Below, piece by piece: positions 1 through 64,000 of a DNA stretch of 64,000 nucleotides. The position numbers and the translations under genes are program-made. Below the pieces are notes generated by a model. It saw nothing but the letters and a program-made list of their open reading frames with translations. It had not been told where the DNA came from and searched no databases. Position 1 is the stretch's first letter. The number at the start of each line of letters is the position of its first letter. This DNA comes from an uncultured Colwellia sp. (GTDB lineage Bacteria > Pseudomonadota > Gammaproteobacteria > Enterobacterales > Alteromonadaceae), in contig CAJXYE010000014.1 in assembly GCA_913063325.1 (NCBI GenBank), positions 1 through 64,000 of the forward strand, read 5' to 3'.

Positions 1-102
1 CCATTGGGGGTAGTGCTTATTTCAGGGCTTTGTGTTTCTGCTATATCAAGCTTTTTATTAGTACCTGTTTTAACTCAGTTATTTACTAGGGAAACAAATT
101 AA
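1..102 (+). CDS. RND-type efflux permease, C-terminal end (partial)
   Basis: The reading frame is open from the first base of the window and ends at a TAA at 100-102, giving the last 33 residues of a protein whose start lies outside. The peptide is hydrophobic with a VSAISSFLLVPVLTQLF segment. It resembles the last transmembrane helix of RND multidrug/metal efflux permeases of the AcrB/CusA type, where a conserved VPVLY-like stretch closes the protein. Only this tail is visible, so substrate and subfamily cannot be judged. The gene converges on the minus-strand operon that follows. Confidence 0.55.
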   Translation, partial: PLGVVLISGLCVSAISSFLLVPVLTQLFTRETN

Positions 103-113
103 AAAAACAAACA

Positions 114-1205
114 TTATGGTAGCTGAGTTAAGTCATCATCTTGTTTAAAATAGTCTTTTACTCGCATGTATGATTTTCTTATTAAATGCGGAATAAGCAA
201 CCTAAGCGGCATTCTAATAAGGTGTCCTCGCCAATATAAGAAAAATTCAGCGACTGTCATTTTCCAATCTCGACAACTACGGTGATTTGGCTTGAATATA
301 TTAACAAAACAAAAATCTTGAAAAAGGGTTAAAATTTTGGATTTATCTTTTAAATTATCGAGTTTTATACCATTAATTGGCGTTGAGAAAATAATATGAG
401 CATAACGAGTTGCAAGTCTTGTGTAATCAAATAATCCTATAAACTTGGCACGTGTAATAAGCTCTGCAACAAAGTTGGGTCTTGTTTGTTGAAAGTGACG
501 TATCAACATATCAAAATCTGAAATATCTCTTAAGCCATTATGAAACTCACTCTCAGTAAACAGGTGTACAGCCATATGAATACATAAATCTGTATCATCA
601 AGCGTATTAATTATTCCTGCATTTTCTACATCAACTTGAGTAAATGAAAAACTATCTATGTTTGGAGTATGCTTATTTGTTGAAGGTAAAATATTATGGT
701 GCACATCTAAAACACTACCGCGAGTAACGTGGTATAGGGGAGGGATCTCATGCATCCAAGTTCTATAATATTTTTCATCATAGTCATCAACTTCAGATTT
801 CAACCAGTTTGAAAATTTTAATATATTCTCAATTTTTTTTAAATCTTCTTTTTTTACCAATACGTCAATATCTGAAAAAGTTCTTCCAAAAGAGCAAGGC
901 AATTTTTTAGCGATATAGGCAGCACCTTTTAAGAAAGTTAATTGGCTTGATATAGACTTCAACGCTCTAGGAACCTCTAAAAATTCAACTAAAGCCTGTT
1001 TTCGTTGCTTTTCTGCAATTTTATAAGCTGACTCTAAATGCCATTTAGCATAACTTGGTTTTGAATATTCATGTACATCCATCAAATAATTTAAACGCCC
1101 AACTAATTGACATACATTTGCTTGAGCTAGCAAAATTTGCCATTGGTTTTGATTTAATGTGGATAAAATATAAGGTTTTGATAATGCTTGGACTAAGATT
1201 GACAT
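114..1205 (-). CDS. Nucleotidyltransferase family protein (NTP_transf_5-like) of the HprK/PqqD-type cassette
   Basis: This 363-residue protein has a GRTFSDIDVLV segment around residues 107-117. It supplies the two aspartates (about 112 and 114) of a nucleotidyltransferase DxD site, preceded by an LKGAAY motif. This matches the uncharacterised nucleotidyltransferase family often found beside HprK-related kinases and PqqD-like proteins. No signal peptide or membrane segment is seen, so it should be cytosolic. Its ATG lies one base after the stop of the kinase gene, so it is the last gene of a four-gene minus-strand operon. The substrate is unknown; transfer of a nucleotide to a protein or small molecule is inferred from the fold only. 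Confidence 0.72.
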   Translation of the reverse strand: MSILVQALSKPYILSTLNQNQWQILLAQANVCQLVGRLNYLMDVHEYSKPSYAKWHLESAYKIAEKQRKQALVEFLEVPRALKSISSQLTFLKGAAYIAKKLPCSFGRTFSDIDVLVKKEDLKKIENILKFSNWLKSEVDDYDEKYYRTWMHEIPPLYHVTRGSVLDVHHNILPSTNKHTPNIDSFSFTQVDVENAGIINTLDDTDLCIHMAVHLFTESEFHNGLRDISDFDMLIRHFQQTRPNFVAELITRAKFIGLFDYTRLATRYAHIIFSTPINGIKLDNLKDKSKILTLFQDFCFVNIFKPNHRSCRDWKMTVAEFFLYWRGHLIRMPLRLLIPHLIRKSYMRVKDYFKQDDDLTQLP

Positions 1206-1206
1206 A

Positions 1207-2067
1207 TTAATCTACTAAACTCGAAAGAATCTCTTTAGCTTCTTCAAAGTCACTGTATTCAAATTGGTAACAAGTAATATTTTTTAATAAATTGGCTATC
1301 ATATTAAAAGCTTCCCCCCCAAGAATATGATAATTAAAACTATGCTGAATTAATTGTTGAAAAGCTGCAATTTGAGATACAGGTGTTAATTTTGCTTGTG
1401 CATTAGCCACATATTTTGGAAAAACGATGCAATGCAAGGGGGCTGCTTCAAGCATACGCTCAACGCTTTCCTTGGGTGGTTTAAGAAGAGCTACTGTTCC
1501 TTTATGAGTATCTTTTGCAATGGTGCTAAACACTGCATTATCAACATAATTATTAATAACCTCGATAGAATCATTCTTTAAGTTAATCGGTCTTGTACAG
1601 GGATGAACTAACGAGTTAGTTAAAGAAATAAGGGCTAATTCATCTGAAAATAATCGCCAACCACTATAAACCATTGCTGCTGTGAGTGTGCTTTTGCCTG
1701 ATCCTTGTTCGGCAGGCATAATTACTACTCTGCCATTTTTTTCGATTGTACCAGCATGAAGAATTAAGAACTGATGGGCGCGTGTAGTAATACACCAATT
1801 CATACCCCACTCAAGCATGGCAAATGACTGATCTTTAGGTAATGGCTTAAAAGGAGCAAATTCATCAAGGAGAAAATCAATTTGTGGCTTAATAAAGCGT
1901 CTTAACATTGAGCGAGTGGTGATCGTAATGGGAAAGTCTATAAAAAGAGAGTTTTCAGAAAAAGCATAGTCAGCATACAAAGCTGATAAATTATCAATAA
2001 CTGCTTGGTGATCAGTTTTTATTGAAAAAGTAAAAGGGCCAATAGGTAATGTGAATTGAGCAAACAT
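1207..2067 (-). CDS. HprK-related kinase A
   Basis: The protein (286 residues) has a Walker A loop PAEQGSGKST at about residues 118-127, directly after LHAGTIEKNGRVVIM. It is followed by a WRLFSDELALI segment, the layout of the HPr kinase/phosphorylase C-terminal domain. The N-terminal domain of true HprK and the HPr substrate are not seen here. I recall a curated family called HprK-related kinase A that occurs with a PqqD-like protein and a nucleotidyltransferase, which is the order found here. By family logic it would bind ATP and phosphorylate a protein or small molecule, but no function is established. It lies between the PqqD-like gene and the nucleotidyltransferase gene. Confidence 0.8.
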   Translation of the reverse strand: MFAQFTLPIGPFTFSIKTDHQAVIDNLSALYADYAFSENSLFIDFPITITTRSMLRRFIKPQIDFLLDEFAPFKPLPKDQSFAMLEWGMNWCITTRAHQFLILHAGTIEKNGRVVIMPAEQGSGKSTLTAAMVYSGWRLFSDELALISLTNSLVHPCTRPINLKNDSIEVINNYVDNAVFSTIAKDTHKGTVALLKPPKESVERMLEAAPLHCIVFPKYVANAQAKLTPVSQIAAFQQLIQHSFNYHILGGEAFNMIANLLKNITCYQFEYSDFEEAKEILSSLVD

Positions 2068-2124
2068 GATCCGTTAAAATATTCTCTTAAAAGTATTCTT
2101 AGCGATAAAACTTAGCTAATAAAA

Positions 2125-2397
2125 TCAATTTATTTCACTGATAATACCAGACTTTAGTGCTTCTGTAATAAATTGCTGAAACTCTTCTTTCGTATTATTT
2201 ATTTCAGAAATATTTTTTTGTGAATCAGACAAAAACAGTGCAAATAAAGTCTCTCTCGAACTTGAAGTCTCAGCTAACGCAGTAATTATAGAATTAAATA
2301 AAGAGGGTAAAAAATGGGTATTACCAGTGAAGTTATTAAAGAGGGCTATGCCCTCTTTAAACTGAACAGATTGAACATTTGAGTTTATTATGTACAC
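2125..2397 (-). CDS. PqqD-like peptide-binding protein (HPr-rel-A system type)
   Basis: This 90-residue protein has the GIALFNNFTGNTHFLP segment typical of PqqD-like folds (a -G-x-TH-L-P pattern). In PqqD-like proteins this small winged-helix fold binds a leader peptide and presents it to a modifying enzyme. The start is GTG at 2397, inside the last codons of the upstream gene, giving a 10-base overlap and probable translational coupling. The partner is therefore probably the Tat-exported protein encoded just upstream. Family assignment rests on the short motif and on the neighbouring HprK-like kinase. Confidence 0.72.
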   Translation of the reverse strand: MYIINSNVQSVQFKEGIALFNNFTGNTHFLPSLFNSIITALAETSSSRETLFALFLSDSQKNISEINNTKEEFQQFITEALKSGIISEIN

Positions 2398-3191
2398 GTA
2401 TTTTGGAAGTCATTTTTTGGAAATCCATCTCTATTCGCATTTTCTAAAACTGACTGACTTGCATCCATGATTACGCTTAATGTGGTGACGAAATAAAAAT
2501 CAGCATGGACATCCCCATATTTTGAAGGACTACAGCCATTGCCTATATCATAGTCCTCAACCATATACTCCCAAAGAAGTAAGTTGAGTGCAGCAACAGC
2601 ACGTTGTTTCCACAATCCTTTTTCACTCGGATCCTTACCCAATTTATCATAATCATAATAACAATCATCGTCAGGTTTTTTAGGGTCTTCATCGTCAGGT
2701 TTTTCAGGTTCGTCATCGTCAGATTTTTTAGGTTTGCCACCGCGGAAACCAAAAGTGCTGGTATCAAAAGTTTGCTCACTACTAGCATCCTCTTCATCTT
2801 CTTTTTCTTTGCAATTGCAATTTAATGCATCAGCTATTTTAACATCGTCTGAGAATGAAGTAGAAGTTAACAAAGAAGATAGGGGTGAGTCTTTAGTTAG
2901 ACCAATTAGAGCCCAAAATCCATTGTTATTGGCATGGCCATTACACCAAGCACCACCACTATAACCCCACATAGAGCATTTGGTCGTATCATCCTGGTTT
3001 GATACGTTGTTTGATAAATTCCCCGATAAGGTACATTGTCCTGCCCAAACGGGCCTAGAGGCAATAGTTGTTAATAACGGTGCACCGATAGCTACTTTAG
3101 TTAAAAATTTACGCCTAGAATCAGTTGATGAGGAGTTAATTTCAGGTGAAACACCACTCTTTTCCTTTAGGGTATTCTTTTGCTCTGTCAT
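2388..3191 (-). CDS. Tat-exported Cys-rich, Asp/Lys/Pro-rich protein, candidate substrate of the HprK/PqqD-like cassette
   Basis: The 267-residue product starts with a 24-residue polar leader, then SRRKFLTK (25-32), a hydrophobic stretch and a VWA-G cleavage site near residue 50. This is a twin-arginine signal. The mature part has eight cysteines, including NCNC, and an acidic low-complexity linker with repeated KPDDD/KPDDE units around residues 155-177. It ends in TCT. I do not recognise the family. As the first gene of an operon with a PqqD-like carrier, a kinase-like and a nucleotidyltransferase protein, it is the obvious candidate target. A Tat signal implies export after folding or cofactor loading. 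An AGAGGG ribosome binding site lies about 9 bases before the ATG. Confidence 0.65.
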   Translation of the reverse strand: MTEQKNTLKEKSGVSPEINSSSTDSRRKFLTKVAIGAPLLTTIASRPVWAGQCTLSGNLSNNVSNQDDTTKCSMWGYSGGAWCNGHANNNGFWALIGLTKDSPLSSLLTSTSFSDDVKIADALNCNCKEKEDEEDASSEQTFDTSTFGFRGGKPKKSDDDEPEKPDDEDPKKPDDDCYYDYDKLGKDPSEKGLWKQRAVAALNLLLWEYMVEDYDIGNGCSPSKYGDVHADFYFVTTLSVIMDASQSVLENANRDGFPKNDFQNTCT

Positions 3192-3441
3192 TTCCGTTAG
3201 CCCTCTTTACAACTATACTGTCAGTTATTTTTACAAACAGCATCTAATATATCAATATCTGCATACCAATGCACTATTTGTGCCTATTAAGTTAAGTTTA
3301 TTTAAAACATATGATTAGCATGGAAAATTATGGGGTTTAATACCTGAGTGTAAATAAGTTATACAGTTATCGAATTTTTCTTTGTGAGTGGTACAATGTT
3401 TTGCAGGAATAATAAACGAGTTCGGTAGAGGATAAGCTTTA

Positions 3442-5466
3442 ATGGAGTTAATTGGCGTTTCAGGTTATGTATTAGCGGCTCTCGCTTATATTGTGTTTAT
3501 TTTGTTGTTATTAGCCGCACGAAATAAAACCCTTTCTGGTCGTTTGGTTTTGCTCTCAAGCCTTTTCGTGCTTTCTTCCAGCGTAGCAGGTGCCTTGCAA
3601 ATTTATCAAGGCTTCTCACTTAAATATGTTTTAGTATTTGAAACCTTCAAATTGGCTTTTTGGTCATTACTGATTATTTGCTCTCAATCTAATATTAATT
3701 CATTAAAAGATTTTTTCTCTCAAACAAAAATAACGCAATATCTAACAATTTGGACTATCTTATCTGCTGTTTGTTGGGGCGCAGCCTTATACTTCCCTGA
3801 AGGAGGTAAGTATATATTTTCATTGTTTTTACTACTTAACCTTTGGCTCTTAGTATTATTAGAGCAGTTATACCGTAATGCTGTGGTAAAAGTTAAATGG
3901 GCCCTGTTGTCACTTATAATTGCCTTAGGTATGTCAACCGTTTTCGATTTTGTACTGTTTGCACAAGCGGCGATGATTAATCAAATTGATTTTAATTATT
4001 GGTACGCTCGCGGTTTTGTTGTAGCAGTAGGAATGCCATTAATTTTAGTTAGTACTAAACGCATAAAAGACTGGTCGGTGAATGTCTTTGTGTCTAGAGA
4101 TGTAGTTTTTTATAGTTCTATGTTATTGATTTCTGGTTTATATTTGTTGTTGTTAGCTTTGGCAGGTTATGTTATTAACTATTTTGGTGGTGCTTGGAGT
4201 GATGTTGTTAGTATTACTTTCTTCATTCTAGGGGGAACTGTTTTAGCCGCATTATTAATTACTGAACGGCTACGTCGAGAAGTAAAAGTATTTATAACTA
4301 AGCATTTTTTTGCAAATAAATATGATTATCGTGTTGAATGGTTAAAGTCAAATGAGCAACTGGAAGTCGAAAACAGTGATAATTATTACCATAAAGCCAT
4401 GGAAATTATTTTCGAATTGCTTGATGTGCGCCAAGGAGCTTTAGTCATTAGATCGCCATTGGGAAAGTACCATTGTGCTTTTCAGCAAGATCTACCGTTA
4501 GATAAGCAGCGATTACACCATTTAGTAACGGTCGATGATTTTTGCTCCAAGCATGGTTGGATCGTTGATACCAGGGAGTATGCCACTATTGAAAATAGCT
4601 ACCCTGATTTAGAGTTGAACATTGATTATTGCCGAGATCAGGGTATTGATATCATCATTCCTATGTTTAAAAATAAAGATATTTATGGATTCTTTTTGTT
4701 AAAACTACCGTCAGATCGAAGTTTGCTAAATTGGGAAGATAGAGACTTACTTTTCGCTTTATCAAAGCAGTTAAGTAATTACCTTTCGCTAAATGAAGCC
4801 AATGAAAGTATTGCCGAATCAAAACAATTTGAAGCATTCCACCGAATGTCTGCATTTTTAGTACACGATTTAAAAAATGTTCAGGCACAACTGTCTCTGA
4901 TAAATAGTAATGCTCAGCGACATCGTAATAACCCAGAATTTGTTGATGATGTTTTTGACACAATAGAATCTGCAACAATTCGTCTTGAAAAGGTATTAAC
5001 GCAACTACGGAATAAGCAAGTCGCTGAATCGACATTGACAAAGGTTAATGTGAATTCCGTTATTGATAAAGTTGTTCAACAACGTAATGTGGATTTTCCA
5101 AAAGTGAGTACGGAAGTTTCGGGTGAAATTGAAATTGTTATTGAACAAGAAACCTTTTACTCTGTATTAAATCATTTAGTTCAAAACGCTCAAGAGGCGA
5201 CAAAAAACGACGGCTGGGTTAAGATAAAGATAGAATTATTGGAAGATGTTTTACATATTGCCATAATAGATAATGGCAGAGGTATGTCAGAACATTTTAT
5301 TAAAAATCGTTTGTTTAAAGCTTTTGATACCACTAAAGAGAATGCAGGTATGGGCATTGGCGTTTATGAAGCCAAACAATTTATTGAAAGTATTGGTGGC
5401 ACTATACAGGTGACTAGCTTTGAAAATGAAGGCAGTATTTTTCATTTGAATATCCCTCACAGATAA
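3442..5466 (+). CDS. prsK: XrtA/PEP-CTERM system sensor histidine kinase PrsK
   Basis: The 674-residue protein begins with about eight to nine hydrophobic helices (residues 1-280). A GAF-like region (about 300-455) and a histidine kinase core follow. The core shows an H box with VHDLKN (His about 475), an N box HLVQNAQEATKN (about 576), DNGRGM and a G2 box GMGIGVYEAK. This layout is that of PrsK, the membrane sensor paired with PrsR in exosortase A genomes. The signal sensed is unknown. It is followed after 37 bases by prsR, so the two are co-transcribed. An AGAGGA ribosome binding site precedes the ATG. Confidence 0.92.
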   Translation: MELIGVSGYVLAALAYIVFILLLLAARNKTLSGRLVLLSSLFVLSSSVAGALQIYQGFSLKYVLVFETFKLAFWSLLIICSQSNINSLKDFFSQTKITQYLTIWTILSAVCWGAALYFPEGGKYIFSLFLLLNLWLLVLLEQLYRNAVVKVKWALLSLIIALGMSTVFDFVLFAQAAMINQIDFNYWYARGFVVAVGMPLILVSTKRIKDWSVNVFVSRDVVFYSSMLLISGLYLLLLALAGYVINYFGGAWSDVVSITFFILGGTVLAALLITERLRREVKVFITKHFFANKYDYRVEWLKSNEQLEVENSDNYYHKAMEIIFELLDVRQGALVIRSPLGKYHCAFQQDLPLDKQRLHHLVTVDDFCSKHGWIVDTREYATIENSYPDLELNIDYCRDQGIDIIIPMFKNKDIYGFFLLKLPSDRSLLNWEDRDLLFALSKQLSNYLSLNEANESIAESKQFEAFHRMSAFLVHDLKNVQAQLSLINSNAQRHRNNPEFVDDVFDTIESATIRLEKVLTQLRNKQVAESTLTKVNVNSVIDKVVQQRNVDFPKVSTEVSGEIEIVIEQETFYSVLNHLVQNAQEATKNDGWVKIKIELLEDVLHIAIIDNGRGMSEHFIKNRLFKAFDTTKENAGMGIGVYEAKQFIESIGGTIQVTSFENEGSIFHLNIPHR

Positions 5467-5503
5467 TAAAAAAGCAAAAAATAAAAAAGGAAATAGCGTT
5501 GCT

Positions 5504-6853
5504 ATGGAAAAATTACTGATTGTAGATGACGATTCTGGTATACAAAAGCAACTAAAATGGAGCTTATCTGATTATGATGTGATTTTTGCTGATACTCGAG
5601 AAAGTGCTGTCGCCGCGGTGAGGCGTCATGAGCCAAAAGTGGTCACTTTAGATTTGGGTTTACCACCTGATGAAGCCAACGCAAGTGAAGGCTTAGCTGC
5701 GTTAAAAGAAATACTAATTATTGCGCCACATACTAAAATCATTGTTATAACCGGCAACGATGATCGTACTAATGCACTCAAAGCAATAGAAATGGGCGCT
5801 TATGATTTTTATCAAAAACCAGTAGATTCTGATGTGATTAATGTGATTGTTTCACGCGCTTTTAGTTTAGCTAATATTGAAACTGAAAATCGCACAATGA
5901 AGGCTGTTGTGGGAAGTGATACAGGCATTATTGGTAGTAGTGAGAGTATAGAACGCTTAAGAACTATGGTTCACCGAATTGCACCTACAGAGATTTCTGC
6001 TTTATTATTGGGTGAAAGTGGCACAGGTAAAGAAGTTACCGCAAAAGCTGTCCATCAAGTAAGTAATAGAAAAGATAAGCCATTTATTGCTATTAACTGT
6101 GCATCAATTCCAGAAACTTTATTAGAAAGTGAACTGTTTGGTTTTGAAAAAGGTGCCTTTACTGGTGCCCATAAAACCACTATGGGTAAAATTGAATGCG
6201 CTCAAGGAGGGACATTATTCCTTGATGAAATAGGCGATATGCCCTTTAATTTACAGGCTAAATTACTACGATTTTTACAAGAAAAAGTGATTGAGCGATT
6301 AGGGGGAAGGCAAGAGATCCCCGTTGATGTAAGGGTGGTGTGTGCGACTAATCAAAATTTGGAAGAAATGGTCGCCAATAAAGAGTTTCGTGAAGATTTA
6401 TTTTATCGAATTACCGAAATTACCTTAAATATACCACCGTTACGCGATCGAGATGAAGATGTAATAATCTTAGCTAATTTCTTTTTGCAGCAGTATGCTA
6501 CCGACTATAAAAGAAATATTAAGTCTTTTTCTGATGATGGCCTTCAAGCATTAAAAGAACATCGCTGGCCTGGTAATATTCGTGAATTGCAGAATAAAGT
6601 AAAATCTTCTGTGATCATGACTACGGGCTCACAAGTTACTGCATTTGATTTAGGTTTTTATGACCATAGTAATGCGGAGTATGAACTGTCTTTGAATTTA
6701 CGCGCAGTACGTGAGCAGGCAGAGACTATTGCGATACAAAAAGCTTATGCGTTATCAGCAGGGAATATGTCTAAAGCATCTGAATTATTAGGTGTCACAA
6801 GGCCAACTTTGTATTCATTAATTGAAAAATATGAATTGAATATTAATAGCTAA
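5504..6853 (+). CDS. prsR: Sigma-54-dependent response regulator PrsR
   Basis: This is a 449-residue NtrC-type regulator. The receiver domain (1-120) has the acidic pair in VDDD, the phospho-acceptor in VVTLDLGLPP (about 52) and the lysine in YQKP. The AAA+ domain shows GESGTGKE (Walker A, about 168), the GAFTGA loop that contacts sigma-54 and GGTLFLDEIGD (Walker B). A Fis-type helix-turn-helix ends the protein (NMSKASELLGVTRPTLYSLI). In exosortase A genomes this regulator is thought to activate PEP-CTERM genes. A sigma-54 promoter found here at 11044-11058 upstream of the PEP-CTERM gene agrees with that. Confidence 0.93.
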   Translation: MEKLLIVDDDSGIQKQLKWSLSDYDVIFADTRESAVAAVRRHEPKVVTLDLGLPPDEANASEGLAALKEILIIAPHTKIIVITGNDDRTNALKAIEMGAYDFYQKPVDSDVINVIVSRAFSLANIETENRTMKAVVGSDTGIIGSSESIERLRTMVHRIAPTEISALLLGESGTGKEVTAKAVHQVSNRKDKPFIAINCASIPETLLESELFGFEKGAFTGAHKTTMGKIECAQGGTLFLDEIGDMPFNLQAKLLRFLQEKVIERLGGRQEIPVDVRVVCATNQNLEEMVANKEFREDLFYRITEITLNIPPLRDRDEDVIILANFFLQQYATDYKRNIKSFSDDGLQALKEHRWPGNIRELQNKVKSSVIMTTGSQVTAFDLGFYDHSNAEYELSLNLRAVREQAETIAIQKAYALSAGNMSKASELLGVTRPTLYSLIEKYELNINS

Positions 6854-6868
6854 CTAAATATAAATTTT

Positions 6869-7051
6869 CATGCCTATGTAGATCAATCTGGAACAATTCA
6901 AAATTGGACGAAAACGTCATTCCAGTTATGTTTTAGGCTGACGTCACATGGATGTGATTTATTCGAGAATGCAGGACGCACATTCTCCTGAGTCCAAACT
7001 AAAAGACAATGGATCTTCGACAAAATACTTCGAAGATGACGTTATCAATGA
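6869..7051 (+). repeat. Long form of the A-M-B palindromic repeat, copy 1
   Basis: This 183-bp element lies between prsR and prsT. It holds module A (GTCATTCCAG...GGCTGACGTCA), a middle hairpin M with an AGAATG/CATTCT stem and module B (GGATCTTCGA...TCGAAGATGAC). A second copy of exactly the same length lies inverted at 51687-51869. By eye the two agree at about 85% of positions without gaps. A shorter form without M is at 49579-49662. Confidence 0.85.
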
Positions 7052-7101
7052 GTTCCTGAGTTAAGTACATAAGTACATAAATTTTTAAGGAAATGATCTA
7101 A

Positions 7102-9903
7102 ATGAGTTTTTCAATTAAATTGGTTTTGTTAATAACTTTAATAGGGTGTGGTTTACAATCTAATAAAATTTTTGCCAAAACAGACTATTATGAAGCCGCT
7201 TTACAGGCTTATAATTTGAATGATATTGATACAGCATTTATCCACTTAAAGAGCGCATTACAAGAAAAAAAGGACAACCTACCCGCTAAGTTGTTATTAG
7301 CGGAAGTTCTTATTAAGAAAAATTTATATTCATCAGCAGAACAAGAGCTAAATGACGCTGCTATTGAGGGGGCAGATTTTAACCTCATTATAGATCCTTT
7401 AGGTAGGAGCTTATTATTACAGGGAAAATTTGATTTAGTTTTAACGTTAGCTGATAAGAAAACCTTAAACAAGCAGGGCGAGCTGGCTTTTAATTTAATT
7501 AAAGCTAAAGCTTATCGAGGCTTATCGGATACAGATGCAGCTGAAGATTTATATAAAGTTGTTTTATATCAATATCCTGAAAACATTGAAGCCATTTTGG
7601 AGTTAGCTTCAATTTTCAATTTTAAAAATAGCTATGAAAAGTCTCAAGCATTGCTCGATAAAGCAAATTTATTAGCGCCTGAAAGTAGTCGGTTGTGGCA
7701 AGTTAAAGGGCAGTTAGCTAGAAGTAAAAGAGAACTTGAAAGTTCGATTATTTATTATAATAAAGCGAACATGTTAGACCCAGATAATATTGTCATTTTA
7801 AGAGCTATAGCAAGTAGCTACATAGAATTAGAAAAACCTAAAAATGCGCAAGTATTAATTGAACAAGCTTTAGCTTTATCGCCAAATGATCTTCAAACGC
7901 AACTAATACAAAGCAATATATTGAGGATGTTAAACAAAAAAAAATTATCTGATGACGTCTTAGTAAAGATAACAAGTCAGCTATCGTTAATAGACGAAAG
8001 TTACATGCTATCTCAACCAGAGTTATTATTGATTGACGCCATGGTTAGTTATGGCTTAGAAAATTGGACTCAAGCTCAAAATAAATTTAAAAGATATATT
8101 GATCAGGGAATAAATAATAATGACATGAGTTCAATAGTTTTATTAGCTGATGTTTATGTGAAGTTAGAGAAACCAAAATCAGCACTAGAACTCTTGTCTA
8201 ATTACGAGACAAATTTGATTAAAAATAAGGACTATGCACTTATTTTAGCTGGGCTATATCTTCAATTCAACCGAAATGTTAAAGCTGATTATTTACTGCA
8301 AAAGCTACAAGAATCATATGGTGATGATGAGGCAATTTTAATACTTTCGGCCAAAGTGTTAAGTAATTTCGGGCAAGATAAAGAGGCGCTATTATTATTA
8401 GAATCATCCAAGAAAAATGATGGTATTCGCTATAAGCATAGTTTAGCTGTAACCGCATTACGCGCAGGTGAACTTGATAAAGCTTTGGCGCATATTCAGT
8501 ATATCATTTCAATTTCACCAGAGAATATTGAATATCAATTATTGTATGTACGTATACTACTTCAACTTGAAAAGATTGACGATGCACAAGCGACTGTTTT
8601 AGCTTTATATAAAAAACATCCAAACAATACACAAGTACTTTTTAGCTATGCTTCGTTTCAATTTTACCTGAACAACTTAACTATTGCTAAACCGGTGTTT
8701 GCTAATTTGGTAGCTGAAAACCCTGAAGATGGTGAAAGTTGGTTTTTCTTGGCTCAAATAGAATATGATTTAGGTAATATAGAAGAAGCCGTCGCTATTT
8801 TAGAAAGGCAAACCAAAAATAGTGAATATAGAATTAAAGCACTCAATAAATTAGCTAAGGTCCATTATTCTCAAAAACAGTTTATGCAAAGCTTATTAGT
8901 TATTAATGTACTTTTGAAAGAAAATAGACTTGATAGTCAAGTAATATTGATGAAAGCAAAAAATTTGATAGCTTTAGAGCAAACTAAAGAAGCTAAACGT
9001 CAGCTTAATATTTTATTAGGTTTGTGGCGTGAAGAACCTCGTAATTTATTACAACTTAGTAGATTACAACTGAGAGTTCATGATGATGTTGGTGCTGAGA
9101 AGAGTTTAGAGCTAGCATACTTTATTCAGCCGAGAGCATTACCAATAATCATTGATTTTGTTAAAGTAAAAATTAGACTCAATAAAATAAACGAAGCTTC
9201 AACGCTTTTATTAGAAGCAGAGAAAGCAGGCTATAAAGGCAATACTTACCTCACGATTTTAAGGGGTGATATTGAGCTTGCTAAAAACAATGTTAGTGCA
9301 GCATTTAATCATTATTTAAGTGTGCTCAATAAAGATGAAGCGAATGTAATTGCCTTAATTAAACTTTCACAGGTAAGCCAAGCAGAAGTATTATCAAATA
9401 AATTCATTGAAAAGCTAAATTATCTGGTGGATAAATACCCCGATCTAGCGCTTCAAAGACATACTCTTGCAGATCATCTTTTTGAACATAAAAAATTTGA
9501 TCAGGCAAAATTTCAGTATCAATTATTGATAATACAAAATATTCCTACAGCTAAAAGGGCTGCAGCATTGAATAATCTAGCGATTATATACCTTCATGAA
9601 AATGCTTATCAAGCCGCGATAAAGGTCTCGAAACAGGCGTTTGAAATGCTTCCATCTCCTGCAATTATCGATACATTTGGTTGGTCGTTAGTGTTATCAG
9701 GGGAAACAGAACAAGGTCTTTCTTATTTAAGACAAGCTTTCAGTATGTCTTCTTCTCAGCCAGATATTCAGTATCATATTGCTTATGCATTGGTAATGTT
9801 GAATCGTAAAGCGGAAGCTAAATCGCTATTAACTCAGCTTATAAAGCTAGAAGATACGTTTGCTGAATATAAATTAGCCAAACAGTTGTTGGGTACCTTA
9901 TAA
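7102..9903 (+). CDS. prsT: PEP-CTERM system TPR-repeat lipoprotein PrsT
   Basis: The 933-residue protein starts with a lipoprotein-type signal ending in LIGC (Cys about 17) and is otherwise made of helical TPR-like repeats of about 34 residues over its whole length. Size, repeat content and position right after prsK and prsR match PrsT, the giant TPR lipoprotein of exosortase A systems. It is expected at the periplasmic face of a membrane as a scaffold for envelope or polysaccharide assembly; its exact role is not known. It is separated from prsR by 248 bases holding the 183-bp repeat, so it may have its own promoter. An AAGGA ribosome binding site lies upstream of the ATG. Confidence 0.9.
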   Translation: MSFSIKLVLLITLIGCGLQSNKIFAKTDYYEAALQAYNLNDIDTAFIHLKSALQEKKDNLPAKLLLAEVLIKKNLYSSAEQELNDAAIEGADFNLIIDPLGRSLLLQGKFDLVLTLADKKTLNKQGELAFNLIKAKAYRGLSDTDAAEDLYKVVLYQYPENIEAILELASIFNFKNSYEKSQALLDKANLLAPESSRLWQVKGQLARSKRELESSIIYYNKANMLDPDNIVILRAIASSYIELEKPKNAQVLIEQALALSPNDLQTQLIQSNILRMLNKKKLSDDVLVKITSQLSLIDESYMLSQPELLLIDAMVSYGLENWTQAQNKFKRYIDQGINNNDMSSIVLLADVYVKLEKPKSALELLSNYETNLIKNKDYALILAGLYLQFNRNVKADYLLQKLQESYGDDEAILILSAKVLSNFGQDKEALLLLESSKKNDGIRYKHSLAVTALRAGELDKALAHIQYIISISPENIEYQLLYVRILLQLEKIDDAQATVLALYKKHPNNTQVLFSYASFQFYLNNLTIAKPVFANLVAENPEDGESWFFLAQIEYDLGNIEEAVAILERQTKNSEYRIKALNKLAKVHYSQKQFMQSLLVINVLLKENRLDSQVILMKAKNLIALEQTKEAKRQLNILLGLWREEPRNLLQLSRLQLRVHDDVGAEKSLELAYFIQPRALPIIIDFVKVKIRLNKINEASTLLLEAEKAGYKGNTYLTILRGDIELAKNNVSAAFNHYLSVLNKDEANVIALIKLSQVSQAEVLSNKFIEKLNYLVDKYPDLALQRHTLADHLFEHKKFDQAKFQYQLLIIQNIPTAKRAAALNNLAIIYLHENAYQAAIKVSKQAFEMLPSPAIIDTFGWSLVLSGETEQGLSYLRQAFSMSSSQPDIQYHIAYALVMLNRKAEAKSLLTQLIKLEDTFAEYKLAKQLLGTL

Positions 9904-10024
9904 AACCTTTAAATGATGACTTCGCTCACTATGTTTTAGTTGTATGGTCGCTCCTAAATAGGACTAACCGTAAAGAAAGTGTTAATTTTGTTCTAAGGTA
10001 AGATTGTTTTGATTTACGTATCAA

Positions 10025-10055
10025 AAATGCCATACAGTTACACTGTGTGGCATTT
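10025..10055. terminator. Probable bidirectional terminator between prsT and the PEP-CTERM gene
   Basis: AAATGCCA at 10025-10032 pairs perfectly with TGGCATTT at 10048-10055, and the stem continues after one mismatch with ACAG/CTGT around a short loop. A and T tracts on both sides fit a hairpin that ends transcription from both convergent genes. Confidence 0.65.
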
Positions 10056-10077
10056 AATAACTATTATTAAAGTACTT

Positions 10078-10998
10078 TTACTTATGTTTTTTAAGCTTTT
10101 TACGCTGAGTGCCTAAAGCAATTAAAGCAATAGCAAAGATGAATATAGTAGATGGCTCAGGTACTTCTGTTGGTGGTTTTTTAGGTTTTCTTGCTATTGT
10201 TAACTTATAATCTTCAACTTCACCTTGGTCTTGAAACCCTGTAGCAATTAAATTCATACCATCGGAATAATGTTCTAATGAATTTTCACATACTATTCTG
10301 GCGCGCAACCAGACTTCTGTAAGAGTATCAAAAATTGGAATTTGCATTTCGCTAGTGGTGAACATTGCTGTGGTGTCTTGGCTATTATAAATAGTTCTAC
10401 CTTTCCAGTCACTTAAGTCCCAATTTTTGGTACCGTCTTTTCTGGAATTATAGTTATCTATAACTTTACTGGGGTCAAGATTTTTTGACTTTTGTACATT
10501 ACCCTCAGAATCTTTATGTTTCCACCACTTTTCAGCGATGATTCTTTCTCTATTTGGATTTTGATTTCTGTACTGTCTATCATCCCAATCGCCATCTTGG
10601 TTCCAGTCGATCCAAGATTCTAATTGATCATATTTATGATTACCTACGATAGAGCGTGTAACTTCAAATTGAAATTGAACATAACCACCAGAGGTTAATT
10701 GACCTGTATTATTATAATCAGTCCAATTTACACCGTCAGTAGAAGTTCTCCATGTTACACCATCATTACTTGATGAGTCAGGTGTATTTAGTGCATCATT
10801 TCTAGTTTCTTTATTCCAGTTACTACCTAATTTTTGCCATTGATCTGTGCTATGACATGCAGATGATTCTTGACCAGTTGCATTGCCATAGTCATAAGAA
10901 CCTGATTTTGTAGCACAACTAACCACACTCCCGGCTAATGCTGTATTTAAAAAACCTAGCAATAATATGCTAGCTGCTATTATCTTAATGACCTTCAT
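10078..10998 (-). CDS. PEP-CTERM sorting-domain protein with GEVED-like region (exosortase substrate)
   Basis: The 306-residue protein has an N-terminal signal peptide ending near TALA-G (about residue 22). Its C-terminal sorting signal has VPEPS (about 279-283), a hydrophobic helix and the basic tail QRKKLKKHK. A GEVEDYKL segment lies just before the linker, a mark of GEVED-type extracellular proteins, and the body is rich in Trp and Asp. Exosortase A should recognise the PEP motif and process the tail, so the product is exported and probably joined to or released with the exopolysaccharide. It is the only PEP-CTERM protein I see in the window. It is monocistronic, with a sigma-54 promoter upstream. 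Confidence 0.93.
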   Translation of the reverse strand: MKVIKIIAASILLLGFLNTALAGSVVSCATKSGSYDYGNATGQESSACHSTDQWQKLGSNWNKETRNDALNTPDSSSNDGVTWRTSTDGVNWTDYNNTGQLTSGGYVQFQFEVTRSIVGNHKYDQLESWIDWNQDGDWDDRQYRNQNPNRERIIAEKWWKHKDSEGNVQKSKNLDPSKVIDNYNSRKDGTKNWDLSDWKGRTIYNSQDTTAMFTTSEMQIPIFDTLTEVWLRARIVCENSLEHYSDGMNLIATGFQDQGEVEDYKLTIARKPKKPPTEVPEPSTIFIFAIALIALGTQRKKLKKHK

Positions 10999-11043
10999 CT
11001 ATTATTTCCCTTGTTACAACTTCCTACTTATTGTTCAGTTTAA

Positions 11044-11058
11044 GCAAATATCGAGCCA
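11044..11058 (-). promoter_or_regulatory. Sigma-54 (-24/-12) promoter of the PEP-CTERM gene
   Basis: Read on the minus strand the site is TGGCTCGATATTTGC. This matches the TGGCACG-N4-TTGC consensus at all conserved positions but one and has the required 10-base spacing between GG and GC. Transcription would start roughly 10-15 bases downstream, about 35 bases before the ATG at 10998. It links the gene to the sigma-54 activator PrsR in the same window. Confidence 0.8.
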
Positions 11059-11192
11059 TCACAGTACATTTTAAATGTTGTTGATTTTAGTCTCTATTAA
11101 CAATGCGTTACAAGGTTGTTGTTGTCACTGTTAAAATGGATTGAAAATTAATGTAAAAAAAACGGACACTGTAGAGCGGTGTTATTTTGCAT

Positions 11193-12236
11193 CTATCTGT
11201 TAATTTGATCTTGTGCATATTGGCGATTTTTCTGCTTGAGTAATTTATCAACATAACGAGCCATCTTTATTTTTTGCTTAATATTACTTTCTAATATTTC
11301 TTCAACTTCTCTTAACACGTCTTTAATATTTTCAACATTTTTACTTGAATTAATCACTACTTGTTGGTTAACTGTTTGGCTATTCTGTTGATCATTTTCA
11401 GGTACTTGTGTACTTAATGAACCCGTTAATTCAACCGACATTTCTTCTGCTACATCATTAATGTTATCAACATCAATACAAGTTAGCTCTTCTAAAAAAC
11501 CAAATAATAATAACCGGTCTACAAAAATATTAATTTTACGAGGCACACCTAATGTTTTTTTATGAATTAATTCAAATGCATCATCCGAAAACAAAGATAC
11601 TTTTTCACAGCCTGCTTGCTGTAATCGATGATTCACATAGTCTTTTACTTCTTCCACACTGAGTGGTTTTAAGTGAGCTGAAGCGATAATCCGTTGTCTG
11701 AACTGCTCCATATTCGGCGCTTGAATAATATCTTTAAGTTCTTCTTGTCCAAGTAAAAAACTTTGTATAAGTGGTTTGTCATCAAGTTGAAAGTTTGAAA
11801 GCATTCTTAACTCTTCAACCGTTTCAGATGGTAGGTTTTGAGCCTCATCAACAATCAGTAATGCACGCTTTCCTTGTTTATGAAGTTTAATTAAAAAAGC
11901 TTCAATACTACGCAATGCTTCAGCTTTGCCATTTCCCTTTAATGGAATTTTAAACTCGGCGGCCACCAGCTCTAGTAGTTCATCAGGCGATAGTTTAGTA
12001 GTGACTAACTGTGCGGCAACTATATTTTTATCGCCAATAGACGATAACAAATTTCTTGCAATTGTGGTTTTTCCTGTACCAATAGGGCCAGTGATCACAA
12101 TAAAACCTTCACCTTGATCTAGGCCGTATTGTAAGTAGGACAATGCCCTTTGATGGTGACTAGTAGCAAAGAAAAATCGTGGGTCTGGGCTTAATTGAAA
12201 TGGACGCTCATTAAAGCCATAGTAACTTTCATACAT
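11193..12236 (-). CDS. XrtA-associated AAA ATPase (ExeA-like)
   Basis: The 347-residue protein starts with the MYESYYGFNERPFQLSPDP motif seen in ExeA/GspA-like ATPases. It has a Walker A loop GPIGTGKTT (about residues 50-58) and a Walker B segment RALLIVDEAQNL. The C-terminal 90 residues are polar and partly coiled. This is the putative secretion ATPase of the PEP-CTERM locus. It is the last gene of the minus-strand block 17150-11193, one base after the stop of the barrel gene, so it is translated with the export genes. It probably powers or regulates polysaccharide export, but its exact partner is unknown. Confidence 0.88.
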   Translation of the reverse strand: MYESYYGFNERPFQLSPDPRFFFATSHHQRALSYLQYGLDQGEGFIVITGPIGTGKTTIARNLLSSIGDKNIVAAQLVTTKLSPDELLELVAAEFKIPLKGNGKAEALRSIEAFLIKLHKQGKRALLIVDEAQNLPSETVEELRMLSNFQLDDKPLIQSFLLGQEELKDIIQAPNMEQFRQRIIASAHLKPLSVEEVKDYVNHRLQQAGCEKVSLFSDDAFELIHKKTLGVPRKINIFVDRLLLFGFLEELTCIDVDNINDVAEEMSVELTGSLSTQVPENDQQNSQTVNQQVVINSSKNVENIKDVLREVEEILESNIKQKIKMARYVDKLLKQKNRQYAQDQINR

Positions 12237-12237
12237 G

Positions 12238-13899
12238 TTAAAATACTTTTCTTATATTAATTGTTGCTCGTATTTCTTTATAGCCAAATTGATCATTGGT
12301 AGAACTACGATTTACATGCCTTAAAGTAAAATCAGAGGTTAAAGATGAGGCCATGCTTATATTATAGTTAGCAGAAATAGTCCGATAATAATCTTCTTGA
12401 CCCCTGACTTCTGTGTTGCTTTTGTCAAAAATATTATGTCTAAAATTCATACCTAAAGAAACATTCGTTCGTGCACCGGTATCACGAGTAATGTTCAGGC
12501 CAACGTTAAAGCTATCATCTATGGTAGCAGTTTCTCCTAGCCTTTCTCGTCTAGATGCCGACGTGTCAAATGCAAAAGATGTTCTGGAAAGTTGTAGTAT
12601 AGTTGACCAGGACAAAATTTTATTTAGAGAAAACTCATTACTGTCCACAGGCGCTAGATTAAATAAAGCAATAAACTGTGAGTCTGGAGGTGTTTCAGAT
12701 GTGACAAAACATGAAGAAGCATCTTCAATAACGGTGTTACGGGGGCACCAAAACATACCTAAAGGGACTAGTTGATAATTATTTCTATCAAACACACTTA
12801 ATGTTTCGTTATAAGTAATACTATTGCTTAATCGTCTTATTTTGTGTTGAAAATTAAAACTATAGGCTTTTCCAAAAAAACGTTGACTATAGTCTGCCGT
12901 TAAAGAGGTTCGTAATGACGGCTGCCACCGGAGTGATGCAGCAATATAGTCATTATTGTTATTGTTATTGTTATTGTCACTATTATCGGTATCGGTATCG
13001 GTATCGGAATTGGCAAAAACGTTATATGAAACATCAAAATTAAATCGGGGTGTCGGAAACCAACTCAGTCCAACTCCCCATGAGGGGTTGAATTGAAAGT
13101 CTTCTGATATCCCTGTGCCTTTCACATATTCATCTTGAAACCGAACAAAAGGCCTTAATTTCCATGGAGTTTTCGCACCAATAAGCGCATTTACAGAATA
13201 ATTTTCTCCATAATTATCTATATTGTTGTCAAGTTCTTGCTCTCTTTTGCTATAATTAATACCCATATTCCAATATATGTAGCGAGTACTGTTTCCATTC
13301 ACACTACTCAGTTGTGCAGCAATTCCATCACTTTCACCAATGCTATCCTCAGCCCTATTTGTACTATACGTGATCGATGACTGAACTGAATAACTGCTGT
13401 TGCCAAAATTATATCGTAGGCCAGTAGAATAATTCTGAGTTTGGACAGTATCACCAGTTATCGGGTCGGATAAGTCATTGTCGGCATTGTTTTTGTTTAC
13501 GTTTTGGATGTTAGCAGAAGCAATAACATCAGGACCACCTACCCACATAGAATAAAGTCCATCAGCAGCTAGGCTTCGGTAATTCGTATTTAAACTACTG
13601 TCATGGCTATACAGTGCATAACTTTGTGTACCTGACCAATTTAAATTGGTCAGGCCTGAACGATAAGTAGCGTTTATAGTCGCCTTAGCTTGAGTAACAT
13701 AACTTGATGTGGGTTCAGACACGGATAAATTAACATTATCAGAGTAAGTCTCATCTAACGATAAACTTGGGATGAACTTCCAATCGCCAGCCAATGTAAT
13801 AAAAGATGAACATGCCAATAATAATATAATAGCAAACTTTGTTAAGCAGCTTCTATTGATGTTTCTTACCGTACCCATAGCTGTAATAGCCATATCCAT
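12238..13899 (-). CDS. PEP-CTERM-associated outer-membrane beta-barrel protein
   Basis: This 553-residue protein has a signal sequence (a hydrophobic stretch ending near LAGDW). Alternating amphipathic strands, rich in aromatic residues and Ser/Asn, fill the rest, and it closes with INIRKVF, ending in an aromatic as barrels do. It matches the barrel family linked to exosortase A loci and is a likely outer-membrane channel for the polymer. The gene overlaps the end of the kinase gene by 47 bases. The first Met at 13899 sits directly on an AAGG sequence, so starts at 13893 or 13878 are more likely. It contains a DT/N-rich repeat (12951-13009). Confidence 0.82.
   Translation of the reverse strand: MDMAITAMGTVRNINRSCLTKFAIILLLACSSFITLAGDWKFIPSLSLDETYSDNVNLSVSEPTSSYVTQAKATINATYRSGLTNLNWSGTQSYALYSHDSSLNTNYRSLAADGLYSMWVGGPDVIASANIQNVNKNNADNDLSDPITGDTVQTQNYSTGLRYNFGNSSYSVQSSITYSTNRAEDSIGESDGIAAQLSSVNGNSTRYIYWNMGINYSKREQELDNNIDNYGENYSVNALIGAKTPWKLRPFVRFQDEYVKGTGISEDFQFNPSWGVGLSWFPTPRFNFDVSYNVFANSDTDTDTDNSDNNNNNNNNDYIAASLRWQPSLRTSLTADYSQRFFGKAYSFNFQHKIRRLSNSITYNETLSVFDRNNYQLVPLGMFWCPRNTVIEDASSCFVTSETPPDSQFIALFNLAPVDSNEFSLNKILSWSTILQLSRTSFAFDTSASRRERLGETATIDDSFNVGLNITRDTGARTNVSLGMNFRHNIFDKSNTEVRGQEDYYRTISANYNISMASSLTSDFTLRHVNRSSTNDQFGYKEIRATINIRKVF
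12951..13009. repeat. In-frame microsatellite in the barrel gene
   Basis: A run of TTATTG units is followed after a short gap by four TATCGG units. On the coding strand they give alternating Asp-Thr and then an Asn-rich run. Units are 6 bases, so slippage changes loop length without breaking the frame. The run probably lies in a surface or periplasmic loop of the barrel. Confidence 0.8.
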
Positions 13900-14749
13900 C
13901 CTTCTTAGATCTAATCGTTTTGTTCATAACTAAGCCAATGGCCATATCTTCATTTAGCTGTGATACGGCGCGTTTTACATCTTCAAGCTTTGCTTTAGAT
14001 TCTTCCACAACAACAATCGCTTGACCCACTAAGCTAGAAAGAACAGGTGTTTCAGTAACGCCTAGTATTGGTGGGCAATCAAAAATAACTATTCTGTCAG
14101 GATAACGTTCAGCAAGTTCCTTTGCCAAATGTTCCATTCTTGTACTCGCTAATAATTCATTAGTTAAATAGTGGGGCTTGCCAGCAGGCATAATTTTTAA
14201 ATTATTGATACTAGTTGGGTAAATCACTTCTGAAAGGGAAGATACTTCACCAAGTAAGTATTCTAATAAGCCTTCTTTTTTATCAAATCCTAATTCACGA
14301 TGCAAGCTAGGCCTAAGAACATCGGCATCTATTAAAAGAACAGTCTTTTCTTGTTCTAAGGCTATGCTCAAAGCAAGGTTGATTGAGATAAATGTTTTAC
14401 CTTCATTTGGATTTGAGCTACTTACCATAACTAAATTACTGTGATGTAAGGTTTTTGCCGTTGGGCCAAAAGCGTTATTCAATAATTTTCTTTTTATATG
14501 ACGAAATTCTTCTTGAATATGATGAGCACTATCAGGGCTATAAATAAAGCCACGTTCATTTAATTTAGCTTCATCAAGAAGTATTGTCTCAGGGGTATCA
14601 AGGTTCTTTTGCTCATTAATTTCATTTGTTTGACTTAAGGCATCAGATGCTTTATCGAAAACAGCTTTATCAATAGAGGGTGTAACTTTTTTAGTCTTAA
14701 CTTGCTCAGCAGCTTTCTGTTTAGCTAGCGCTTTTTCAATAGTACTCAC
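13853..14749 (-). CDS. XrtA-associated tyrosine autokinase (BY-kinase)
   Basis: This 298-residue cytosolic kinase has the BY-kinase motifs: Walker A SSSNPNEGKTFISINLA (about residue 110-126), Walker A' LLIDADVLRP and Walker B IVIFDCPPILG. It ends with a Tyr cluster YGYYSYGYGKK that is the autophosphorylation site. Its partner is the chain-length protein encoded 3 bases upstream. Together they would control polymer length and export by cycles of tyrosine phosphorylation. No phosphatase is visible in the block. Confidence 0.92.
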   Translation of the reverse strand: MSTIEKALAKQKAAEQVKTKKVTPSIDKAVFDKASDALSQTNEINEQKNLDTPETILLDEAKLNERGFIYSPDSAHHIQEEFRHIKRKLLNNAFGPTAKTLHHSNLVMVSSSNPNEGKTFISINLALSIALEQEKTVLLIDADVLRPSLHRELGFDKKEGLLEYLLGEVSSLSEVIYPTSINNLKIMPAGKPHYLTNELLASTRMEHLAKELAERYPDRIVIFDCPPILGVTETPVLSSLVGQAIVVVEESKAKLEDVKRAVSQLNEDMAIGLVMNKTIRSKKDGYGYYSYGYGKKHQ

Positions 14750-14752
14750 AGT

Positions 14753-16327
14753 TTAAAATATCCTTTTCAGTGGTTCTTGGATAGCATCAGGAAATAAAAA
14801 ATAACTGACAAATACCATTAAAATACCAAATAACAATAAATTCGAACTGATAAATATTAGTGTTTTCCTCTTATTCCACTTTTGTAAACCTAAATTTTCA
14901 TTGGCAGACACTATACCAAATACAGGAATTCCAGTCGCTTTTGATAGTTGAGAAGATGAAACAGCAACGGGGTTTAATAAACTAAATAATAATGACAAAC
15001 CAATACCTACAACAACGCCAAAAAATGCCACAACACCAAAGTACAGAAATCGTGCTGGACCTGATGGTTTCGATGCAACCCTAGGAGCATCAAGAACCCT
15101 AAATTGAATTTTATCCGTTGTTTCATTTGCAATTTGGGCGAATTGGGCAGTATCTTTACGAGAGACTAAGGTATTATATTTACCTTTAATCATCCCGTAA
15201 TCACGATTTAAGGCAACTAGTTCGGCTTCAATCTCAGGTATAGTGTGAATTCTAGCTTCTAATGCAGCGATTTGATTCTGATAGTTGTTAGCTCGAACAG
15301 TTAACGAAGCAATTAAACTTTCCAATTGATGGACTTGAATCTGGATATCCTGAATAACGGGGTTTTTGCTGTAAACACTGTTACCTTCACTGTTAGAAGT
15401 CAGATATTTTTTAATTTCATTGATACGCTGTTTCTGAAGCACACTCAGCCTCTCTGTAAGTAATTTTACTTCAGGGTGATTTTCAGTAAAGCGTACTTTT
15501 AATTTATCCAGGCTTAGCTCTAACCCATTGATACGATTGTCAAAAGTTGTACGTATTGAGCTGTCCGTTTTTATTTTATTATCTCCTTGTGAGCCATCTG
15601 ACATATTTTGAGTCAATTGTTTCTGTGCAGAGGCCAACTTAGTTTTGTTCTCTAATATTTCTAATTTAATTGCTTTCAGTTTTCCTTTATTATTGCTTAA
15701 TTTGCCATAATAACCACCTGATTGGGGTAAAATGTCGCTATATCTTTGCTTATAATCCGTTAGCCTAGCCTCTGATGCAAGTAATCTACTTTCATATTCC
15801 TTGATTTGTTTATCTAGAAATTTTTGTGCACTATCAGAATCGCTTCGTGTTTCACCTAAAGTGTTTTCAATAAAAATGGTTAAAACAGATTGGACTATAT
15901 CCTTAGCCATTTCAGGGTTTTTATCATGAATAGAGATAGTGTAAATATTTTCTCGGCCACCACGAGATACTTTAATTCTGCTTTTTAAACTATTAATTAT
16001 ACCTTGGTAAGCTGCATCATTAGTCGCTTGTACGTCTAAGTCGGTCATGCGCGCAATTTTTTCTAAATTTGGACGAGTAAGTAAAGTTCTCAACATTAAG
16101 CGAATTTGCGTATTTGGATTAGTTTCAACAGTTAAACCACGCAATAACGGTCGAAGTAATGACTGAGTATCGACATAAACTTTTGCTTGAGATTTATATA
16201 CATTCGGCATTGCGGAAACATAATACCAGCCCAGGGGACATATTAGCCAAGTAGATATAATAATATACCGTCGCTTTATCCAAATCCCTTTTAGATAATT
16301 CAGTATCTCTTCAAGTATTTCCTGCAT
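14753..16327 (-). CDS. XrtA-associated chain-length determinant protein (Wzz/GumC type)
   Basis: The 524-residue inner-membrane protein has an N-terminal helix (about 22-40) and a large periplasmic part with coiled-coil segments (170-300 and 330-390). The proline-rich DAPRVASKPSGPAR segment precedes a second helix, and there is a further hydrophobic helix near the C-terminus. This is the PCP-2a layout of the PEP-CTERM chain-length family. It lies 3 bases upstream of the tyrosine kinase gene. It should set polymer length and link the polymerase to the export channel. Confidence 0.9.
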   Translation of the reverse strand: MQEILEEILNYLKGIWIKRRYIIISTWLICPLGWYYVSAMPNVYKSQAKVYVDTQSLLRPLLRGLTVETNPNTQIRLMLRTLLTRPNLEKIARMTDLDVQATNDAAYQGIINSLKSRIKVSRGGRENIYTISIHDKNPEMAKDIVQSVLTIFIENTLGETRSDSDSAQKFLDKQIKEYESRLLASEARLTDYKQRYSDILPQSGGYYGKLSNNKGKLKAIKLEILENKTKLASAQKQLTQNMSDGSQGDNKIKTDSSIRTTFDNRINGLELSLDKLKVRFTENHPEVKLLTERLSVLQKQRINEIKKYLTSNSEGNSVYSKNPVIQDIQIQVHQLESLIASLTVRANNYQNQIAALEARIHTIPEIEAELVALNRDYGMIKGKYNTLVSRKDTAQFAQIANETTDKIQFRVLDAPRVASKPSGPARFLYFGVVAFFGVVVGIGLSLLFSLLNPVAVSSSQLSKATGIPVFGIVSANENLGLQKWNKRKTLIFISSNLLLFGILMVFVSYFLFPDAIQEPLKRIF

Positions 16328-16350
16328 TCTAAATCTTAATCCTTATCACC

Positions 16351-16400
16351 TGTAGGGGGGAATTTATTACCCCTTTTGTCGGACTGAAGTCCAACCTACA
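16351..16400. repeat. Partial TGTAGG-type palindromic repeat
   Basis: The 50-base stretch begins TGTAGG and ends CCTACA. It includes GGACTGAAGTCC and a GGGG/CCCC hairpin followed by TTTT. On the minus strand the end reads TGTAGGTTGGACTTCAGTCC, a repeat I know from other marine gammaproteobacteria. It lies between the export and chain-length genes and could act as an attenuating hairpin. Confidence 0.55.
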
Positions 16401-16508
16401 TTGTATGAACAAAGTTACGATAAAATAAGTTAACGAATTTCGAAAACCCATACACTCAATTCCTTGTTTTCGTAACTATTAACTCGCAACTCTTTACTGT
16501 CTTTCAAT

Positions 16509-17150
16509 TTAAAACCAAGCTTCAGGAATAATAATAATATCGCCAGGTAACATGTCTACATTAGCACTGATTTCACCATCTTTTATTAAATGATCAATCT
16601 TAATACTGTATTCTTGTTGTTTTCCATTCTCAATTCGAACGATCACTGCGCCATTACCATCAGCATATTCAGTAATACCACCCACAGCAATCATGACATC
16701 AAGTAGTGTCATATGTTGTTTGTAACTGATTGCTTGTGGGTTGGTCGCTTCACCAATAATGCGTATTTGTTCACTAAAAGGACCAATAAAGCGACCTACA
16801 GTTACAGTAACAATGGGATCACGTATATAAGTGGCTAAAATTTTCTCGATAGAGCGAGCTAGTTCTGTAGGCGTTTTCCCTGTAACGGGTATGTCTTCTA
16901 CTAAAGAGGTAGTAATCATACCGTCAGGGCGAACAGTAAATGACCCTGATACTTCAGGATTACGCCAAACAAATATATGTAGCGAGTCACCTGCACCAAC
17001 AAGATATCTATATGAATCAATATCGACTGTATTGGAAGGGTGTAACGTTGCTTCAGGTAAAGGTTTGGTCGCGGAACTACAGGCGGAAACTAATTGTGCC
17101 ATAAGTAACAAAGTAATTAACTTAAGTGCTTGGGTAAAACGTTTATCCAT
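16509..17150 (-). CDS. Polysaccharide export lipoprotein, PEP-CTERM type (Wza-like)
   Basis: The 213-residue protein has a lipoprotein signal with lipobox VSAC (Cys about 24). A polysaccharide-export domain (YLVGAGDSLHIFVW onwards, with VRPDGMI and TGKTP) and a SLBB-like part (RIIGEATNPQAI) follow. It ends in GDIIIIPEAWF, as usual for the short PEP-CTERM export family. It should sit in the outer membrane or periplasm as part of the export channel. It is the first gene of the minus-strand export block and is divergent from the sugar-transferase gene at 17440. Confidence 0.92.
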   Translation of the reverse strand: MDKRFTQALKLITLLLMAQLVSACSSATKPLPEATLHPSNTVDIDSYRYLVGAGDSLHIFVWRNPEVSGSFTVRPDGMITTSLVEDIPVTGKTPTELARSIEKILATYIRDPIVTVTVGRFIGPFSEQIRIIGEATNPQAISYKQHMTLLDVMIAVGGITEYADGNGAVIVRIENGKQQEYSIKIDHLIKDGEISANVDMLPGDIIIIPEAWF

Positions 17151-17439
17151 GAGAGATACCTTTTTACTTCAAAAATAAGAGTGATTTTCATTTTTTATTC
17201 CATTAATGATTGTATTGTATTTTTTTCTCATATGCACACATTTTAACAACTGTAAATAAAACGTTAACTTTATAGGTATTTTTGCTAGAATTACTTCTTT
17301 GTTTTTGTAAAATAGCGCTTTAGTATTAGTTGAGAGATATGTCTTTGTATGGATGTGGTTCATTCTTATAAATATAAACTACTCAGCAAGTTAATCTATT
17401 AGCTAGTCATACATATGTTATCAAGGAAACTAGTCTGCT

Positions 17440-18843
17440 ATGTCTAGCCCCAAATTCCGTGATTTATCTTTTGCGAGTAAGTCATTAATATTAATTGAGT
17501 TTTTGTTGCTTTTGGGAGCACTTCCATTTGCAGTATATAGCAATAGTTTCATTAACTTTATTGAATTCCCTTCAATTTCCGATGATTACTTACTCGTATA
17601 TTCATTCGTGTTTGCTCTATTAAATCAGTTAACGTCTTTAGCTTTGGGTTTATATAATTCTAAATTACGTGTTAATTTTAGAGGGGTAATTCGTCGTGTT
17701 TTAATGTGTGTTTCCGTCGCATTTTTTATTATCACTATAATAAACCCTTTATATGGTCAATCTGCATTACCAATTGAAATCTTGGCAGTAGCATCAATGC
17801 TTAGTTTTGTTTTTATCAGTTCATTTCGTTATTTAACTTTTCAAATTGACTTTTTTGGTTTTAATAAACGCGTTATTTTAGTGCTTGGAGCAGGAGAAAG
17901 AGCTTCAATTATAGAAAGAAGAATGCGTAGAGATGTAGACAGGCAAAATTTTTCAGTTCATGGTTATATTATAATGAATGGCGATGATGAAGAAGGTATT
18001 AAACAAGAAACTCGAATAGATCTTGGAGGATCACTGGTTAGCTATTCTCTAAAACATGATATTGATGAAATCGTTGTTGCTAGTGATGAACGACGTAATA
18101 ATGTACCTGTAGATGAACTCTTTGCCTGTAAAATTCGTGGCATTGAAATCACTGAGATTTTAGATTTTATTGAGCGAGAAACCGGACAAATTGCAGTTAA
18201 CCTTATTTATCCGAGTTGGGTTATTTACTCTAATGGTTTTGCTTCGCTAAACCACCTTCGCAATACTTTAGATTGGATTTTCAATGCGAGCATGGCTTTT
18301 GTGTTGTTTACGTTAACTTGGCCAATAATGCTGTTAACAGCCATCTTGATTAAATTTGATGAAGGTATTTCCGCGCCTATCTTTTATACCCAAGAACGGG
18401 TTGGATTAGATGGCGAACCGTTCAACATTTTCAAGTTTAGAAGTATGCGTTTGGATGCGGAGAAGTTTGGCGCTCAAATGTCCTCAGAAGACGATCCACG
18501 TATTACGAAAATAGGTAATTTTTTACGTAAATACCGCATTGATGAGTTACCTCAAATCTATAATGTAATGCGTGGTGACATGGGATTTGTTGGGCCGAGG
18601 CCTGAACGTCCTGAGTTCGTACAAGGTTTAATTAAAAACATCCCTTACTATAATGAACGTCATAATGTTAAACCAGGATTAACCGGTTGGGCACAGTTAA
18701 AATACCCATATGGCGCGACTGAAGCTGATTCTCTTGAAAAACTGAAATACGATTTGTATTATATTAAGCACCGAAGTTTCTTATTAGACATTCTAATTTT
18801 AATAAGAACCGTTGAAATAGTCTTGTTCGGCAAAGGACGTTAA
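17440..18843 (+). CDS. Undecaprenyl-phosphate sugar phosphotransferase, PEP-CTERM type (EpsB-like)
   Basis: This 467-residue inner-membrane enzyme has four to five N-terminal helices, a Rossmann-like part with VLVLGAGERASI (about 146-157) and a membrane re-entrant helix near 285. The C-terminal bacterial sugar transferase domain shows FKFRSMRLDAEK, DPRITKIGNFLRKYRIDELPQ and VGPRPERPEF. It transfers a sugar phosphate from a nucleotide sugar to undecaprenyl phosphate and so starts repeat-unit synthesis. It heads the plus-strand assembly block and its stop overlaps the deacetylase start by one base. Confidence 0.93.
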   Translation: MSSPKFRDLSFASKSLILIEFLLLLGALPFAVYSNSFINFIEFPSISDDYLLVYSFVFALLNQLTSLALGLYNSKLRVNFRGVIRRVLMCVSVAFFIITIINPLYGQSALPIEILAVASMLSFVFISSFRYLTFQIDFFGFNKRVILVLGAGERASIIERRMRRDVDRQNFSVHGYIIMNGDDEEGIKQETRIDLGGSLVSYSLKHDIDEIVVASDERRNNVPVDELFACKIRGIEITEILDFIERETGQIAVNLIYPSWVIYSNGFASLNHLRNTLDWIFNASMAFVLFTLTWPIMLLTAILIKFDEGISAPIFYTQERVGLDGEPFNIFKFRSMRLDAEKFGAQMSSEDDPRITKIGNFLRKYRIDELPQIYNVMRGDMGFVGPRPERPEFVQGLIKNIPYYNERHNVKPGLTGWAQLKYPYGATEADSLEKLKYDLYYIKHRSFLLDILILIRTVEIVLFGKGR

Positions 18844-19691
18844 TGAGCCAAATAATTAATGCCATGACAGTTGATGTAGAAGATTATTTTCACGTAGCTG
18901 CTTTTGAAGACAATATTGCCCCAAAAAATTGGTCTAATTTAGAGCTCCGAGTTGAGAAAAACACCTACCGTTTATTAGAGCTATTTGAACAATATCAAGT
19001 TAAAAGCACCTTTTTTACCTTGGGTTGGGTTGCTGAACGTTGTCCTAATTTGATTAAAGCAATTGTCGAACAAGGCCATGAACTGGCAAGCCATAGCTAT
19101 GCTCATCAAAGGGCCTTCACCCAAACACGAAAAGAATTTCGTGACGATTTAGTTAAAAGCAAACATTTATTAGAAGATGCTTCTGGACAAGCTATTATTG
19201 GTTACCGGGCACCTAGCTTTTCTATTAACGACAGTAATACCTGGGTGTACGATATTTTAATCGAACTAGGTTTTGAATATAGCTCAAGCACGTATCCGGT
19301 AGAACATGATTTATATGGTGTACCTCATTGGCCTAGATTTAAATACCAACGAACAGAGTCATTTGAAACTAAAAAAATAATTGAAATTCCAGTGCCTACT
19401 TCTCGTAGAAACGGAAAAAACACAGGTATAGGAGGAGGAGGTTACTTTCGTCTATACCCTTACTGGCTTTCAAAAAAACGCATTGATAATTATTTAAAAA
19501 CTGAGCAGCAACCTTATAGTTTTTATTTTCATCCATGGGAGATAGACCCGCATCAACCTAAAGTGAAAGGCGCGCCGATAAAATCGAAATTCCGCCATTA
19601 CTTGAACTTATCTCGCATGGAAGGCAAGATCGTGCGTCTTTTGGAAGATTATCAGTGGAGCACAATGAAAAGTGTTTATTTGAAAAAGTAA
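18843..19691 (+). CDS. XrtA-associated polysaccharide deacetylase
   Basis: The 282-residue protein has a NodB-homology fold. TVDVEDYFHV supplies the metal aspartate at the start, HELASHSYAHQ is the His-rich metal site, and RAPSFSI and FYFHPWEID are further active-site motifs. A DUF3473-like C-terminal segment follows, as in the PEP-CTERM deacetylase family. There is no signal peptide, so it may act on lipid-linked intermediates on the cytoplasmic side; this is an inference. The ATG overlaps the preceding stop (TAATG). Confidence 0.92.
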   Translation: MSQIINAMTVDVEDYFHVAAFEDNIAPKNWSNLELRVEKNTYRLLELFEQYQVKSTFFTLGWVAERCPNLIKAIVEQGHELASHSYAHQRAFTQTRKEFRDDLVKSKHLLEDASGQAIIGYRAPSFSINDSNTWVYDILIELGFEYSSSTYPVEHDLYGVPHWPRFKYQRTESFETKKIIEIPVPTSRRNGKNTGIGGGGYFRLYPYWLSKKRIDNYLKTEQQPYSFYFHPWEIDPHQPKVKGAPIKSKFRHYLNLSRMEGKIVRLLEDYQWSTMKSVYLKK

Positions 19692-19701
19692 ATAAAGATA
19701 T

Positions 19702-20152
19702 GGACCCTCGATCAGAGACTTCGAGGGTGACGAAGTGGAGAGACTTCGAGGGTGACGGAGTGGAGAGACTCCGAGGGTGACGGAGTGGGGAGACTATGAG
19801 TATGACAGAGTAGTGATCCTGAGGATTACCTATTGTTAATAAACTCTACCGTAATTCTTGTAGTATTTAATAGATACCATCATTCTTGTAATGTTTAATA
19901 GCTGCTGTCATTCTTGTAGTATTTAATAGATACCATCATTATTGTAATGTTTAATAGCTGCTGTCATTCTTGTAGTATTTAATAGCTGCTGTCATTCTTG
20001 TAGTATTTAATAGTTACCATCATTCTTGTAATGTTTAATAGCTACTGTCATTCTGTAGTATTGAATGACAAGAGTCACTCCAGTAGTGTTGATATCCGCC
20101 ACTCAAGTAGTGTTGTTACCCGTCATTCCAGTAGTTTTTTAGGCTGGAATCC
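19702..20152. repeat. Tandem arrays of half-elements: B-type (25 bp) then A-type (28 bp), ending in a full A module
   Basis: This fills the 496-base gap after the deacetylase gene. From 19702 a B module (GGACCCTCGA...TCGAGGGTGAC) is followed by three further right-half copies with a 25-base period. From about 19855 to 20090 there are left-half copies (TCATTCTTGTAGTATTTAAT and variants) with a 28-base period. They degrade into GTCACTCCAGTAGT copies and end in the intact A module at 20122-20152. There are no unique spacers. Neither period is a multiple of three. Confidence 0.88.
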
Positions 20153-20509
20153 AAAAAATTTAATTATAAAATCAAGGAAGATTTTAAATGAAAGCTCCGG
20201 CAGTATATATTTTAGCAAGTAAGTACAACGGTACTTTGTATATTGGTGTCACAAGTAATTTAGTCAAAAGGATATGGCAACATAAGAGTAACCTTGTCGA
20301 AGGGTTTACACATAAGTATAGCGTTCACTTATTAGTATACTTTGAGCAATATGACAGTATTGTTGATGCTATAAAGCGTGAGAAACAGATGAAAAAGTGG
20401 CAGAGAAGCTGGAAAATTAAGTTAATTGAGAAAAGTAACCCGCAATGGCGGGATCTATATTCAGAAATAGTTTAGAAATGGATCCTCGATCAGAGACTTC
20501 GAGGATGAC
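20122..20509 (+). mobile_element. Candidate autonomous element: module A - GIY-YIG gene - module B
   Basis: The segment starts with a perfect A module (GTCATTCCAG, then GGCTGGAATCC) at 20122-20152. It carries the GIY-YIG gene at 20188-20475 and ends with a perfect B module (GGATCCTCGA, then TCGAGGATGAC) at 20480-20509. Elsewhere in the window A and B are joined by a spacer of only about 20 bases (for example 29091-29165). The whole has GTCAT/ATGAC ends. That it is the parent of the short copies is inferred from this arrangement. Confidence 0.6.
20188..20475 (+). CDS. GIY-YIG nuclease family protein (small, single-domain)
   Basis: The 95-residue protein is one complete GIY-YIG domain. VYILASKYNGTLYIGVTSNL (7-26) holds the two motif strands, R29 lies in VKRIWQHK, KREKQMKKW is the basic helix and NPQWRDLY closes the domain. 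It is of the YhbQ-like type with no other domain. Such enzymes cut or nick DNA, but the job of these short proteins is not known. It lies alone between A and B repeat modules inside the exosortase block, unrelated to its neighbours. An AAGGA site lies about 12 bases before the ATG. Confidence 0.9.
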   Translation: MKAPAVYILASKYNGTLYIGVTSNLVKRIWQHKSNLVEGFTHKYSVHLLVYFEQYDSIVDAIKREKQMKKWQRSWKIKLIEKSNPQWRDLYSEIV

Positions 20510-20520
20510 AGAATGTTAAC

Positions 20521-20673
20521 GAAAACTATCGTCACTCCCGGGCTATTGAATGACTACCGTCACTCCCAGGCTATTGAATGACCACCGTCAATCTAGAGGT
20601 ATTGAATGGCCATCGTCATTCTAGAGGTATTGAATGACCATCGTCATTCCAGTAGTATTTTAGGCTGGAATCT
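20521..20673. repeat. Tandem left-half copies (28 bp period) ending in an A module
   Basis: Five copies of a GTCACTCCC/GTCATTCTAG half-repeat, each with TATTGAATG, follow each other every 28 bases and end in an intact A module (CATTCCAG...GGCTGGAATC) at 20641-20673. The remaining bases to the FemAB-like gene (20674-20801) show nothing recognisable apart from its leader. Confidence 0.85.
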
Positions 20674-20801
20674 ATAGACCATATTTTCATGAATCCAAAA
20701 TGGTTAGATCTAAAATATGAGAGCTTAAACTTATCTCTGAGCAGTGAATAAATGAAATAACGTTAAACACGTAAAAACAATAACAATAAGAGAATGGAAA
20801 C

Positions 20802-21854
20802 TTGACGACTAATTGTGAAATAAAACGTTTATCTCCAACACTGTTTACTGAGTGGGATGCCTATGTAAAAGCTCACCAGCAAGGGAGCTTTTTTCACCTG
20901 AGTGGCTGGCAAACGGTTATTGAAAAAAGCTTTAATCATGCTAGTTATTTTTTATATGCTGAACAAGAAGGCATGTTTTGTGGCGTTTTACCGTTGGTGG
21001 AAGTCAAAAGTAAGCTATTTGGCCATTCATTAGTATCAACCCCTTTTTGCGTCTATGGAGGCGCAATTGCAGACTCTTCTGAAATTTCTCGCCAGCTAGA
21101 GGGGGAAGCCTGCCAACTAGCTGAAGAGCTTGGTGTTGACTATCTTGAACTGAGATATAAAAACAAGCAAGACTCTACATTATTGTTGAAACAAGCACAC
21201 AGTACTTTTGGTTGTGACATTGCAGAAGACAGTGACAAAATTCTTGCCAATATAAAGAAAAAACAACGGGCTGTAATTCGCCATTCATTGAAAAATGAAC
21301 TTTCTTGTTCTATCAGTTCAACCGCTAAAAATACCGATTTTACCGATTTTTATCAATTACTTTCTACTAGCTACCGTAACTTGGGAACACCTATATTTAC
21401 TGAACGTTATTTTGAAAGCCTAATGAGCACTTTTGGTGATTGTAGTGATATTGCAGTAGTTAGAGACAAAAACAACCAGCCCTCTTCAGCGGTAATGAAC
21501 TTTTATTTTAATGAAGAAGTATTACCTTATTACGGTGGTGGTACAGATAGTGCCAGGGGCCTTAAAAGTGCTGATTTTATGTATTATCAAGTCATGTGTC
21601 ATGCTTTAGATAAAGGTAAAACTTGGTTTGATTTTGGTCGCAGCAAAAATGATAGTGGCCCGTATAAGTATAAGAAAAATTGGGGGATGGAGCCAAAACC
21701 GTTATATTATTATTATTACCTAGTGAATGCTGATGAATTGCCCAATCTCAGCCCTAATAACCCAAAATACAAATTCTTTATTTCAATGTGGCAGAAACTG
21801 CCGTTAAAGTTGAGCCAGCTTATTGGCCCCTTTTTATCTAAGTATTTGGGGTAA
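20802..21854 (+). CDS. FemAB-like protein of the XrtA/PEP-CTERM system
   Basis: This 350-residue GNAT-fold protein has the FemAB/CelD-like layout. An N-terminal half begins with EWDAYVKAHQQGSFFHLSGW, and a second acetyltransferase-like half has YYGGGTDSARGLKSADFMYY and FDFGRSKNDSGPYKYKKNWG. FemAB relatives transfer aminoacyl or acyl groups, and this subfamily is found only with exosortase A. The substrate is unknown. No ATG fits: an upstream ATG at 20794 runs into a stop after two codons, so the TTG at 20802 is the start. The gene is followed by a repeat-filled gap before the next glycosyltransferase. Confidence 0.9.
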   Translation: MTTNCEIKRLSPTLFTEWDAYVKAHQQGSFFHLSGWQTVIEKSFNHASYFLYAEQEGMFCGVLPLVEVKSKLFGHSLVSTPFCVYGGAIADSSEISRQLEGEACQLAEELGVDYLELRYKNKQDSTLLLKQAHSTFGCDIAEDSDKILANIKKKQRAVIRHSLKNELSCSISSTAKNTDFTDFYQLLSTSYRNLGTPIFTERYFESLMSTFGDCSDIAVVRDKNNQPSSAVMNFYFNEEVLPYYGGGTDSARGLKSADFMYYQVMCHALDKGKTWFDFGRSKNDSGPYKYKKNWGMEPKPLYYYYYLVNADELPNLSPNNPKYKFFISMWQKLPLKLSQLIGPFLSKYLG

Positions 21855-21880
21855 CGAAGAATGAACTATTTTAAGCGAAT

Positions 21881-22128
21881 GGATTCCAGCCTAAACCACT
21901 GCTGGAATGACGTGGTAGAAAGGCGTAACGACGAAAGTGCTTATATATACTACGTCACCCTCGATGCATCTCCTTCCGCCATTCTCAATGTGTCTCCTTC
22001 TGTCGTCCTCGATGATTATCCTTCTATCACCCTTGATATTTCACCTTCTATCACCCTAGAAGTTTCTCCTTCCGTCATCCTCGGTGTTTCACCCTCCGTC
22101 ATCCTCGAAGTTTCTGATCGAGGATCCA
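21881..22128. repeat. Reverse-oriented A module and B half-repeat array (24 bp period)
   Basis: The gap between FemAB and the next glycosyltransferase holds an inverted A module (GGATTCCAGC...GCTGGAATGACG). About six B right-half copies in reverse follow, with a 24-base period, ending in TCGAGGATCC. Because the period is a multiple of three, a frame stays open from 21861 to 22133. It is predicted as a 90-residue peptide of SPSVILEV-like units whose TAA overlaps the next ATG. I regard this as repeat, not a gene. Confidence 0.85.
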
Positions 22129-22132
22129 AATA

Positions 22133-23359
22133 ATGACTGATACCAGTAAAAAAGAACCCTTGTTGTTTCTATGCCATCGCATCCCATTTCCGCCGAACAA
22201 AGGTGATAAAATTCGATCTTTTAATATTCTAAAAAAATTGAGTGTTACTTACGATATTTATTTAGGATTTTTTATTGATGACCCTTATGACAAGCAATAT
22301 GTGAAAACATTAAATAAATATTGTCGAGAGGTTTTTCATTTAGATCAGAATAAAACTATTTCAAAAATAAAGGGTTTAACTTCATTTTTAACAAACAAGC
22401 CAATTACCTTGCCTTATTATTTTGATAAACGAATGCAACATTGGGTGAATAGAACATTATTAAAAAATGAAATTTCTAAAATTTTTGTTTATTCCTCTTC
22501 TATGGCACAGTACTGTGAAAGAGAGTCTTTCAATACATTTAAAAGAGTAATTGATTTTGTTGATGTAGATTCTGATAAGTGGAGACAATATGCAGAAAAA
22601 TCATCAGCTATAAGTAAATGGATATACCAAAGAGAGTATAAACACTTAGCTAAATATGAAGACTACGTTTGTCGAAATTTTGATTATAGCCTTTTTGTAT
22701 CACCACAAGAAGCCAAATTATTTGCCGATAGACAGCCGATAGAATATAGAAACAAAATATTGGGGGTTTTAAATGGCGTAGATTTAACCTTTTTTGATAC
22801 TAACAATGAATTTGAACCTGAGCCATTACCTGAAGATGAAGTATTTATTTCATTCACCGGCGCAATGGATTACTGGGCTAATGTTGAAGCAGTGGAGTGG
22901 TTTGTTAACGCTATTTGGCCAGCAATAAAGGCAAACTTTCCTCAGCTTAAATTCTATGTCGTTGGTGGCAATCCAAGCAAAGAGATTAAAGCCTTAAATA
23001 ATAAAAACGGTGTTGTTGTTACTGGACGAGTGGAAGATATCCGTCCTTATATTGACAAAGCGCAGTGCGTAGTTGCATCCATGCAAATTGCACGAGGTAT
23101 CCAAAATAAAGTGTTAGAAGCTATGGCAATGTCGAAAACCATTGTTATGACATCATTGGCTGCAGAAGGCATACTACTTCCAAAAAACCAAGAAAAATAT
23201 ATTGTTAATGACCCCGCATTATTTGCAGAGAAAGTTATTGAACTGCTAAAAGAAATTAGTGTGGCTAACCAAATTGGTGATGAAAATAGGACATGGGTTG
23301 AAGAGCATTATCGCTGGAATAATGTGTTAAAGGTATTACCTGAGCTATTGAGAAATTAA
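22133..23359 (+). CDS. PEP-CTERM/XrtA system glycosyltransferase, TIGR03087-like
   Basis: The 408-residue GT-B enzyme opens with LLFLCHRIPFPPNKGDKIR, the hallmark of the first exosortase-associated sugar transferase. Its second Rossmann half has the nucleotide-sugar site around FTGAMDYWANVEAVEWF and RGIQNKVLEAMAMSKTIV. It has no membrane segment and should act at the inner face of the inner membrane. It would add a sugar to the undecaprenyl-linked unit. It precedes the exosortase gene by 4 bases. The ATG overlaps the end of the repeat-derived open frame. Confidence 0.9.
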   Translation: MTDTSKKEPLLFLCHRIPFPPNKGDKIRSFNILKKLSVTYDIYLGFFIDDPYDKQYVKTLNKYCREVFHLDQNKTISKIKGLTSFLTNKPITLPYYFDKRMQHWVNRTLLKNEISKIFVYSSSMAQYCERESFNTFKRVIDFVDVDSDKWRQYAEKSSAISKWIYQREYKHLAKYEDYVCRNFDYSLFVSPQEAKLFADRQPIEYRNKILGVLNGVDLTFFDTNNEFEPEPLPEDEVFISFTGAMDYWANVEAVEWFVNAIWPAIKANFPQLKFYVVGGNPSKEIKALNNKNGVVVTGRVEDIRPYIDKAQCVVASMQIARGIQNKVLEAMAMSKTIVMTSLAAEGILLPKNQEKYIVNDPALFAEKVIELLKEISVANQIGDENRTWVEEHYRWNNVLKVLPELLRN

Positions 23360-23363
23360 TATT

Positions 23364-24851
23364 ATGCAAAGTGTGAGTAGAGTACATAGCCTTTTTATCG
23401 TTTTAATATTAGCGTGGCTCTATATTTATTTTCAAGCACTTGTAAGTATGGTAAATGTTTGGCTTGGCTCTGAAACGTATAGCTATTGTTTTTTCATCCT
23501 ACCTATTTGTATATATCTAATATATGAAAAACAAGAACAGCTTGTGCGAGTAAAAATTAAACCCGCGCTATTCTTGCTCATACCTCTTTTACTTGGTCAG
23601 GCTATTTTTCTCCTTTCAGACCTTGCAAGCATAGACGTACTGACGCATTTATCTGCATACGGCAGCTTAATTTGTCTTATTGGCATTGTGTATGGTGTAG
23701 ACATACTTAAATTTTTGATGTTCCCATTAGGCTACTTAATATTAAGCATACCCATGGGAGAAGAGTTAATACCAGTACTACAAAATGTTACCGCCGATAT
23801 TAGTGTTTTTCTAGTTGAATTAATTGGGATACCGATTTATAGAGAAGGCTTATATCTATATATTCCAAATGGTACTTTTGAAGTAGCAGAAGCTTGCTCA
23901 GGAATACGATTTTTAATTTCAATGATCGCTATAGGTACACTCTATGCCTATCTATATTATCAGAGCATATGGCGCAGATTGGTTTTTGTGGCGTTAAGTT
24001 TAATTATCCCTATTATTGCCAATGGTATTCGCGCTTTTGGCATTATTTATGTCGGACATAAAACTGACATGGAACATGCTGTAGGGGCTGATCATTTAGT
24101 GTATGGTTGGGTATTCTTTTCTATTGTATTGCTCTTACTTATGGCTATAGGAAACTTTTGGCGGGAAGATTTACATGACAATACGAACGCTGTGGAATCG
24201 ACTGAAACACCTAAATCAGTGCCATTAAAGTTAATACAATTGCAGCCAACAATACAGACCACATTAATATTGTTATTGTTAACGCTATCCACACTCGCTT
24301 TTAAGCCTTTATATGAAAAACTAGTGGTAGGCCAGTATCAACAAATCACTACAGAAAGTCCTCTGCTAATATTTATAAAGCCGAAAGCTGATACAGAATT
24401 TTTGGTGAGTTTTAATCCTAACTTTGATAAAGCAGATAATACATATCAAGCAGAGGTGGTTCATAACAACACCAAGCTAGAAGTTTATGTAGCACATTTT
24501 TATGCAGACCATAAAGACAGTGAGCTAATTAACTGGGGTAATCGAATTTATGATATTGATAAATTTTCGATTATCAATAAGCAAAATATTACGTTAGAAA
24601 ATACAAATGGTGATATAAATGCGACCTTACTTCAGTTAGTGACTTTAAATGGCGTTAAAAGAAATTTAATTTATTGGTATGATGTGGATAATGTTAGAAC
24701 AAGCGACAAGCTAACAGTTAAAAAAACACAGTTATTAAACAAACTGTCAGGCGGATCAGGCGGTGGCAGTGTCGTTATACTGTCTATCAATGACAGACAA
24801 GTTACAATTAAACAAATAAAACAGATTGGTAAATCATTACCATGGTTATGA
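23364..24851 (+). CDS. xrtA: Exosortase A fused to EpsI-like domain
   Basis: This 495-residue membrane protein has eight or more helices. The three exosortase active-site residues are Cys178 in EACSGIRF, Arg223 in ANGIRAFG and His244 in ADHLVYGW. After a helix at about 290-310 a periplasmic EpsI-like domain (to 495) follows, the usual fusion for exosortase A. It should cleave PEP-CTERM tails, as on the protein encoded at 10078-10998, probably with transfer to a surface polymer. Its stop lies 10 bases inside the next gene's start. Confidence 0.95.
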   Translation: MQSVSRVHSLFIVLILAWLYIYFQALVSMVNVWLGSETYSYCFFILPICIYLIYEKQEQLVRVKIKPALFLLIPLLLGQAIFLLSDLASIDVLTHLSAYGSLICLIGIVYGVDILKFLMFPLGYLILSIPMGEELIPVLQNVTADISVFLVELIGIPIYREGLYLYIPNGTFEVAEACSGIRFLISMIAIGTLYAYLYYQSIWRRLVFVALSLIIPIIANGIRAFGIIYVGHKTDMEHAVGADHLVYGWVFFSIVLLLLMAIGNFWREDLHDNTNAVESTETPKSVPLKLIQLQPTIQTTLILLLLTLSTLAFKPLYEKLVVGQYQQITTESPLLIFIKPKADTEFLVSFNPNFDKADNTYQAEVVHNNTKLEVYVAHFYADHKDSELINWGNRIYDIDKFSIINKQNITLENTNGDINATLLQLVTLNGVKRNLIYWYDVDNVRTSDKLTVKKTQLLNKLSGGSGGGSVVILSINDRQVTIKQIKQIGKSLPWL

Positions 24852-27043
24852 ATGCATCTAGAAGTCTTGTGTGTCACCTAATTTATCGGTTTGATATTGG
24901 CGGGTTAGAACGTGTCATGGCTAATTGTATTAATGCAATGCAAGAAAACAATATTGAGCATGTAGTTATTGCTTTAACTGAAATTGGTGACTTCTCAAAA
25001 CATTTAAACCCTAATGTAAAAACCTATCAACTTAATAAAAAGTCAGGTAAAGATTTAGCCAGCCATTGGCGGCTATTTAAATTATTACGCAAACTAAAGC
25101 CTGACATATTACATACCTATAATTTGGCCGCACTGGAGTATCATCCCATTGCAAAATGTGCTGGTGTTAAAGGTCATATACATGCCGAGCATGGTAGAGA
25201 GATAAGTGATCCATTAGGATTAAATAAAAAGCATAACTTGTTACGAAAGTTAATATCCCCTTTTATTCATTATTTTGTACCAGTGTCCAGTGATTTACAA
25301 ACTTGGCTCATTGATGTTGTTAATATTTCGGGTGATAAAGTAAAGCTGATACATAATGGTATTGATATTGAAAAATTTTCATTTAAAAATCAGTTACACT
25401 CCGAATGTCAATTCCATGGTGTTCTCGACCGTCATTCCCGTGGTGTTATCGACCGTCATTCCCGTGGTGTTTTAGTCGGGAATCCAGAACTTAAAACTAT
25501 AGATTCCGGCCTAAGTGACAACCGGAATGACGATGTGTGTGACAACCGGAATGACGATGTGTGTGACAACCGGAATGACGATGTGTGTGACAACCGGAAT
25601 GACGATGGGTCTGCATGTCATTCCCGTGGTGTTTTAGTCGGGAATCCAGAACTTAAAACTATAGATTCCGGCCTATGTGACAACCGGAATGACGATGTGT
25701 GTGACAATCGGAATGACGATGGGTGTGACAATGGGAATGACGATGGGTCTGAATGTCATTCCCGTGGTGTTCTCGACCGCCATTCTCGAAGTGTTCTCGA
25801 CCGTCATTCCCGTGGTGTTTTAGACGGGAATCCAGAACTTAAAACAGTGGATTCCGGCCTAAGTGACAACCGGAATGACGATGGATGTGATAACCGGAAT
25901 GACGATGGATGTGACAATCAGAATGACGGTGGGTCTAAATATCATTCCCGAGGTGTTCTCGACCGTCATTCCCGTGGTGTTTTAGACGGGAATCCAGAAC
26001 TTAAAACAGTGGATTCCGGCCTATGTGACAACCGGAATGACGATGTGTGTGACAATCGGAATGACGATGTGTGTGACAATCGGAATGACGATGTGTGTGA
26101 CAATCGGAATGACGATGGATGTGACAATCAGAATGAAGATGGGTCTGAATGTCAATCCCAAGATGTTCTCGACCGCCATTCTCGAAGTGTTATCGACCGT
26201 CATTCCCGTGGTGTTTTAGACGGAAATCCAGAACTTAAAGCAGTGGATTCCGGCCTAAGTGACAATCGGAATGACGATGTGTGTGACAACCGGAATGACG
26301 ATGGGTCTGAATGTCATTCCCGAGATGACCTCGACCGACATTCCCAAGATGTTCTCGACCGTCATTCCCGAAGTGTTTTAGTCGGGAATCCAGAGCTTAA
26401 TGTTAAAGATTCCGGCCTAAATGACAACCGGAATGACGATGTGTGTGACAACCTAAATGACGACGGTTGTGATAATTGGAATGACGAAAGATGCATTAGA
26501 TTTATTCATATAGCTCGTTTTAATCCGGTTAAAGATCAACAAAACTTAATTAATGCTTTTGCCTTGTTAGTTCAAGAAAATTCTCACTTGCCTGAGCAAG
26601 TATGTTTAACCCTTGTTGGTGATGGCGATCTTACTAACGAATTGAAACAGTTAGTAATAGATAAAAAGTTGAATGATTTTGTGATATTTACAGGCGCGAG
26701 AGATGATATTCCAGCATTATTAAAAAGTGCAGATATTTTTGTTTTATCGTCGATTGCTGAAGGAATACCCATGACTATATTGGAAGCAATGGCAGCGAGC
26801 TTACCAATAATATCTACAGATGTGGGTGGTTTGTCAGAATTAGTTGAAAACGGAGTAAGTGGTTTATTAGTTGAGAAGCAAAATGCAACAGCACTGGCTA
26901 ACGCGATGCATAATTATGTTAAAAACCCTCAATTAATTAAGCCGCAAGGTGAACAAGCACATCAATTTATTGAGAAAAATTTTTCTGAAGCTGCAATGAT
27001 AAACGCTTATCAAAACTTATATCTACAATCTCTAGGGCAATAA
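24842..27043 (+). CDS. PEP-CTERM/XrtA glycosyltransferase (TIGR03088-like) with a 363-residue repeat insertion
   Basis: This GT-B (GT4) enzyme starts with VCHLIYRFDIGGLERVM. The C-terminal half has RFIHIARFNPVKDQQNLI, FTGARDDIPALLKSADIFVL and the EGIPMTILEAMAASLPII donor site. Between the two Rossmann halves, right after LIHNGIDIEKF, about residues 187-549 are made of repeat units (HSRGVLDR, GNPELKTIDSGL, CDNRNDDV). Without them the protein would be about 370 residues, the usual size. The insert is strongly polar, and the frame stays open across all 1.1 kb. ATG at 24842 is in frame with a second Met two codons later. Whether the enzyme is active with this linker is not known. Confidence 0.88.
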   Translation: MVMNASRSLVCHLIYRFDIGGLERVMANCINAMQENNIEHVVIALTEIGDFSKHLNPNVKTYQLNKKSGKDLASHWRLFKLLRKLKPDILHTYNLAALEYHPIAKCAGVKGHIHAEHGREISDPLGLNKKHNLLRKLISPFIHYFVPVSSDLQTWLIDVVNISGDKVKLIHNGIDIEKFSFKNQLHSECQFHGVLDRHSRGVIDRHSRGVLVGNPELKTIDSGLSDNRNDDVCDNRNDDVCDNRNDDVCDNRNDDGSACHSRGVLVGNPELKTIDSGLCDNRNDDVCDNRNDDGCDNGNDDGSECHSRGVLDRHSRSVLDRHSRGVLDGNPELKTVDSGLSDNRNDDGCDNRNDDGCDNQNDGGSKYHSRGVLDRHSRGVLDGNPELKTVDSGLCDNRNDDVCDNRNDDVCDNRNDDVCDNRNDDGCDNQNEDGSECQSQDVLDRHSRSVIDRHSRGVLDGNPELKAVDSGLSDNRNDDVCDNRNDDGSECHSRDDLDRHSQDVLDRHSRSVLVGNPELNVKDSGLNDNRNDDVCDNLNDDGCDNWNDERCIRFIHIARFNPVKDQQNLINAFALLVQENSHLPEQVCLTLVGDGDLTNELKQLVIDKKLNDFVIFTGARDDIPALLKSADIFVLSSIAEGIPMTILEAMAASLPIISTDVGGLSELVENGVSGLLVEKQNATALANAMHNYVKNPQLIKPQGEQAHQFIEKNFSEAAMINAYQNLYLQSLGQ
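25400..26490 (+). repeat. In-frame expansion of the palindromic repeat inside a glycosyltransferase gene
   Basis: Six composite units can be counted. Each has one to three left halves (CGTCATTCCCGTGGTGTT), a core with ATTCCCG/CGGGAAT and ATTCCGG/CCGGAAT stems, and two to five right halves (GTGACAACCGGAATGACGAT). The half-units have a 24-base period, so every change in number keeps the frame. The core encodes GNPEL-x2-x-DSGL. Confidence 0.95.
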
Positions 27044-27044
27044 A

Positions 27045-28946
27045 ATGTGTGGCATTAGCGGTATCTTTAGTTTCAATGAACATCATGTTATTGATGAACA
27101 GTTATTAAAAAATATGAACAACGCTCAAGCGCATCGCGGCCCAAATGATCAGGGTTACCATATTGGTAAAGGCATTGGTTTAGGGCATCGCCGTTTATCT
27201 ATTATTGACTTGGCGGGTGGTCATCAACCCATTTATAATGAAGACGCTACCGTTAGCGTAGTGTTTAACGGGGAAATATTTAACCACCACGAGATTGAAA
27301 AAGAACTAAAAGATAAAGGGCATGTCTTTAAAACGAATAGTGATACTGAAACCATTGTTCACGCTTGGGAAGAGTGGGGCGTAGAGTGCGTTCATCAATT
27401 TCGTGGCATGTTTTCTTTTATTATTTGGGATGATAATACAAAAGAGCTTTTTGTTGCCCGAGATCGTTTAGGTATTAAACCACTTCACTATAGTTTATTA
27501 ACCGACGGTTCAGTAATTTTTGGCTCAGAATTAAAAGTATTACGACAGCATCCACTGTGCTCAAATGAAATAAGCTCAACAGCAATTGAAGATTACCTCA
27601 CTTTTGGATATGTACCTGATCCTAAAACTATATTCACCAATACTTATAAGTTAGAAGCTGGTCATTATTTGCATTTAAAGCAAGGCAAAATACCTGAAAA
27701 GTTAATATCCAAACAATATTGGGATTTACCTTGGCAAGCAACAGAACAATTATCAGCCAAAGAAATTGAATGTGAACTTATTGAACGGCTGAAAGATGCT
27801 GTAAATGTACGTATGGAGGCTGAAGTTCCACTAGGTTCATTTTTATCTGGCGGTGTTGATTCTGGCGCCATTGTTGCCATGATGTCACAATTACAAGAAA
27901 CAGCTGTAACAACTTGTTCTATTGGTTTTGATGTGCCTGAATTTAATGAAACTGATTTTGCTCAACTTGTCGCTGAACAATACAAAACGAATCATAACGT
28001 AGAAACTATAAATCATGAAGATTTTGACTTAATTGATAAATTAATTGATATATATGACGAGCCCTATTCTGATAGTTCAGCATTACCAACCTACAGAGTA
28101 TGTGAGCTAGCACGTAAACATGTAACCGTTGCACTATCTGGTGATGGAGGTGATGAATTGTTCGCTGGTTATCGTCGCTATCGTTTTCATATGGCAGAGC
28201 AAGCGATAAGAGATAAAATTCCAGCCACGATAAGAAAACCCATTTTTGGCTTGTTAGGTAAAATATATCCTAAGCTTGATTGGGCACCACAATATTTACG
28301 GGCAAAAACTACTTTCCAATCACTCGCAATGACTAGTAGTGAAGCTTATTTAAATAGTATGAGCAAGTTAAGGAAAGATGAACGACAAAGGTTATATAGC
28401 GCAACATTTAAAGGAAAATTGGACGGTTATAGTGCAAACCAAGTTTTTGATAAAATTTTAGTGGGCAAGAATTTCGATGATCCCTTAAAAGAAATTCAAT
28501 ATTTAGATTATAAAACATGGGTTACGGGCGATATTAACACCAAAGTTGACCGAGCGAGTATGGCGCATGGTTTAGAAGTACGAGTACCAATATTAGATCA
28601 TCAATTTATAGAATGGGCATTTAAAGTGCCGTCAAACCTTAATTTAAATGGCAATGAAGGTAAGGCTGAATTTAAAAAACAACTAGAGCCGCATGTACCA
28701 CATGATAACTTGTACCGTAAAAAAATGGGCTTTAGTATTCCCTTAGCGCAATGGCTTCGTGGTCCTTTACAAGAAAAAATGACAAGGTTACTAACCTCTA
28801 CTGCATTTAAAAAAACCAATATCTTTAATGCGAATAAGATAAGTAAAATGATAAGTGAGCATGTTGTTGGAAAAAGTGATCACTCCGCAGCTTTATGGAC
28901 ATTAATGATGCTTGGGCAATTTATTGAGCGAGAAAGCCAAAGATAA
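27045..28946 (+). CDS. XrtA/PEP-CTERM system amidotransferase (asparagine synthase family)
   Basis: The 633-residue enzyme begins MCGISGIF, so Cys2 is the glutaminase nucleophile. It has the class II glutamine amidotransferase domain (1-210) with AHRGPNDQG and the asparagine-synthetase domain with the PP-loop SGGVDSGA (about 268). SGDGGDELFAGYRRYRFH and RVPILDHQFIEW complete it. This subfamily is found in exosortase A loci and probably amidates a sugar acid or other polymer component. The ATG lies one base after the stop of the repeat-bearing glycosyltransferase. It ends just before a large repeat block. Confidence 0.93.
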   Translation: MCGISGIFSFNEHHVIDEQLLKNMNNAQAHRGPNDQGYHIGKGIGLGHRRLSIIDLAGGHQPIYNEDATVSVVFNGEIFNHHEIEKELKDKGHVFKTNSDTETIVHAWEEWGVECVHQFRGMFSFIIWDDNTKELFVARDRLGIKPLHYSLLTDGSVIFGSELKVLRQHPLCSNEISSTAIEDYLTFGYVPDPKTIFTNTYKLEAGHYLHLKQGKIPEKLISKQYWDLPWQATEQLSAKEIECELIERLKDAVNVRMEAEVPLGSFLSGGVDSGAIVAMMSQLQETAVTTCSIGFDVPEFNETDFAQLVAEQYKTNHNVETINHEDFDLIDKLIDIYDEPYSDSSALPTYRVCELARKHVTVALSGDGGDELFAGYRRYRFHMAEQAIRDKIPATIRKPIFGLLGKIYPKLDWAPQYLRAKTTFQSLAMTSSEAYLNSMSKLRKDERQRLYSATFKGKLDGYSANQVFDKILVGKNFDDPLKEIQYLDYKTWVTGDINTKVDRASMAHGLEVRVPILDHQFIEWAFKVPSNLNLNGNEGKAEFKKQLEPHVPHDNLYRKKMGFSIPLAQWLRGPLQEKMTRLLTSTAFKKTNIFNANKISKMISEHVVGKSDHSAALWTLMMLGQFIERESQR

Positions 28947-28960
28947 TTTCGTGATACGGC

Positions 28961-29335
28961 ATTCCAGCAATGTCTTGGGCTGGAATCCAAACAACAACAA
29001 CTGGATCCTCGACAAGAAACTTCGAGGATGACGATGAGGTAGGTCTTGAGGCCGGGGACTGATTCGGCTTTCTAGTAATGATTCCACCCCGTCATTCCAG
29101 TAATGTCTTGGGCTGGAAACCAAACAACAACAACTGGATCCTCGACAAGAAACTTCGAGGATGACGACGAGATAGGTCTTGAGGCAGGGGGCTGATTCGT
29201 CATTCTAGTAATGATTCCACCCCCGTCATTCCAGTATTGTCTCAATCCCCGCCATTCCAGCAATGTCTCCACTCACGTCATTCAAGCAATGTCTCCACTC
29301 ACGTCATTCCAGTAGTATTTTAGGCTGGAATCCAG
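28961..29335. repeat. Tandem A-B elements (133-bp duplication) and 26-bp half-repeats
   Basis: This occupies most of the 509-base gap after the amidotransferase gene. Two copies of a 133-base unit start at 28961 and 29094. Each has module A, an AACAACAACAACT spacer and module B (CTCGACAAGAAACTTCGAG). From 29225 three left halves with a 26-base period follow, ending in a full A module (GGCTGGAATCCAG) at 29335. Confidence 0.9.
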
Positions 29336-29403
29336 ACAACAACATCTTCAGGGTAATACTCAAGTAAACACCCTAGCAAATTATAATAAACATGGTTAAA
29401 AAG

Positions 29404-29417
29404 TACTCTTTAGAGTA
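29404..29417. promoter_or_regulatory. Possible operator of the Phd/RelE-type module
   Basis: TACTC-TTTA-GAGTA is a perfect inverted repeat about 40 bases before the antitoxin start. Antitoxins of this type repress their own operon from such sites. The assignment is by position and symmetry only. Confidence 0.35.
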
Positions 29418-29455
29418 TTATTAATAGCATTCTAATTTTTTTATAGGTAAGCATT

Positions 29456-29707
29456 ATGACAAGCATTTCAGCAAATGAATTAAAAATAAAAGGAGTTTCA
29501 GTACTGGAAAATATTCTGCAGAATGAAGATGAAGCGATCATTTCTGTTCGAGGAAAAAACAAGTATGTAATAATCGATTTGAAAAGATATGATAAAATAC
29601 GAGAGTATGAATTAGATATTGCGTTGCTTGAAGCCAAAGCTGACATTGCAAATGACAGAGTTACAAAAGAAAGCGTTGAAGCACATATGAAGCGTGTAAT
29701 TGATTAA
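29456..29707 (+). CDS. Phd/YefM-type antitoxin
   Basis: This 83-residue protein begins TSISANELKIKGVSVLENIL, followed by EAIISVRGKNKYVIIDLKRY. That is the N-terminal DNA-binding part of Phd/YefM antitoxins (a prevent-host-death fold with a conserved V-I-x-Y/F segment). The acidic C-terminal half would wrap the toxin. Its stop overlaps the toxin start by one base (TAATG), the typical antitoxin-first layout. It should neutralise the toxin and repress the operon. An AGGT ribosome binding site lies about 8 bases before the ATG. Confidence 0.82.
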   Translation: MTSISANELKIKGVSVLENILQNEDEAIISVRGKNKYVIIDLKRYDKIREYELDIALLEAKADIANDRVTKESVEAHMKRVID

Positions 29708-29982
29708 TGTCATATTTACTGATTTATCCCGATAGTTATAATAAAAGAGCTAAAAAGTTCCTTCGAAAGCATCCTGAAATTCATAAACAATATCAAAAAT
29801 CACTTGAGTTATTAGAGCTTGATCCATACCACACATCTCTTCGCTTGCACAACCTGACAGGAAGGCTAAAGCATTTATCTTCAGTTTCAATAAATATGAG
29901 CTATAGGATCACGTTGGAGTTTGAAATTCGAAATAAAGAAATTATTTTGATTAATATCGGAGATCACAATCAAGTTTACTGA
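29707..29982 (+). CDS. RelE/ParE-superfamily toxin
   Basis: The 91-residue protein is basic and has the RelE/YafQ-like layout: KRAKKFLRKHPEIHKQYQ helices, DPYHTSLRLHNLTGRL, then SYRITLEFEIRNKEIILINIGDHNQVY. The HNLTG segment, the central Arg (SYRI) and the C-terminal GDHNQVY strand are usual in the toxin group acting as ribosome-dependent mRNA endonucleases. Cleavage activity is a family inference. It pairs with the antitoxin just upstream. The module sits within repeats in the exosortase block and is not part of polymer synthesis. Confidence 0.82.
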   Translation: MSYLLIYPDSYNKRAKKFLRKHPEIHKQYQKSLELLELDPYHTSLRLHNLTGRLKHLSSVSINMSYRITLEFEIRNKEIILINIGDHNQVY

Positions 29983-30116
29983 GTTGCAATATAGTATTAT
30001 ACCCTATAAAGGTTTTGTTCTTGCTCTAAATCTCTAATCCATATTAATCTGCGCTGATTCACGGGCAAAGTCTTTCTTGTGGTATTTTAATCTGAAATCT
30101 AGGTAGTTACCTCCCC

Positions 30117-30255
30117 GTCATTCCAGTATTGTCTCAATCCCCGTCATTCAAGCAATGTCTCCACTCACGTCATTCAAGCAATGTCCAGTAATCTCTTGGG
30201 CTGGAATCCAAACAGCAACAACTGGCTCCTCGACAAGAAAATTCGAGGAAGATGA
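30117..30255. repeat. A half-repeats (26 bp period) and a degenerate A-B element
   Basis: Within the 413-base gap after the toxin gene, left halves (GTCATTCCAG/GTCATTCAAG, 26-base period) lead into a fused A module (CCAGTAATCTCTTGGGCTGG). An AACAGCAACAACT spacer and module B (CTCGACAAGAAAATTCGAG) follow. The part from 29983 to 30116 shows nothing recognisable. Confidence 0.85.
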
Positions 30256-30367
30256 TTTACGCAGCAGTACGCAAATTTTTAAACAATCAGAAACAAGCGT
30301 TCCTATTCCTGAGTTGTGCCATTCCTGCCCTTTTAGATTGACATACTCATGTAATGTTGTATTGTGT

Positions 30368-30384
30368 ATATACACGTTGTATAT
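30368..30384. promoter_or_regulatory. Probable VapBC operator
   Basis: ATATACA-CGT-TGTATAT is a perfect 7-base inverted repeat with a 3-base centre, ending 11 bases before the antitoxin start at 30396. VapBC complexes repress their own operons at such palindromes next to the start. Confidence 0.6.
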
Positions 30385-30395
30385 GGTGGTGTATT

Positions 30396-30626
30396 ATGAT
30401 TCAAACAAGAATATTTAAAAGCAATAAGTCTCAGGCTGTACGCTTCCCTAAAGCTGTGGAAATGCCTGACGATGTTAAAGATGTTGATGTTGTAGCTATT
30501 GGCACTACTCGTATTATATCCCCTGCTGGATCTGCTTGGGATGAATGGTTTGATAATTGTAGTGTATCTGATGATTTCATGGTGTCACGCTCACAGCCTG
30601 AAACTCAAAAAAGAGAGACATTTTAA
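30396..30626 (+). CDS. vapB: VapB-type antitoxin (AbrB/SpoVT fold)
   Basis: The 76-residue protein begins MIQTRIFKSNKSQAVRFPKA, the swapped-hairpin DNA-binding N-terminus of VapB antitoxins. A toxin-binding tail with WDEWFDN follows. An upstream in-frame ATG at 30354 would add 14 residues that do not fit the family and overlap the operator. I therefore take 30396. Its stop overlaps the toxin's start by one base. It should repress its own operon and neutralise VapC. Confidence 0.9.
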   Translation: MIQTRIFKSNKSQAVRFPKAVEMPDDVKDVDVVAIGTTRIISPAGSAWDEWFDNCSVSDDFMVSRSQPETQKRETF

Positions 30627-31033
30627 TGTTGAAGTACATGCTTGATACAGATACTTGTATCTTCACCATTAAACGGAAACCAGTACACTTGAAACGTCTT
30701 TTTAATATGCACATAGGTCAATTATGTATATCTTCAGTAACTTGGGGAGAGTTGATTTGTGGTGCTGAAAAATCTGAACAGATAGAAAATAATTTAGCAA
30801 CCTTGGAAGGTTTTTCTGCTCGATTAGAAATATTATCGTTTGATGAACCGGCATCAAGACAATTTGGCCAAGTTAAAGCTGAATTGGAGTCACAAGGCAG
30901 CCAAATAGGCTGTTATGACACTATGATAGCTGGCCATGCAAGAAGCCAAGGTTTAATTATTGTGACTAACAATATCCGTGAATTTAAACGTGTGCAAGGT
31001 ATTCGCGTTGAAAACTGGATTGAACAAGGTTAG
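30626..31033 (+). CDS. vapC: VapC-type PIN-domain ribonuclease toxin
   Basis: The 135-residue PIN-domain protein has the acidic metal-binding residues in MLDTDTCIF (Asp7), TWGELICGAEKS (Glu about 42) and GCYDTMIAGHA (Asp about 98). VTNNIREFKRVQGIRVENW closes it. This matches the VapC/MvpT group, in which initiator tRNA is cut. That target is taken from relatives, not shown here. It forms a two-gene operon with the antitoxin upstream and lies between repeat copies. Confidence 0.92.
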   Translation: MLKYMLDTDTCIFTIKRKPVHLKRLFNMHIGQLCISSVTWGELICGAEKSEQIENNLATLEGFSARLEILSFDEPASRQFGQVKAELESQGSQIGCYDTMIAGHARSQGLIIVTNNIREFKRVQGIRVENWIEQG

Positions 31034-31140
31034 AGTGATCTTTTCATATTAATAAAACGTGAGATAAAATAGTCAATAATATAACCTAGCCACTCAAACA
31101 GTTATAGCTTGAAATCAGTATCGCCTTATGCCGAATCTTT

Positions 31141-31211
31141 CTGGTGTTTTAGGCTGGAATCTAGGTATACAACTCCCCGTCATTCCAGTGGTATTTTAGG
31201 CTGGAATCCAG
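31141..31211. repeat. Two A modules upstream of a glycosyltransferase gene
   Basis: A truncated module (CTGGTGTTTTAGGCTGGAAT) is followed by a complete one from GTCATTCCAG (31179) to GGCTGGAATCCAG (31211). They lie 39 bases before the next start codon, so they may form the 5' leader hairpin of that mRNA. Confidence 0.85.
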
Positions 31212-31249
31212 TATTATTTTGTAAATAATACTTAAAAAAATCGCAGACA

Positions 31250-32776
31250 TTGGAAGTTTTAGTGCGCATATTAACAATATCAAGCTTGTACCCAAACAAT
31301 AAAGATCCCAAACATGGCATTTTTGTTGAAACGCGCTTGCGCCATTTAGTTAAAGACTTTCCTGAAATAAAGCCAACTGTTATAGCCCCTGTACCTTGGT
31401 TTCCATTTTCTTCTAAACGCTTTGGTGAATATGCTAAATATGCTGGTGTTGTTAAACAAGAAGTTCGTAATGACATTGAAGTACATCACCCTAAATATCT
31501 AGTAATCCCCAAAATAGGTATGTACTTAACACCATTATTTATGAGCTGGGCAATAGCAAAAACAATTAAAAAATTAAGCGCTATTTCAGAAGAGCAAGAT
31601 CCTCGATCAGACACTTCGAGGATGACGGAAAGTGAAACTTCGAGGATGACGGAAAGTGAAACTTTGAGGATGACGGAAGATGAAACTTCGAGGATGACGG
31701 AAAGTGAAACTTCGAGGATGACGGAAGGTGAAACTTCTAGGATGACGGAAGGTGAAACTTCTAGGATAACGGAAGATGATCTCCGTCATTCCGATGCCTC
31801 CACCCGTCATTCCGGTTATGTCTTAGGCCGGAATCCAGAGCAAGATCCAACTTCATCGTTATTTTTTCTGGGAAAAACCTTGTCGTCATTCAAGCAGTTT
31901 CTTGGCCGGAATCCAAAAAAGCTCCCATTCGACTTAATCGACGGTCATTATTTCTACCCTGATGGTGTTGCCATCGCAAAAGCAGCTAAAAAATATAACA
32001 TCCCTTTTACTTGCACAGCTCGCGGCACAGACATTAACTTAGTACCTCAATACCCTAAAGCGTTAAGAATGATCAAGAAAGTGTTCAAGCAAGCATCACA
32101 TATGATGACTGTTTGCCAGGCACTTAAAGATGAAATGATAACCCTGGGTGCAGACAAAGATAAAATCTCTACATTAAGAAATGGTGTTGATCTTGATTTA
32201 TTTTCACCGTCTAATGAAGTTGAACAGCAAATAATAAAGGGTGAGCTTGGTATTAAGAATAAGCTTATTATGTCTGTTGGCTGGTTAATAGAAAGAAAAG
32301 GTCACTATTTAGTGATTGATGCTATGCAAAATATTGATAATGCCACCTTAGCTATTGCGGGAAATGGACCAGATTTAAACCAACTTAAAGCTCAAGTTAA
32401 AACACTTGGTTTGGAAAATAATGTTAAATTTTTAGGTTCATTATCTCAGCCAGAACTGAATAAATGGTTTAAAGCTGCTGATGTTACTGTGTTAGCATCA
32501 AGCAGAGAAGGGTGGGCAAATGTACTTCTAGAGTCTATGGCGTCTGGCACGCCTGTTGTTGCAACTAAAGTATGGGGCACGCCTGAGGTGGTTACAACAC
32601 AACATGCTGGGGTTTTGGTTGATAGAACGGTTGAATCAATAGGTGTAGGTATAAAAACACTTATGGGAAAAACGATTCAACGAGCTGCCACAAGAAAGTA
32701 TGCTGAAAAATTTGATTGGCAGTCTACATCTGCAGGGCAATTTAAAATATTTAATACAATTGTAAATAAAGAATGA
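31250..32776 (+). CDS. GT4 glycosyltransferase with in-frame repeat insertion
   Basis: The GT-B enzyme (508 residues) has ILTISSLYPNNKDPKHGIFV at its N-terminus, a middle part LIDGHYFYPDGVAIAKAAKK and CTARGTDINLVPQYP. The donor half has MSVGWLIERKGHYLVIDAM and EGWANVLLESMASGTPVV. Residues about 115-225 are repeat-derived (SETSRMTE units, then RHSGYVLGRNPE); without them it has about 400 residues, the usual size. No ATG fits: TTG at 31250 or GTG at 31262 is the start. It resembles glycosyltransferases of exosortase A loci. The next gene overlaps its end by four bases. Confidence 0.85.
   Translation: MEVLVRILTISSLYPNNKDPKHGIFVETRLRHLVKDFPEIKPTVIAPVPWFPFSSKRFGEYAKYAGVVKQEVRNDIEVHHPKYLVIPKIGMYLTPLFMSWAIAKTIKKLSAISEEQDPRSDTSRMTESETSRMTESETLRMTEDETSRMTESETSRMTEGETSRMTEGETSRITEDDLRHSDASTRHSGYVLGRNPEQDPTSSLFFLGKTLSSFKQFLGRNPKKLPFDLIDGHYFYPDGVAIAKAAKKYNIPFTCTARGTDINLVPQYPKALRMIKKVFKQASHMMTVCQALKDEMITLGADKDKISTLRNGVDLDLFSPSNEVEQQIIKGELGIKNKLIMSVGWLIERKGHYLVIDAMQNIDNATLAIAGNGPDLNQLKAQVKTLGLENNVKFLGSLSQPELNKWFKAADVTVLASSREGWANVLLESMASGTPVVATKVWGTPEVVTTQHAGVLVDRTVESIGVGIKTLMGKTIQRAATRKYAEKFDWQSTSAGQFKIFNTIVNKE
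31593..31925 (+). repeat. In-frame B-type array and A module inside a glycosyltransferase gene
   Basis: From GATCCTCGATCAGACACTTC there are seven right-half copies (ACTTCGAGGATGACGGAAAG and variants) with a 24-base period. They are followed by left halves GTCATTCCG, an A module with GGCCGGAATCCAG and a second partial one with GGCCGGAATCC. All of it is read in frame. Confidence 0.93.
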
Positions 32777-33912
32777 AAATAATATATCACCACCGTATTG
32801 CATCGAAAGATGGGCAATATGTTCATGTAGAAGAAATTATTAATGCACTTCGTCAGCTTGGGCATGAAGTCATTATTGTTGCTCCAAACATTTCTGAACA
32901 TTCAGACTTTGGAAGCGATGGTGGTTGGGTTGATCTTTTAAAGGCTAAATTACCAAAAGCTTTTTATGAGGTATTAGAGTTTTCTTATAGTTTCTATGCT
33001 TTTTTTAAATTATGTAAAGCCATTATTAAGCATAAACCGGATGCTATTTATGAACGTTGTAACTTGTTTTTGCCTGCAGGAATTTGGGCTAAAAAACTTT
33101 TTAAATTACCACTACAATTAGAAGTCAATTCACCATTATATCAAGAACGTAAAAAGTACGGGGGTATTGCGCTTGATGGTTTAGCCAAGTGGTCTGAAAC
33201 ATATGTATGGAAAAATGCTGACAAGGTGTTACCCGTTACTCATGTTATGGCTAGTTATATAAAAGCCGTTGGCGTACCCGAAGCAAATATTACTGTAATA
33301 CCTAATGGTGTTAATACCGCAATATTCACACCAAAAAACACAGCTAATAGAGCACAAAGATTTGAAGGGAAATTAGTGGTAGGTTTTGTTGGTTTTTGTC
33401 GAGAATGGCATAAATTAGATGAAGTGCTTGAGCTATTAGCAGGTGAAAAGAGAGACGATGTTTTTTTCCTTTTGGTAGGTGATGGCCCAATTATTCCTGA
33501 ATTAAAAGCTCAAGCAAAAGGGTTAGGTTTTGAAAAACAATTTGAAACAACAGGTTTAGTAAAACGCGAAGATATGCCTTACTGGCTTGATCAAATGGAT
33601 ATTGCGCTTCAACCAGCGGTTACACCATGGGCTTCACCATTAAAAATGATTGAGTATTTAGCTAAAGGGTTAGCGATAGTTGCCCCAGATTCAGATAATA
33701 TTAAAGAATTACTGTCTGATGAGAACAGTGTTCTTTTTAATGAAAATGAGCTTGACCAAATGTTAATCAAAATTCACTTATTGATTGAAAACTCACAACT
33801 AAGAGAAAAACTTTCTATTAATGCACAGCAAACCATTACACAATTAAATTTGTCATGGGTAGGTAATGCTGGAAAGATAGTTAACGGATTCAATACCAAT
33901 GAATATTCATAA
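32773..33912 (+). CDS. Exosortase A-associated GT4 glycosyltransferase
   Basis: This 379-residue GT-B enzyme starts KIIYHHRIASKDGQYVHVEE. It has YERCNLFLPAGIW and LEVNSPLYQER in the acceptor half, and VIPNGVNTAIF, VGFVGFCREWHKLDEVLELL and a donor site near SPLKMIEYLAKGLAIVAP. Its opening motif is common to glycosyltransferases placed near the O-ligase-like gene of exosortase A loci. It adds one sugar in repeat-unit assembly; donor and linkage cannot be told. The start ATG overlaps the stop of the repeat-bearing glycosyltransferase. There is no repeat insertion here. Confidence 0.85.
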   Translation: MKIIYHHRIASKDGQYVHVEEIINALRQLGHEVIIVAPNISEHSDFGSDGGWVDLLKAKLPKAFYEVLEFSYSFYAFFKLCKAIIKHKPDAIYERCNLFLPAGIWAKKLFKLPLQLEVNSPLYQERKKYGGIALDGLAKWSETYVWKNADKVLPVTHVMASYIKAVGVPEANITVIPNGVNTAIFTPKNTANRAQRFEGKLVVGFVGFCREWHKLDEVLELLAGEKRDDVFFLLVGDGPIIPELKAQAKGLGFEKQFETTGLVKREDMPYWLDQMDIALQPAVTPWASPLKMIEYLAKGLAIVAPDSDNIKELLSDENSVLFNENELDQMLIKIHLLIENSQLREKLSINAQQTITQLNLSWVGNAGKIVNGFNTNEYS

Positions 33913-33978
33913 CACCATTAGTTTTACTCGCAACTTACAAGTAGATTACTCATATATAAAATTTAGGAACACAGGTTT

Positions 33979-34065
33979 ATGACAACACTTTTTTATTTAG
34001 TAAATATGTGCGCAGCTTTATATTTAGCACGTTATTACTCTGACAAAGAAAAAGAAGCAGAGTAG
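33979..34065 (+). CDS. Small membrane-peptide ORF (28 residues)
   Basis: The frame starts at an ATG after AGGAACACAGG and encodes MTTLFYLVNMCAALYLARYY followed by a charged SDKEKEAE tail. That gives one possible short membrane helix and a polar end. It stops three bases before the next gene, so coupling is possible. I do not recognise a family. The ribosome binding site, tight spacing and clear hydrophobic-then-charged layout are the only support. Confidence 0.4.
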   Translation: MTTLFYLVNMCAALYLARYYSDKEKEAE

Positions 34066-34068
34066 TTA

Positions 34069-35403
34069 ATGAGAGACCTTTTCTTGGTAATTCTTTTTCC
34101 ATTTTTTCTTTATTATGGATTTAGAACGCCAGTAGTTGCGTTATACCTGTGGTTTTGGACGTCGATGTACCCTCTGCAAAATTGGCTTTTTGGCTTTGGC
34201 TTATCCTTGCGATTTAATATGGTTTTTTCATTAGCAACCATGCTTGGCTATGTGTTTATGAAAAACAAACCCGCTTTTAAAATGAGCGGGTTGCTTGCCT
34301 TAATTCTTATTTTTACATTTCATAGTGCATTAGGTGGGGCACTGTATGGAGCATACAGTGGTGTGTGGACCAAATTTGAATATTTTTTTAAAGTGATGTT
34401 GTTTTTTATTTTTACTGTGTTGTTATTAAGAAAAAAAGAACACTTTGAAGCGATATTGTTATATTTATGTTTAGCACTTTGTTTTTTTGGCGTAATGGAA
34501 GGCATGAAAGTTATACTTAGCGGTGGAGGACACAAAATGGCCGGTATACATGGGCCATTAGGAGATAATAATAAAGTAGCTTTAGGGCTAAATATGACTA
34601 TTCCTTTGATTTTGTATTTGATTACACATGTAAAAGACAAGTACATTAAATTAGCACTAAAAGGTGCTGCTTTTTTTTGTATTATGGCAATTATTGGTAC
34701 CGGTTCAAGAGGGGGGTTTATTGGGCTTGTTTTTATGGCGATATATTATTGGTGGAAAAATGGCAAGAAAATGTCTATTGTTTTCAGTGCACTATTAATA
34801 GCAGCTCTTGTGGCCGTTTTAATGCCATCATCATGGTTTGAACGTATGGAGACTATTGATAACAATAGTAGTAATAATAAAGAAGAAGTGAGTCCTTTAA
34901 CCTCTAGAGTTACCTCATGGAAATTAAATTATTTAGCCGCTCTTGATCACCCTTTTGTTGGGTGGGGCTTTAATAGTACTGCAGTAAAAGGAGTATGGAT
35001 AAATTATGTTTATGATTTAGGTAGTCTTGATTGGGGCGTAGATACACCGATACCAACAAAAGGTTATGTTGCCCATAGTATTTATTTTGAAGTATTAGGT
35101 AACCAAGGTTTTCTCGGTTTATTTATGTTCTTATTAATCATATTTCTTACCCTGACTAAAATAAGTTCATTACAAAGGACCTATTATAAAAAAGGGAATT
35201 GGCAGAGTGATTTATTAAATGCAATAAAGGTTTCTATAGCAACCTTTTGTATTTGTGGTGCGGCTCTGAGTGCGGCATATTTTGAATTATTATATCTTTT
35301 AATTGCTTTGGTGCTTTGTCTTGAAATTGCAGCTAAAACGTCAGAAAAGGTTATGAAATTGGACGAGAATGGTATGAGAATTAAGAGCAATACTGTTGTG
35401 TAA
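34069..35403 (+). CDS. Probable O-glycosylation ligase / polymerase, exosortase A-associated (Wzy/WaaL-like)
   Basis: The 444-residue inner-membrane protein has about ten helices. It shows the O-antigen ligase/polymerase layout with GTGSRGGFIGLVFMAIYYWW and a large periplasmic loop (about 255-340) holding TSRVTSWKLNYLAALDHPFVGWGF and VAHSIYFEVLGNQGFLGLF. This family is placed with exosortase A and may join a lipid-linked polymer to proteins or polymerise repeat units; neither is proven. It appears to close the exosortase core, since genes after it look like a variable surface-polymer set. Confidence 0.85.
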   Translation: MRDLFLVILFPFFLYYGFRTPVVALYLWFWTSMYPLQNWLFGFGLSLRFNMVFSLATMLGYVFMKNKPAFKMSGLLALILIFTFHSALGGALYGAYSGVWTKFEYFFKVMLFFIFTVLLLRKKEHFEAILLYLCLALCFFGVMEGMKVILSGGGHKMAGIHGPLGDNNKVALGLNMTIPLILYLITHVKDKYIKLALKGAAFFCIMAIIGTGSRGGFIGLVFMAIYYWWKNGKKMSIVFSALLIAALVAVLMPSSWFERMETIDNNSSNNKEEVSPLTSRVTSWKLNYLAALDHPFVGWGFNSTAVKGVWINYVYDLGSLDWGVDTPIPTKGYVAHSIYFEVLGNQGFLGLFMFLLIIFLTLTKISSLQRTYYKKGNWQSDLLNAIKVSIATFCICGAALSAAYFELLYLLIALVLCLEIAAKTSEKVMKLDENGMRIKSNTVV

Positions 35404-35465
35404 TATTTATCCCGTATCTTGAATCTAGACATTCAGTCAAACTAGCATTAATTATAGGAAATTAA

Positions 35466-36395
35466 ATGATAAACAGCGCGTTAAATCGTTTTCTTTTTAA
35501 ACGAAAGATAAGGCAGGTCCTACAAACACAACCGTTGAAATATAGGCTTGACGATTCAATAACGGTTGTTTCAATGGTAGGTTCAAGTACTGTTTCTATG
35601 TATTTAGTCGCGATAAAATCGTTTATGGAAAATTTTGGTTACGGAGCCATTGAAGTCATTAATGATGGTACATTAACAATAGAAGATATTTCGATGTTAA
35701 AACATCAAATTCCTAATTTAAATATCAGTCTCGCGAGTGAAGTTGATACTCATGGTTGTCCAACGTATATTTCGTGGAAAAGATTGTTTCGTATTCAAAA
35801 GCTAGCGGAAACTAGTTATGTGATTCAACTAGATTCCGATACCGTTTCTTTAGGCCCTTTGGTTGAAGTACATGATAGGGTTATCAATAATGTTGGCTAT
35901 TTAATAGGTAGTGAGCGTTGGGGGAAAGCGGTGAATGTTGAGCTATTAAGAGACATTGTTTCACAGTGGGACAATACGCATGTACAGCCCTTAGCTGAAA
36001 TAAACTTTCATAAAATGAGTTTTTTTTCTGATGGCACTAAATATATAAGAGCTTGTGCTGGCTTTGCTGGCTACCCCAAAGGTTTTGCTACTATAGAGCA
36101 AATAAAAGAGCTGTCAGATGAAATTGAAAGCTATATTGGAAAAACATGGCATGGTTGGGGCAGTGAGCAAACAGCAACAATGTGTTTAATCTCAAAAACA
36201 AAAAATGCGAGTGTTTTACCATGGCCGTACTATCAAAATTTTAAATTTCCGCAATCTAACGAATGCATAAAAAGCATGAATTTTATCCACTTTATCGGTA
36301 GTAATAGATTTGATAGTGGAATTTATAAGGGGTTGTTGACTTCACTTTTTGAAAAATGGCAAAGGACAGGTAGTTCGAATAAAGGAAGTTTATGA
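35466..36395 (+). CDS. Putative GT-A type glycosyltransferase
   Basis: The 309-residue protein has YVIQLDSDTVSLGPL at about residues 118-132, a DxD motif expected to bind a metal and a nucleotide sugar. Earlier it shows VVSMVGSSTVSMYLVAIKSF and later TWHGWGSEQTATMCLIS. No membrane helix is seen. I do not recognise a named family. It overlaps the next gene, which has a similar DSD motif, by four bases, so the two probably act in sequence. An AGGAAA site precedes the ATG. Confidence 0.6.
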   Translation: MINSALNRFLFKRKIRQVLQTQPLKYRLDDSITVVSMVGSSTVSMYLVAIKSFMENFGYGAIEVINDGTLTIEDISMLKHQIPNLNISLASEVDTHGCPTYISWKRLFRIQKLAETSYVIQLDSDTVSLGPLVEVHDRVINNVGYLIGSERWGKAVNVELLRDIVSQWDNTHVQPLAEINFHKMSFFSDGTKYIRACAGFAGYPKGFATIEQIKELSDEIESYIGKTWHGWGSEQTATMCLISKTKNASVLPWPYYQNFKFPQSNECIKSMNFIHFIGSNRFDSGIYKGLLTSLFEKWQRTGSSNKGSL

Positions 36396-37186
36396 TCATT
36401 CTCAACAGCCCTATACAGCCTAAATTTATTCTAAAAATACTATTGAGCTGGTGGCAAGATATTATTATGCGAAAGAGTCAACAGTATTCAGAAGCACAAT
36501 TTAATTTCGTGTATTTTTCGTATAAGCCTGATTTTGAATACTTAAATATTTCACTAAAAAGCTTATTGCAAAACACTAAAATTACAGATATTAGGAATAT
36601 TTATATTTATGTAGATCAAAAAGATGTATTTACAAGTGTTCAAGTGAAAGCGCTAGCTAATCTTTCTTCCAAAATAATTTTTAGAAAAATAAATAACTTT
36701 GAATGGGGTAGCCCAAAATCTACTCTAAGTGAAATTCAATGTTACTTGTCACTTGCTGAAGAAATAAAACAGCCGGATGATTTTATGATTAAAGTTGATT
36801 CTGACATTATTTTCATAAAAAGCAATAAGTTACATCGACTGCTTAGATCTAACTACCACGCTGCAGGGGATGCCCACTTCTTAGACTACAATTTTATACA
36901 AGGGGGAATGTATATGATTAGAATGGGAGAAATTGCACAAAACCTTTCAAAGATATCATTACATGATATTGAAAATATTTCACAGAAGATCAATTCAGTG
37001 GGAGAAGATAAGGTCATTAGCACCATATTTGAAGAGCAACAAAATTCATTTCATTGTACCCGTTTAATGCTATTTCCAGACGAGTATAAAAAAATTACAA
37101 ATAGATCATCATTTACTCGTTGGGAGTTTTGTTGTATGCATTTTCACCGAGATAAAGAAAATATGCGTAGCTATTTTTCTGAGTAA
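36392..37186 (+). CDS. Putative GT-A type glycosyltransferase
   Basis: This 264-residue protein has FMIKVDSDIIFIKSNKLHRL (about 130-149) with a DxD-like site, after FVYFSYKPDFEYLNISLKSL, a typical start of a small nucleotide-diphospho-sugar fold. A second motif FIQGGMYMIRMGE resembles the region after DxD in such enzymes. An in-frame Met at codon 26 would give a shorter form; the longer start overlaps the upstream stop and is preferred. Specific donor and acceptor cannot be assigned. Confidence 0.6.
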   Translation: MIILNSPIQPKFILKILLSWWQDIIMRKSQQYSEAQFNFVYFSYKPDFEYLNISLKSLLQNTKITDIRNIYIYVDQKDVFTSVQVKALANLSSKIIFRKINNFEWGSPKSTLSEIQCYLSLAEEIKQPDDFMIKVDSDIIFIKSNKLHRLLRSNYHAAGDAHFLDYNFIQGGMYMIRMGEIAQNLSKISLHDIENISQKINSVGEDKVISTIFEEQQNSFHCTRLMLFPDEYKKITNRSSFTRWEFCCMHFHRDKENMRSYFSE

Positions 37187-37271
37187 TAAGTGAGTTTAAT
37201 AATCCAAATATACTTTAGTAAGCTTTAATTTTACACTTAATAACATTGACGTTTTTTAAAAAGAGAAAAAT

Positions 37272-38057
37272 ATGAGATTAGAGTTTTATAGATTGGCAGA
37301 AGATATTATTCGATTGGCAGGTAATAAGCCTGTAATTTATGTGTCAAATGACGGGAACTGGGGAGATGCGTTAATACATGCAGGTACGTTAGCATTTTTT
37401 AGACACTTTAATATTAAATATAAAGAACTGCCGGTAAGTTATTCTGCATTACAAAGAAATTTGATGTTGTTGAAGGCAAAACTAAATGGCCAGCTAATTG
37501 TATTGGCTGGAGGTGGTGCTTGGTGTGGACATTATGGCCAGATGGCAAGAGCATCTAAAAATATGGTTGAGAGATATAACTTCAACAACTTCTTAGTGTT
37601 ACCTTCATCTTACGATAAAACATACAATATAAAGGGCATAATTTTTTATTGCAGAGATCAATTTGAAAGCCAAAAAAATATGCCTACAGCAAAATTTTGT
37701 CATGATATGGCTTTTTTTCTCGAACCTCTACAGTGCAATACGGAACCAACGAAAGGTATCGCAAATTCTTTTCGCGTTGACATTGAGTCCGGCGGTGAAA
37801 TAACACTGCCACATGATAATTATGATTTAAGCAGTAAAGGTCGACATGACGACGACATCTATGGCTTTTTTCAATATATATCGCAATTTTCTGTAATTAA
37901 TACGGATAGGTTACATGTTTCAATTGGCGCTTCTTTACTTGGTAAAGAGGTCAATTTATATGAAGGTTCTTATTTCAAAAATAATGCTATTTTTAAAACA
38001 TCTCTAAAAAATTCATATCCTAGTACAAAATTTATATCGGCAGAAGGGAGAAAGTAG
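37272..38057 (+). CDS. Polysaccharide pyruvyl transferase family protein
   Basis: The 261-residue protein has NDGNWGDALIHAGTLAFF near residue 30, LAGGGAWCG, FCHDMAFFLEPL and TDRLHVSIGASLLGKEVNLY. These are the landmark motifs of polysaccharide pyruvyl transferases (WcaK/CsaB fold). Such enzymes put a pyruvate ketal from phosphoenolpyruvate on a sugar, adding negative charge. It is somewhat short (usual about 300 or more). It abuts the PP-loop gene at 38058, so the two are probably translated together. Confidence 0.82.
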   Translation: MRLEFYRLAEDIIRLAGNKPVIYVSNDGNWGDALIHAGTLAFFRHFNIKYKELPVSYSALQRNLMLLKAKLNGQLIVLAGGGAWCGHYGQMARASKNMVERYNFNNFLVLPSSYDKTYNIKGIIFYCRDQFESQKNMPTAKFCHDMAFFLEPLQCNTEPTKGIANSFRVDIESGGEITLPHDNYDLSSKGRHDDDIYGFFQYISQFSVINTDRLHVSIGASLLGKEVNLYEGSYFKNNAIFKTSLKNSYPSTKFISAEGRK

Positions 38058-39221
38058 ATGAATAAAATTTTCATAATACCTTCCTATTTAGAAGAATGTG
38101 ATGGGTTTTATACAAGGAGTTGTAAAATTGTTGAAAATAATAGTGAAGAAATACTTTGGTTTCGTTTTCCAAGTAGCATAACTCCACCTGCTAACGATGA
38201 TTGCGATAGTTATTTATTGGCAGTATTGATGGATGGTATGAAAAAAAAATTAGATATCCATGTTAAAGGGGGGGTGTCGAAAAGCTTACTGATTAATTTA
38301 GACGAATATCAAGCCATATGGAATAAATGGTGCCCAAAGGAATATTCTATTATTAAAATAACAGTTGATTTTTTTCAAGAAGAAAACGTTTCTGCCCGCG
38401 GAAATGTATGTGCTTTTTCTGGGGGGCTTGATTCTACTTTTTCTGTTTGGCGGCATACACAAAAGAAAAGTGCTTATCGAAATTTTAAAATTAATTATTG
38501 CTCTCTAATACATGGGTTTGATATACCTTTAAAAGATACATTAGCCTTTGAAAAAGTATTCTCTAATAGTTCCAAAACGCTAGCAGATATTGGTTTAACT
38601 CTTGTACCCATTCATACTAATTATCGTGAAATTTCAAAAGCTAAATGGGAGCATTCACATGCATCGGCCTTAGTTGCAGTATTTTCAATTTTAAAAGCAA
38701 CAGCGTCCGGTTGTTTGATTGGAAGTAGTTACCCTTACAGTTATTTGAATTTCCCATGGGGATCTACACCCATTAATGATTATTTGTTAAGTTCTGAAAG
38801 TTTTAATGTAATACATGACGGAGCTTCACATACTCGTACTGAAAAAACAAATGAGATTATTGATTGGCAAACAGGTATTGAAAATTTAAGAGTTTGTTGG
38901 CAAGGTAAAGAAAAGAGTGGTAATTGCGGGGTGTGTGAGAAATGCATTAGAACAAAGCTAAACTTTAAAGCTTGTGGTACGGATTTTCCTTCTTGTTTTC
39001 CTTATGCTGATAGGCAAGCTTTGGACTTTTCTCATATTAGGTTAAATGCTCCAGGTATAAAAAAAGATTGGCAACAGATTGTTGATTTTGCAAAAAACAA
39101 TAACATAAATGCTCCTTGGGTTAAAAAAGCGGAACAATTGATTAACCAAAAAAGCTTGTTAGATCACTTATTACCAAAAGGTAGTAAAATGAGAAAGCTT
39201 GTGAGTAAATTAAAAAATTAA
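38058..39221 (+). CDS. PP-loop ATP pyrophosphatase with QueC-like zinc site, in a polysaccharide locus
   Basis: The 387-residue protein has the PP-loop FSGGLDST (about 120-127). Near residues 279-295 it has C-x8-CGVC-x2-C, spaced as in the zinc site of QueC, the 7-cyano-7-deazaguanine synthase. The N-terminal 110 residues and the C-terminal 80 are extra compared with QueC (about 230). PP-loop enzymes adenylate a carboxyl or carbonyl group for attack by nitrogen. Placed directly after a pyruvyl transferase gene, it may amidate or activate a sugar acid or amino-acid decoration, not queuosine. That role is an inference. Confidence 0.7.
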   Translation: MNKIFIIPSYLEECDGFYTRSCKIVENNSEEILWFRFPSSITPPANDDCDSYLLAVLMDGMKKKLDIHVKGGVSKSLLINLDEYQAIWNKWCPKEYSIIKITVDFFQEENVSARGNVCAFSGGLDSTFSVWRHTQKKSAYRNFKINYCSLIHGFDIPLKDTLAFEKVFSNSSKTLADIGLTLVPIHTNYREISKAKWEHSHASALVAVFSILKATASGCLIGSSYPYSYLNFPWGSTPINDYLLSSESFNVIHDGASHTRTEKTNEIIDWQTGIENLRVCWQGKEKSGNCGVCEKCIRTKLNFKACGTDFPSCFPYADRQALDFSHIRLNAPGIKKDWQQIVDFAKNNNINAPWVKKAEQLINQKSLLDHLLPKGSKMRKLVSKLKN

Positions 39222-39351
39222 AAAATTAAAAACTCTAATACTGTATATCTTGAATATTCAGAATTTAATATTTATTTGAACTAAATTATTTGAGGTTATA
39301 ATTTTGCTTCTGGTTTTAGAACATTGAAAAAAATACTATAAAGGGAAGAAC

Positions 39352-40830
39352 TTGTCACTTTCAAGTAAAATGTTAAGAAGCTCTGTATGGGTGTATTTTG
39401 CTCAATGGTTTAGTAAGCTAGCCGGCTTTATTTCAACTATTGTATTAGCGAGAATTCTAACACCAGATGACTTTGGTATTGTAGCGTCTGCGGCTATTGT
39501 TACAAGTATATTCTTCACTCTAACCTCTGTTGGCCCTGAAACCTACCTCCTTCGTAAAGAACATATAAGTGAGGATGACCTTAATACCGCATGGAGTGTA
39601 GGTATTATATTAAAATTTTTAGTATTTCTCGGAGTGTTTTTTACCGCGCCACTAGTGGGAGATTTTTTTAATGAAGTTAGGCTGATTGAAGTTCTGCAAA
39701 TAGTTTCTATCTTTCCGTTTGTGCTCAGTTTTAACAATATAGGCATGTTGTTATTTAAAAAAGAGATGGACTATAAGCCGGCATTTAAACTTGGCGTCTT
39801 TGCTCAGTTACTATCTTTAGCAACAAAAATAGGTTTAGCTTTATATTGGGGTAATTATTGGGCCTTCATTGTTGCTGAATTGGTTGCAAAAATTTCTTTC
39901 GTTGTAGGTAGCTATTATCTGCATAGTTTTAGACCAATATTTAGTTTGGTTAACATACGGGATCAGTGGGCTTTTTCTCAGTGGGTATTGGCAAAGGGAA
40001 TTTTTTCTAATATTCGCTATAAAATAGACAATATCTTAATTGCTAAAGTTTTCTCCGCTCAAGCTTTGGGATTATATTCAACAGCTAAAGATATTGCAAC
40101 GATGCCAGCAGGGCAGATAGTAGAGCCGCTTACTCAGCCTTTGTATGTTGGGTTAGCATCATATAAAAACTCTCCCAAAATTTTCGCTGATAAAGTGCAT
40201 AAATCGATGTTATCTGCTGCAATGATTGCTTTTCCTATTGCCTTTGGAATTTCTGCTGTGGCGAGTCCTCTTGTAATTGTGTTGTTGGGAGAAAAATGGC
40301 ATGCAGCAATTTCAATAGTCGAAATACTTTCATTTCTATTGCTTTCAGGAGTATTCAATTCATTGACTGGCCAAATTCTTAATGTGCTTGGTAGAGTGAA
40401 AGCATCATTTTTTCTTGATGTAATATTAGGTGTTTTTACTATTGTTATATTTGTAACTTTGGCTACTAAATTAAATATTTCTGAATTTGCTTTATTAAGA
40501 GTTGCCATCGGTATTGTTAGTGCTGCTGTAATGTTTTTATATTTAGAAAGAGTATCTAAAATTAGTCTTGGTAAGGTTTTAATATTAATACTACCGGTAT
40601 TTATTATGGCGTTAGGTATGTATTTTTTTGTTAACTTTATTGCAGGGTTCTATTTGATAAAAATCCTGGCTGGTCAGCTTATATTTAGTATTCTATTAGG
40701 TGTCCTTTTTTATTCATTATTGAGTTTATTAGTCGTATTTATTTTGAAAAAATACTTAGATGAATATGAGTTTTTATGGAAAACATTTTATTTACCACTA
40801 TTTTCTAAGTTGAAATTTATTAAAGAGTAA
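39352..40830 (+). CDS. Lipid-linked oligosaccharide flippase (MOP/Wzx-like)
   Basis: The 492-residue membrane protein has 12 to 14 helices. It opens with LRSSVWVYFAQWFSKLAGFI and ILTPDDFGIVA, typical of the polysaccharide biosynthesis flippases of the MOP superfamily. It should move undecaprenyl-linked repeat units across the inner membrane. The start is TTG at 39352 with AAGGGAAG just upstream; the first ATG at 39370 has no such site. A second flippase of the same family lies at 62164-63621, suggesting two polymers or a duplicated cassette. Confidence 0.9.
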   Translation: MSLSSKMLRSSVWVYFAQWFSKLAGFISTIVLARILTPDDFGIVASAAIVTSIFFTLTSVGPETYLLRKEHISEDDLNTAWSVGIILKFLVFLGVFFTAPLVGDFFNEVRLIEVLQIVSIFPFVLSFNNIGMLLFKKEMDYKPAFKLGVFAQLLSLATKIGLALYWGNYWAFIVAELVAKISFVVGSYYLHSFRPIFSLVNIRDQWAFSQWVLAKGIFSNIRYKIDNILIAKVFSAQALGLYSTAKDIATMPAGQIVEPLTQPLYVGLASYKNSPKIFADKVHKSMLSAAMIAFPIAFGISAVASPLVIVLLGEKWHAAISIVEILSFLLLSGVFNSLTGQILNVLGRVKASFFLDVILGVFTIVIFVTLATKLNISEFALLRVAIGIVSAAVMFLYLERVSKISLGKVLILILPVFIMALGMYFFVNFIAGFYLIKILAGQLIFSILLGVLFYSLLSLLVVFILKKYLDEYEFLWKTFYLPLFSKLKFIKE

Positions 40831-40862
40831 AAACGAAATCACTCATTAACACTAAGGGTTAT

Positions 40863-40899
40863 TAAACAATTGCCTTAGTTAGGTTAAGCAACAAGGGTT
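40863..40899 (+). repeat. 37-bp direct repeat, left copy
   Basis: The segment starts TAAACAATTG and ends CAACAAGGGTT. It matches 43139-43175 at 32 of 37 positions in the same orientation. The two copies flank the minus-strand acyltransferase gene, as expected of an inserted or recombined cassette. Confidence 0.7.
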
Positions 40900-40928
40900 G
40901 ACCTGCTCTAATGGCTCTCACTTTATAT

Positions 40929-42962
40929 TTAATCAACATTACTCTTTATACGCTCAGAAAAATATTGTTGTAAGCCTATTCTTTTTGACAAAATATTAAC
41001 CGTTTGGAAATTTAAGTTTCTTCGGATGTGATTTCCATCCTTATAAATCAACTCATTATTGATGTATGTTGAACAAACAACGTCATCACATAATGTGTTA
41101 CTTGGTATAATTGTATTTACATTAGCATAAATATTTTCCATTAGAACTAATACTTCATCACTCGGTTTATGCCACTTTATTGTTTTAGGGGATGGTAAAT
41201 ATTTATAGTCTGAGGGCATACATTGCGCTTTAAATAAGTTCGTCATTTCAGCAGCAGCGCAATCATTTAACATTTTGTTAGGCCTAGGTACATCACCAAG
41301 TATTAGTATTTCTTTTTCTGTAAGGTTAGGAAGGAACTGATTAAATGCCTTCGCACTTAAAACAGCGCCTATCTTTGCATTACCAGTTTGATTTTTATTT
41401 TCAATCATTTTTTCGGTATATAGTTGTCGTACATGCCCTGACCAAGCGGCCGCCAGAATAACTAAATTTACGTCTTCATTTTCTTTTAACCAATTTAGTG
41501 CCAATTTATTCCTAAGGGTGCACTCTTGAGTAAAGTTAGGAAATTTTAAATAATTTTCACTGACATAAAGGCGGTTTAAATAAGGAGGGCATTTTAAAGG
41601 TGCGATTATTAGTGATAAGTTGTTAGCTAATGCTTCATGATGGAGTAACTGAGAATAATGCATAGAATGACTATCACCCCATATTATACCTTTTTCAGCA
41701 GAGTCTTCCCAAGGTTGACCAATTACACAGAATTTATCAGGTAATTCAGCAAACAATTTTACTTTTTCAGTACAAGACCAATTCCACATTAAATTTGAAT
41801 CAGTAATAGCTAATTCAGCTTGAGAAATTCTAGATGGGATACCTTTAAGGAAATAAATAGTAAAAGGAAGACTAAGGGATAAAGCTAAAGCGCACGATGT
41901 AACCAATGTGATTTTTTTATTGTTTTGTTTTTGATAACGAAATTTTTCTTCTATATATTTCCAAGACAAATATCCAGTTATTAAACTAGCGACTATTAAT
42001 AACAATATTTCTAATGAGTTGAAATGTCTCTGGTTAATATGTATTCGATAGTAAACAACAATTGGCCAATGCCATAGATATGCAGAATAAGAAATTTTGC
42101 CTACAAAAGTGATAAGGGGAAATGTTAATAACGACTTCACGGCACTATTATTATTTGCTAATGAGAAGAGAATAAGTGCGGTACCAAACACAGGAAACAA
42201 AGCTAAATATCCAGGATATATATCATTTTCAGTTAGAACAAATAAAGAGAGACCAATAAAAATCAATCCAGAAAAGGAAAGGAATCTGGCTACTAATTTA
42301 TGATCTGATTTTAGCGCTGGTAACAAAGCAATACCTGCTCCAACACATAGTTCCCATGCTCTGGTATGTAGCATATAAAAAGAAAAATTAGGATATTTAT
42401 CTGTAAGTACAACACTCAAAACAAATGAAAATACAAAAATAACAAAAATCGATAATTTAACTCCTAACATGCCTTTAATTTTATAGGAAATGAATAAAAT
42501 AAAGGGGAAAACAAAATAAAACTGTTCTTCAACTGACAAAGACCACATATGAACTAACGGTGATATTTGTGTTGAAAGATCAAAATACCCTGAATTATTA
42601 CTGAACCATACATTAGCCATAAATAAATTGGCATAAATAGCACTTTTTGATAATTCAATATATTTGTCGGGTGTTAAAAATACAATGCCTAAAGCAACGG
42701 TGGTAAACACCATGATCAATGCTGCTGGTAAGAGTCTTTTAATCCGTCTAATATAAAAAGCAGTAAAAGAGAATTCTTGTTTTTGTAATGATGTTGAAAT
42801 GATCGTAGTAATTAAATACCCTGAAATAACATAAAAGATATCAACCCCAACAAAACCCCCAGACAATGTGTCAACACCCGCATGAAAAATAATAACGGAT
42901 AATACGGCTAATGCTCTTAGTCCATCAATTTCTGCTCTGTATTTTAAATTATTCATTAGCAC
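40929..42962 (-). CDS. Acyltransferase 3 (OafA/YrhL type) with SGNH domain
   Basis: This 677-residue protein begins NLKYRAEIDGLRALAVLSVI and has YFVISGYLI and the HMWSLSVEEQFYFVFP segment. Ten or so helices follow (1-360), then a periplasmic SGNH-like half with IIWGDSHSMHYSQLLHHEAL (serine nucleophile after GDS) and a late DGNHIRR. AT3-SGNH enzymes put acetyl or other acyl groups on surface sugars. It is in antisense between two plus-strand genes and is flanked by 37-base direct repeats, so it is probably a later insertion. Two more such enzymes lie at 45368 and 49721. Confidence 0.93.
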   Translation of the reverse strand: MLMNNLKYRAEIDGLRALAVLSVIIFHAGVDTLSGGFVGVDIFYVISGYLITTIISTSLQKQEFSFTAFYIRRIKRLLPAALIMVFTTVALGIVFLTPDKYIELSKSAIYANLFMANVWFSNNSGYFDLSTQISPLVHMWSLSVEEQFYFVFPFILFISYKIKGMLGVKLSIFVIFVFSFVLSVVLTDKYPNFSFYMLHTRAWELCVGAGIALLPALKSDHKLVARFLSFSGLIFIGLSLFVLTENDIYPGYLALFPVFGTALILFSLANNNSAVKSLLTFPLITFVGKISYSAYLWHWPIVVYYRIHINQRHFNSLEILLLIVASLITGYLSWKYIEEKFRYQKQNNKKITLVTSCALALSLSLPFTIYFLKGIPSRISQAELAITDSNLMWNWSCTEKVKLFAELPDKFCVIGQPWEDSAEKGIIWGDSHSMHYSQLLHHEALANNLSLIIAPLKCPPYLNRLYVSENYLKFPNFTQECTLRNKLALNWLKENEDVNLVILAAAWSGHVRQLYTEKMIENKNQTGNAKIGAVLSAKAFNQFLPNLTEKEILILGDVPRPNKMLNDCAAAEMTNLFKAQCMPSDYKYLPSPKTIKWHKPSDEVLVLMENIYANVNTIIPSNTLCDDVVCSTYINNELIYKDGNHIRRNLNFQTVNILSKRIGLQQYFSERIKSNVD

Positions 42963-43138
42963 CTTTTACAAATATAATAATTAAACTTTTGTTCTTGTTG
43001 GTTATAGGTAGCTCATTGGATTTTAACTATCCACTATAATTATAAAATATACTAATGAATACACTATTTATATTAGTATTCTGGTAAAAGCATGAAACAA
43101 TTCATTCACAATTTGGCTACTACTATTATGGCACCAAC

Positions 43139-43175
43139 TAAACAATTGTCTCTGCTAGGTTAAACAACAAGGGTT
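43139..43175 (+). repeat. 37-bp direct repeat, right copy
   Basis: Right-hand partner of 40863-40899. It lies 48 bases before the ATG of the chain-length gene, so it could also be part of that gene's original leader. Confidence 0.7.
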
Positions 43176-43222
43176 TTTATGTATACTGTTAAAAACTACT
43201 TTACAACTTCTTCATAATCAAC

Positions 43223-45226
43223 ATGGCAGTTACCCCTGAAATCGACGTGTCACCTTATTCAACGCTAACGTCTGACATTCGTCATCAGCAAGAGGCTGTT
43301 TTGGACTATAAGCAACGAATAAAAATATCTGTTGTTACTTTTATGGTTGTACTGTTACTTGGTTTGTCATATACCTGGTTACAATCCCCTATCTACCAAA
43401 GTAGTGCGTTATTAAGATTTGTTTACCCTGAAGCTACAAATGCTGCTCAAAACGAAACGATTAAGCGTAATTTTTCCGTGAGTGAGTATCGTTTGGCTAG
43501 TCAATCGATACTCTTGCTACTTCAAGAGTCACTTAATACACAAGGAGTTATGTTAACTACTGAAGAATTGTCTTCAATGATCGATAATAAAGTTGATGCC
43601 AATGAGCGACTTATTTATCTTTATGCTGTTGATAGTTCTGGTGACAACCTTGTTGTTATTATTAATACTTGGCTTTCTCTTTATTTGAGAGAATTCGAAA
43701 GTCAGCAGAATGACACTTCTGTAAAAGATAGGGAGTTAACCGAAAAAAAACTTACTGAACTTGAAGCGCTAATTCAACAACAACGTATAGAGCTTCAGCT
43801 ATTTAGGGAAGTTAATGACATCGTTTTCTTAGAGCAAAGTAAAAATAGAATTTTCAATAAAATGAATACGGTTTCTAAGCAGCTTAGTAAAGCTGAAATA
43901 GCACAAACAGAATTAACATCACAATTAGCCGCTATTAATCAGGCAAATCGTGATGGAATAGAAACTAGTAATCCGTATACAGAAGCACAAATAAAAAAAA
44001 CGCAACGATTGATTCAAGCAAAGCGAAGTGAGTTGGAGGCATTAAGTCGTAAATATACGCAAAAATATATGCAAAAAGATCCTATGATTGTCGAAAAATT
44101 AAGGCGACTAACTGAACTTGAAACAACACTACAGATACAAATTGAAGAAGGTAGTATTACATATAAACATGAAACAACTATGCAATTGACGAAAGCAAAA
44201 TTGAAAATAGTTGAGCTACTAAATCAACGCCAGTCATTAAAAGGTGATATTCAAACATTTTCCACGCAATTGTCTCAATACAAAAGTATGACTTTGGATC
44301 TAAAAAATCTAGAACAAAGTGAACAGAAACAAAAGAAAAAATTATTAGAGCTCTCGGTTACACAACCTTTTACGCCAAGAATAGATGTTTTAGAATACCC
44401 GATAACGCCTGACTATCCGATTGGTCCTAATTATTGGCTAAATTCAGGAATTGCTTTTATTGTCGCTTTGTTAAGTTCGTTTTTTGCACTTATCATTTTT
44501 AAATTAATTGCAATTAAACGAACCCCTGTTTCTACATCCTATACTTTAGTTCAGCCGCAAAGTAATTTAATTGAATCTTCTTCAATGAAAGTTGAAGAGC
44601 GGCAGGTGTTGTCGCACAATATGAAACCTAAAGCCTTAGCTGTGCAAGAGGATTTAACACAGAATCAAAACTATCTGGATGAGCAGCAAAGCCACCTTTT
44701 ATTGACGCATTTATCAGGTGAAGGCGAAATTGCGATAATGTTAATTTATAGCGGCGTAACGCCTGAAGAGTTGTTGAAACTTACCGTGGGTCATCTCGAT
44801 GTCGTTGCTGGACTGATTCACTTAACAGGACGATTTCAGCGTTCTCTGGTTATGCCAGCAACATTACAACGAATATTACAATCTCTGCAGGTTGATAATA
44901 ATGAGCAAACGTTACTAGCAGCAATTGCCGGAAAAGAGTTTGCATTTGATGATCTTTCCCAAAGTATTAGAAAAGCAGCTATAGACGCAGTAATTGAAAA
45001 TGCTGATCAAGTCGATCTGAATTTTATCAGACATAGTTATTTAGTGTATTTGACATTAGAAGGGGTGCGACTGAACGAGCTTGAACAAATAGCTGGTTAT
45101 ATTCCACCTAATCAATTAGGTAAATATAAAGGGTTGAAGACAAAAAACAAGGAGGTTGAACTTTCTGAAATTAATCCAATTCATCCTGCACAGCAATCTA
45201 TTACTTATGGACTACTTAAAAAATAA
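43223..45226 (+). CDS. Wzz/GumC-type chain-length protein with a tyrosine-recombinase-like C-terminal domain
   Basis: The 667-residue protein has a helix at about 36-57, a long periplasmic coiled-coil part (165-375), a second helix at 405-428 and a 240-residue cytoplasmic tail. Most chain-length proteins end soon after helix two or carry a BY-kinase. Here the tail (about 489-640) reads like a tyrosine recombinase catalytic domain: IYSGVTPEELLKLTVGHLD resembles box I, FIRHSYLVYLTLEGVRLNEL box II, and GYIPPNQLGKY the end with the nucleophilic tyrosine. The box I arginine is Thr and the box II histidine is Asn, so it is probably not catalytic. A 3' remnant of the same gene lies at 61031-61153. 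Confidence 0.7.
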   Translation: MAVTPEIDVSPYSTLTSDIRHQQEAVLDYKQRIKISVVTFMVVLLLGLSYTWLQSPIYQSSALLRFVYPEATNAAQNETIKRNFSVSEYRLASQSILLLLQESLNTQGVMLTTEELSSMIDNKVDANERLIYLYAVDSSGDNLVVIINTWLSLYLREFESQQNDTSVKDRELTEKKLTELEALIQQQRIELQLFREVNDIVFLEQSKNRIFNKMNTVSKQLSKAEIAQTELTSQLAAINQANRDGIETSNPYTEAQIKKTQRLIQAKRSELEALSRKYTQKYMQKDPMIVEKLRRLTELETTLQIQIEEGSITYKHETTMQLTKAKLKIVELLNQRQSLKGDIQTFSTQLSQYKSMTLDLKNLEQSEQKQKKKLLELSVTQPFTPRIDVLEYPITPDYPIGPNYWLNSGIAFIVALLSSFFALIIFKLIAIKRTPVSTSYTLVQPQSNLIESSSMKVEERQVLSHNMKPKALAVQEDLTQNQNYLDEQQSHLLLTHLSGEGEIAIMLIYSGVTPEELLKLTVGHLDVVAGLIHLTGRFQRSLVMPATLQRILQSLQVDNNEQTLLAAIAGKEFAFDDLSQSIRKAAIDAVIENADQVDLNFIRHSYLVYLTLEGVRLNELEQIAGYIPPNQLGKYKGLKTKNKEVELSEINPIHPAQQSITYGLLKK

Positions 45227-45367
45227 TACTTGAATGTATTGTTTCCTATTTAACCGAGCTTTTTAAATATTAGTTTTGAACTCTATGTGTTTCACTTTAC
45301 ATATAGTTTAATTCTTATTTGCGTACAGATATAATGTTTTTCTAGTAGTGTGGAGTTCAGTGGTGTT

Positions 45368-47275
45368 ATGCAATTTAGAAAAGATATAAATGGGCTGAGG
45401 GCAATTGCAGTAATAGCTGTAGTGTTATTTCATTTTAACCCTTCTTGGTTGTCGGGTGGGTTTGCAGGTGTTGATGTTTTTTTTGTTATTTCGGGCTTCT
45501 TAATGACAGGAATAATATTTAGAGGCATTGAACAGAAAAACTTTTCTATTTTAAAATTTTATGTTGATCGTTCAAATAGAATTATTCCTGCTTTAGCGGT
45601 ACTTTGTTTGGTGTTACTTTTTTTTGGGTGGTTTTTTCTTACGCCATTAGATTACAGAACATTAGGGAAACATACTGTTAGCAGTGTTGGTTTTTTTTCT
45701 AACTTTATTTATTGGAGTGAATCAGGCTATTTTAACTCAGCTTCACACGGAAAGTGGCTATTACATACTTGGTCGCTATCCGTTGAATGGCAATTTTACA
45801 TAATATATCCAATAGTACTTGTTGTGATGCGAAATATTATGTCTTTAAAAGCAATGAAAACGACTGTTCTCCTTGGGTCATTGTTAGTCTTTATCTTTTG
45901 TATCATAGCCAGCTACCAATGGCCTAATCCATCATATTATCTACTACCTACTCGAGCTTGGGAAATGATGCTAGGTGGTGTAGCCTATATATATCCTTTA
46001 ACTTTGCTGGAAAAAAACAAGAAGTTCCTAGAATGGTTAGGTTTACTTTTAATTGCCGGTTCTTATTTCTTTATATCAAAGGATAATCCTTGGCCTGGAT
46101 ATTTAGCTATCTTTCCAGTTTTAGGTTCATTCTTAATTATACAAGCCCAACGTAATGATAGCTTGGTTACGAGCAATATAGTTTTCCAAAAAATTGGTGT
46201 TTGGTCTTACTCAATCTACTTATGGCATTGGCCAATAGTTGTTGGTATTTACTATTTCTCATTAAAAGGTATCTTTGTTTATTTAGGCATTTTATTATCT
46301 ATATTGCTTGGTTTTTTGAGTAATAAATATGTTGAAAAAATCAAGATCAAAAATAATTTTGATCTTGCATTAAGCTACTTAAAGTGTAAGCCAGTATGGG
46401 TAGCTATTTTTGTTATTGCGTTAGGAGGTTTTGTTTACCAAAAAAATTATTTTATATATGGCATACCAAAAAAAATTTATGATGGAATGATTATTGATAA
46501 AAATACAGATGGTTATGGTAAGTTTACTTGGCGTAAACATCATGAACTAGATAAAAAAGTATCATTTGCCGATAAGAAATATAAAATATTGATAATTGGA
46601 GATTCTCAGGCCGGTGATTTTATCAATGCATTATATACTGTCGGGGTTAACAATGAGGTAGATATCGTTTCTAGAGTTATAGAAAGAAAGTGTGGTGCGT
46701 TTTATATTGAAAGTAAAAGTTTAATAAATCTGTTCGATAATAATATTAAGAAAATAAATAATTTTGATACTAATAAATGTCATAACTCGATTGCAAAATT
46801 GAGGGGGGATAGAGTAGTAGATGATGCTGATGTTATTATTATATCTATGTCTTGGGGCGATACTCATTTTCCATTTATTTTAGAATCTATATCTAACATT
46901 CGATCTAAAAATATGAAAGCAGGTATATACCTTGTTGGCAACAAAGGTTTTAGTGAGCAAGTTCCTGAGATGATGTACAAAGCATATCTGAAAAAAGTTG
47001 AACTAAATAATTATGCATTTGATGAAATAAGAGCGGATGTTAGTTATCAAAATAAAATTTTCGAAGAAAGCCAGCTTGAGTTTGATTATAAATATATAAA
47101 TATGACAGATATTCTATGCTATGACAGTAAATGCTCAGTTTTTGATAAAAACAAAGGTTTATTTTATTATGATAGCCAGCATTTAACAAAAGCTGGCGCT
47201 AAATATATAGGTGAACAGATAAAGAATAAAGGTAAACTGCCTTCATTTTTATATGCTCATTATATAGTGAAGTGA
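45368..47275 (+). CDS. Acyltransferase 3 (OafA/YrhL type) with SGNH domain
   Basis: The protein starts MQFRKDINGLRAIAVIAVVL, with DVFFVISGFLMTGII and LLHTWSLSVEWQFYIIYP. About ten helices follow, then a periplasmic half with ILIIGDSQAGDFI (GDS serine) and DSQHLTKAGA. It would O-acylate a surface polymer. A GTG at 45350 would add six residues; the ATG at 45368 places the usual start motif at the N-terminus, so I use it. The membrane half follows the family closely; the SGNH half is Lys/Asn-rich and differs from the other two in the window. Confidence 0.92.
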   Translation: MQFRKDINGLRAIAVIAVVLFHFNPSWLSGGFAGVDVFFVISGFLMTGIIFRGIEQKNFSILKFYVDRSNRIIPALAVLCLVLLFFGWFFLTPLDYRTLGKHTVSSVGFFSNFIYWSESGYFNSASHGKWLLHTWSLSVEWQFYIIYPIVLVVMRNIMSLKAMKTTVLLGSLLVFIFCIIASYQWPNPSYYLLPTRAWEMMLGGVAYIYPLTLLEKNKKFLEWLGLLLIAGSYFFISKDNPWPGYLAIFPVLGSFLIIQAQRNDSLVTSNIVFQKIGVWSYSIYLWHWPIVVGIYYFSLKGIFVYLGILLSILLGFLSNKYVEKIKIKNNFDLALSYLKCKPVWVAIFVIALGGFVYQKNYFIYGIPKKIYDGMIIDKNTDGYGKFTWRKHHELDKKVSFADKKYKILIIGDSQAGDFINALYTVGVNNEVDIVSRVIERKCGAFYIESKSLINLFDNNIKKINNFDTNKCHNSIAKLRGDRVVDDADVIIISMSWGDTHFPFILESISNIRSKNMKAGIYLVGNKGFSEQVPEMMYKAYLKKVELNNYAFDEIRADVSYQNKIFEESQLEFDYKYINMTDILCYDSKCSVFDKNKGLFYYDSQHLTKAGAKYIGEQIKNKGKLPSFLYAHYIVK

Positions 47276-47342
47276 TTACCCTGTAATGGACAACTAATTT
47301 TAAAACCTTGCACCAGGTACTGAGTTTTTCTTAATTATTACT

Positions 47343-49469
47343 CTAATTGATTTTTTGATTTGATAGCTTTTTTATCTTGCATACAGTCCAACGCGAGTTA
47401 TGAGTTTTGCATAAAAATTGAGATAGAACTCTAGAGTGTACCTCTGATTCAATACTTTCAGTGTTAAAGATATTTATTTGAAATATGAGTATTGATATTT
47501 TACGTTGGTGAATTTCAGTATTGATAAACAACGTATCTTTAATTGTCCACACATCCATATTATTAATCAAATACTGTAATCGTTTTCTCTTAGTTGTATC
47601 TTCAACTGAAAAATACGGGAGCCTCCAATACAGAGGTCTAGAAGTTATTAATTCAGAATGTCGCTCTAACATAGGCAAAGTTTGAGCTACTAATTTAGAT
47701 GCTAAAATTACATCGTTTTTATTCTCATGGTTAACAACAAACTGCGCTACTGAATAGGCCTCCTTGTTCACCTTGTGTATGGATACTTTATTTGAATAAG
47801 ATTTTGCAAGATGACCTGCACTTAACAATAAGAATAGCACTGCTGAAAAAAATACTGAACCATAAGTCATCAAGCGTATTGCCTTTAAAGGGAGAGCATT
47901 TCTTAAAAAGGTTGGTAACTTAGATTTAATAAATTCAGTACGTATATTCAAAATAGAGGCAGAAAAAAGGCTAAATATGATACTCATTGGTAACGCCCAA
48001 TGAAAACGCCAAATTAAGTTCCCAGGCCCCAAAGATTTAGACAAAACATAAGCTAATGGATGGCTGAAAGCTACCAAACCTAATACTAAATATAATCGCC
48101 TTAATTCATTACTTCTAACATTAGGTGATAAAGCCGTTAACATAAACGTTGCTAAAAACATAATCATAAAAGCCGCAAGATAACGATTGTCGCCAAATAG
48201 CCAATACATTGAATGGGTTGGTCTAACTTTTTCTTTTATGCTTGGGGCCTTTAACTGACCAGTATCAATGTGATTTCTGGATTCAATTTTAAATTCTGCT
48301 TTTTTACTTTCAAGTTCGTTCAAGTTTGTTTTGACAACACCCAACATAAATAGGTTGGGGAGAATAATTAATAAAGTTAACAAGCCCGATTGTATGATGT
48401 TTCTAACGCTAATAGGTGCGTAAGCAAAGTAACATAAGCCTAAGGCTATAATTGACATATATAAGCCCGTACTGGAGCTGCCACCACAGGCAATCAACAA
48501 AAGAGTACAGATCAAGCCTGATTTTAATTCTGGTTCAACGTAAAACTGTCGAGCATTCAAAAATAACATAGGTAATAAAAAAGTCAGTAATATTGCCTTA
48601 CCTTGGTAAAAACGTGGAATAAAAAAAGAACCGTGTAAATGATTATAACTTGACCACGCGATGAGCATTGTAAACGCGAATACAACGCTAATAAAAGCGT
48701 GTTTAGGGAAGTAAATTTTTGTAAAATAAAATAAAGGAATAGGCGAAATAAATAAGAATAAGCAAGGTAAATAAAAATAGTAAATAGTTAAATGGTCAAC
48801 CTCAAATAATACACTTAGTAAACCTGCTAACGCTTCCCACGATTGACCATAATTTAGTGCAAATATTAAATTATCTTTACCTTGATTAAAAATGGCATCT
48901 ACACTGAACATCTCGATATTTGGGTGTTGTAATAAACTGACAATATAAGATACAAAATGGGTGTCATCGGCATTATTTTTTACACTAAACAAATAACAAA
49001 TAACAAGGAAAAGTCCTAAGGTGCATAGTTGAATAATTTCTTTTGGCGATATTATTGCATAGGTAACAGAAAAATCATCTGAATATTCACTAGGCTTTAA
49101 GCCAAAATACAAGCATATAATGCCACAGGCAAAGAATAACCATGGAAAGATAAAATATTCGTCTATACCTAAGGCTACTAATGCTAAAGAAATCAGTAAT
49201 GAGACGATGCCAGTAATAGATATGGGCTTACTAAATGATTGACTTGAAAAAAATGGGTATGTGCTACTCGTTATTACAAATTTAGATGATGAATTTTTAA
49301 AGTAGTAAGTAAGAAATAAACCTGCAAAAACAATAGGTATATAACTTGTTGCAACAAAGGTGTTAAAACTCCCCTTTAACAGCATAAGTAGCCAAACATC
49401 GGCAGTTATAAAACCAAAAACAATTGCAATTAGTGTTGCAAAATTTAACAGTATATTGGTGTTTCGCAT
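47343..49469 (-). CDS. Polytopic membrane protein, possible GT-C type glycosyltransferase
   Basis: The 708-residue protein has about 14 hydrophobic helices and a polar C-terminal part of about 130 residues. In the first large loop it has NADDTHFVSY (about residue 168), an acidic pair of the kind GT-C enzymes use to bind polyprenyl-phosphate sugars. RFYQGKAILLTFLLP lies further on. I cannot name the family. A role in adding a sugar or as a polymerase is inferred from the layout and the position between acyltransferase genes. It is on the minus strand with the acyltransferase gene at 49721-51601. Confidence 0.5.
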   Translation of the reverse strand: MRNTNILLNFATLIAIVFGFITADVWLLMLLKGSFNTFVATSYIPIVFAGLFLTYYFKNSSSKFVITSSTYPFFSSQSFSKPISITGIVSLLISLALVALGIDEYFIFPWLFFACGIICLYFGLKPSEYSDDFSVTYAIISPKEIIQLCTLGLFLVICYLFSVKNNADDTHFVSYIVSLLQHPNIEMFSVDAIFNQGKDNLIFALNYGQSWEALAGLLSVLFEVDHLTIYYFYLPCLFLFISPIPLFYFTKIYFPKHAFISVVFAFTMLIAWSSYNHLHGSFFIPRFYQGKAILLTFLLPMLFLNARQFYVEPELKSGLICTLLLIACGGSSSTGLYMSIIALGLCYFAYAPISVRNIIQSGLLTLLIILPNLFMLGVVKTNLNELESKKAEFKIESRNHIDTGQLKAPSIKEKVRPTHSMYWLFGDNRYLAAFMIMFLATFMLTALSPNVRSNELRRLYLVLGLVAFSHPLAYVLSKSLGPGNLIWRFHWALPMSIIFSLFSASILNIRTEFIKSKLPTFLRNALPLKAIRLMTYGSVFFSAVLFLLLSAGHLAKSYSNKVSIHKVNKEAYSVAQFVVNHENKNDVILASKLVAQTLPMLERHSELITSRPLYWRLPYFSVEDTTKRKRLQYLINNMDVWTIKDTLFINTEIHQRKISILIFQINIFNTESIESEVHSRVLSQFLCKTHNSRWTVCKIKKLSNQKIN

Positions 49470-49578
49470 AAGCTTCTTTTTATAATGTATATGACGTAAA
49501 GCAGCTAAAAATAAAAACTATTTTAACTTCGTATGCCACTGTAGAATCAACCAGGAAAGGTTCGCAATTGACAGAGAA

Positions 49579-49662
49579 CGTCATTCCAGTTGTGTTTTAG
49601 GCTGGAATCCAAGGTAAAAGACAATGGTTCTTCGACAAAACATCTCGAAGATGACGGTATTA
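49579..49662 (+). repeat. Short A-B form of the palindromic repeat
   Basis: Module A (GTCATTCCAGTTGTGTTTTA then GGCTGGAATCC) is followed by AAGGTAAAAGACAATGG and module B (TTCTTCGACAAAACATCTCG). It has the same spacer end (AAAGACAATGG) as the 183-bp copy at 6869-7051 but lacks the middle hairpin M. This shows that M is a separable module. Confidence 0.88.
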
Positions 49663-49720
49663 ATTAACTCTTGAGTAAACTACATAGCCAATAAACTTTA
49701 TGGGTTAATGCTAACATAAC

Positions 49721-51601
49721 TTATTCATTAATTTCAGTATTAAGATGTTTAATATTCAACGCTTCATCAAAAATATGGTTAAGCACTAAAGATGCGCCTT
49801 CTGTTGTAAAATGACTACCATCAAATTGTAAAGGCTCACCGTTTAACGTAGTAAGCGCACATGTTTTTTGTGGGCATACGGTTTTTAAAATTGAAACGTA
49901 TGGCACTTGAGTAACTAGCGCTACTCTTTCTATAATATTGTCTATAGTACTAATTTTAGCCCACTCTTGTGCCTCTAGTATTGGCATGGTGGTATTTTGG
50001 TTTTCAAAATCGCCAAATCGAGCTAATAAGGCAGGTAATGGCTGGTTATATTCAATAACAGGGCCTAACAATATTATGTTTTTATTTTTTTTCTTAAGAA
50101 AGCGTAATGTGTCATGCAATGATTTTTCATCGTTCTTTAGCCAGCGACCAGAAATAAGAATTAAGTCAAATTCATATTTATCTATATAGTTGTCAAACAA
50201 ACGCTTCATTAATTGGTTACAGTATTCCTTGCCTGAATAATTTAAAAGGGGGCGGCAACCTGAAGAAGTTACTTGAGATAGTTGTATTTGTGAGAAGTCG
50301 TTTTGCAATGCTTGATAATAATGAGCTGCATGACTATCACCTATGAGTAATACTTTTTTTCCCTTCTGTTGATTAATACATAAGCCTTCATCAAAAAACT
50401 TTACGTCATTCGCGCTAGAAGTCAAAAAGCACTTTCCTGTGCGAGCTTGCATTTTATAGGTTAAAAAGTCTTCAAAGAATTGTTTGTCGTTTGAATTAAA
50501 AAATTTACTGTTAAACGCTGTTATCCCCAAAATAGATAGAATTATTATTGAAGCACTTGAAAAAATAACTAACTTAGTTCGGGCACTAGTAATGGATATT
50601 TTTGCGCTATTCTTTTCAATATAGCGCCAGCTAATATAGCCAGTGAGTATAGATAATAAAAAAATTGCTATTTTATCATAGCGGTCAAAAGTAGGGCTTA
50701 TTGTGATTTTATAAAAAACAATAATCGGCCAATGCCATAAATAAAGAGAATAAGAAATATTGCCAAAAAATTTGGAAAGTCGTGAAGAGAGTATTTTATA
50801 AGAAACGGTTTTTTGGTTAACACCCGCAATAATAAGTAATGCCGTACCTAAGGTTGGGATAGCGGCATACAAACCAGGAAAAGGTGTATGTTCAGAAAAA
50901 AGGAACAAAGCGATTGTGATTAAAGAAAAGCCGAATACAGCGATTAGTTCACTTTGATGCTTTGTTAAATTGATTTTATTTATATATATAGCAATAAGAG
51001 AGCCGACTAAAAACTGCCAAAACCGAGAAGGTGATAGAAAAAAAGCAGCAGAGCTGTCAATACTAATTAACATTTCACTTAATAGAAATGAAAGTAGTAA
51101 AAAGCCAATGAGATAATGGCCCACTCTATTTTTTTGTTTGTAAATAAAATAAAGCGTTAAAGGAAAAATTAAATAAAACTGCTCTTCAACTGATAACGAC
51201 CATGTATGTAGTAGTGGGTTTAATTCAAGAGAGCTGTCAAAGTAACCACTTTGACTGTAGAAAAAAATATTTGAAGCATAATAAAGAGAAGACAGCATGC
51301 TTTTTCCAAACATTTCAATTTCGGTATTTAACCCAAAAAATAAAACGTATAGGAATGAAAGCAAAAGCATAACAAAAAGCGCTGGAAACAACCTTCTTAT
51401 TCGTTTTAAATAAAAAAGCTGAAATGAAAAAATATTGTTTTCTAAATCTCGCCAAATAATACCGGTAATTAAAAAACCAGAGATAACAAAAAAAATATCA
51501 ACACCAATGAAGCCCCCGGCAAAGCGAGGGTCGATATGAAAAACTAATATCGCAAGAATAGCGAGGGCCCTTAAACCATCAATGTCAAATCTATAGAGCA
51601 T
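49721..51601 (-). CDS. Acyltransferase 3 (OafA/YrhL type) with SGNH domain
   Basis: This 626-residue protein starts MLYRFDIDGLRALAILAIL, with DIFFVISGFLITGII and LLHTWSLSVEEQFYLIFP. About ten helices (1-350) follow, then a periplasmic SGNH part with VLLIGDSHAAHYYQAL and a late DGSHFTTEGA. All key motifs are intact. It acylates a sugar of the surface polymer. It is the third such gene in 11 kb; each may modify a different position. The minus-strand orientation and the repeats on either side suggest that it and the 708-residue membrane protein form a unit. Confidence 0.93.
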   Translation of the reverse strand: MLYRFDIDGLRALAILAILVFHIDPRFAGGFIGVDIFFVISGFLITGIIWRDLENNIFSFQLFYLKRIRRLFPALFVMLLLSFLYVLFFGLNTEIEMFGKSMLSSLYYASNIFFYSQSGYFDSSLELNPLLHTWSLSVEEQFYLIFPLTLYFIYKQKNRVGHYLIGFLLLSFLLSEMLISIDSSAAFFLSPSRFWQFLVGSLIAIYINKINLTKHQSELIAVFGFSLITIALFLFSEHTPFPGLYAAIPTLGTALLIIAGVNQKTVSYKILSSRLSKFFGNISYSLYLWHWPIIVFYKITISPTFDRYDKIAIFLLSILTGYISWRYIEKNSAKISITSARTKLVIFSSASIIILSILGITAFNSKFFNSNDKQFFEDFLTYKMQARTGKCFLTSSANDVKFFDEGLCINQQKGKKVLLIGDSHAAHYYQALQNDFSQIQLSQVTSSGCRPLLNYSGKEYCNQLMKRLFDNYIDKYEFDLILISGRWLKNDEKSLHDTLRFLKKKNKNIILLGPVIEYNQPLPALLARFGDFENQNTTMPILEAQEWAKISTIDNIIERVALVTQVPYVSILKTVCPQKTCALTTLNGEPLQFDGSHFTTEGASLVLNHIFDEALNIKHLNTEINE

Positions 51602-51686
51602 TGTTCAATCCTTTGGCGAGGAGGGCATCAAGTGAGCCCGATCAAAAAAATTATAATTAATAACATAACGTGCCTATGCACTTTAC

Positions 51687-51869
51687 TCATTGATATCGTT
51701 ATCTTCGAAGTCTTTTATCGAAGATCCATTGCTTTCTAGTTTGGATTCAGGAGAATGTGCCTCCTGCATTCTCTAATAGGTATCATCCATATGACGTCAG
51801 CCTAAAACACCTGTGGAATGACGTTTTCGAACAATTTTGAATTATTCTTGATTGATCTACATAGGCATG
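51687..51869 (-). repeat. Long form of the A-M-B palindromic repeat, copy 2 (inverted)
   Basis: On the minus strand this reads as the 183-bp element at 6869-7051, with the same length and ends (CATGCCTATGTAGATCAATC ... ATATCAATGA). It fills much of the 488-base gap between the acyltransferase gene and rfbB. The rest of the gap holds the putative rfbB promoter and otherwise nothing recognised. Confidence 0.88.
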
Positions 51870-52025
51870 TAACATAATGACTTCAAAACAATATTAATTT
51901 TCGCACATAGAATTAAATATATTCATCTATAATCAGTCCAGAACGCAGTGCTAAAGAAATGAATATTACTCTTCATTTTTCTTTGTATCTATTGTTTTGA
52001 GTTTTTATTTTCAACATTATTGTTA

Positions 52026-52053
52026 TTGTTCATATAGATGGTAATGGTATAGT
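52026..52053 (+). promoter_or_regulatory. Putative sigma-70 promoter of the dTDP-sugar operon
   Basis: TTGTTC at 52026-52031 and TATAGT at 52048-52053 are 16 bases apart, with TGG before the -10 box as in extended promoters. They lie about 37 bases before the rfbB ATG. Similarity to consensus is partial, and AT-rich DNA gives chance matches. Confidence 0.4.
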
Positions 52054-52089
52054 GTTGAATAAGTCGTTATCTTTGTAAAGTTATAAAAT

Positions 52090-53151
52090 ATGAAAATTTT
52101 AATCACGGGCGGCGCTGGCTTTATAGGTTCAGCTTTAATTAGGCATATCATTAAGAATACCAATGATTCTATTATTAATGTAGATAAATTAACCTATGCT
52201 GGAAATTTAGAATCATTATCAGAAATAGAAACAGACCCCCGTTACCACTTTGAACAAGTTGATATTTGCAACAAAAGTGATGTAGAACGAATATTGACCG
52301 AGCATCAACCTAATGTGATCATGCATTTAGCGGCAGAAAGCCACGTAGATAGATCTATAGATGGGCCGGGTGAATTTATTCAAACGAATATTGTTGGTAC
52401 ATATACCCTACTAGATAACGCAAAAGCCTATTACTTATCATTAACGGAAGATAAAAAAGAGACCTTCCGTTTTCATCATATATCTACGGATGAAGTTTAT
52501 GGTGATTTACACAATTCAAATGACTTTTTTACTGAAACCACACCCTATGATCCTAGTTCTCCTTATTCGGCCTCTAAAGCAGCAAGTGACCACTTAGTAA
52601 GGGCATGGGCTCGTACTTATAAATTACCTACCGTAGTCACTAATTGCTCAAACAATTATGGCCCCTACCATTTTCCTGAAAAACTAATTCCATTAGTGAT
52701 TTTAAATGCCTTAGAAGGAAAGCCTCTCCCTGTATATGGCGATGGACAACAAATTAGAGATTGGTTATACGTTGAAGACCATGCTAGAGCTTTATATTTA
52801 GTTGCTACGTCAGGCAAAACCAATGAAACGTATAACATTGGTGGCCATAATGAAAAAACAAACTTAGACGTTGTAACCACAATATGTGAAATTTTAGAAA
52901 AATTAGTGCCGAATAAACCCAAGAATGTTAAATGCTATAAAGATCTAATCACCTTTGTATCTGATAGGCCCGGGCATGATGTAAGATATGCGATAGACGC
53001 AACAAAAATAGCCAGAGAATTAGATTGGAAACCTAAAGAATCGTTTGATACGGGAATCGAAAAAACCGTACAATGGTATTTAGCAAATCAAGATTGGTGG
53101 AAGCGTGTGTTAGACGGTTCTTATTCTCGAGAGCGCATTGGATTAAATTAA
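52090..53151 (+). CDS. rfbB: dTDP-glucose 4,6-dehydratase
   Basis: The 353-residue SDR enzyme has the NAD site [16 protein letters not shown] (5-20), [28 protein letters not shown] with the catalytic Thr-Asp-Glu, and [10 protein letters not shown] with the Tyr/Lys pair. It ends with GRPG-like [13 protein letters not shown]. It turns dTDP-glucose into dTDP-4-keto-6-deoxyglucose. It heads an operon with rfbA (11 bases on), an aminotransferase and an acetyltransferase. There is no rfbC or rfbD, so the product goes to an amino sugar, not rhamnose. Confidence 0.97.
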
Positions 53152-53162
53152 AGGTATATTAA

Positions 53163-54032
53163 ATGACAAAAGGAATTATTCTTGCAGGTGGTAGCGGAAC
53201 ACGGTTATACCCAATTACGAAGGGGGTATCTAAGCAGCTTTTACCTATTTATGACAAACCGATGATTTTTTATCCTATATCTGTACTTATGTTAGCAGGT
53301 ATTAAAGATATCCTTATTATCACCACCCCTGATGATCAAAGTTGTTTCAAACGCTTAATGGGTGACGGTTCGCAATTCGGCATAAATTTAACTTATAAAA
53401 TTCAACCTTCCCCCGACGGTTTAGCCCAAGCATTCATAATTGGTGAAGAATTTATAGGTAATGACAATGTATGCTTAGTATTAGGCGATAATATTTTTTA
53501 TGGTGCGGGATTAACTCCAAAATTAAAACAAGCTGTTGAGAGAGAATCGGGCGCCACAGTATTTGGCTATCAAGTAAAAGACCCTGAGCGCTTTGGTGTG
53601 GTTGAAATTGATAAAAAAACGCGTAAAGCAATAAGTATTGAAGAAAAACCTACATACCCAAAATCAAACTATGCGGTAACAGGTTTATACTTTTACGATA
53701 ACAGCGTTATAGAAATAGCAAAAACCATTAAACCTTCTCATCGTGGTGAGCTAGAAATCACCTGTATAAATAACGAATACCTAAAACAACAAAAATTACA
53801 TGTAGAGGTATTAGGACGAGGGTTTGCTTGGCTTGATACTGGCACTTATAATAGCTTGCTAGAAGCTGCTCAATACGTTGAGACCATAGAGCGTTTGCAA
53901 GGTTTTAAAATTGCATGTTTAGAAGAAATTGCCTTTAATAATGGTTGGTTGTCTCAAAAAGAAATTGAAGACATTGCTAAGCCCTTAATGAAAAACAGCT
54001 ACGGACAATACCTATTAAGCTTATTGCAGTAA
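53163..54032 (+). CDS. rfbA: Glucose-1-phosphate thymidylyltransferase
   Basis: This 289-residue nucleotidyltransferase has the signature [20 protein letters not shown] (4-23), [13 protein letters not shown] and [12 protein letters not shown]. The [20 protein letters not shown] and [13 protein letters not shown] segments are also those of RfbA/RmlA. It makes dTDP-glucose from dTTP and glucose-1-phosphate. Order and spacing with rfbB indicate one transcript. The length is as usual for the family. Confidence 0.97.
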
Positions 54033-54048
54033 CAGGTAAATAGATAAT

Positions 54049-55125
54049 ATGATTGCATTAAATTCACCCGTACAACCTGATCTTAAAAAACTGTTGCCTT
54101 ATTTAGAGCAAATAAATAAAAACGGTTGGTACACCAATTTTGGGCCTATACACGAAGAATTTAGGGATAAACTGGAAGCATACCTAGGGGTCCAAAATTT
54201 ACTTTTAGTAAATAACGGTACCTCTGCATTACAAGTTGCAGGAAAAACATTAAATACTCAGTCAATAATTACGACACCTTTTAGTTTTGTTGCCACGAGT
54301 AGCGCCTTTTTATGGCAAGGTAATAACCTTGCTTTTGCTGATATTGACAGAGACAGCTACAACCTTTCACCTGAAGCCTTATCTGCAGCGTTTGACAATG
54401 GTTGTACTGCCGATACTATTGTTGCTACCCATGTTTATGGCAACCCTTGTGATGTAGTCAGCTTTGAAAACATAGCAAAAACAAAAAACAAAAAAGTTAT
54501 TTATGATGCCGCTCATGCTTTTGGCATAAAAATAAAGAATAATTCAGTACTTAATTACGGTGATGCCAGCATATTAAGTTTTCATGCAACTAAAGTATTC
54601 CACACGGTAGAAGGCGGGGCGATAGTATTTAAGCAAGCGGAAGACTATGAGAAAGCTAAAGAACTTATTAACTTTGGTATCAAAGCAGGTAAAGGTATTC
54701 AAAGCATTGGTACCAATGCCAAACTGAATGAATATCAAGCAGCAGTAGGGTTGGTAAACTTAGAAAATATAGATAATATTCTTGAGCATAGAGCCCAATT
54801 ATTTGACGAATACTGTAAAGGTTTAAAAGGTCTAGTAGAAATACCACTATGGCACCCAGAAGCAAATATGAATGGTGCTTATATGCCAATATTGTTAAAA
54901 GATGCAACAGAGCGTGAATATATATCACAGAAATTATTAGAAAATAAAATTCAAAGTAGGCATTATTTTTCGCCATCTTTAGATAGTGTTTTTTCTGCTC
55001 AAGATAATTTTGGTACTTCAAACAGTCAGCATATTTCCAAACGGGTATTATGCTTGCCACTACATAACAAGCTATCTTTAATAGACATACAGAAAACTAT
55101 TACCACTTTAAATAAAGCTATATAG
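54049..55125 (+). CDS. DegT/DnrJ/EryC1/StrS sugar aminotransferase
   Basis: The 358-residue PLP enzyme has NNGTSALQVAGKTL and YDAAHAFG (PLP-binding Asp). The lysine lies in LSFHATKVFHTVEGGAIVF (about residue 182). NAKLNEYQAAVGLVNLE follows. It should aminate the dTDP-4-keto-6-deoxyhexose made by the two preceding genes, giving a 4-amino sugar of the VioA/WecE kind or a 3-amino sugar. The HATKxFHTVEGG motif favours the 4-amino group, but only by general resemblance. The next gene is a GNAT acetyltransferase, which would complete an N-acyl amino sugar. Confidence 0.9.
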   Translation: MIALNSPVQPDLKKLLPYLEQINKNGWYTNFGPIHEEFRDKLEAYLGVQNLLLVNNGTSALQVAGKTLNTQSIITTPFSFVATSSAFLWQGNNLAFADIDRDSYNLSPEALSAAFDNGCTADTIVATHVYGNPCDVVSFENIAKTKNKKVIYDAAHAFGIKIKNNSVLNYGDASILSFHATKVFHTVEGGAIVFKQAEDYEKAKELINFGIKAGKGIQSIGTNAKLNEYQAAVGLVNLENIDNILEHRAQLFDEYCKGLKGLVEIPLWHPEANMNGAYMPILLKDATEREYISQKLLENKIQSRHYFSPSLDSVFSAQDNFGTSNSQHISKRVLCLPLHNKLSLIDIQKTITTLNKAI

Positions 55126-55132
55126 GAAACTT

Positions 55133-55576
55133 ATGCACTCGATTGAAAAATCTTCATCCTCAAATCGAATATCAGAATTTCTTAACTTAGTTGAGAAAGA
55201 ATTCTTACCGCCATTAAAAACTAGACTAAATATCGTCGATTATTCAGTTAAATTAGCGAAATATGCCACTAATTTATTTATTGTGAACCATACCGAAGAT
55301 ATTGCATTTGTAAGTTTTTATGCCAATGAGTTTGATAGCGAAAATTCTTACATAACGATATTAGCCGTTAAATCAAAGTTTAAAGGTTTGGGGTTAGCGA
55401 ATGATCTTATCGAACAGGTAAAAAGAATATCAACAACAAAAAATAAAAAAAATATCTTTTTGGAAGTTAATAAGAATAATAAGATTGCAACAAGTTGTTA
55501 TAAAAAGAATGGATTTTTCCTACATGAGGAAAAGGAAGAAAGCAAAGTGTTAATGAAATTTACCTTTGCTATTTGA
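55133..55576 (+). CDS. GNAT N-acetyltransferase (probable amino-sugar N-acyltransferase)
   Basis: This 147-residue protein has the GNAT core: ITILAVKSKFKGLGLANDLI (strand 4 and acetyl-CoA loop, with KGLGLA in place of R/QxxGxG/A) and NIFLEVNKNNKIATSCYKKN ending in GF. It follows the aminotransferase by 7 bases and is the natural partner to acylate the new amino group, as WecD does. The N-terminal 50 residues are less typical. Acyl donor and substrate are inferred from gene order only. Confidence 0.75.
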   Translation: MHSIEKSSSSNRISEFLNLVEKEFLPPLKTRLNIVDYSVKLAKYATNLFIVNHTEDIAFVSFYANEFDSENSYITILAVKSKFKGLGLANDLIEQVKRISTTKNKKNIFLEVNKNNKIATSCYKKNGFFLHEEKEESKVLMKFTFAI

Positions 55577-55596
55577 TTAAACTTCTATAAATTTAT

Positions 55597-56535
55597 TTGG
55601 ATAAACAAATGCAAAAATTTGACTTTCAACCCACTCCAATTCAAAAAGAAGAGAAACTATCCAAACTCCTAGGAATCAATTTATTTATTAAAAGAGATGA
55701 CCTTTTCCCTATTTCAGGCGGTGGCAATAAAGGTCGAAAGTTACAGTATATTTTAAAAAAAGTGATAAACGAGAAATATACTGCTGTAGTCACTGCTGGT
55801 GGTATACAGTCCAATCATACTCGATCGACAGCAATAATGTGCAACAATCTGGGATTAAAGTGTACTGTCATTATCCATGCTAATAAACCAATGCACCCAA
55901 CTACTGGTAATCTAAAAATATTAGAATTATTGGGCACAAAAATCATTTATTGCTCAATGGAAAATGTTGCATCTACTATGGATGCTGCAGTGGACGACTT
56001 TAGTGCCGAAGGAGAAAAACCTTTCTATTTATGGGGAGGGGGCCATTGCCTAGAAGGTACATTTGCATATTACGATGCAGTTAAAGAGTTAACTAAGCAA
56101 ACAGCAATAAAATTCGATAAAGTCTACCATGCAAGTGGTACAGGAGCGACACAAGCGGGCTTACATGTAGGATTTTGTGAATTGTCCCCTGTAACTAAAG
56201 TTATAGGAGTAAGTATCGCTCGCGATAACGCAAAAGGAACGGTAGCGGTAACTAAATCAGCCGAAGAATTATTAGCCTACCTTGGCCCAAATGAATTATT
56301 GGAACCTATAAATTTTGATGATAACTTCCTGTGTGGTGGATATGAGAAAAGCACAACCGAACTATTAGAAATGATTTCATATGTAGCTAAAAAGTCAGGA
56401 ATCATATTAGATCCAACATATTCAGGAAAAGCTTTTTTAGCAATGTTAAATCATGTAAAAACTAAACAAATTACACTAAATCAAAACATACTTTTTTGGC
56501 ATACTGGCGGCTTGCTTAACTTAATGGCATCATAA
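55597..56535 (+). CDS. PLP-dependent D-cysteine desulfhydrase / ACC deaminase family protein
   Basis: The 312-residue protein has LFIKRDDLFPISGGGNKGRK with the PLP lysine, GGIQSNHTRSTA, and GTGATQAGLHVGF for the phosphate, ending in FWHTGGLLNL. This is the fold-type II family that acts on D-cysteine or related small amino acids. The TTG at 55597 has no clear site; an ATG at 55609 is equally good. In this cluster it may make or recycle an unusual amino acid, together with the ATP-grasp gene 5 bases on. That pairing is inferred from spacing. Confidence 0.82.
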   Translation: MDKQMQKFDFQPTPIQKEEKLSKLLGINLFIKRDDLFPISGGGNKGRKLQYILKKVINEKYTAVVTAGGIQSNHTRSTAIMCNNLGLKCTVIIHANKPMHPTTGNLKILELLGTKIIYCSMENVASTMDAAVDDFSAEGEKPFYLWGGGHCLEGTFAYYDAVKELTKQTAIKFDKVYHASGTGATQAGLHVGFCELSPVTKVIGVSIARDNAKGTVAVTKSAEELLAYLGPNELLEPINFDDNFLCGGYEKSTTELLEMISYVAKKSGIILDPTYSGKAFLAMLNHVKTKQITLNQNILFWHTGGLLNLMAS

Positions 56536-56540
56536 ATATT

Positions 56541-57548
56541 ATGAATATTTTACTAACATCGGTAGGAAGAAGAACTTACTTAATTAATTACTTTAAATCT
56601 GCGTTAAAAAATGAAGGTTTAATCCATGCTGCAAATAGTTCATTAACATATTCGGTTACTCAGGCAGATAAATATACACTAACACCTGAAATATATAGTA
56701 ATGAATACATTTCATTTTTATTGGAATATTGTCTTTCAAATAAAATTTCAGCCATAATACCGCTGTTTGATATAGATCTACCGATATTATCTAAACATAA
56801 ACAACAATTCTTAGATGCCGACATTACCCTTGTCGTGTCAGATTCCTCAGTCATCAATATTTGTAATGATAAATGGATATCTTATTTATTTTTTAAAGAA
56901 AATAGCCTTTTAACTCCAAAAACCCATCTAACATTGGAAGGCGTTAAACAGTCACTTGATAATACTACTATTTCTTTCCCCTTAATTTTAAAACCTCGAT
57001 GGGGTATGGGGTCAATAGGTCTCTACATTGCAGAAAATTTAGATGAATTAAATATTTTCTATCAAAAACTGCATAGAGAGATTTTTAAAACATATTTAAA
57101 ATTTGAATCCGATCAAAATATTGATGAATGTATTTTAATACAAGAATATATAAACGGAGTCGAATTAGGTTTAGAAGTCATCAATGATTTGAATGGAAAC
57201 TATATAACAACATTATCTAAAGAAAAACTTGCTATGAGAGCGGGAGAAACTGATTCAGCAATAACGATAGAAAATGAAGATGTTAGCAGCCTAGGTGAAA
57301 AATTATCGCTTAGTTTAAAACATATAGCAAATTTGGATGTTGATGTATTTATTTCTGACGATAAATATTACGTATTAGAAATGAATGCTCGTTTCGGCGG
57401 ACAGTACCCTTTTTCTCACCTAGCGGGTGTTGATTTACCCAAACAAATAGTCAAATGGTTAAAAGGTGATGAAACTGATATGCGTTTGTTAATCGCTAAA
57501 ATTAATTCGTTGGGCTATAAAGATATAGTCCCTGTGCTATGTAATTGA
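56541..57548 (+). CDS. ATP-grasp domain protein (CarB-like)
   Basis: The protein (335 residues) starts with NILLTSVGRRTYLINYF, a pre-ATP-grasp Rossmann part. An ATP-grasp core follows with FPLILKPRWGMGSIGLYIAE, ILIQEYINGVELGLEVINDL and YYVLEMNARFGGQYPFSH (metal-binding Glu/Asn). Such enzymes join a carboxylate to an amine through an acyl phosphate. It follows a PLP amino-acid enzyme by 5 bases, so it may ligate an amino acid to a sugar or another acid for polymer decoration. The substrate is unknown. Confidence 0.8.
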   Translation: MNILLTSVGRRTYLINYFKSALKNEGLIHAANSSLTYSVTQADKYTLTPEIYSNEYISFLLEYCLSNKISAIIPLFDIDLPILSKHKQQFLDADITLVVSDSSVINICNDKWISYLFFKENSLLTPKTHLTLEGVKQSLDNTTISFPLILKPRWGMGSIGLYIAENLDELNIFYQKLHREIFKTYLKFESDQNIDECILIQEYINGVELGLEVINDLNGNYITTLSKEKLAMRAGETDSAITIENEDVSSLGEKLSLSLKHIANLDVDVFISDDKYYVLEMNARFGGQYPFSHLAGVDLPKQIVKWLKGDETDMRLLIAKINSLGYKDIVPVLCN

Positions 57549-57575
57549 GATTCATTTAAATAAGTTAATAAAAAT

Positions 57576-57738
57576 TGACCCTGTAAATAATTTTGTATAA
57601 TTGCCAGTTTTATATAAAGTCTTTTAAACGGTTTTCGAATTTAATCAAAAATCGATTCAAGGCTGTTTTAAAGTTTCTAATGGGCATTGCCCATTTCTTG
57701 GCTGCATTTCAATTGCTAGATAAATTGTTCTGCGCAAC
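57576..57738 (-). mobile_element. IS256-family remnant: transposase C-terminus and one end
   Basis: On the minus strand a frame encodes AAKKWAMPIRNFKTALNRF and then KFENRLKDFI, the conserved end of IS256-family transposases. An IYLAIE part lies just upstream in another frame, so there is a frameshift. The sequence GACCCTGTAAATAATTTTGT at 57577-57596 resembles the ends of these elements. The rest of the 407-base gap (57739-57955) shows a 17-codon open frame and no clear gene. Confidence 0.8.
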
Positions 57739-57955
57739 TAAATCAGATCAATAGGGTAGCATTCGTGATGAGGATGCCTGAACCATGTTGATAACAAAAG
57801 AAATGCTGATAACACCAATATATTATGATAGATTTTAACAATGAATAGTTTATAAATAAGTATTGGCAGACTAAGTATAGTGGTCAACTCATTTTAGCCA
57901 CTACAATGAAAGAACAACAGATGCGAGTAACAAAAGATATTAAGGCGATGTTGAA

Positions 57956-58669
57956 ATGAAGGTGGGAATAATGCAGCCTTATTTTTTCCCCTATATCGGC
58001 TACTTTAGTCTCATAAAAAATTGCGATGAGTATATTGTTTTTGATACTCCACAATTTATGAGAAAAGGGTGGATTGAACGTAATAGAATTATTAGGAGGA
58101 GTGGGGGATCTTCCTATATTAAAGTACCTTTAATAAAAGCACCAGTGAGTACTGCTATCAATGAAATGAAGATTAATAATGACTCTTTATGGAAAGATAA
58201 AATTTTAGCTCAACTAAATGTATATAAAAATAAAGCCCCTTATTATCGAATTGTTTTAGATATTGTAAAAGAGTCCCTAGATGGTGACTTTACCCATATA
58301 GCTGATTTAAACGTAAATATATTAAAAATCGTATGCTCTTATTTAGGTATTAAAACTAAAATATCTGTTTATTCCTGTATGGATTTACAAATCTCCCCCC
58401 CTAAAGTAGCTGATGAATGGGCACTGAATATTTGTCAAGCATTAGGGGCAAGTTCATATATAAATGCAGAAGGAGGAAAAAACTTTTTTGACCGAATGAA
58501 ATATACCCGGAATAATGTTGATTTATGTTTTATTAAACAAGGTGTTAGTGAATACAAACAATTGGGAGGCAAATTTGAGCCAAATCTATCAATAATTGAC
58601 GTTATGATGTTTAATTCAACATTAAAAATACAAAAATTGTTAGATGATGTGAGCTTACTTAATGAATAA
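57956..58669 (+). CDS. WbqC family protein
   Basis: The 237-residue protein starts MKVGIMQPYFFPYIGYFSLI, followed by DTPQFMRKGWIERNRI, the signature of the WbqC-like family found in O-antigen and other surface-sugar loci. I know no proven biochemical role; it is thought to take part in making or attaching a sugar decoration. Its stop overlaps a broken sulfotransferase gene by eight bases, so the two were once one unit. It is preceded by an IS remnant. Confidence 0.88.
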   Translation: MKVGIMQPYFFPYIGYFSLIKNCDEYIVFDTPQFMRKGWIERNRIIRRSGGSSYIKVPLIKAPVSTAINEMKINNDSLWKDKILAQLNVYKNKAPYYRIVLDIVKESLDGDFTHIADLNVNILKIVCSYLGIKTKISVYSCMDLQISPPKVADEWALNICQALGASSYINAEGGKNFFDRMKYTRNNVDLCFIKQGVSEYKQLGGKFEPNLSIIDVMMFNSTLKIQKLLDDVSLLNE

Positions 58670-59217
58670 TATCGTTATACATTCAGTACTTTGTTCTGGA
58701 TCTTCTTGGCTGGGGGAGATAATTAATAGTTCACCAAATGTCCTTTATCAATTTCAACCATTATTCTCACATGAGTTTCAAGTTATTTAAGTGATAATTC
58801 CTCAGAGGCTCAGGTCGATTTTTTTTCTAAGTTAAAAGATACAAAAAGCTCATATGTAAAACAAACTAAGCATAGAAATAAAGGAAAAAAAACCAAGGTT
58901 TAAAAAATAAACCAGCATCTGACATATAAAGAAGTATGTTGTCACAATATACTTAAAATATGTTTAGCAAAAATAATGCAGTTAACTGTTAAAGGTATTC
59001 TTTTAATTAGAAACCCTCTAAGCGTTATAGCATCGTTTAAGATTGCCCCGTGAATTTAGATTTGATTTATGTTGGGTTTTGAAAAAGAATGGCAATAAAG
59101 TAGAATAGTTCAATGGTTATGAAAAATGGAAAGATACCGCAAATCTTTTTATTGAAATAAAAGAGCATCATCCTGAAATAGTGTTGTTAGTGTCATACGA
59201 TGATTTAAATATATAAT
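58662..59217 (+). pseudogene. Sulfotransferase pseudogene
   Basis: From the ATG at 58662 the frame gives a 42-residue start with SVLCSGSSWLGEIINSSPNV, like the PAPS-binding start of sulfotransferases, then a TAA at 58788. Further on are ILLIRNPLSVIASFKIAP (about 58996-59050, the 3'-phosphate motif) and YEKWKDTANLFIEIKEHHPE with LVSYDDL (about 59116-59215). They are in different frames and separated by stops. The gene has decayed by several lesions. It lies between WbqC and an intact sulfotransferase gene in the opposite orientation. Confidence 0.82.
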
Positions 59218-59250
59218 GCTGTTCAAATCAACTAAAGGTATATTAGCTTT

Positions 59251-60165
59251 CTACTTTTGGATAAAATCGTTCACCATATCCTGTTGTTTTTTCGTTATTT
59301 TTATTTTTATTTTTATAAGGCGATGCGGGAAGAAATCCTTTTTTATCATTCTTATTAAATTCTTTATTAGTCGTTTGACAGAGACCTTTTTTATCCAAAT
59401 AGGACGTAAATGAGTGATTTTTAGATTATTTTCATCGGCTCTAACATTTTCTTTTTTAGTTATTTTAATCCTACTATTAAAATCAGGATGCCATTCATTT
59501 AGCATGACATAATCGTCAATAAATAGTTTTTTCATTTCAATGAAGTAGATATTTTGATTCAGGTGAAGAGATGCAAGTTCCTGAAGTTTCTTATTGTTTA
59601 AATTAGAAAACCCTAAGTCCATTCTTACGTTTTTTGAAACACCTGTTGCTATATATTTGTCAAATGTATTGAGTCTGTTTATTAATGATAATTCGTGATA
59701 CATCTGGCAATAGAAGCTATGTAATATTGCTGAAGATTCTCTGGTCACCGCAAGTAATTGCAAATCAAAATTTAAAGTTTTTTGTAGGATGGATAGTCTT
59801 TGAAATAACTTGTTAGGTGATGAAACTCCCACTCCGTTATGGAAATAATTAACGGGCCTTATCAAACCAGTAAGAATGCCTTCTTCAGATATAATTAAAG
59901 GTACATCATTGTTAATATTTCCATAAAGTAACTTTTCATGCCGTAATATTTCATCTTTAACTGTGATTAAATTATCAGAAAAGTAATTTTCGTTAGCATA
60001 ATTCAACAAGTACGAAATGTTAAAGGTTAGATTGTTTTTTTTCGCCTCAAAGGGGGTTTTACCTAAATATCTAAATCCATCCAGTTTATTAAACACCTGC
60101 TTTTGTAAGGTAGAAGAGCCTGCTTTTGGCCAACCGATATGGATAAACACTTTTCTATTTTTCAT
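59251..60165 (-). CDS. Sulfotransferase family protein
   Basis: The protein (304 residues from the ATG at 60165) has VFIHIGWPKAGSSTLQKQVF, the 5'-phosphosulfate loop. LLAVTRESSAILHSFYCQMY serves as the 3'-phosphate motif, with Arg and Ser in place. It should move a sulfate from PAPS to a sugar hydroxyl of the polymer. A start at 60189 adds eight residues; GGAG lies about 10 bases before 60165, which I prefer. The C-terminal 40 residues are very rich in Lys and Ile. It stands alone on the minus strand. Confidence 0.78.
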   Translation of the reverse strand: MKNRKVFIHIGWPKAGSSTLQKQVFNKLDGFRYLGKTPFEAKKNNLTFNISYLLNYANENYFSDNLITVKDEILRHEKLLYGNINNDVPLIISEEGILTGLIRPVNYFHNGVGVSSPNKLFQRLSILQKTLNFDLQLLAVTRESSAILHSFYCQMYHELSLINRLNTFDKYIATGVSKNVRMDLGFSNLNNKKLQELASLHLNQNIYFIEMKKLFIDDYVMLNEWHPDFNSRIKITKKENVRADENNLKITHLRPIWIKKVSVKRLIKNLIRMIKKDFFPHRLIKIKIKITKKQQDMVNDFIQK

Positions 60166-60318
60166 TGTTGATATGCTCCGTTGCGCCATTAATAAATAAC
60201 TATAGGAAGTAGTGTTATTTTATAAATGGTTTTATTGTAGAAAACAACTATTTATGCTAAAACATTTAATTATTGAAAATAGTCCGCTTTCCAATAATTA
60301 AAGGGGTTCAAGTACATT

Positions 60319-60960
60319 ATGAAAGTTATAATTTTTGGGGTTCAACAGCTATCAGAATTGGCATATTATTGTTTAACACATGATAGCCCTGATGAAGTTG
60401 TAGCTTTTACAGTAAATCAAGATTTTATCAATAATGATAAATTATACGGGTTACCCGTTGTACCTTTTGAAACATTGGAAGAAATATATCCCCCAGATCA
60501 ATATAGAATGCTTATTCCTTTAGGAAGTCGAGATGCCAATAAATTCAGGGCGGATCGTTATCATCAGGCTAAAGAAAAAGGCTATCAATTTATTTCATAT
60601 GTTTCTACAAAGGCTCATATCTGGCCAGATTTATCAATGGGTGAAAACTGTATGATTTATGAGGGGGCTATTGTTCAACCATTTGCCAAAATCGGCGATA
60701 ATGTCATCATTAGAAGTGGCAGCCATATATCTCATCATTGTAAAATAGGTGACCATTGCTTTATTGCGGCTCGCGCAGCTTTAGCAGGCGCTGTAACTAT
60801 TGGCGGATATAGCTTTATTGGTGTTAATGCAACCATTCGTGACGATATTAATATTGCCAAAGGAAACTTTATTGGTGCAGGCTCAGTCGTTGTAAAAAAT
60901 ACTGAAGAAGACAGTTTGTACATGGGAGTTCCAGCAAAAAGAATTAAAGAAAACAAATAG
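60319..60960 (+). CDS. NeuD-like sugar O-acyltransferase (left-handed beta-helix)
   Basis: This 213-residue protein has a Rossmann-like N-terminal part (KVIIFGVQQLSELAYYCL) and hexapeptide repeats from about residue 100. These run through GENCMIYEGAIVQPFAKIGD, RSGSHISHHCKIGDHCFIAA, GGYSFIGVNATIRDD and GAGSVVVKN to MGVPAKRI. This is the layout of NeuD/PglD-type acetyl-CoA-dependent acyltransferases. It may acylate an amino sugar or a sugar hydroxyl; it could serve the dTDP-amino sugar made by genes at 52-55 kb. A remnant of another gene follows 70 bases on. Confidence 0.88.
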   Translation: MKVIIFGVQQLSELAYYCLTHDSPDEVVAFTVNQDFINNDKLYGLPVVPFETLEEIYPPDQYRMLIPLGSRDANKFRADRYHQAKEKGYQFISYVSTKAHIWPDLSMGENCMIYEGAIVQPFAKIGDNVIIRSGSHISHHCKIGDHCFIAARAALAGAVTIGGYSFIGVNATIRDDINIAKGNFIGAGSVVVKNTEEDSLYMGVPAKRIKENK

Positions 60961-61030
60961 CTTTGTTTTTGTTAAAGGCTCGATAAATTCGGCGGACACG
61001 TTATTTTCAACAAGTACAGGAAACGAAAGT

Positions 61031-61153
61031 AAGCTTGATGAGCTTGAACAAATAGTTGGCTATATAACGCCTAATCAACTAGGTAAATATAAAGAGCAGA
61101 TGGCAATTGAACTTTCAGAAATTTATCCCATTCATTCTGTGATAAGGCAATAA
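61031..61153 (+). pseudogene. 3' remnant of a second copy of the chain-length/recombinase-like gene
   Basis: This short open stretch encodes KLDELEQIVGYITPNQLGKY and then KEQMAIELSEIYPIH up to a TAA at 61151-61153. It matches the end of the 43223-45226 product (LNELEQIAGYIPPNQLGKYK and ELSEINPIH) at protein and DNA level. Upstream in the same frame, from about 60970, it is open but without similarity. It marks a lost copy in the same orientation about 16 kb from the intact one. Confidence 0.8.
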
Positions 61154-61168
61154 AAGAAGGAGTAAAAT

Positions 61169-62023
61169 ATGAAACCACTCATTATTAATATGGCACCAAC
61201 AGGTATGGTACCAACTAAAAAGCATACGCCCCATGTGCCTATTTCAATCGCTGAAATTGCTCACGACGTAAAAATAGGGATGAACCACGGTGTATCTATG
61301 TTTCATCTTCATCCTAGGGGTGAAGATGGCTTACCAACGATAGATGTGGGGATATGGAGTGAATTAATGGCAACAGTAAAGGCTATTAATTCAGACATTA
61401 TAACTTGCGGAACAACCAGTGGTAGAAATGTAACCGATCCTAATTTACGAGCCACAGTATTAAATTTACCAGAAGAACTGCGGCCTGATATGGCAAGTTT
61501 AACTTTAGGATCAATGAACTTTATTAAAGGTGCCAGTGTAAATTCACCTGACACCATTAAGTTTTTAGCAAAAACTATGCTTGAAAATGGTATTAAAGCT
61601 GAATTAGAAGTCTTTGACCTTGGCATGGTAAATTTTGCCCATGTGTTAATTAAAGAAGAACTATTACAACCCCCTTATTATTTCAATATTTTACTCGGTA
61701 ATATCGCTACTGCTCAAGCCTCTATGGCCCATTTGTCACTCATTGTTAATGAGTTACCCGAAGATTCAATTTGGTCTGTTACTGGCTTAGGGCAGAATCA
61801 AAATAGAATGACGGCATTGGGTGTAGTAGAAGCTGAAGGTGTAAGGATAGGCTTAGAAGATAATATTTGGTATGACAATGCACGAACCAAGTTGGCAACA
61901 AACGAAATGCTTGTAAAGAGGGTAGTGAGCATTGCCAATGCCTATGAACGTGAAATAGCCAGTCCTATTGATGTTAGAAAGTTATTAAAATTAAATTCAA
62001 TTCACAAGAAAGAGATACTTTAG
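61169..62023 (+). CDS. BKACE-family enzyme (3-keto-5-aminohexanoate cleavage type)
   Basis: The 284-residue TIM-barrel protein has LIINMAPTGMVPTKK, MFHLHPRGEDG with the HxHxR zinc motif, MASLTLGSMNF and ELEVFDLGMVNFA. These are the signatures of beta-keto acid cleavage enzymes, which use acetyl-CoA to cleave beta-keto acids to a CoA ester and acetoacetate. It is unusual in a surface-sugar cluster; it may supply an acyl-CoA for a sugar N-acyl group. The link is inference. An AGAAGGAG ribosome binding site precedes the ATG. Confidence 0.88.
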   Translation: MKPLIINMAPTGMVPTKKHTPHVPISIAEIAHDVKIGMNHGVSMFHLHPRGEDGLPTIDVGIWSELMATVKAINSDIITCGTTSGRNVTDPNLRATVLNLPEELRPDMASLTLGSMNFIKGASVNSPDTIKFLAKTMLENGIKAELEVFDLGMVNFAHVLIKEELLQPPYYFNILLGNIATAQASMAHLSLIVNELPEDSIWSVTGLGQNQNRMTALGVVEAEGVRIGLEDNIWYDNARTKLATNEMLVKRVVSIANAYEREIASPIDVRKLLKLNSIHKKEIL

Positions 62024-62069
62024 AAAAGCCTTTTATCCTAGCTTTACTTTTAAAAATCTATCTCAATGA

Positions 62070-62171
62070 CAAGAGTATGATTTAGTTGTTCGAACATTAG
62101 GTGATCATGTAGTACCTAAGTTTGCTCAGCAAGAGCTACTAAATAATAAAAAATGGAAAAACATTGAGTAG
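62070..62171 (+). pseudogene. Possible coding remnant before the second flippase gene
   Basis: After a TGA the frame is open for 33 codons and reads YDLVVRTLGDHVVPKFAQQE then LLNNKKWKNIE before a TAG. It has no start codon, looks like ordinary protein and overlaps the flippase start. I do not recognise its family. It may be the end of a lost gene. Confidence 0.3.
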
Positions 62172-63621
62172 TTTAAAAAAGCAAGGCCTAACGGCATTAA
62201 TCTGGGATTTTTTTGGCAAGCTATCTACCCAAGGCATGGGATTTATAGTTACGATTATACTTGCTCGACTATTAGAGCCAAGTGACTTTGGTTTAGTTGC
62301 AATGATAATGGTCGTTGTGGGAATGGCTCAAGTTTTTTCTGATGTAGGGTTAGGTAGTGCTCTGATTCAAAAAAAAGAAGTTTTATCTATTCATTATTCT
62401 TCTGTCTTTTATTTTAATTTATCTATTGCTTTTATATTGGCGTTAATTACTTATTTGTCGGCTGATTCTGTCGCATCTTTTTATGAAAATAAGCAGTTAG
62501 TTCCGTTAATTGAAGTCATTAGTATTTTGTATATTCTCAATGCTTTGAGTAGCATGCAAACAATAAAGTTGAGGAAGCAACTTCTTTACTCGGTAATAAC
62601 TAAGGGAAGAGTTATTGCGTCAGTGTTAAGTGGAGTTATCGGCGTAGGTTTAGCCTATAAAGGTGCTGGTGTTTGGAGTTTAGTGGGGCAAATGTTGTCT
62701 CATAGTATTTTTAATAATGTGTACTTATGGCTTTTTTCTGGATGGCGTCCCAGGACAGACTTTTCATTCAGAGCCTTACGACAATTATGGGCATTTGGTT
62801 TTAGAATGTTCATTGTTAGTTTAATGAATGCTATTACTACTCGTTTAGATTTTTTAATAATAGGAAAGCTTTTCCCTGTAGCAACATTAGGGTATTTTCA
62901 AAGAGCAAAATCACTAAACTTATTGGTTATTCAATATACATCAGGAAGTTTAATGTCGGTATTGTTTCCTATTTTGAGTGAAGTTCAAACAGACTTAGTA
63001 AGGTTTAGAAATATTGTTAATGAATCTTTAAATATACTAGCCGCTTTAGTTTTTTTGTTGGTTGGTTGTCTTTATTTGTCATCTGAAAATATTATCGTAT
63101 TTTTGTATTCAGATAAGTGGTTACCCTCTGTGCAATATATGGAACTATTGCTATTAAGTGCTTTTTCTTATCCTTTAAATGCTCTTTATGTAAATATATT
63201 AAGTAGTAGAGGTAACTCAAAATCTTTTTTGAAGATGGCGATAATTAAAAAATTAATTTTTGTGACAAATTTGGCTTTGGGATTCACTTGGGGGATAAAA
63301 GGTTATTTAATTGGTTTAATATTTGTAAGCTTTATCAATATATATATATCTATACATTTTTCAAGCAGAGAAATAGGGGTTAGTAAATGGCTTCTTGGTA
63401 AACCACTATTAGTGCAGATGTTCATTTGGTTAGTGTCGTTAAGTTTAACATTAATTTTTCTTGAAAAAGTGGAACTTAGTAAATTTGCAGAATTTTTGGT
63501 AAGCAATACTGTTTTTGTAGTGATATTTATTTTCTGTAATTGGTTATTCAAATCAGGTTCATGGTTAAGCATATCTAAACAGGCTTCACCGCTATATATA
63601 AAATACTTTAAGAAGAGTTAA
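62164..63621 (+). CDS. Lipid-linked oligosaccharide flippase (MOP/Wzx-like), second copy
   Basis: The 485-residue membrane protein has 12 to 14 helices and opens with LKKQGLTALIWDFFGKLSTQ, then ILARLLEPSDFGLVAMIMVV. This is the same family as the flippase at 39352. It would move an undecaprenyl-linked unit across the inner membrane. The start is TTG at 62164; no in-frame ATG lies near. It comes just before a sulfotransferase gene. The two flippases are clearly different sequences, so they probably serve different repeat units or arrived separately. Confidence 0.88.
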   Translation: MSSLKKQGLTALIWDFFGKLSTQGMGFIVTIILARLLEPSDFGLVAMIMVVVGMAQVFSDVGLGSALIQKKEVLSIHYSSVFYFNLSIAFILALITYLSADSVASFYENKQLVPLIEVISILYILNALSSMQTIKLRKQLLYSVITKGRVIASVLSGVIGVGLAYKGAGVWSLVGQMLSHSIFNNVYLWLFSGWRPRTDFSFRALRQLWAFGFRMFIVSLMNAITTRLDFLIIGKLFPVATLGYFQRAKSLNLLVIQYTSGSLMSVLFPILSEVQTDLVRFRNIVNESLNILAALVFLLVGCLYLSSENIIVFLYSDKWLPSVQYMELLLLSAFSYPLNALYVNILSSRGNSKSFLKMAIIKKLIFVTNLALGFTWGIKGYLIGLIFVSFINIYISIHFSSREIGVSKWLLGKPLLVQMFIWLVSLSLTLIFLEKVELSKFAEFLVSNTVFVVIFIFCNWLFKSGSWLSISKQASPLYIKYFKKS

Positions 63622-63622
63622 T

Positions 63623-64000
63623 ATGATTTTCAAACGAAAATTTCAAATACTGTACAGTGAAATAAAATTTAGACTAAAAAAATTAATTGGTAACGATGAA
63701 AAAATTTTTATTATTGGAAGAAATAAAACTGGTACAACATCAATTGAGAAATGTTTAAAATCTCTTGGTTATAAAGTAGGGAATCAAGTTAAAGGTGAAC
63801 TCTTTATCGACGATTATCAAAGTAATAATTTTGACAATATATTAAATTTTTGTGATAGCGCCGAAGTCTTTCAAGATGCGCCGTTTAGTTGGCCGAATAC
63901 TTATAAGTATTTATATAAAAAATACCCTAAAGCAAAGTATATATTATTAGAGCGCGAGTCTTCTGATATTTGGTATCAGTCGGTGATCAACTTCCAAAGG
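63623..64000 (+). CDS. Sulfotransferase family protein (partial, runs off the window)
   Basis: From the ATG at 63623 the frame is open to the last base (126 codons). It shows FIIGRNKTGTTSIEKCLKSL, a PAPS-binding loop, then VFQDAPFSWPNTYKYLYKKY and AKYILLERESSDIWYQSVIN, the 3'-phosphate motif with Arg and Ser. This is the Sulfotransfer_4-like type. The end lies outside the window. It starts one base after the flippase stop, so they are co-transcribed. Confidence 0.82.
   Translation, partial: MIFKRKFQILYSEIKFRLKKLIGNDEKIFIIGRNKTGTTSIEKCLKSLGYKVGNQVKGELFIDDYQSNNFDNILNFCDSAEVFQDAPFSWPNTYKYLYKKYPKAKYILLERESSDIWYQSVINFQR

Follow-up and report, generated by a model that had tools for sequence, protein, structure and literature searches.

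The nearest described counterpart of the locus analysed here is the Ssn/NTS system of Neisseria, where the GIY-YIG nuclease Ssn reportedly cuts NTS repeats as single strands. Ssn is said to have thousands of homologues, and the link between nuclease and repeat is reportedly already published for Neisseria. A literature search, which was poor in subscription papers and so does not imply absence, turned up none that dealt with Ssn or that connected GIY-YIG proteins with REPs. The CGTC-tagged REPs, which include dRS3 of Neisseria as CGTC-1, are one of two large REP superfamilies, and the available part of a 2013 survey describes them as apparently having no dedicated transposase and leaves open which enzyme, if any, drives them (PMC3733652).

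The DNA examined is a 64,000-nt stretch (the window) of contig C14, an 88.6-kb piece of a Colwellia draft genome of 4.88 Mb in 126 contigs. It contains a stand-alone intergenic ORF for a 95-residue protein, and the original prediction that this complete gene lies directly between two hairpins, A and B, was correct for all three features and their positions (Table 1). A profile search gave GIY-YIG as the sole Pfam match of the product (E = 4.4e-15). As regards a group I intron homing endonuclease, the ORF is free-standing and the NCBIfam intron model scored only 19.3 of 56.05 bits. An alignment of 49 sequences revealed invariant Y7, Y18, R28, H32, E65, and N84, which retain the GIY-YIG catalytic set; judged from sequence, this set is intact in the window protein. 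The AlphaFold2 model (pLDDT 94.9) had as its nearest solved folds UPF0213 (1zg2), Slx1, and the GIY-YIG domain of UvrC, none below an E value of 0.001, and a sequence search of the PDB returned 1zg2 as its single match (E 0.0076). The window protein thus has the same fold as the UPF0213/YhbQ-like proteins, with 1zg2 as best PDB match, and it has the tyrosines, Arg, Glu, Asn, and fold of the GIY-YIG superfamily. NTS-like repeats flank the gene and occur in the genome as well. A gonococcal protein, which we take to be Ssn, is 61% identical to a Colwellia relative (the L009 protein) and lies among GTCATTCCCGCGCAGGCGGGAATCC hairpins; on the strength of this relative, its hairpins, and what is reported of Ssn, the window gene was assigned as a probable member of the Ssn kind.

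Table 1. Positions of the nuclease gene, hairpins, arrays, and module M in the window
Feature	Position	Strand	Basis or context
GIY-YIG nuclease gene, 95 aa, Ssn-like clade	20188..20475	+	Pfam, alignment, fold model
Hairpin A: CGTC tag, stem starts AT, tail CCA	20122-20152 (or 20121..20153)	+	sequence
Hairpin B, opposite orientation to A, tail toward gene	20480..20509	-	sequence
Outer B-type hairpin upstream of element	19702..19731	-	sequence
Outer A hairpin downstream	20643..20673	+	sequence
Tandem array, 25-nt unit, half-hairpins (head side)	19714..19813	.	repeat listing; half-hairpin by manual reading
Tandem array, 28-nt unit, head-side half-hairpins (GTCATTC...)	19846..20080	.	repeat listing; half-hairpin by manual reading
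Tandem array, 28-nt unit, head-side half-hairpins, downstream of B	20526..20648	.	repeat listing
Six gene-less tail-to-tail pairs, 15-nt gaps, stems A-related, not identical	25455..26437	.	in glycosyltransferase-like ORF 24842-27043
Gene-less A-B pair, 14-nt gap	29091..29165	.	sequence
Gene-less A-B pair, 15-nt gap	49580..49655	.	sequence
Gene-less A-B pair, module M inside A	6916..7040	.	sequence
Module M, 49-nt insert in hairpin 3' arm	6941..6989	-	mismatch search
Module M	51749..51797	+	mismatch search

Because B is inverted, the tails of both hairpins (the GGATYC side) point at the gene, whose ATG lies 35 nt from the end of A and whose stop codon lies 4 nt from the start of B. The tag of B is TGTC, not CGTC. 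The arrays of half-hairpins on either side (19714-20080 and 20526-20648) retain the head side (GTCATTC). At up to one mismatch, a head-type 10-mer matched the window 42 times and a tail-type 10-mer 21 times. Such arrays may have arisen through cutting and repair.

The same tail-facing geometry recurs on C14 without the gene. The contig carries 53 hairpins, and neighbors at most 150 nt apart form 17 tail-to-tail, 14 head-to-head, and 3 direct pairs. Gaps in the 17 tail-to-tail pairs, all gene-less, are 8 nt (4 pairs), 14 nt (5), or 15 nt (8), compared with 58-137 nt in the 14 head-to-head pairs, and the tail-to-tail pair, being the tightest, was therefore taken as the unit. The gene occupies this tail-facing slot, which is otherwise 8-15 nt wide on C14 and measures 327 nt from A to B with the gene inside. 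The prediction that A and B are elsewhere joined by about 20 bases was borne out in kind, with somewhat shorter gaps. A- and B-type stems were recognized in about 10 of the 17 pairs, with related stems in the rest (manual reading). Its second proposed linker, M, was recovered as a 49-nt module within the 3' arm of some hairpins. The 16 distinct copies (at most 18 mismatches) occupy a constant position in the arm, after GGATNC-like letters, and the module carries two small hairpins of its own. Module M was also seen at L003, L038, L039, L040, L042, L045, L051, L062, L224, L225, and L226 and is common to hairpin families with different stems.

Occupation of one slot on C14 both with and without the gene favors an autonomous element, in which A-gene-B would move itself as one unit and gene-less A-B pairs would be internally deleted copies. 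Gene-bearing and gene-less versions have common ends, as regards the hairpin ends. The sequences of the short gaps vary from cluster to cluster, and none clearly matches either end of the interior of the gene-bearing version; internal deletion is therefore not proven by the sequence.

Hairpins on C14 also lie within reading frames. The glycosyltransferase-like ORF 24842-27043 contains a large in-frame insert of hairpin repeats (CHSRGVL..GNPELK..CDNRNDD), which resembles the palindromic repeats inside Rickettsia genes, and a second glycosyltransferase-like ORF (31250-32776) contains an in-frame array of hairpins and half-hairpins (SETSRMTE repeats).

Six GIY-YIG matches were found in the source genome: three short paralogues, a 96-aa protein of the other GIY-YIG clade, a weak match, and a frame that we read as UvrC-like. 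The three paralogues are 53-65% alike, and each lies within its own hairpin family, giving three families in one genome. The exact form of A had 15 matches in the genome, all on C14, the contig of the gene, and a looser form had 35, with 25 on C14; the end of C14 lies seven bases beyond a hairpin, so unassembled pieces may hold further copies, and in a draft so divided the clustering on one contig may in part reflect the assembly. In G001, 14 of 28 generic-pattern matches are on the contig bearing its gene.

Among 39 genomes of the genus, 32 had a match at E ≤ 0.001. Close relatives of the window protein (57-100% identical) were present in 10, and the other 22 matched through a distant clade alone. 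This distant clade, at about 30-37% identity, is taken to be of the UPF0213/YhbQ-like kind. A GTCA-headed hairpin was located in at least one 500-nt flank at 12/12 loci of the close clade versus 1/21 of the distant GIY-YIG clade; base-shuffled 500-nt flanks contained one in 13 of 660 cases. At contig ends, L009 had hairpins on both sides, L019 had none, and L024 had none with just 25 nt available downstream. The number of repeats, proposed as a test, was higher with the gene in the genus: the median was 41 raw generic-pattern matches per genome with the gene (n = 10) and 6 without it (n = 29; Mann-Whitney p = 3e-5), where a reversed-pattern control gave 2-13 matches per genome.

Over the wider class, the gene was detected in 53 of 229 genomes at E ≤ 1e-15. 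Hairpin-rich genomes, defined by at least five hairpins of one specific stem pattern (in the reversed control, no genome exceeded 1 on either strand), numbered 28, 13 with the gene and 15 without a detected gene (hand count). With G000 excluded, 12 of 52 genomes with the gene were hairpin-rich, compared with 15 of 176 without it (odds ratio 3.2, p = 0.007). A link between the gene and such hairpins therefore exists, modest over the class, and the 15 hairpin-rich genomes without a detected gene indicate that it is not needed for their presence. Repeats abundant in many genomes that never had the gene had been named as evidence against the proposed relationship; this was encountered in part, as genomes with no gene detected today, in these 15 and in seven members of the genus with 17-36 matches (G006, G008, G012, G015, G019, G022, and G024).

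A scan of a collection of 84,980 species genomes yielded at least 511 confirmed relatives, of which the best 80 were used. Hairpins were sought within 400 nt of the gene at the 76 loci of these 80 with at least 200 nt on either side. These loci, from many phyla, had a hairpin upstream in 65 cases, downstream in 69, on both sides in 61, and on either side in 73, and control windows 1.6-2 kb away contained one in 10 of 133. The association of short GIY-YIG genes with GTCATTCC...GGAATCC repeats in other bacteria is therefore general. When four Colwellia records that repeat genus loci were removed, 69/72 loci still had at least one flanking hairpin and 57/72 had one on each side. The 27 testable class loci gave 21 upstream, 21 downstream, 20 on both sides, 22 on at least one side, and 5 on neither; without the one locus also among the 80, the values were 21/26 on at least one side and 19/26 on both. 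Ten loci without a GTCA hairpin (3 + 5, and 2 on plasmids) were inspected by manual reading, which revealed other-headed palindromic repeats at 7 and no palindromic repeats in the printed flanks of the other three (L152, L198, and L199). Collectively, these results indicate that gene and hairpins occur together across phyla.

These comparisons bear on an explanation in which the hairpins are transcription terminators or mRNA stabilizers and the nuclease gene is a passenger tolerating intergenic sites. The hairpins beside these genes are intergenic, and stem-loops in general could act on transcripts. The scarcity of hairpins beside the distant GIY-YIG clade and in the windows 1.6-2 kb away, together with the hairpin arrays inside open reading frames, makes this explanation very improbable.

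The orientation found on C14 also prevails elsewhere. At 90 two-sided loci (5 duplicates dropped), the nearest hairpins were tail-facing in 50, head-facing in 15, and in one direction in 25; one quarter would be tail-facing at random (p = 8e-10). The nearest upstream and downstream hairpins had a 5-nt stem core in common at 46/90 loci, so strict specificity for one stem was not seen. In 18 hand-picked genus hairpins, each of the 8 stem positions is paired throughout and 7 of the 8 have changed on both sides; the pairing percentage is partly by construction because the sequences were picked as hairpins. Hairpin stems vary by paired changes.

Hairpin loop class tracked the protein tree, with 13 changes against a shuffled mean of 21.6 (83 labelled rows; 0/200 shuffles as low). 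Taxonomic classes required 34 changes on the same tree, against a shuffled mean of 42.0 (0/200 as low). The few supported forks mean that co-inheritance alone could explain the match of loop classes to the tree. Gene transfer between phyla is likely from the tree as a whole, not branch by branch, strong support being confined to 5 of 84 inner branches; many scanned records are metagenome bins and may hold foreign contigs. As for vehicles, the search of viral contigs gave 80 pattern matches, none confirmed, and no relative was confirmed in phage records; a phage origin was accordingly left unsupported by these searches. A relative was present in 33 of 72,556 plasmid records, several of them of chromosome size, and plasmids therefore do not look like the main carrier. 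One plasmid relative (L202, Planktothrix agardhii plasmid p1) lies in GTCAT hairpins between an MmeI-like restriction gene and the DISARM gene drmA, whereas a related plasmid instead carries, at that position, a hypothetical gene and one for a PIN-domain protein. Another relative (L193, in G079) lies between exact 32-bp inverted repeats without a GTCAT head.

Sites with and without the element were compared at conserved junctions. The deacetylase-FemAB junction was followed through FemAB-like matches; the examination covered 19 of the 27, all with identities of at least 69%, the other 8 being at 27-36%. Gene and hairpins were present in 2 of the 19 genomes (G000 and G001) and both absent in 17, where the two genes are separated by 28-119 nt, or in one case 349 nt by ORF call. 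This joint absence, and the location of the gene at different loci in different genomes, are as an autonomous element would predict. At a second junction, named PfaC/PfaD-like after its neighboring genes, 24 genomes comprised 7 with gene and hairpins, 13 with neither, 1 cut by a contig end, and 3 with hairpins alone (G008, G019, and G020), so gene and hairpins are not always absent together. Read by eye, G003 has the order B-A-gene-B-A and G019 just B-A, an arrangement that loss of the gene through recombination of direct copies would produce, although gain into a single pair would look alike. The order B-A-gene-B-A was also found in two sequences from three gene-bearing records of Shinella plasmids (two identical over the query). 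In two related Shinella records the neighbor genes adjoin, with neither gene nor hairpin between them, and in Shinella RAC02 about 950 nt without a hairpin separates them; the occupied Shinella junction carries additional DNA of another kind on the left and therefore does not define where the element ends. Common homology among the 80 loci often stops near the hairpins, in copies too diverged to show a target duplication, and intergenic DNA at 6.9 kb in the window gave no useful alignment to G001. The comparison of occupied and empty sites that had been proposed for defining ends and target duplications thus supplied the empty sites, but no target duplication was found at sites this diverged.

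Copy number bears on autonomy as well. In the class sample, 43 of the 53 gene-bearing genomes have one copy, 6 have two, 3 have three, and 1 has five (hand tally). Eight of the 10 multi-copy genomes were examined. Three copies on three contigs of G133 are 91-96% alike, in a common block that ends at the 3' hairpin, and a further pair in the same genome is 93% alike; in G255, two copies are 88% alike. These copies favor self-movement, as do broken copies with internal stops in G001, G023, G083, G133, and G226, which are expected of a dispensable gene. All other pairs in the eight genomes are just 47-76% alike, and to the left of the G133 copies lies what we read as the beginning of a gene for an IS5-like transposase, so that these copies may have been moved by an insertion sequence. 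GIY-YIG chemistry is hydrolysis with no strand-joining step, and insertion would consequently need a partner. Movement of A-gene-B by itself, originally suggested as possible, is thus only partly supported: near-identical copies occur in 2 of 8 multi-copy genomes, one of them perhaps moved by an insertion sequence. The idea of an autonomous parent with deleted copies keeps its shared slot but is weakened by copies that are mostly single or divergent, and an autonomous element is, on balance, doubtful. At the locus of the window gene, the orthologue in G001 (L008/L062) has an internal stop and its hairpins remain; the gene seems to be decaying there while the hairpins stay.

The reading that best accommodates these data is that the gene probably encodes an Ssn-like site-specific nuclease targeting the surrounding CGTC hairpins, the pair working like REP/RAYT with a different enzyme. 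The original prediction of a new transposase-less system comparable to REP/RAYT keeps its analogy in this form but loses its novelty, given the link reportedly published for Ssn. The protein would fold onto and cut its own hairpin type in single-stranded DNA during replication, repair, or uptake of transforming DNA, a putative cutting step modelled on what is reported of Ssn. A nearby hairpin would serve as template for the repair of breaks at hairpins, whereby the repeats, and sometimes the enclosed gene, would multiply mostly near the gene, with tandem arrays of half-hairpins as possible by-products of the copying. The gene would enter new genomes by horizontal transfer, and recombination between flanking repeats would delete it and leave gene-less repeats.

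Cutting of incoming single strands could instead serve the host. Like Ssn, the nuclease would then restrict or modulate natural transformation by cutting incoming DNA at the repeats, thereby limiting or framing recombination, and the repeats would be kept for the host rather than being selfish. The function reported for Ssn and the gonococcal relative in its array of such hairpins speak for this possibility, as do hairpin clusters in an apparent exopolysaccharide region (by ORF reading), a plausible hotspot of gene exchange. The scattered presence of the gene (10/39 genus and 53/229 class genomes) and the existence of broken copies count against a fixed role in the host, and repeats within open reading frames look like uncontrolled spread; a role of this kind is possible but rather unlikely.

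For the preferred reading of an Ssn-like nuclease with its hairpins, the evidence points to a nuclease that partners hairpin repeats and perhaps spreads them, whereas self-driven movement is inferred rather than established. More speculatively, the hairpin-nuclease-hairpin unit of about 390 bp might be a phylum-spanning minimal mobile element without a DDE, HUH, or Y/S recombinase, spreading by nuclease-provoked copying, seeding gene-less pairs, and evolving new nuclease/hairpin pairings within one genome; we regard this as a tentative proposal. Nuclease-driven spread, if true, would allow mobile DNA to propagate with no classical transposase. With three nuclease/hairpin pairs, gene-less pairs, and empty sites in relatives, specificity, spread, and loss are testable in one genus.

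In comparison with known systems, the window gene resembles Ssn/NTS in encoding a short stand-alone GIY-YIG protein with GTCATTCC...GGAATCC hairpins around the gene. It differs in that one genome holds three paralogues and as many hairpin families, in its longer loops, in module M, in a tail-facing slot common to the 17 gene-less pairs, and in empty sites in relatives; its nuclease activity is predicted. The present data add the slot between facing tails, its counterparts without the gene, the empty sites, and the three pairs in one genome, some of which the Ssn paper may already cover. The hairpins share with the CGTC REPs, as far as the available part of the survey describes them, the CGTC tag, a stem starting with AT, a CCA tail, and many copies, and the TGTC of hairpin B is a variant mentioned there (PMC3733652). 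Loops here are about 9-12 nt compared with 4-5 nt, and the tight unit is tail-to-tail, whereas head-to-head dimers are the rule in the portion of the survey available (PMC3733652). REP/RAYT systems and REPINs, in the accessible sections of their description, are alike in their inverted hairpin pairs, a gene amid its own repeats, clusters of repeats near the gene, and several families per genome (PMC3116915). The RAYT phylogeny is described in those sections as largely congruent with that of the species (PMC3116915), whereas here the classes are scattered on a poorly resolved tree. A REPtron has a HUH transposase next to GTAG REPs; here the tag is CGTC and, where RAYT is given in those sections as a HUH tyrosine transposase, the enzyme is GIY-YIG (PMC3116915).
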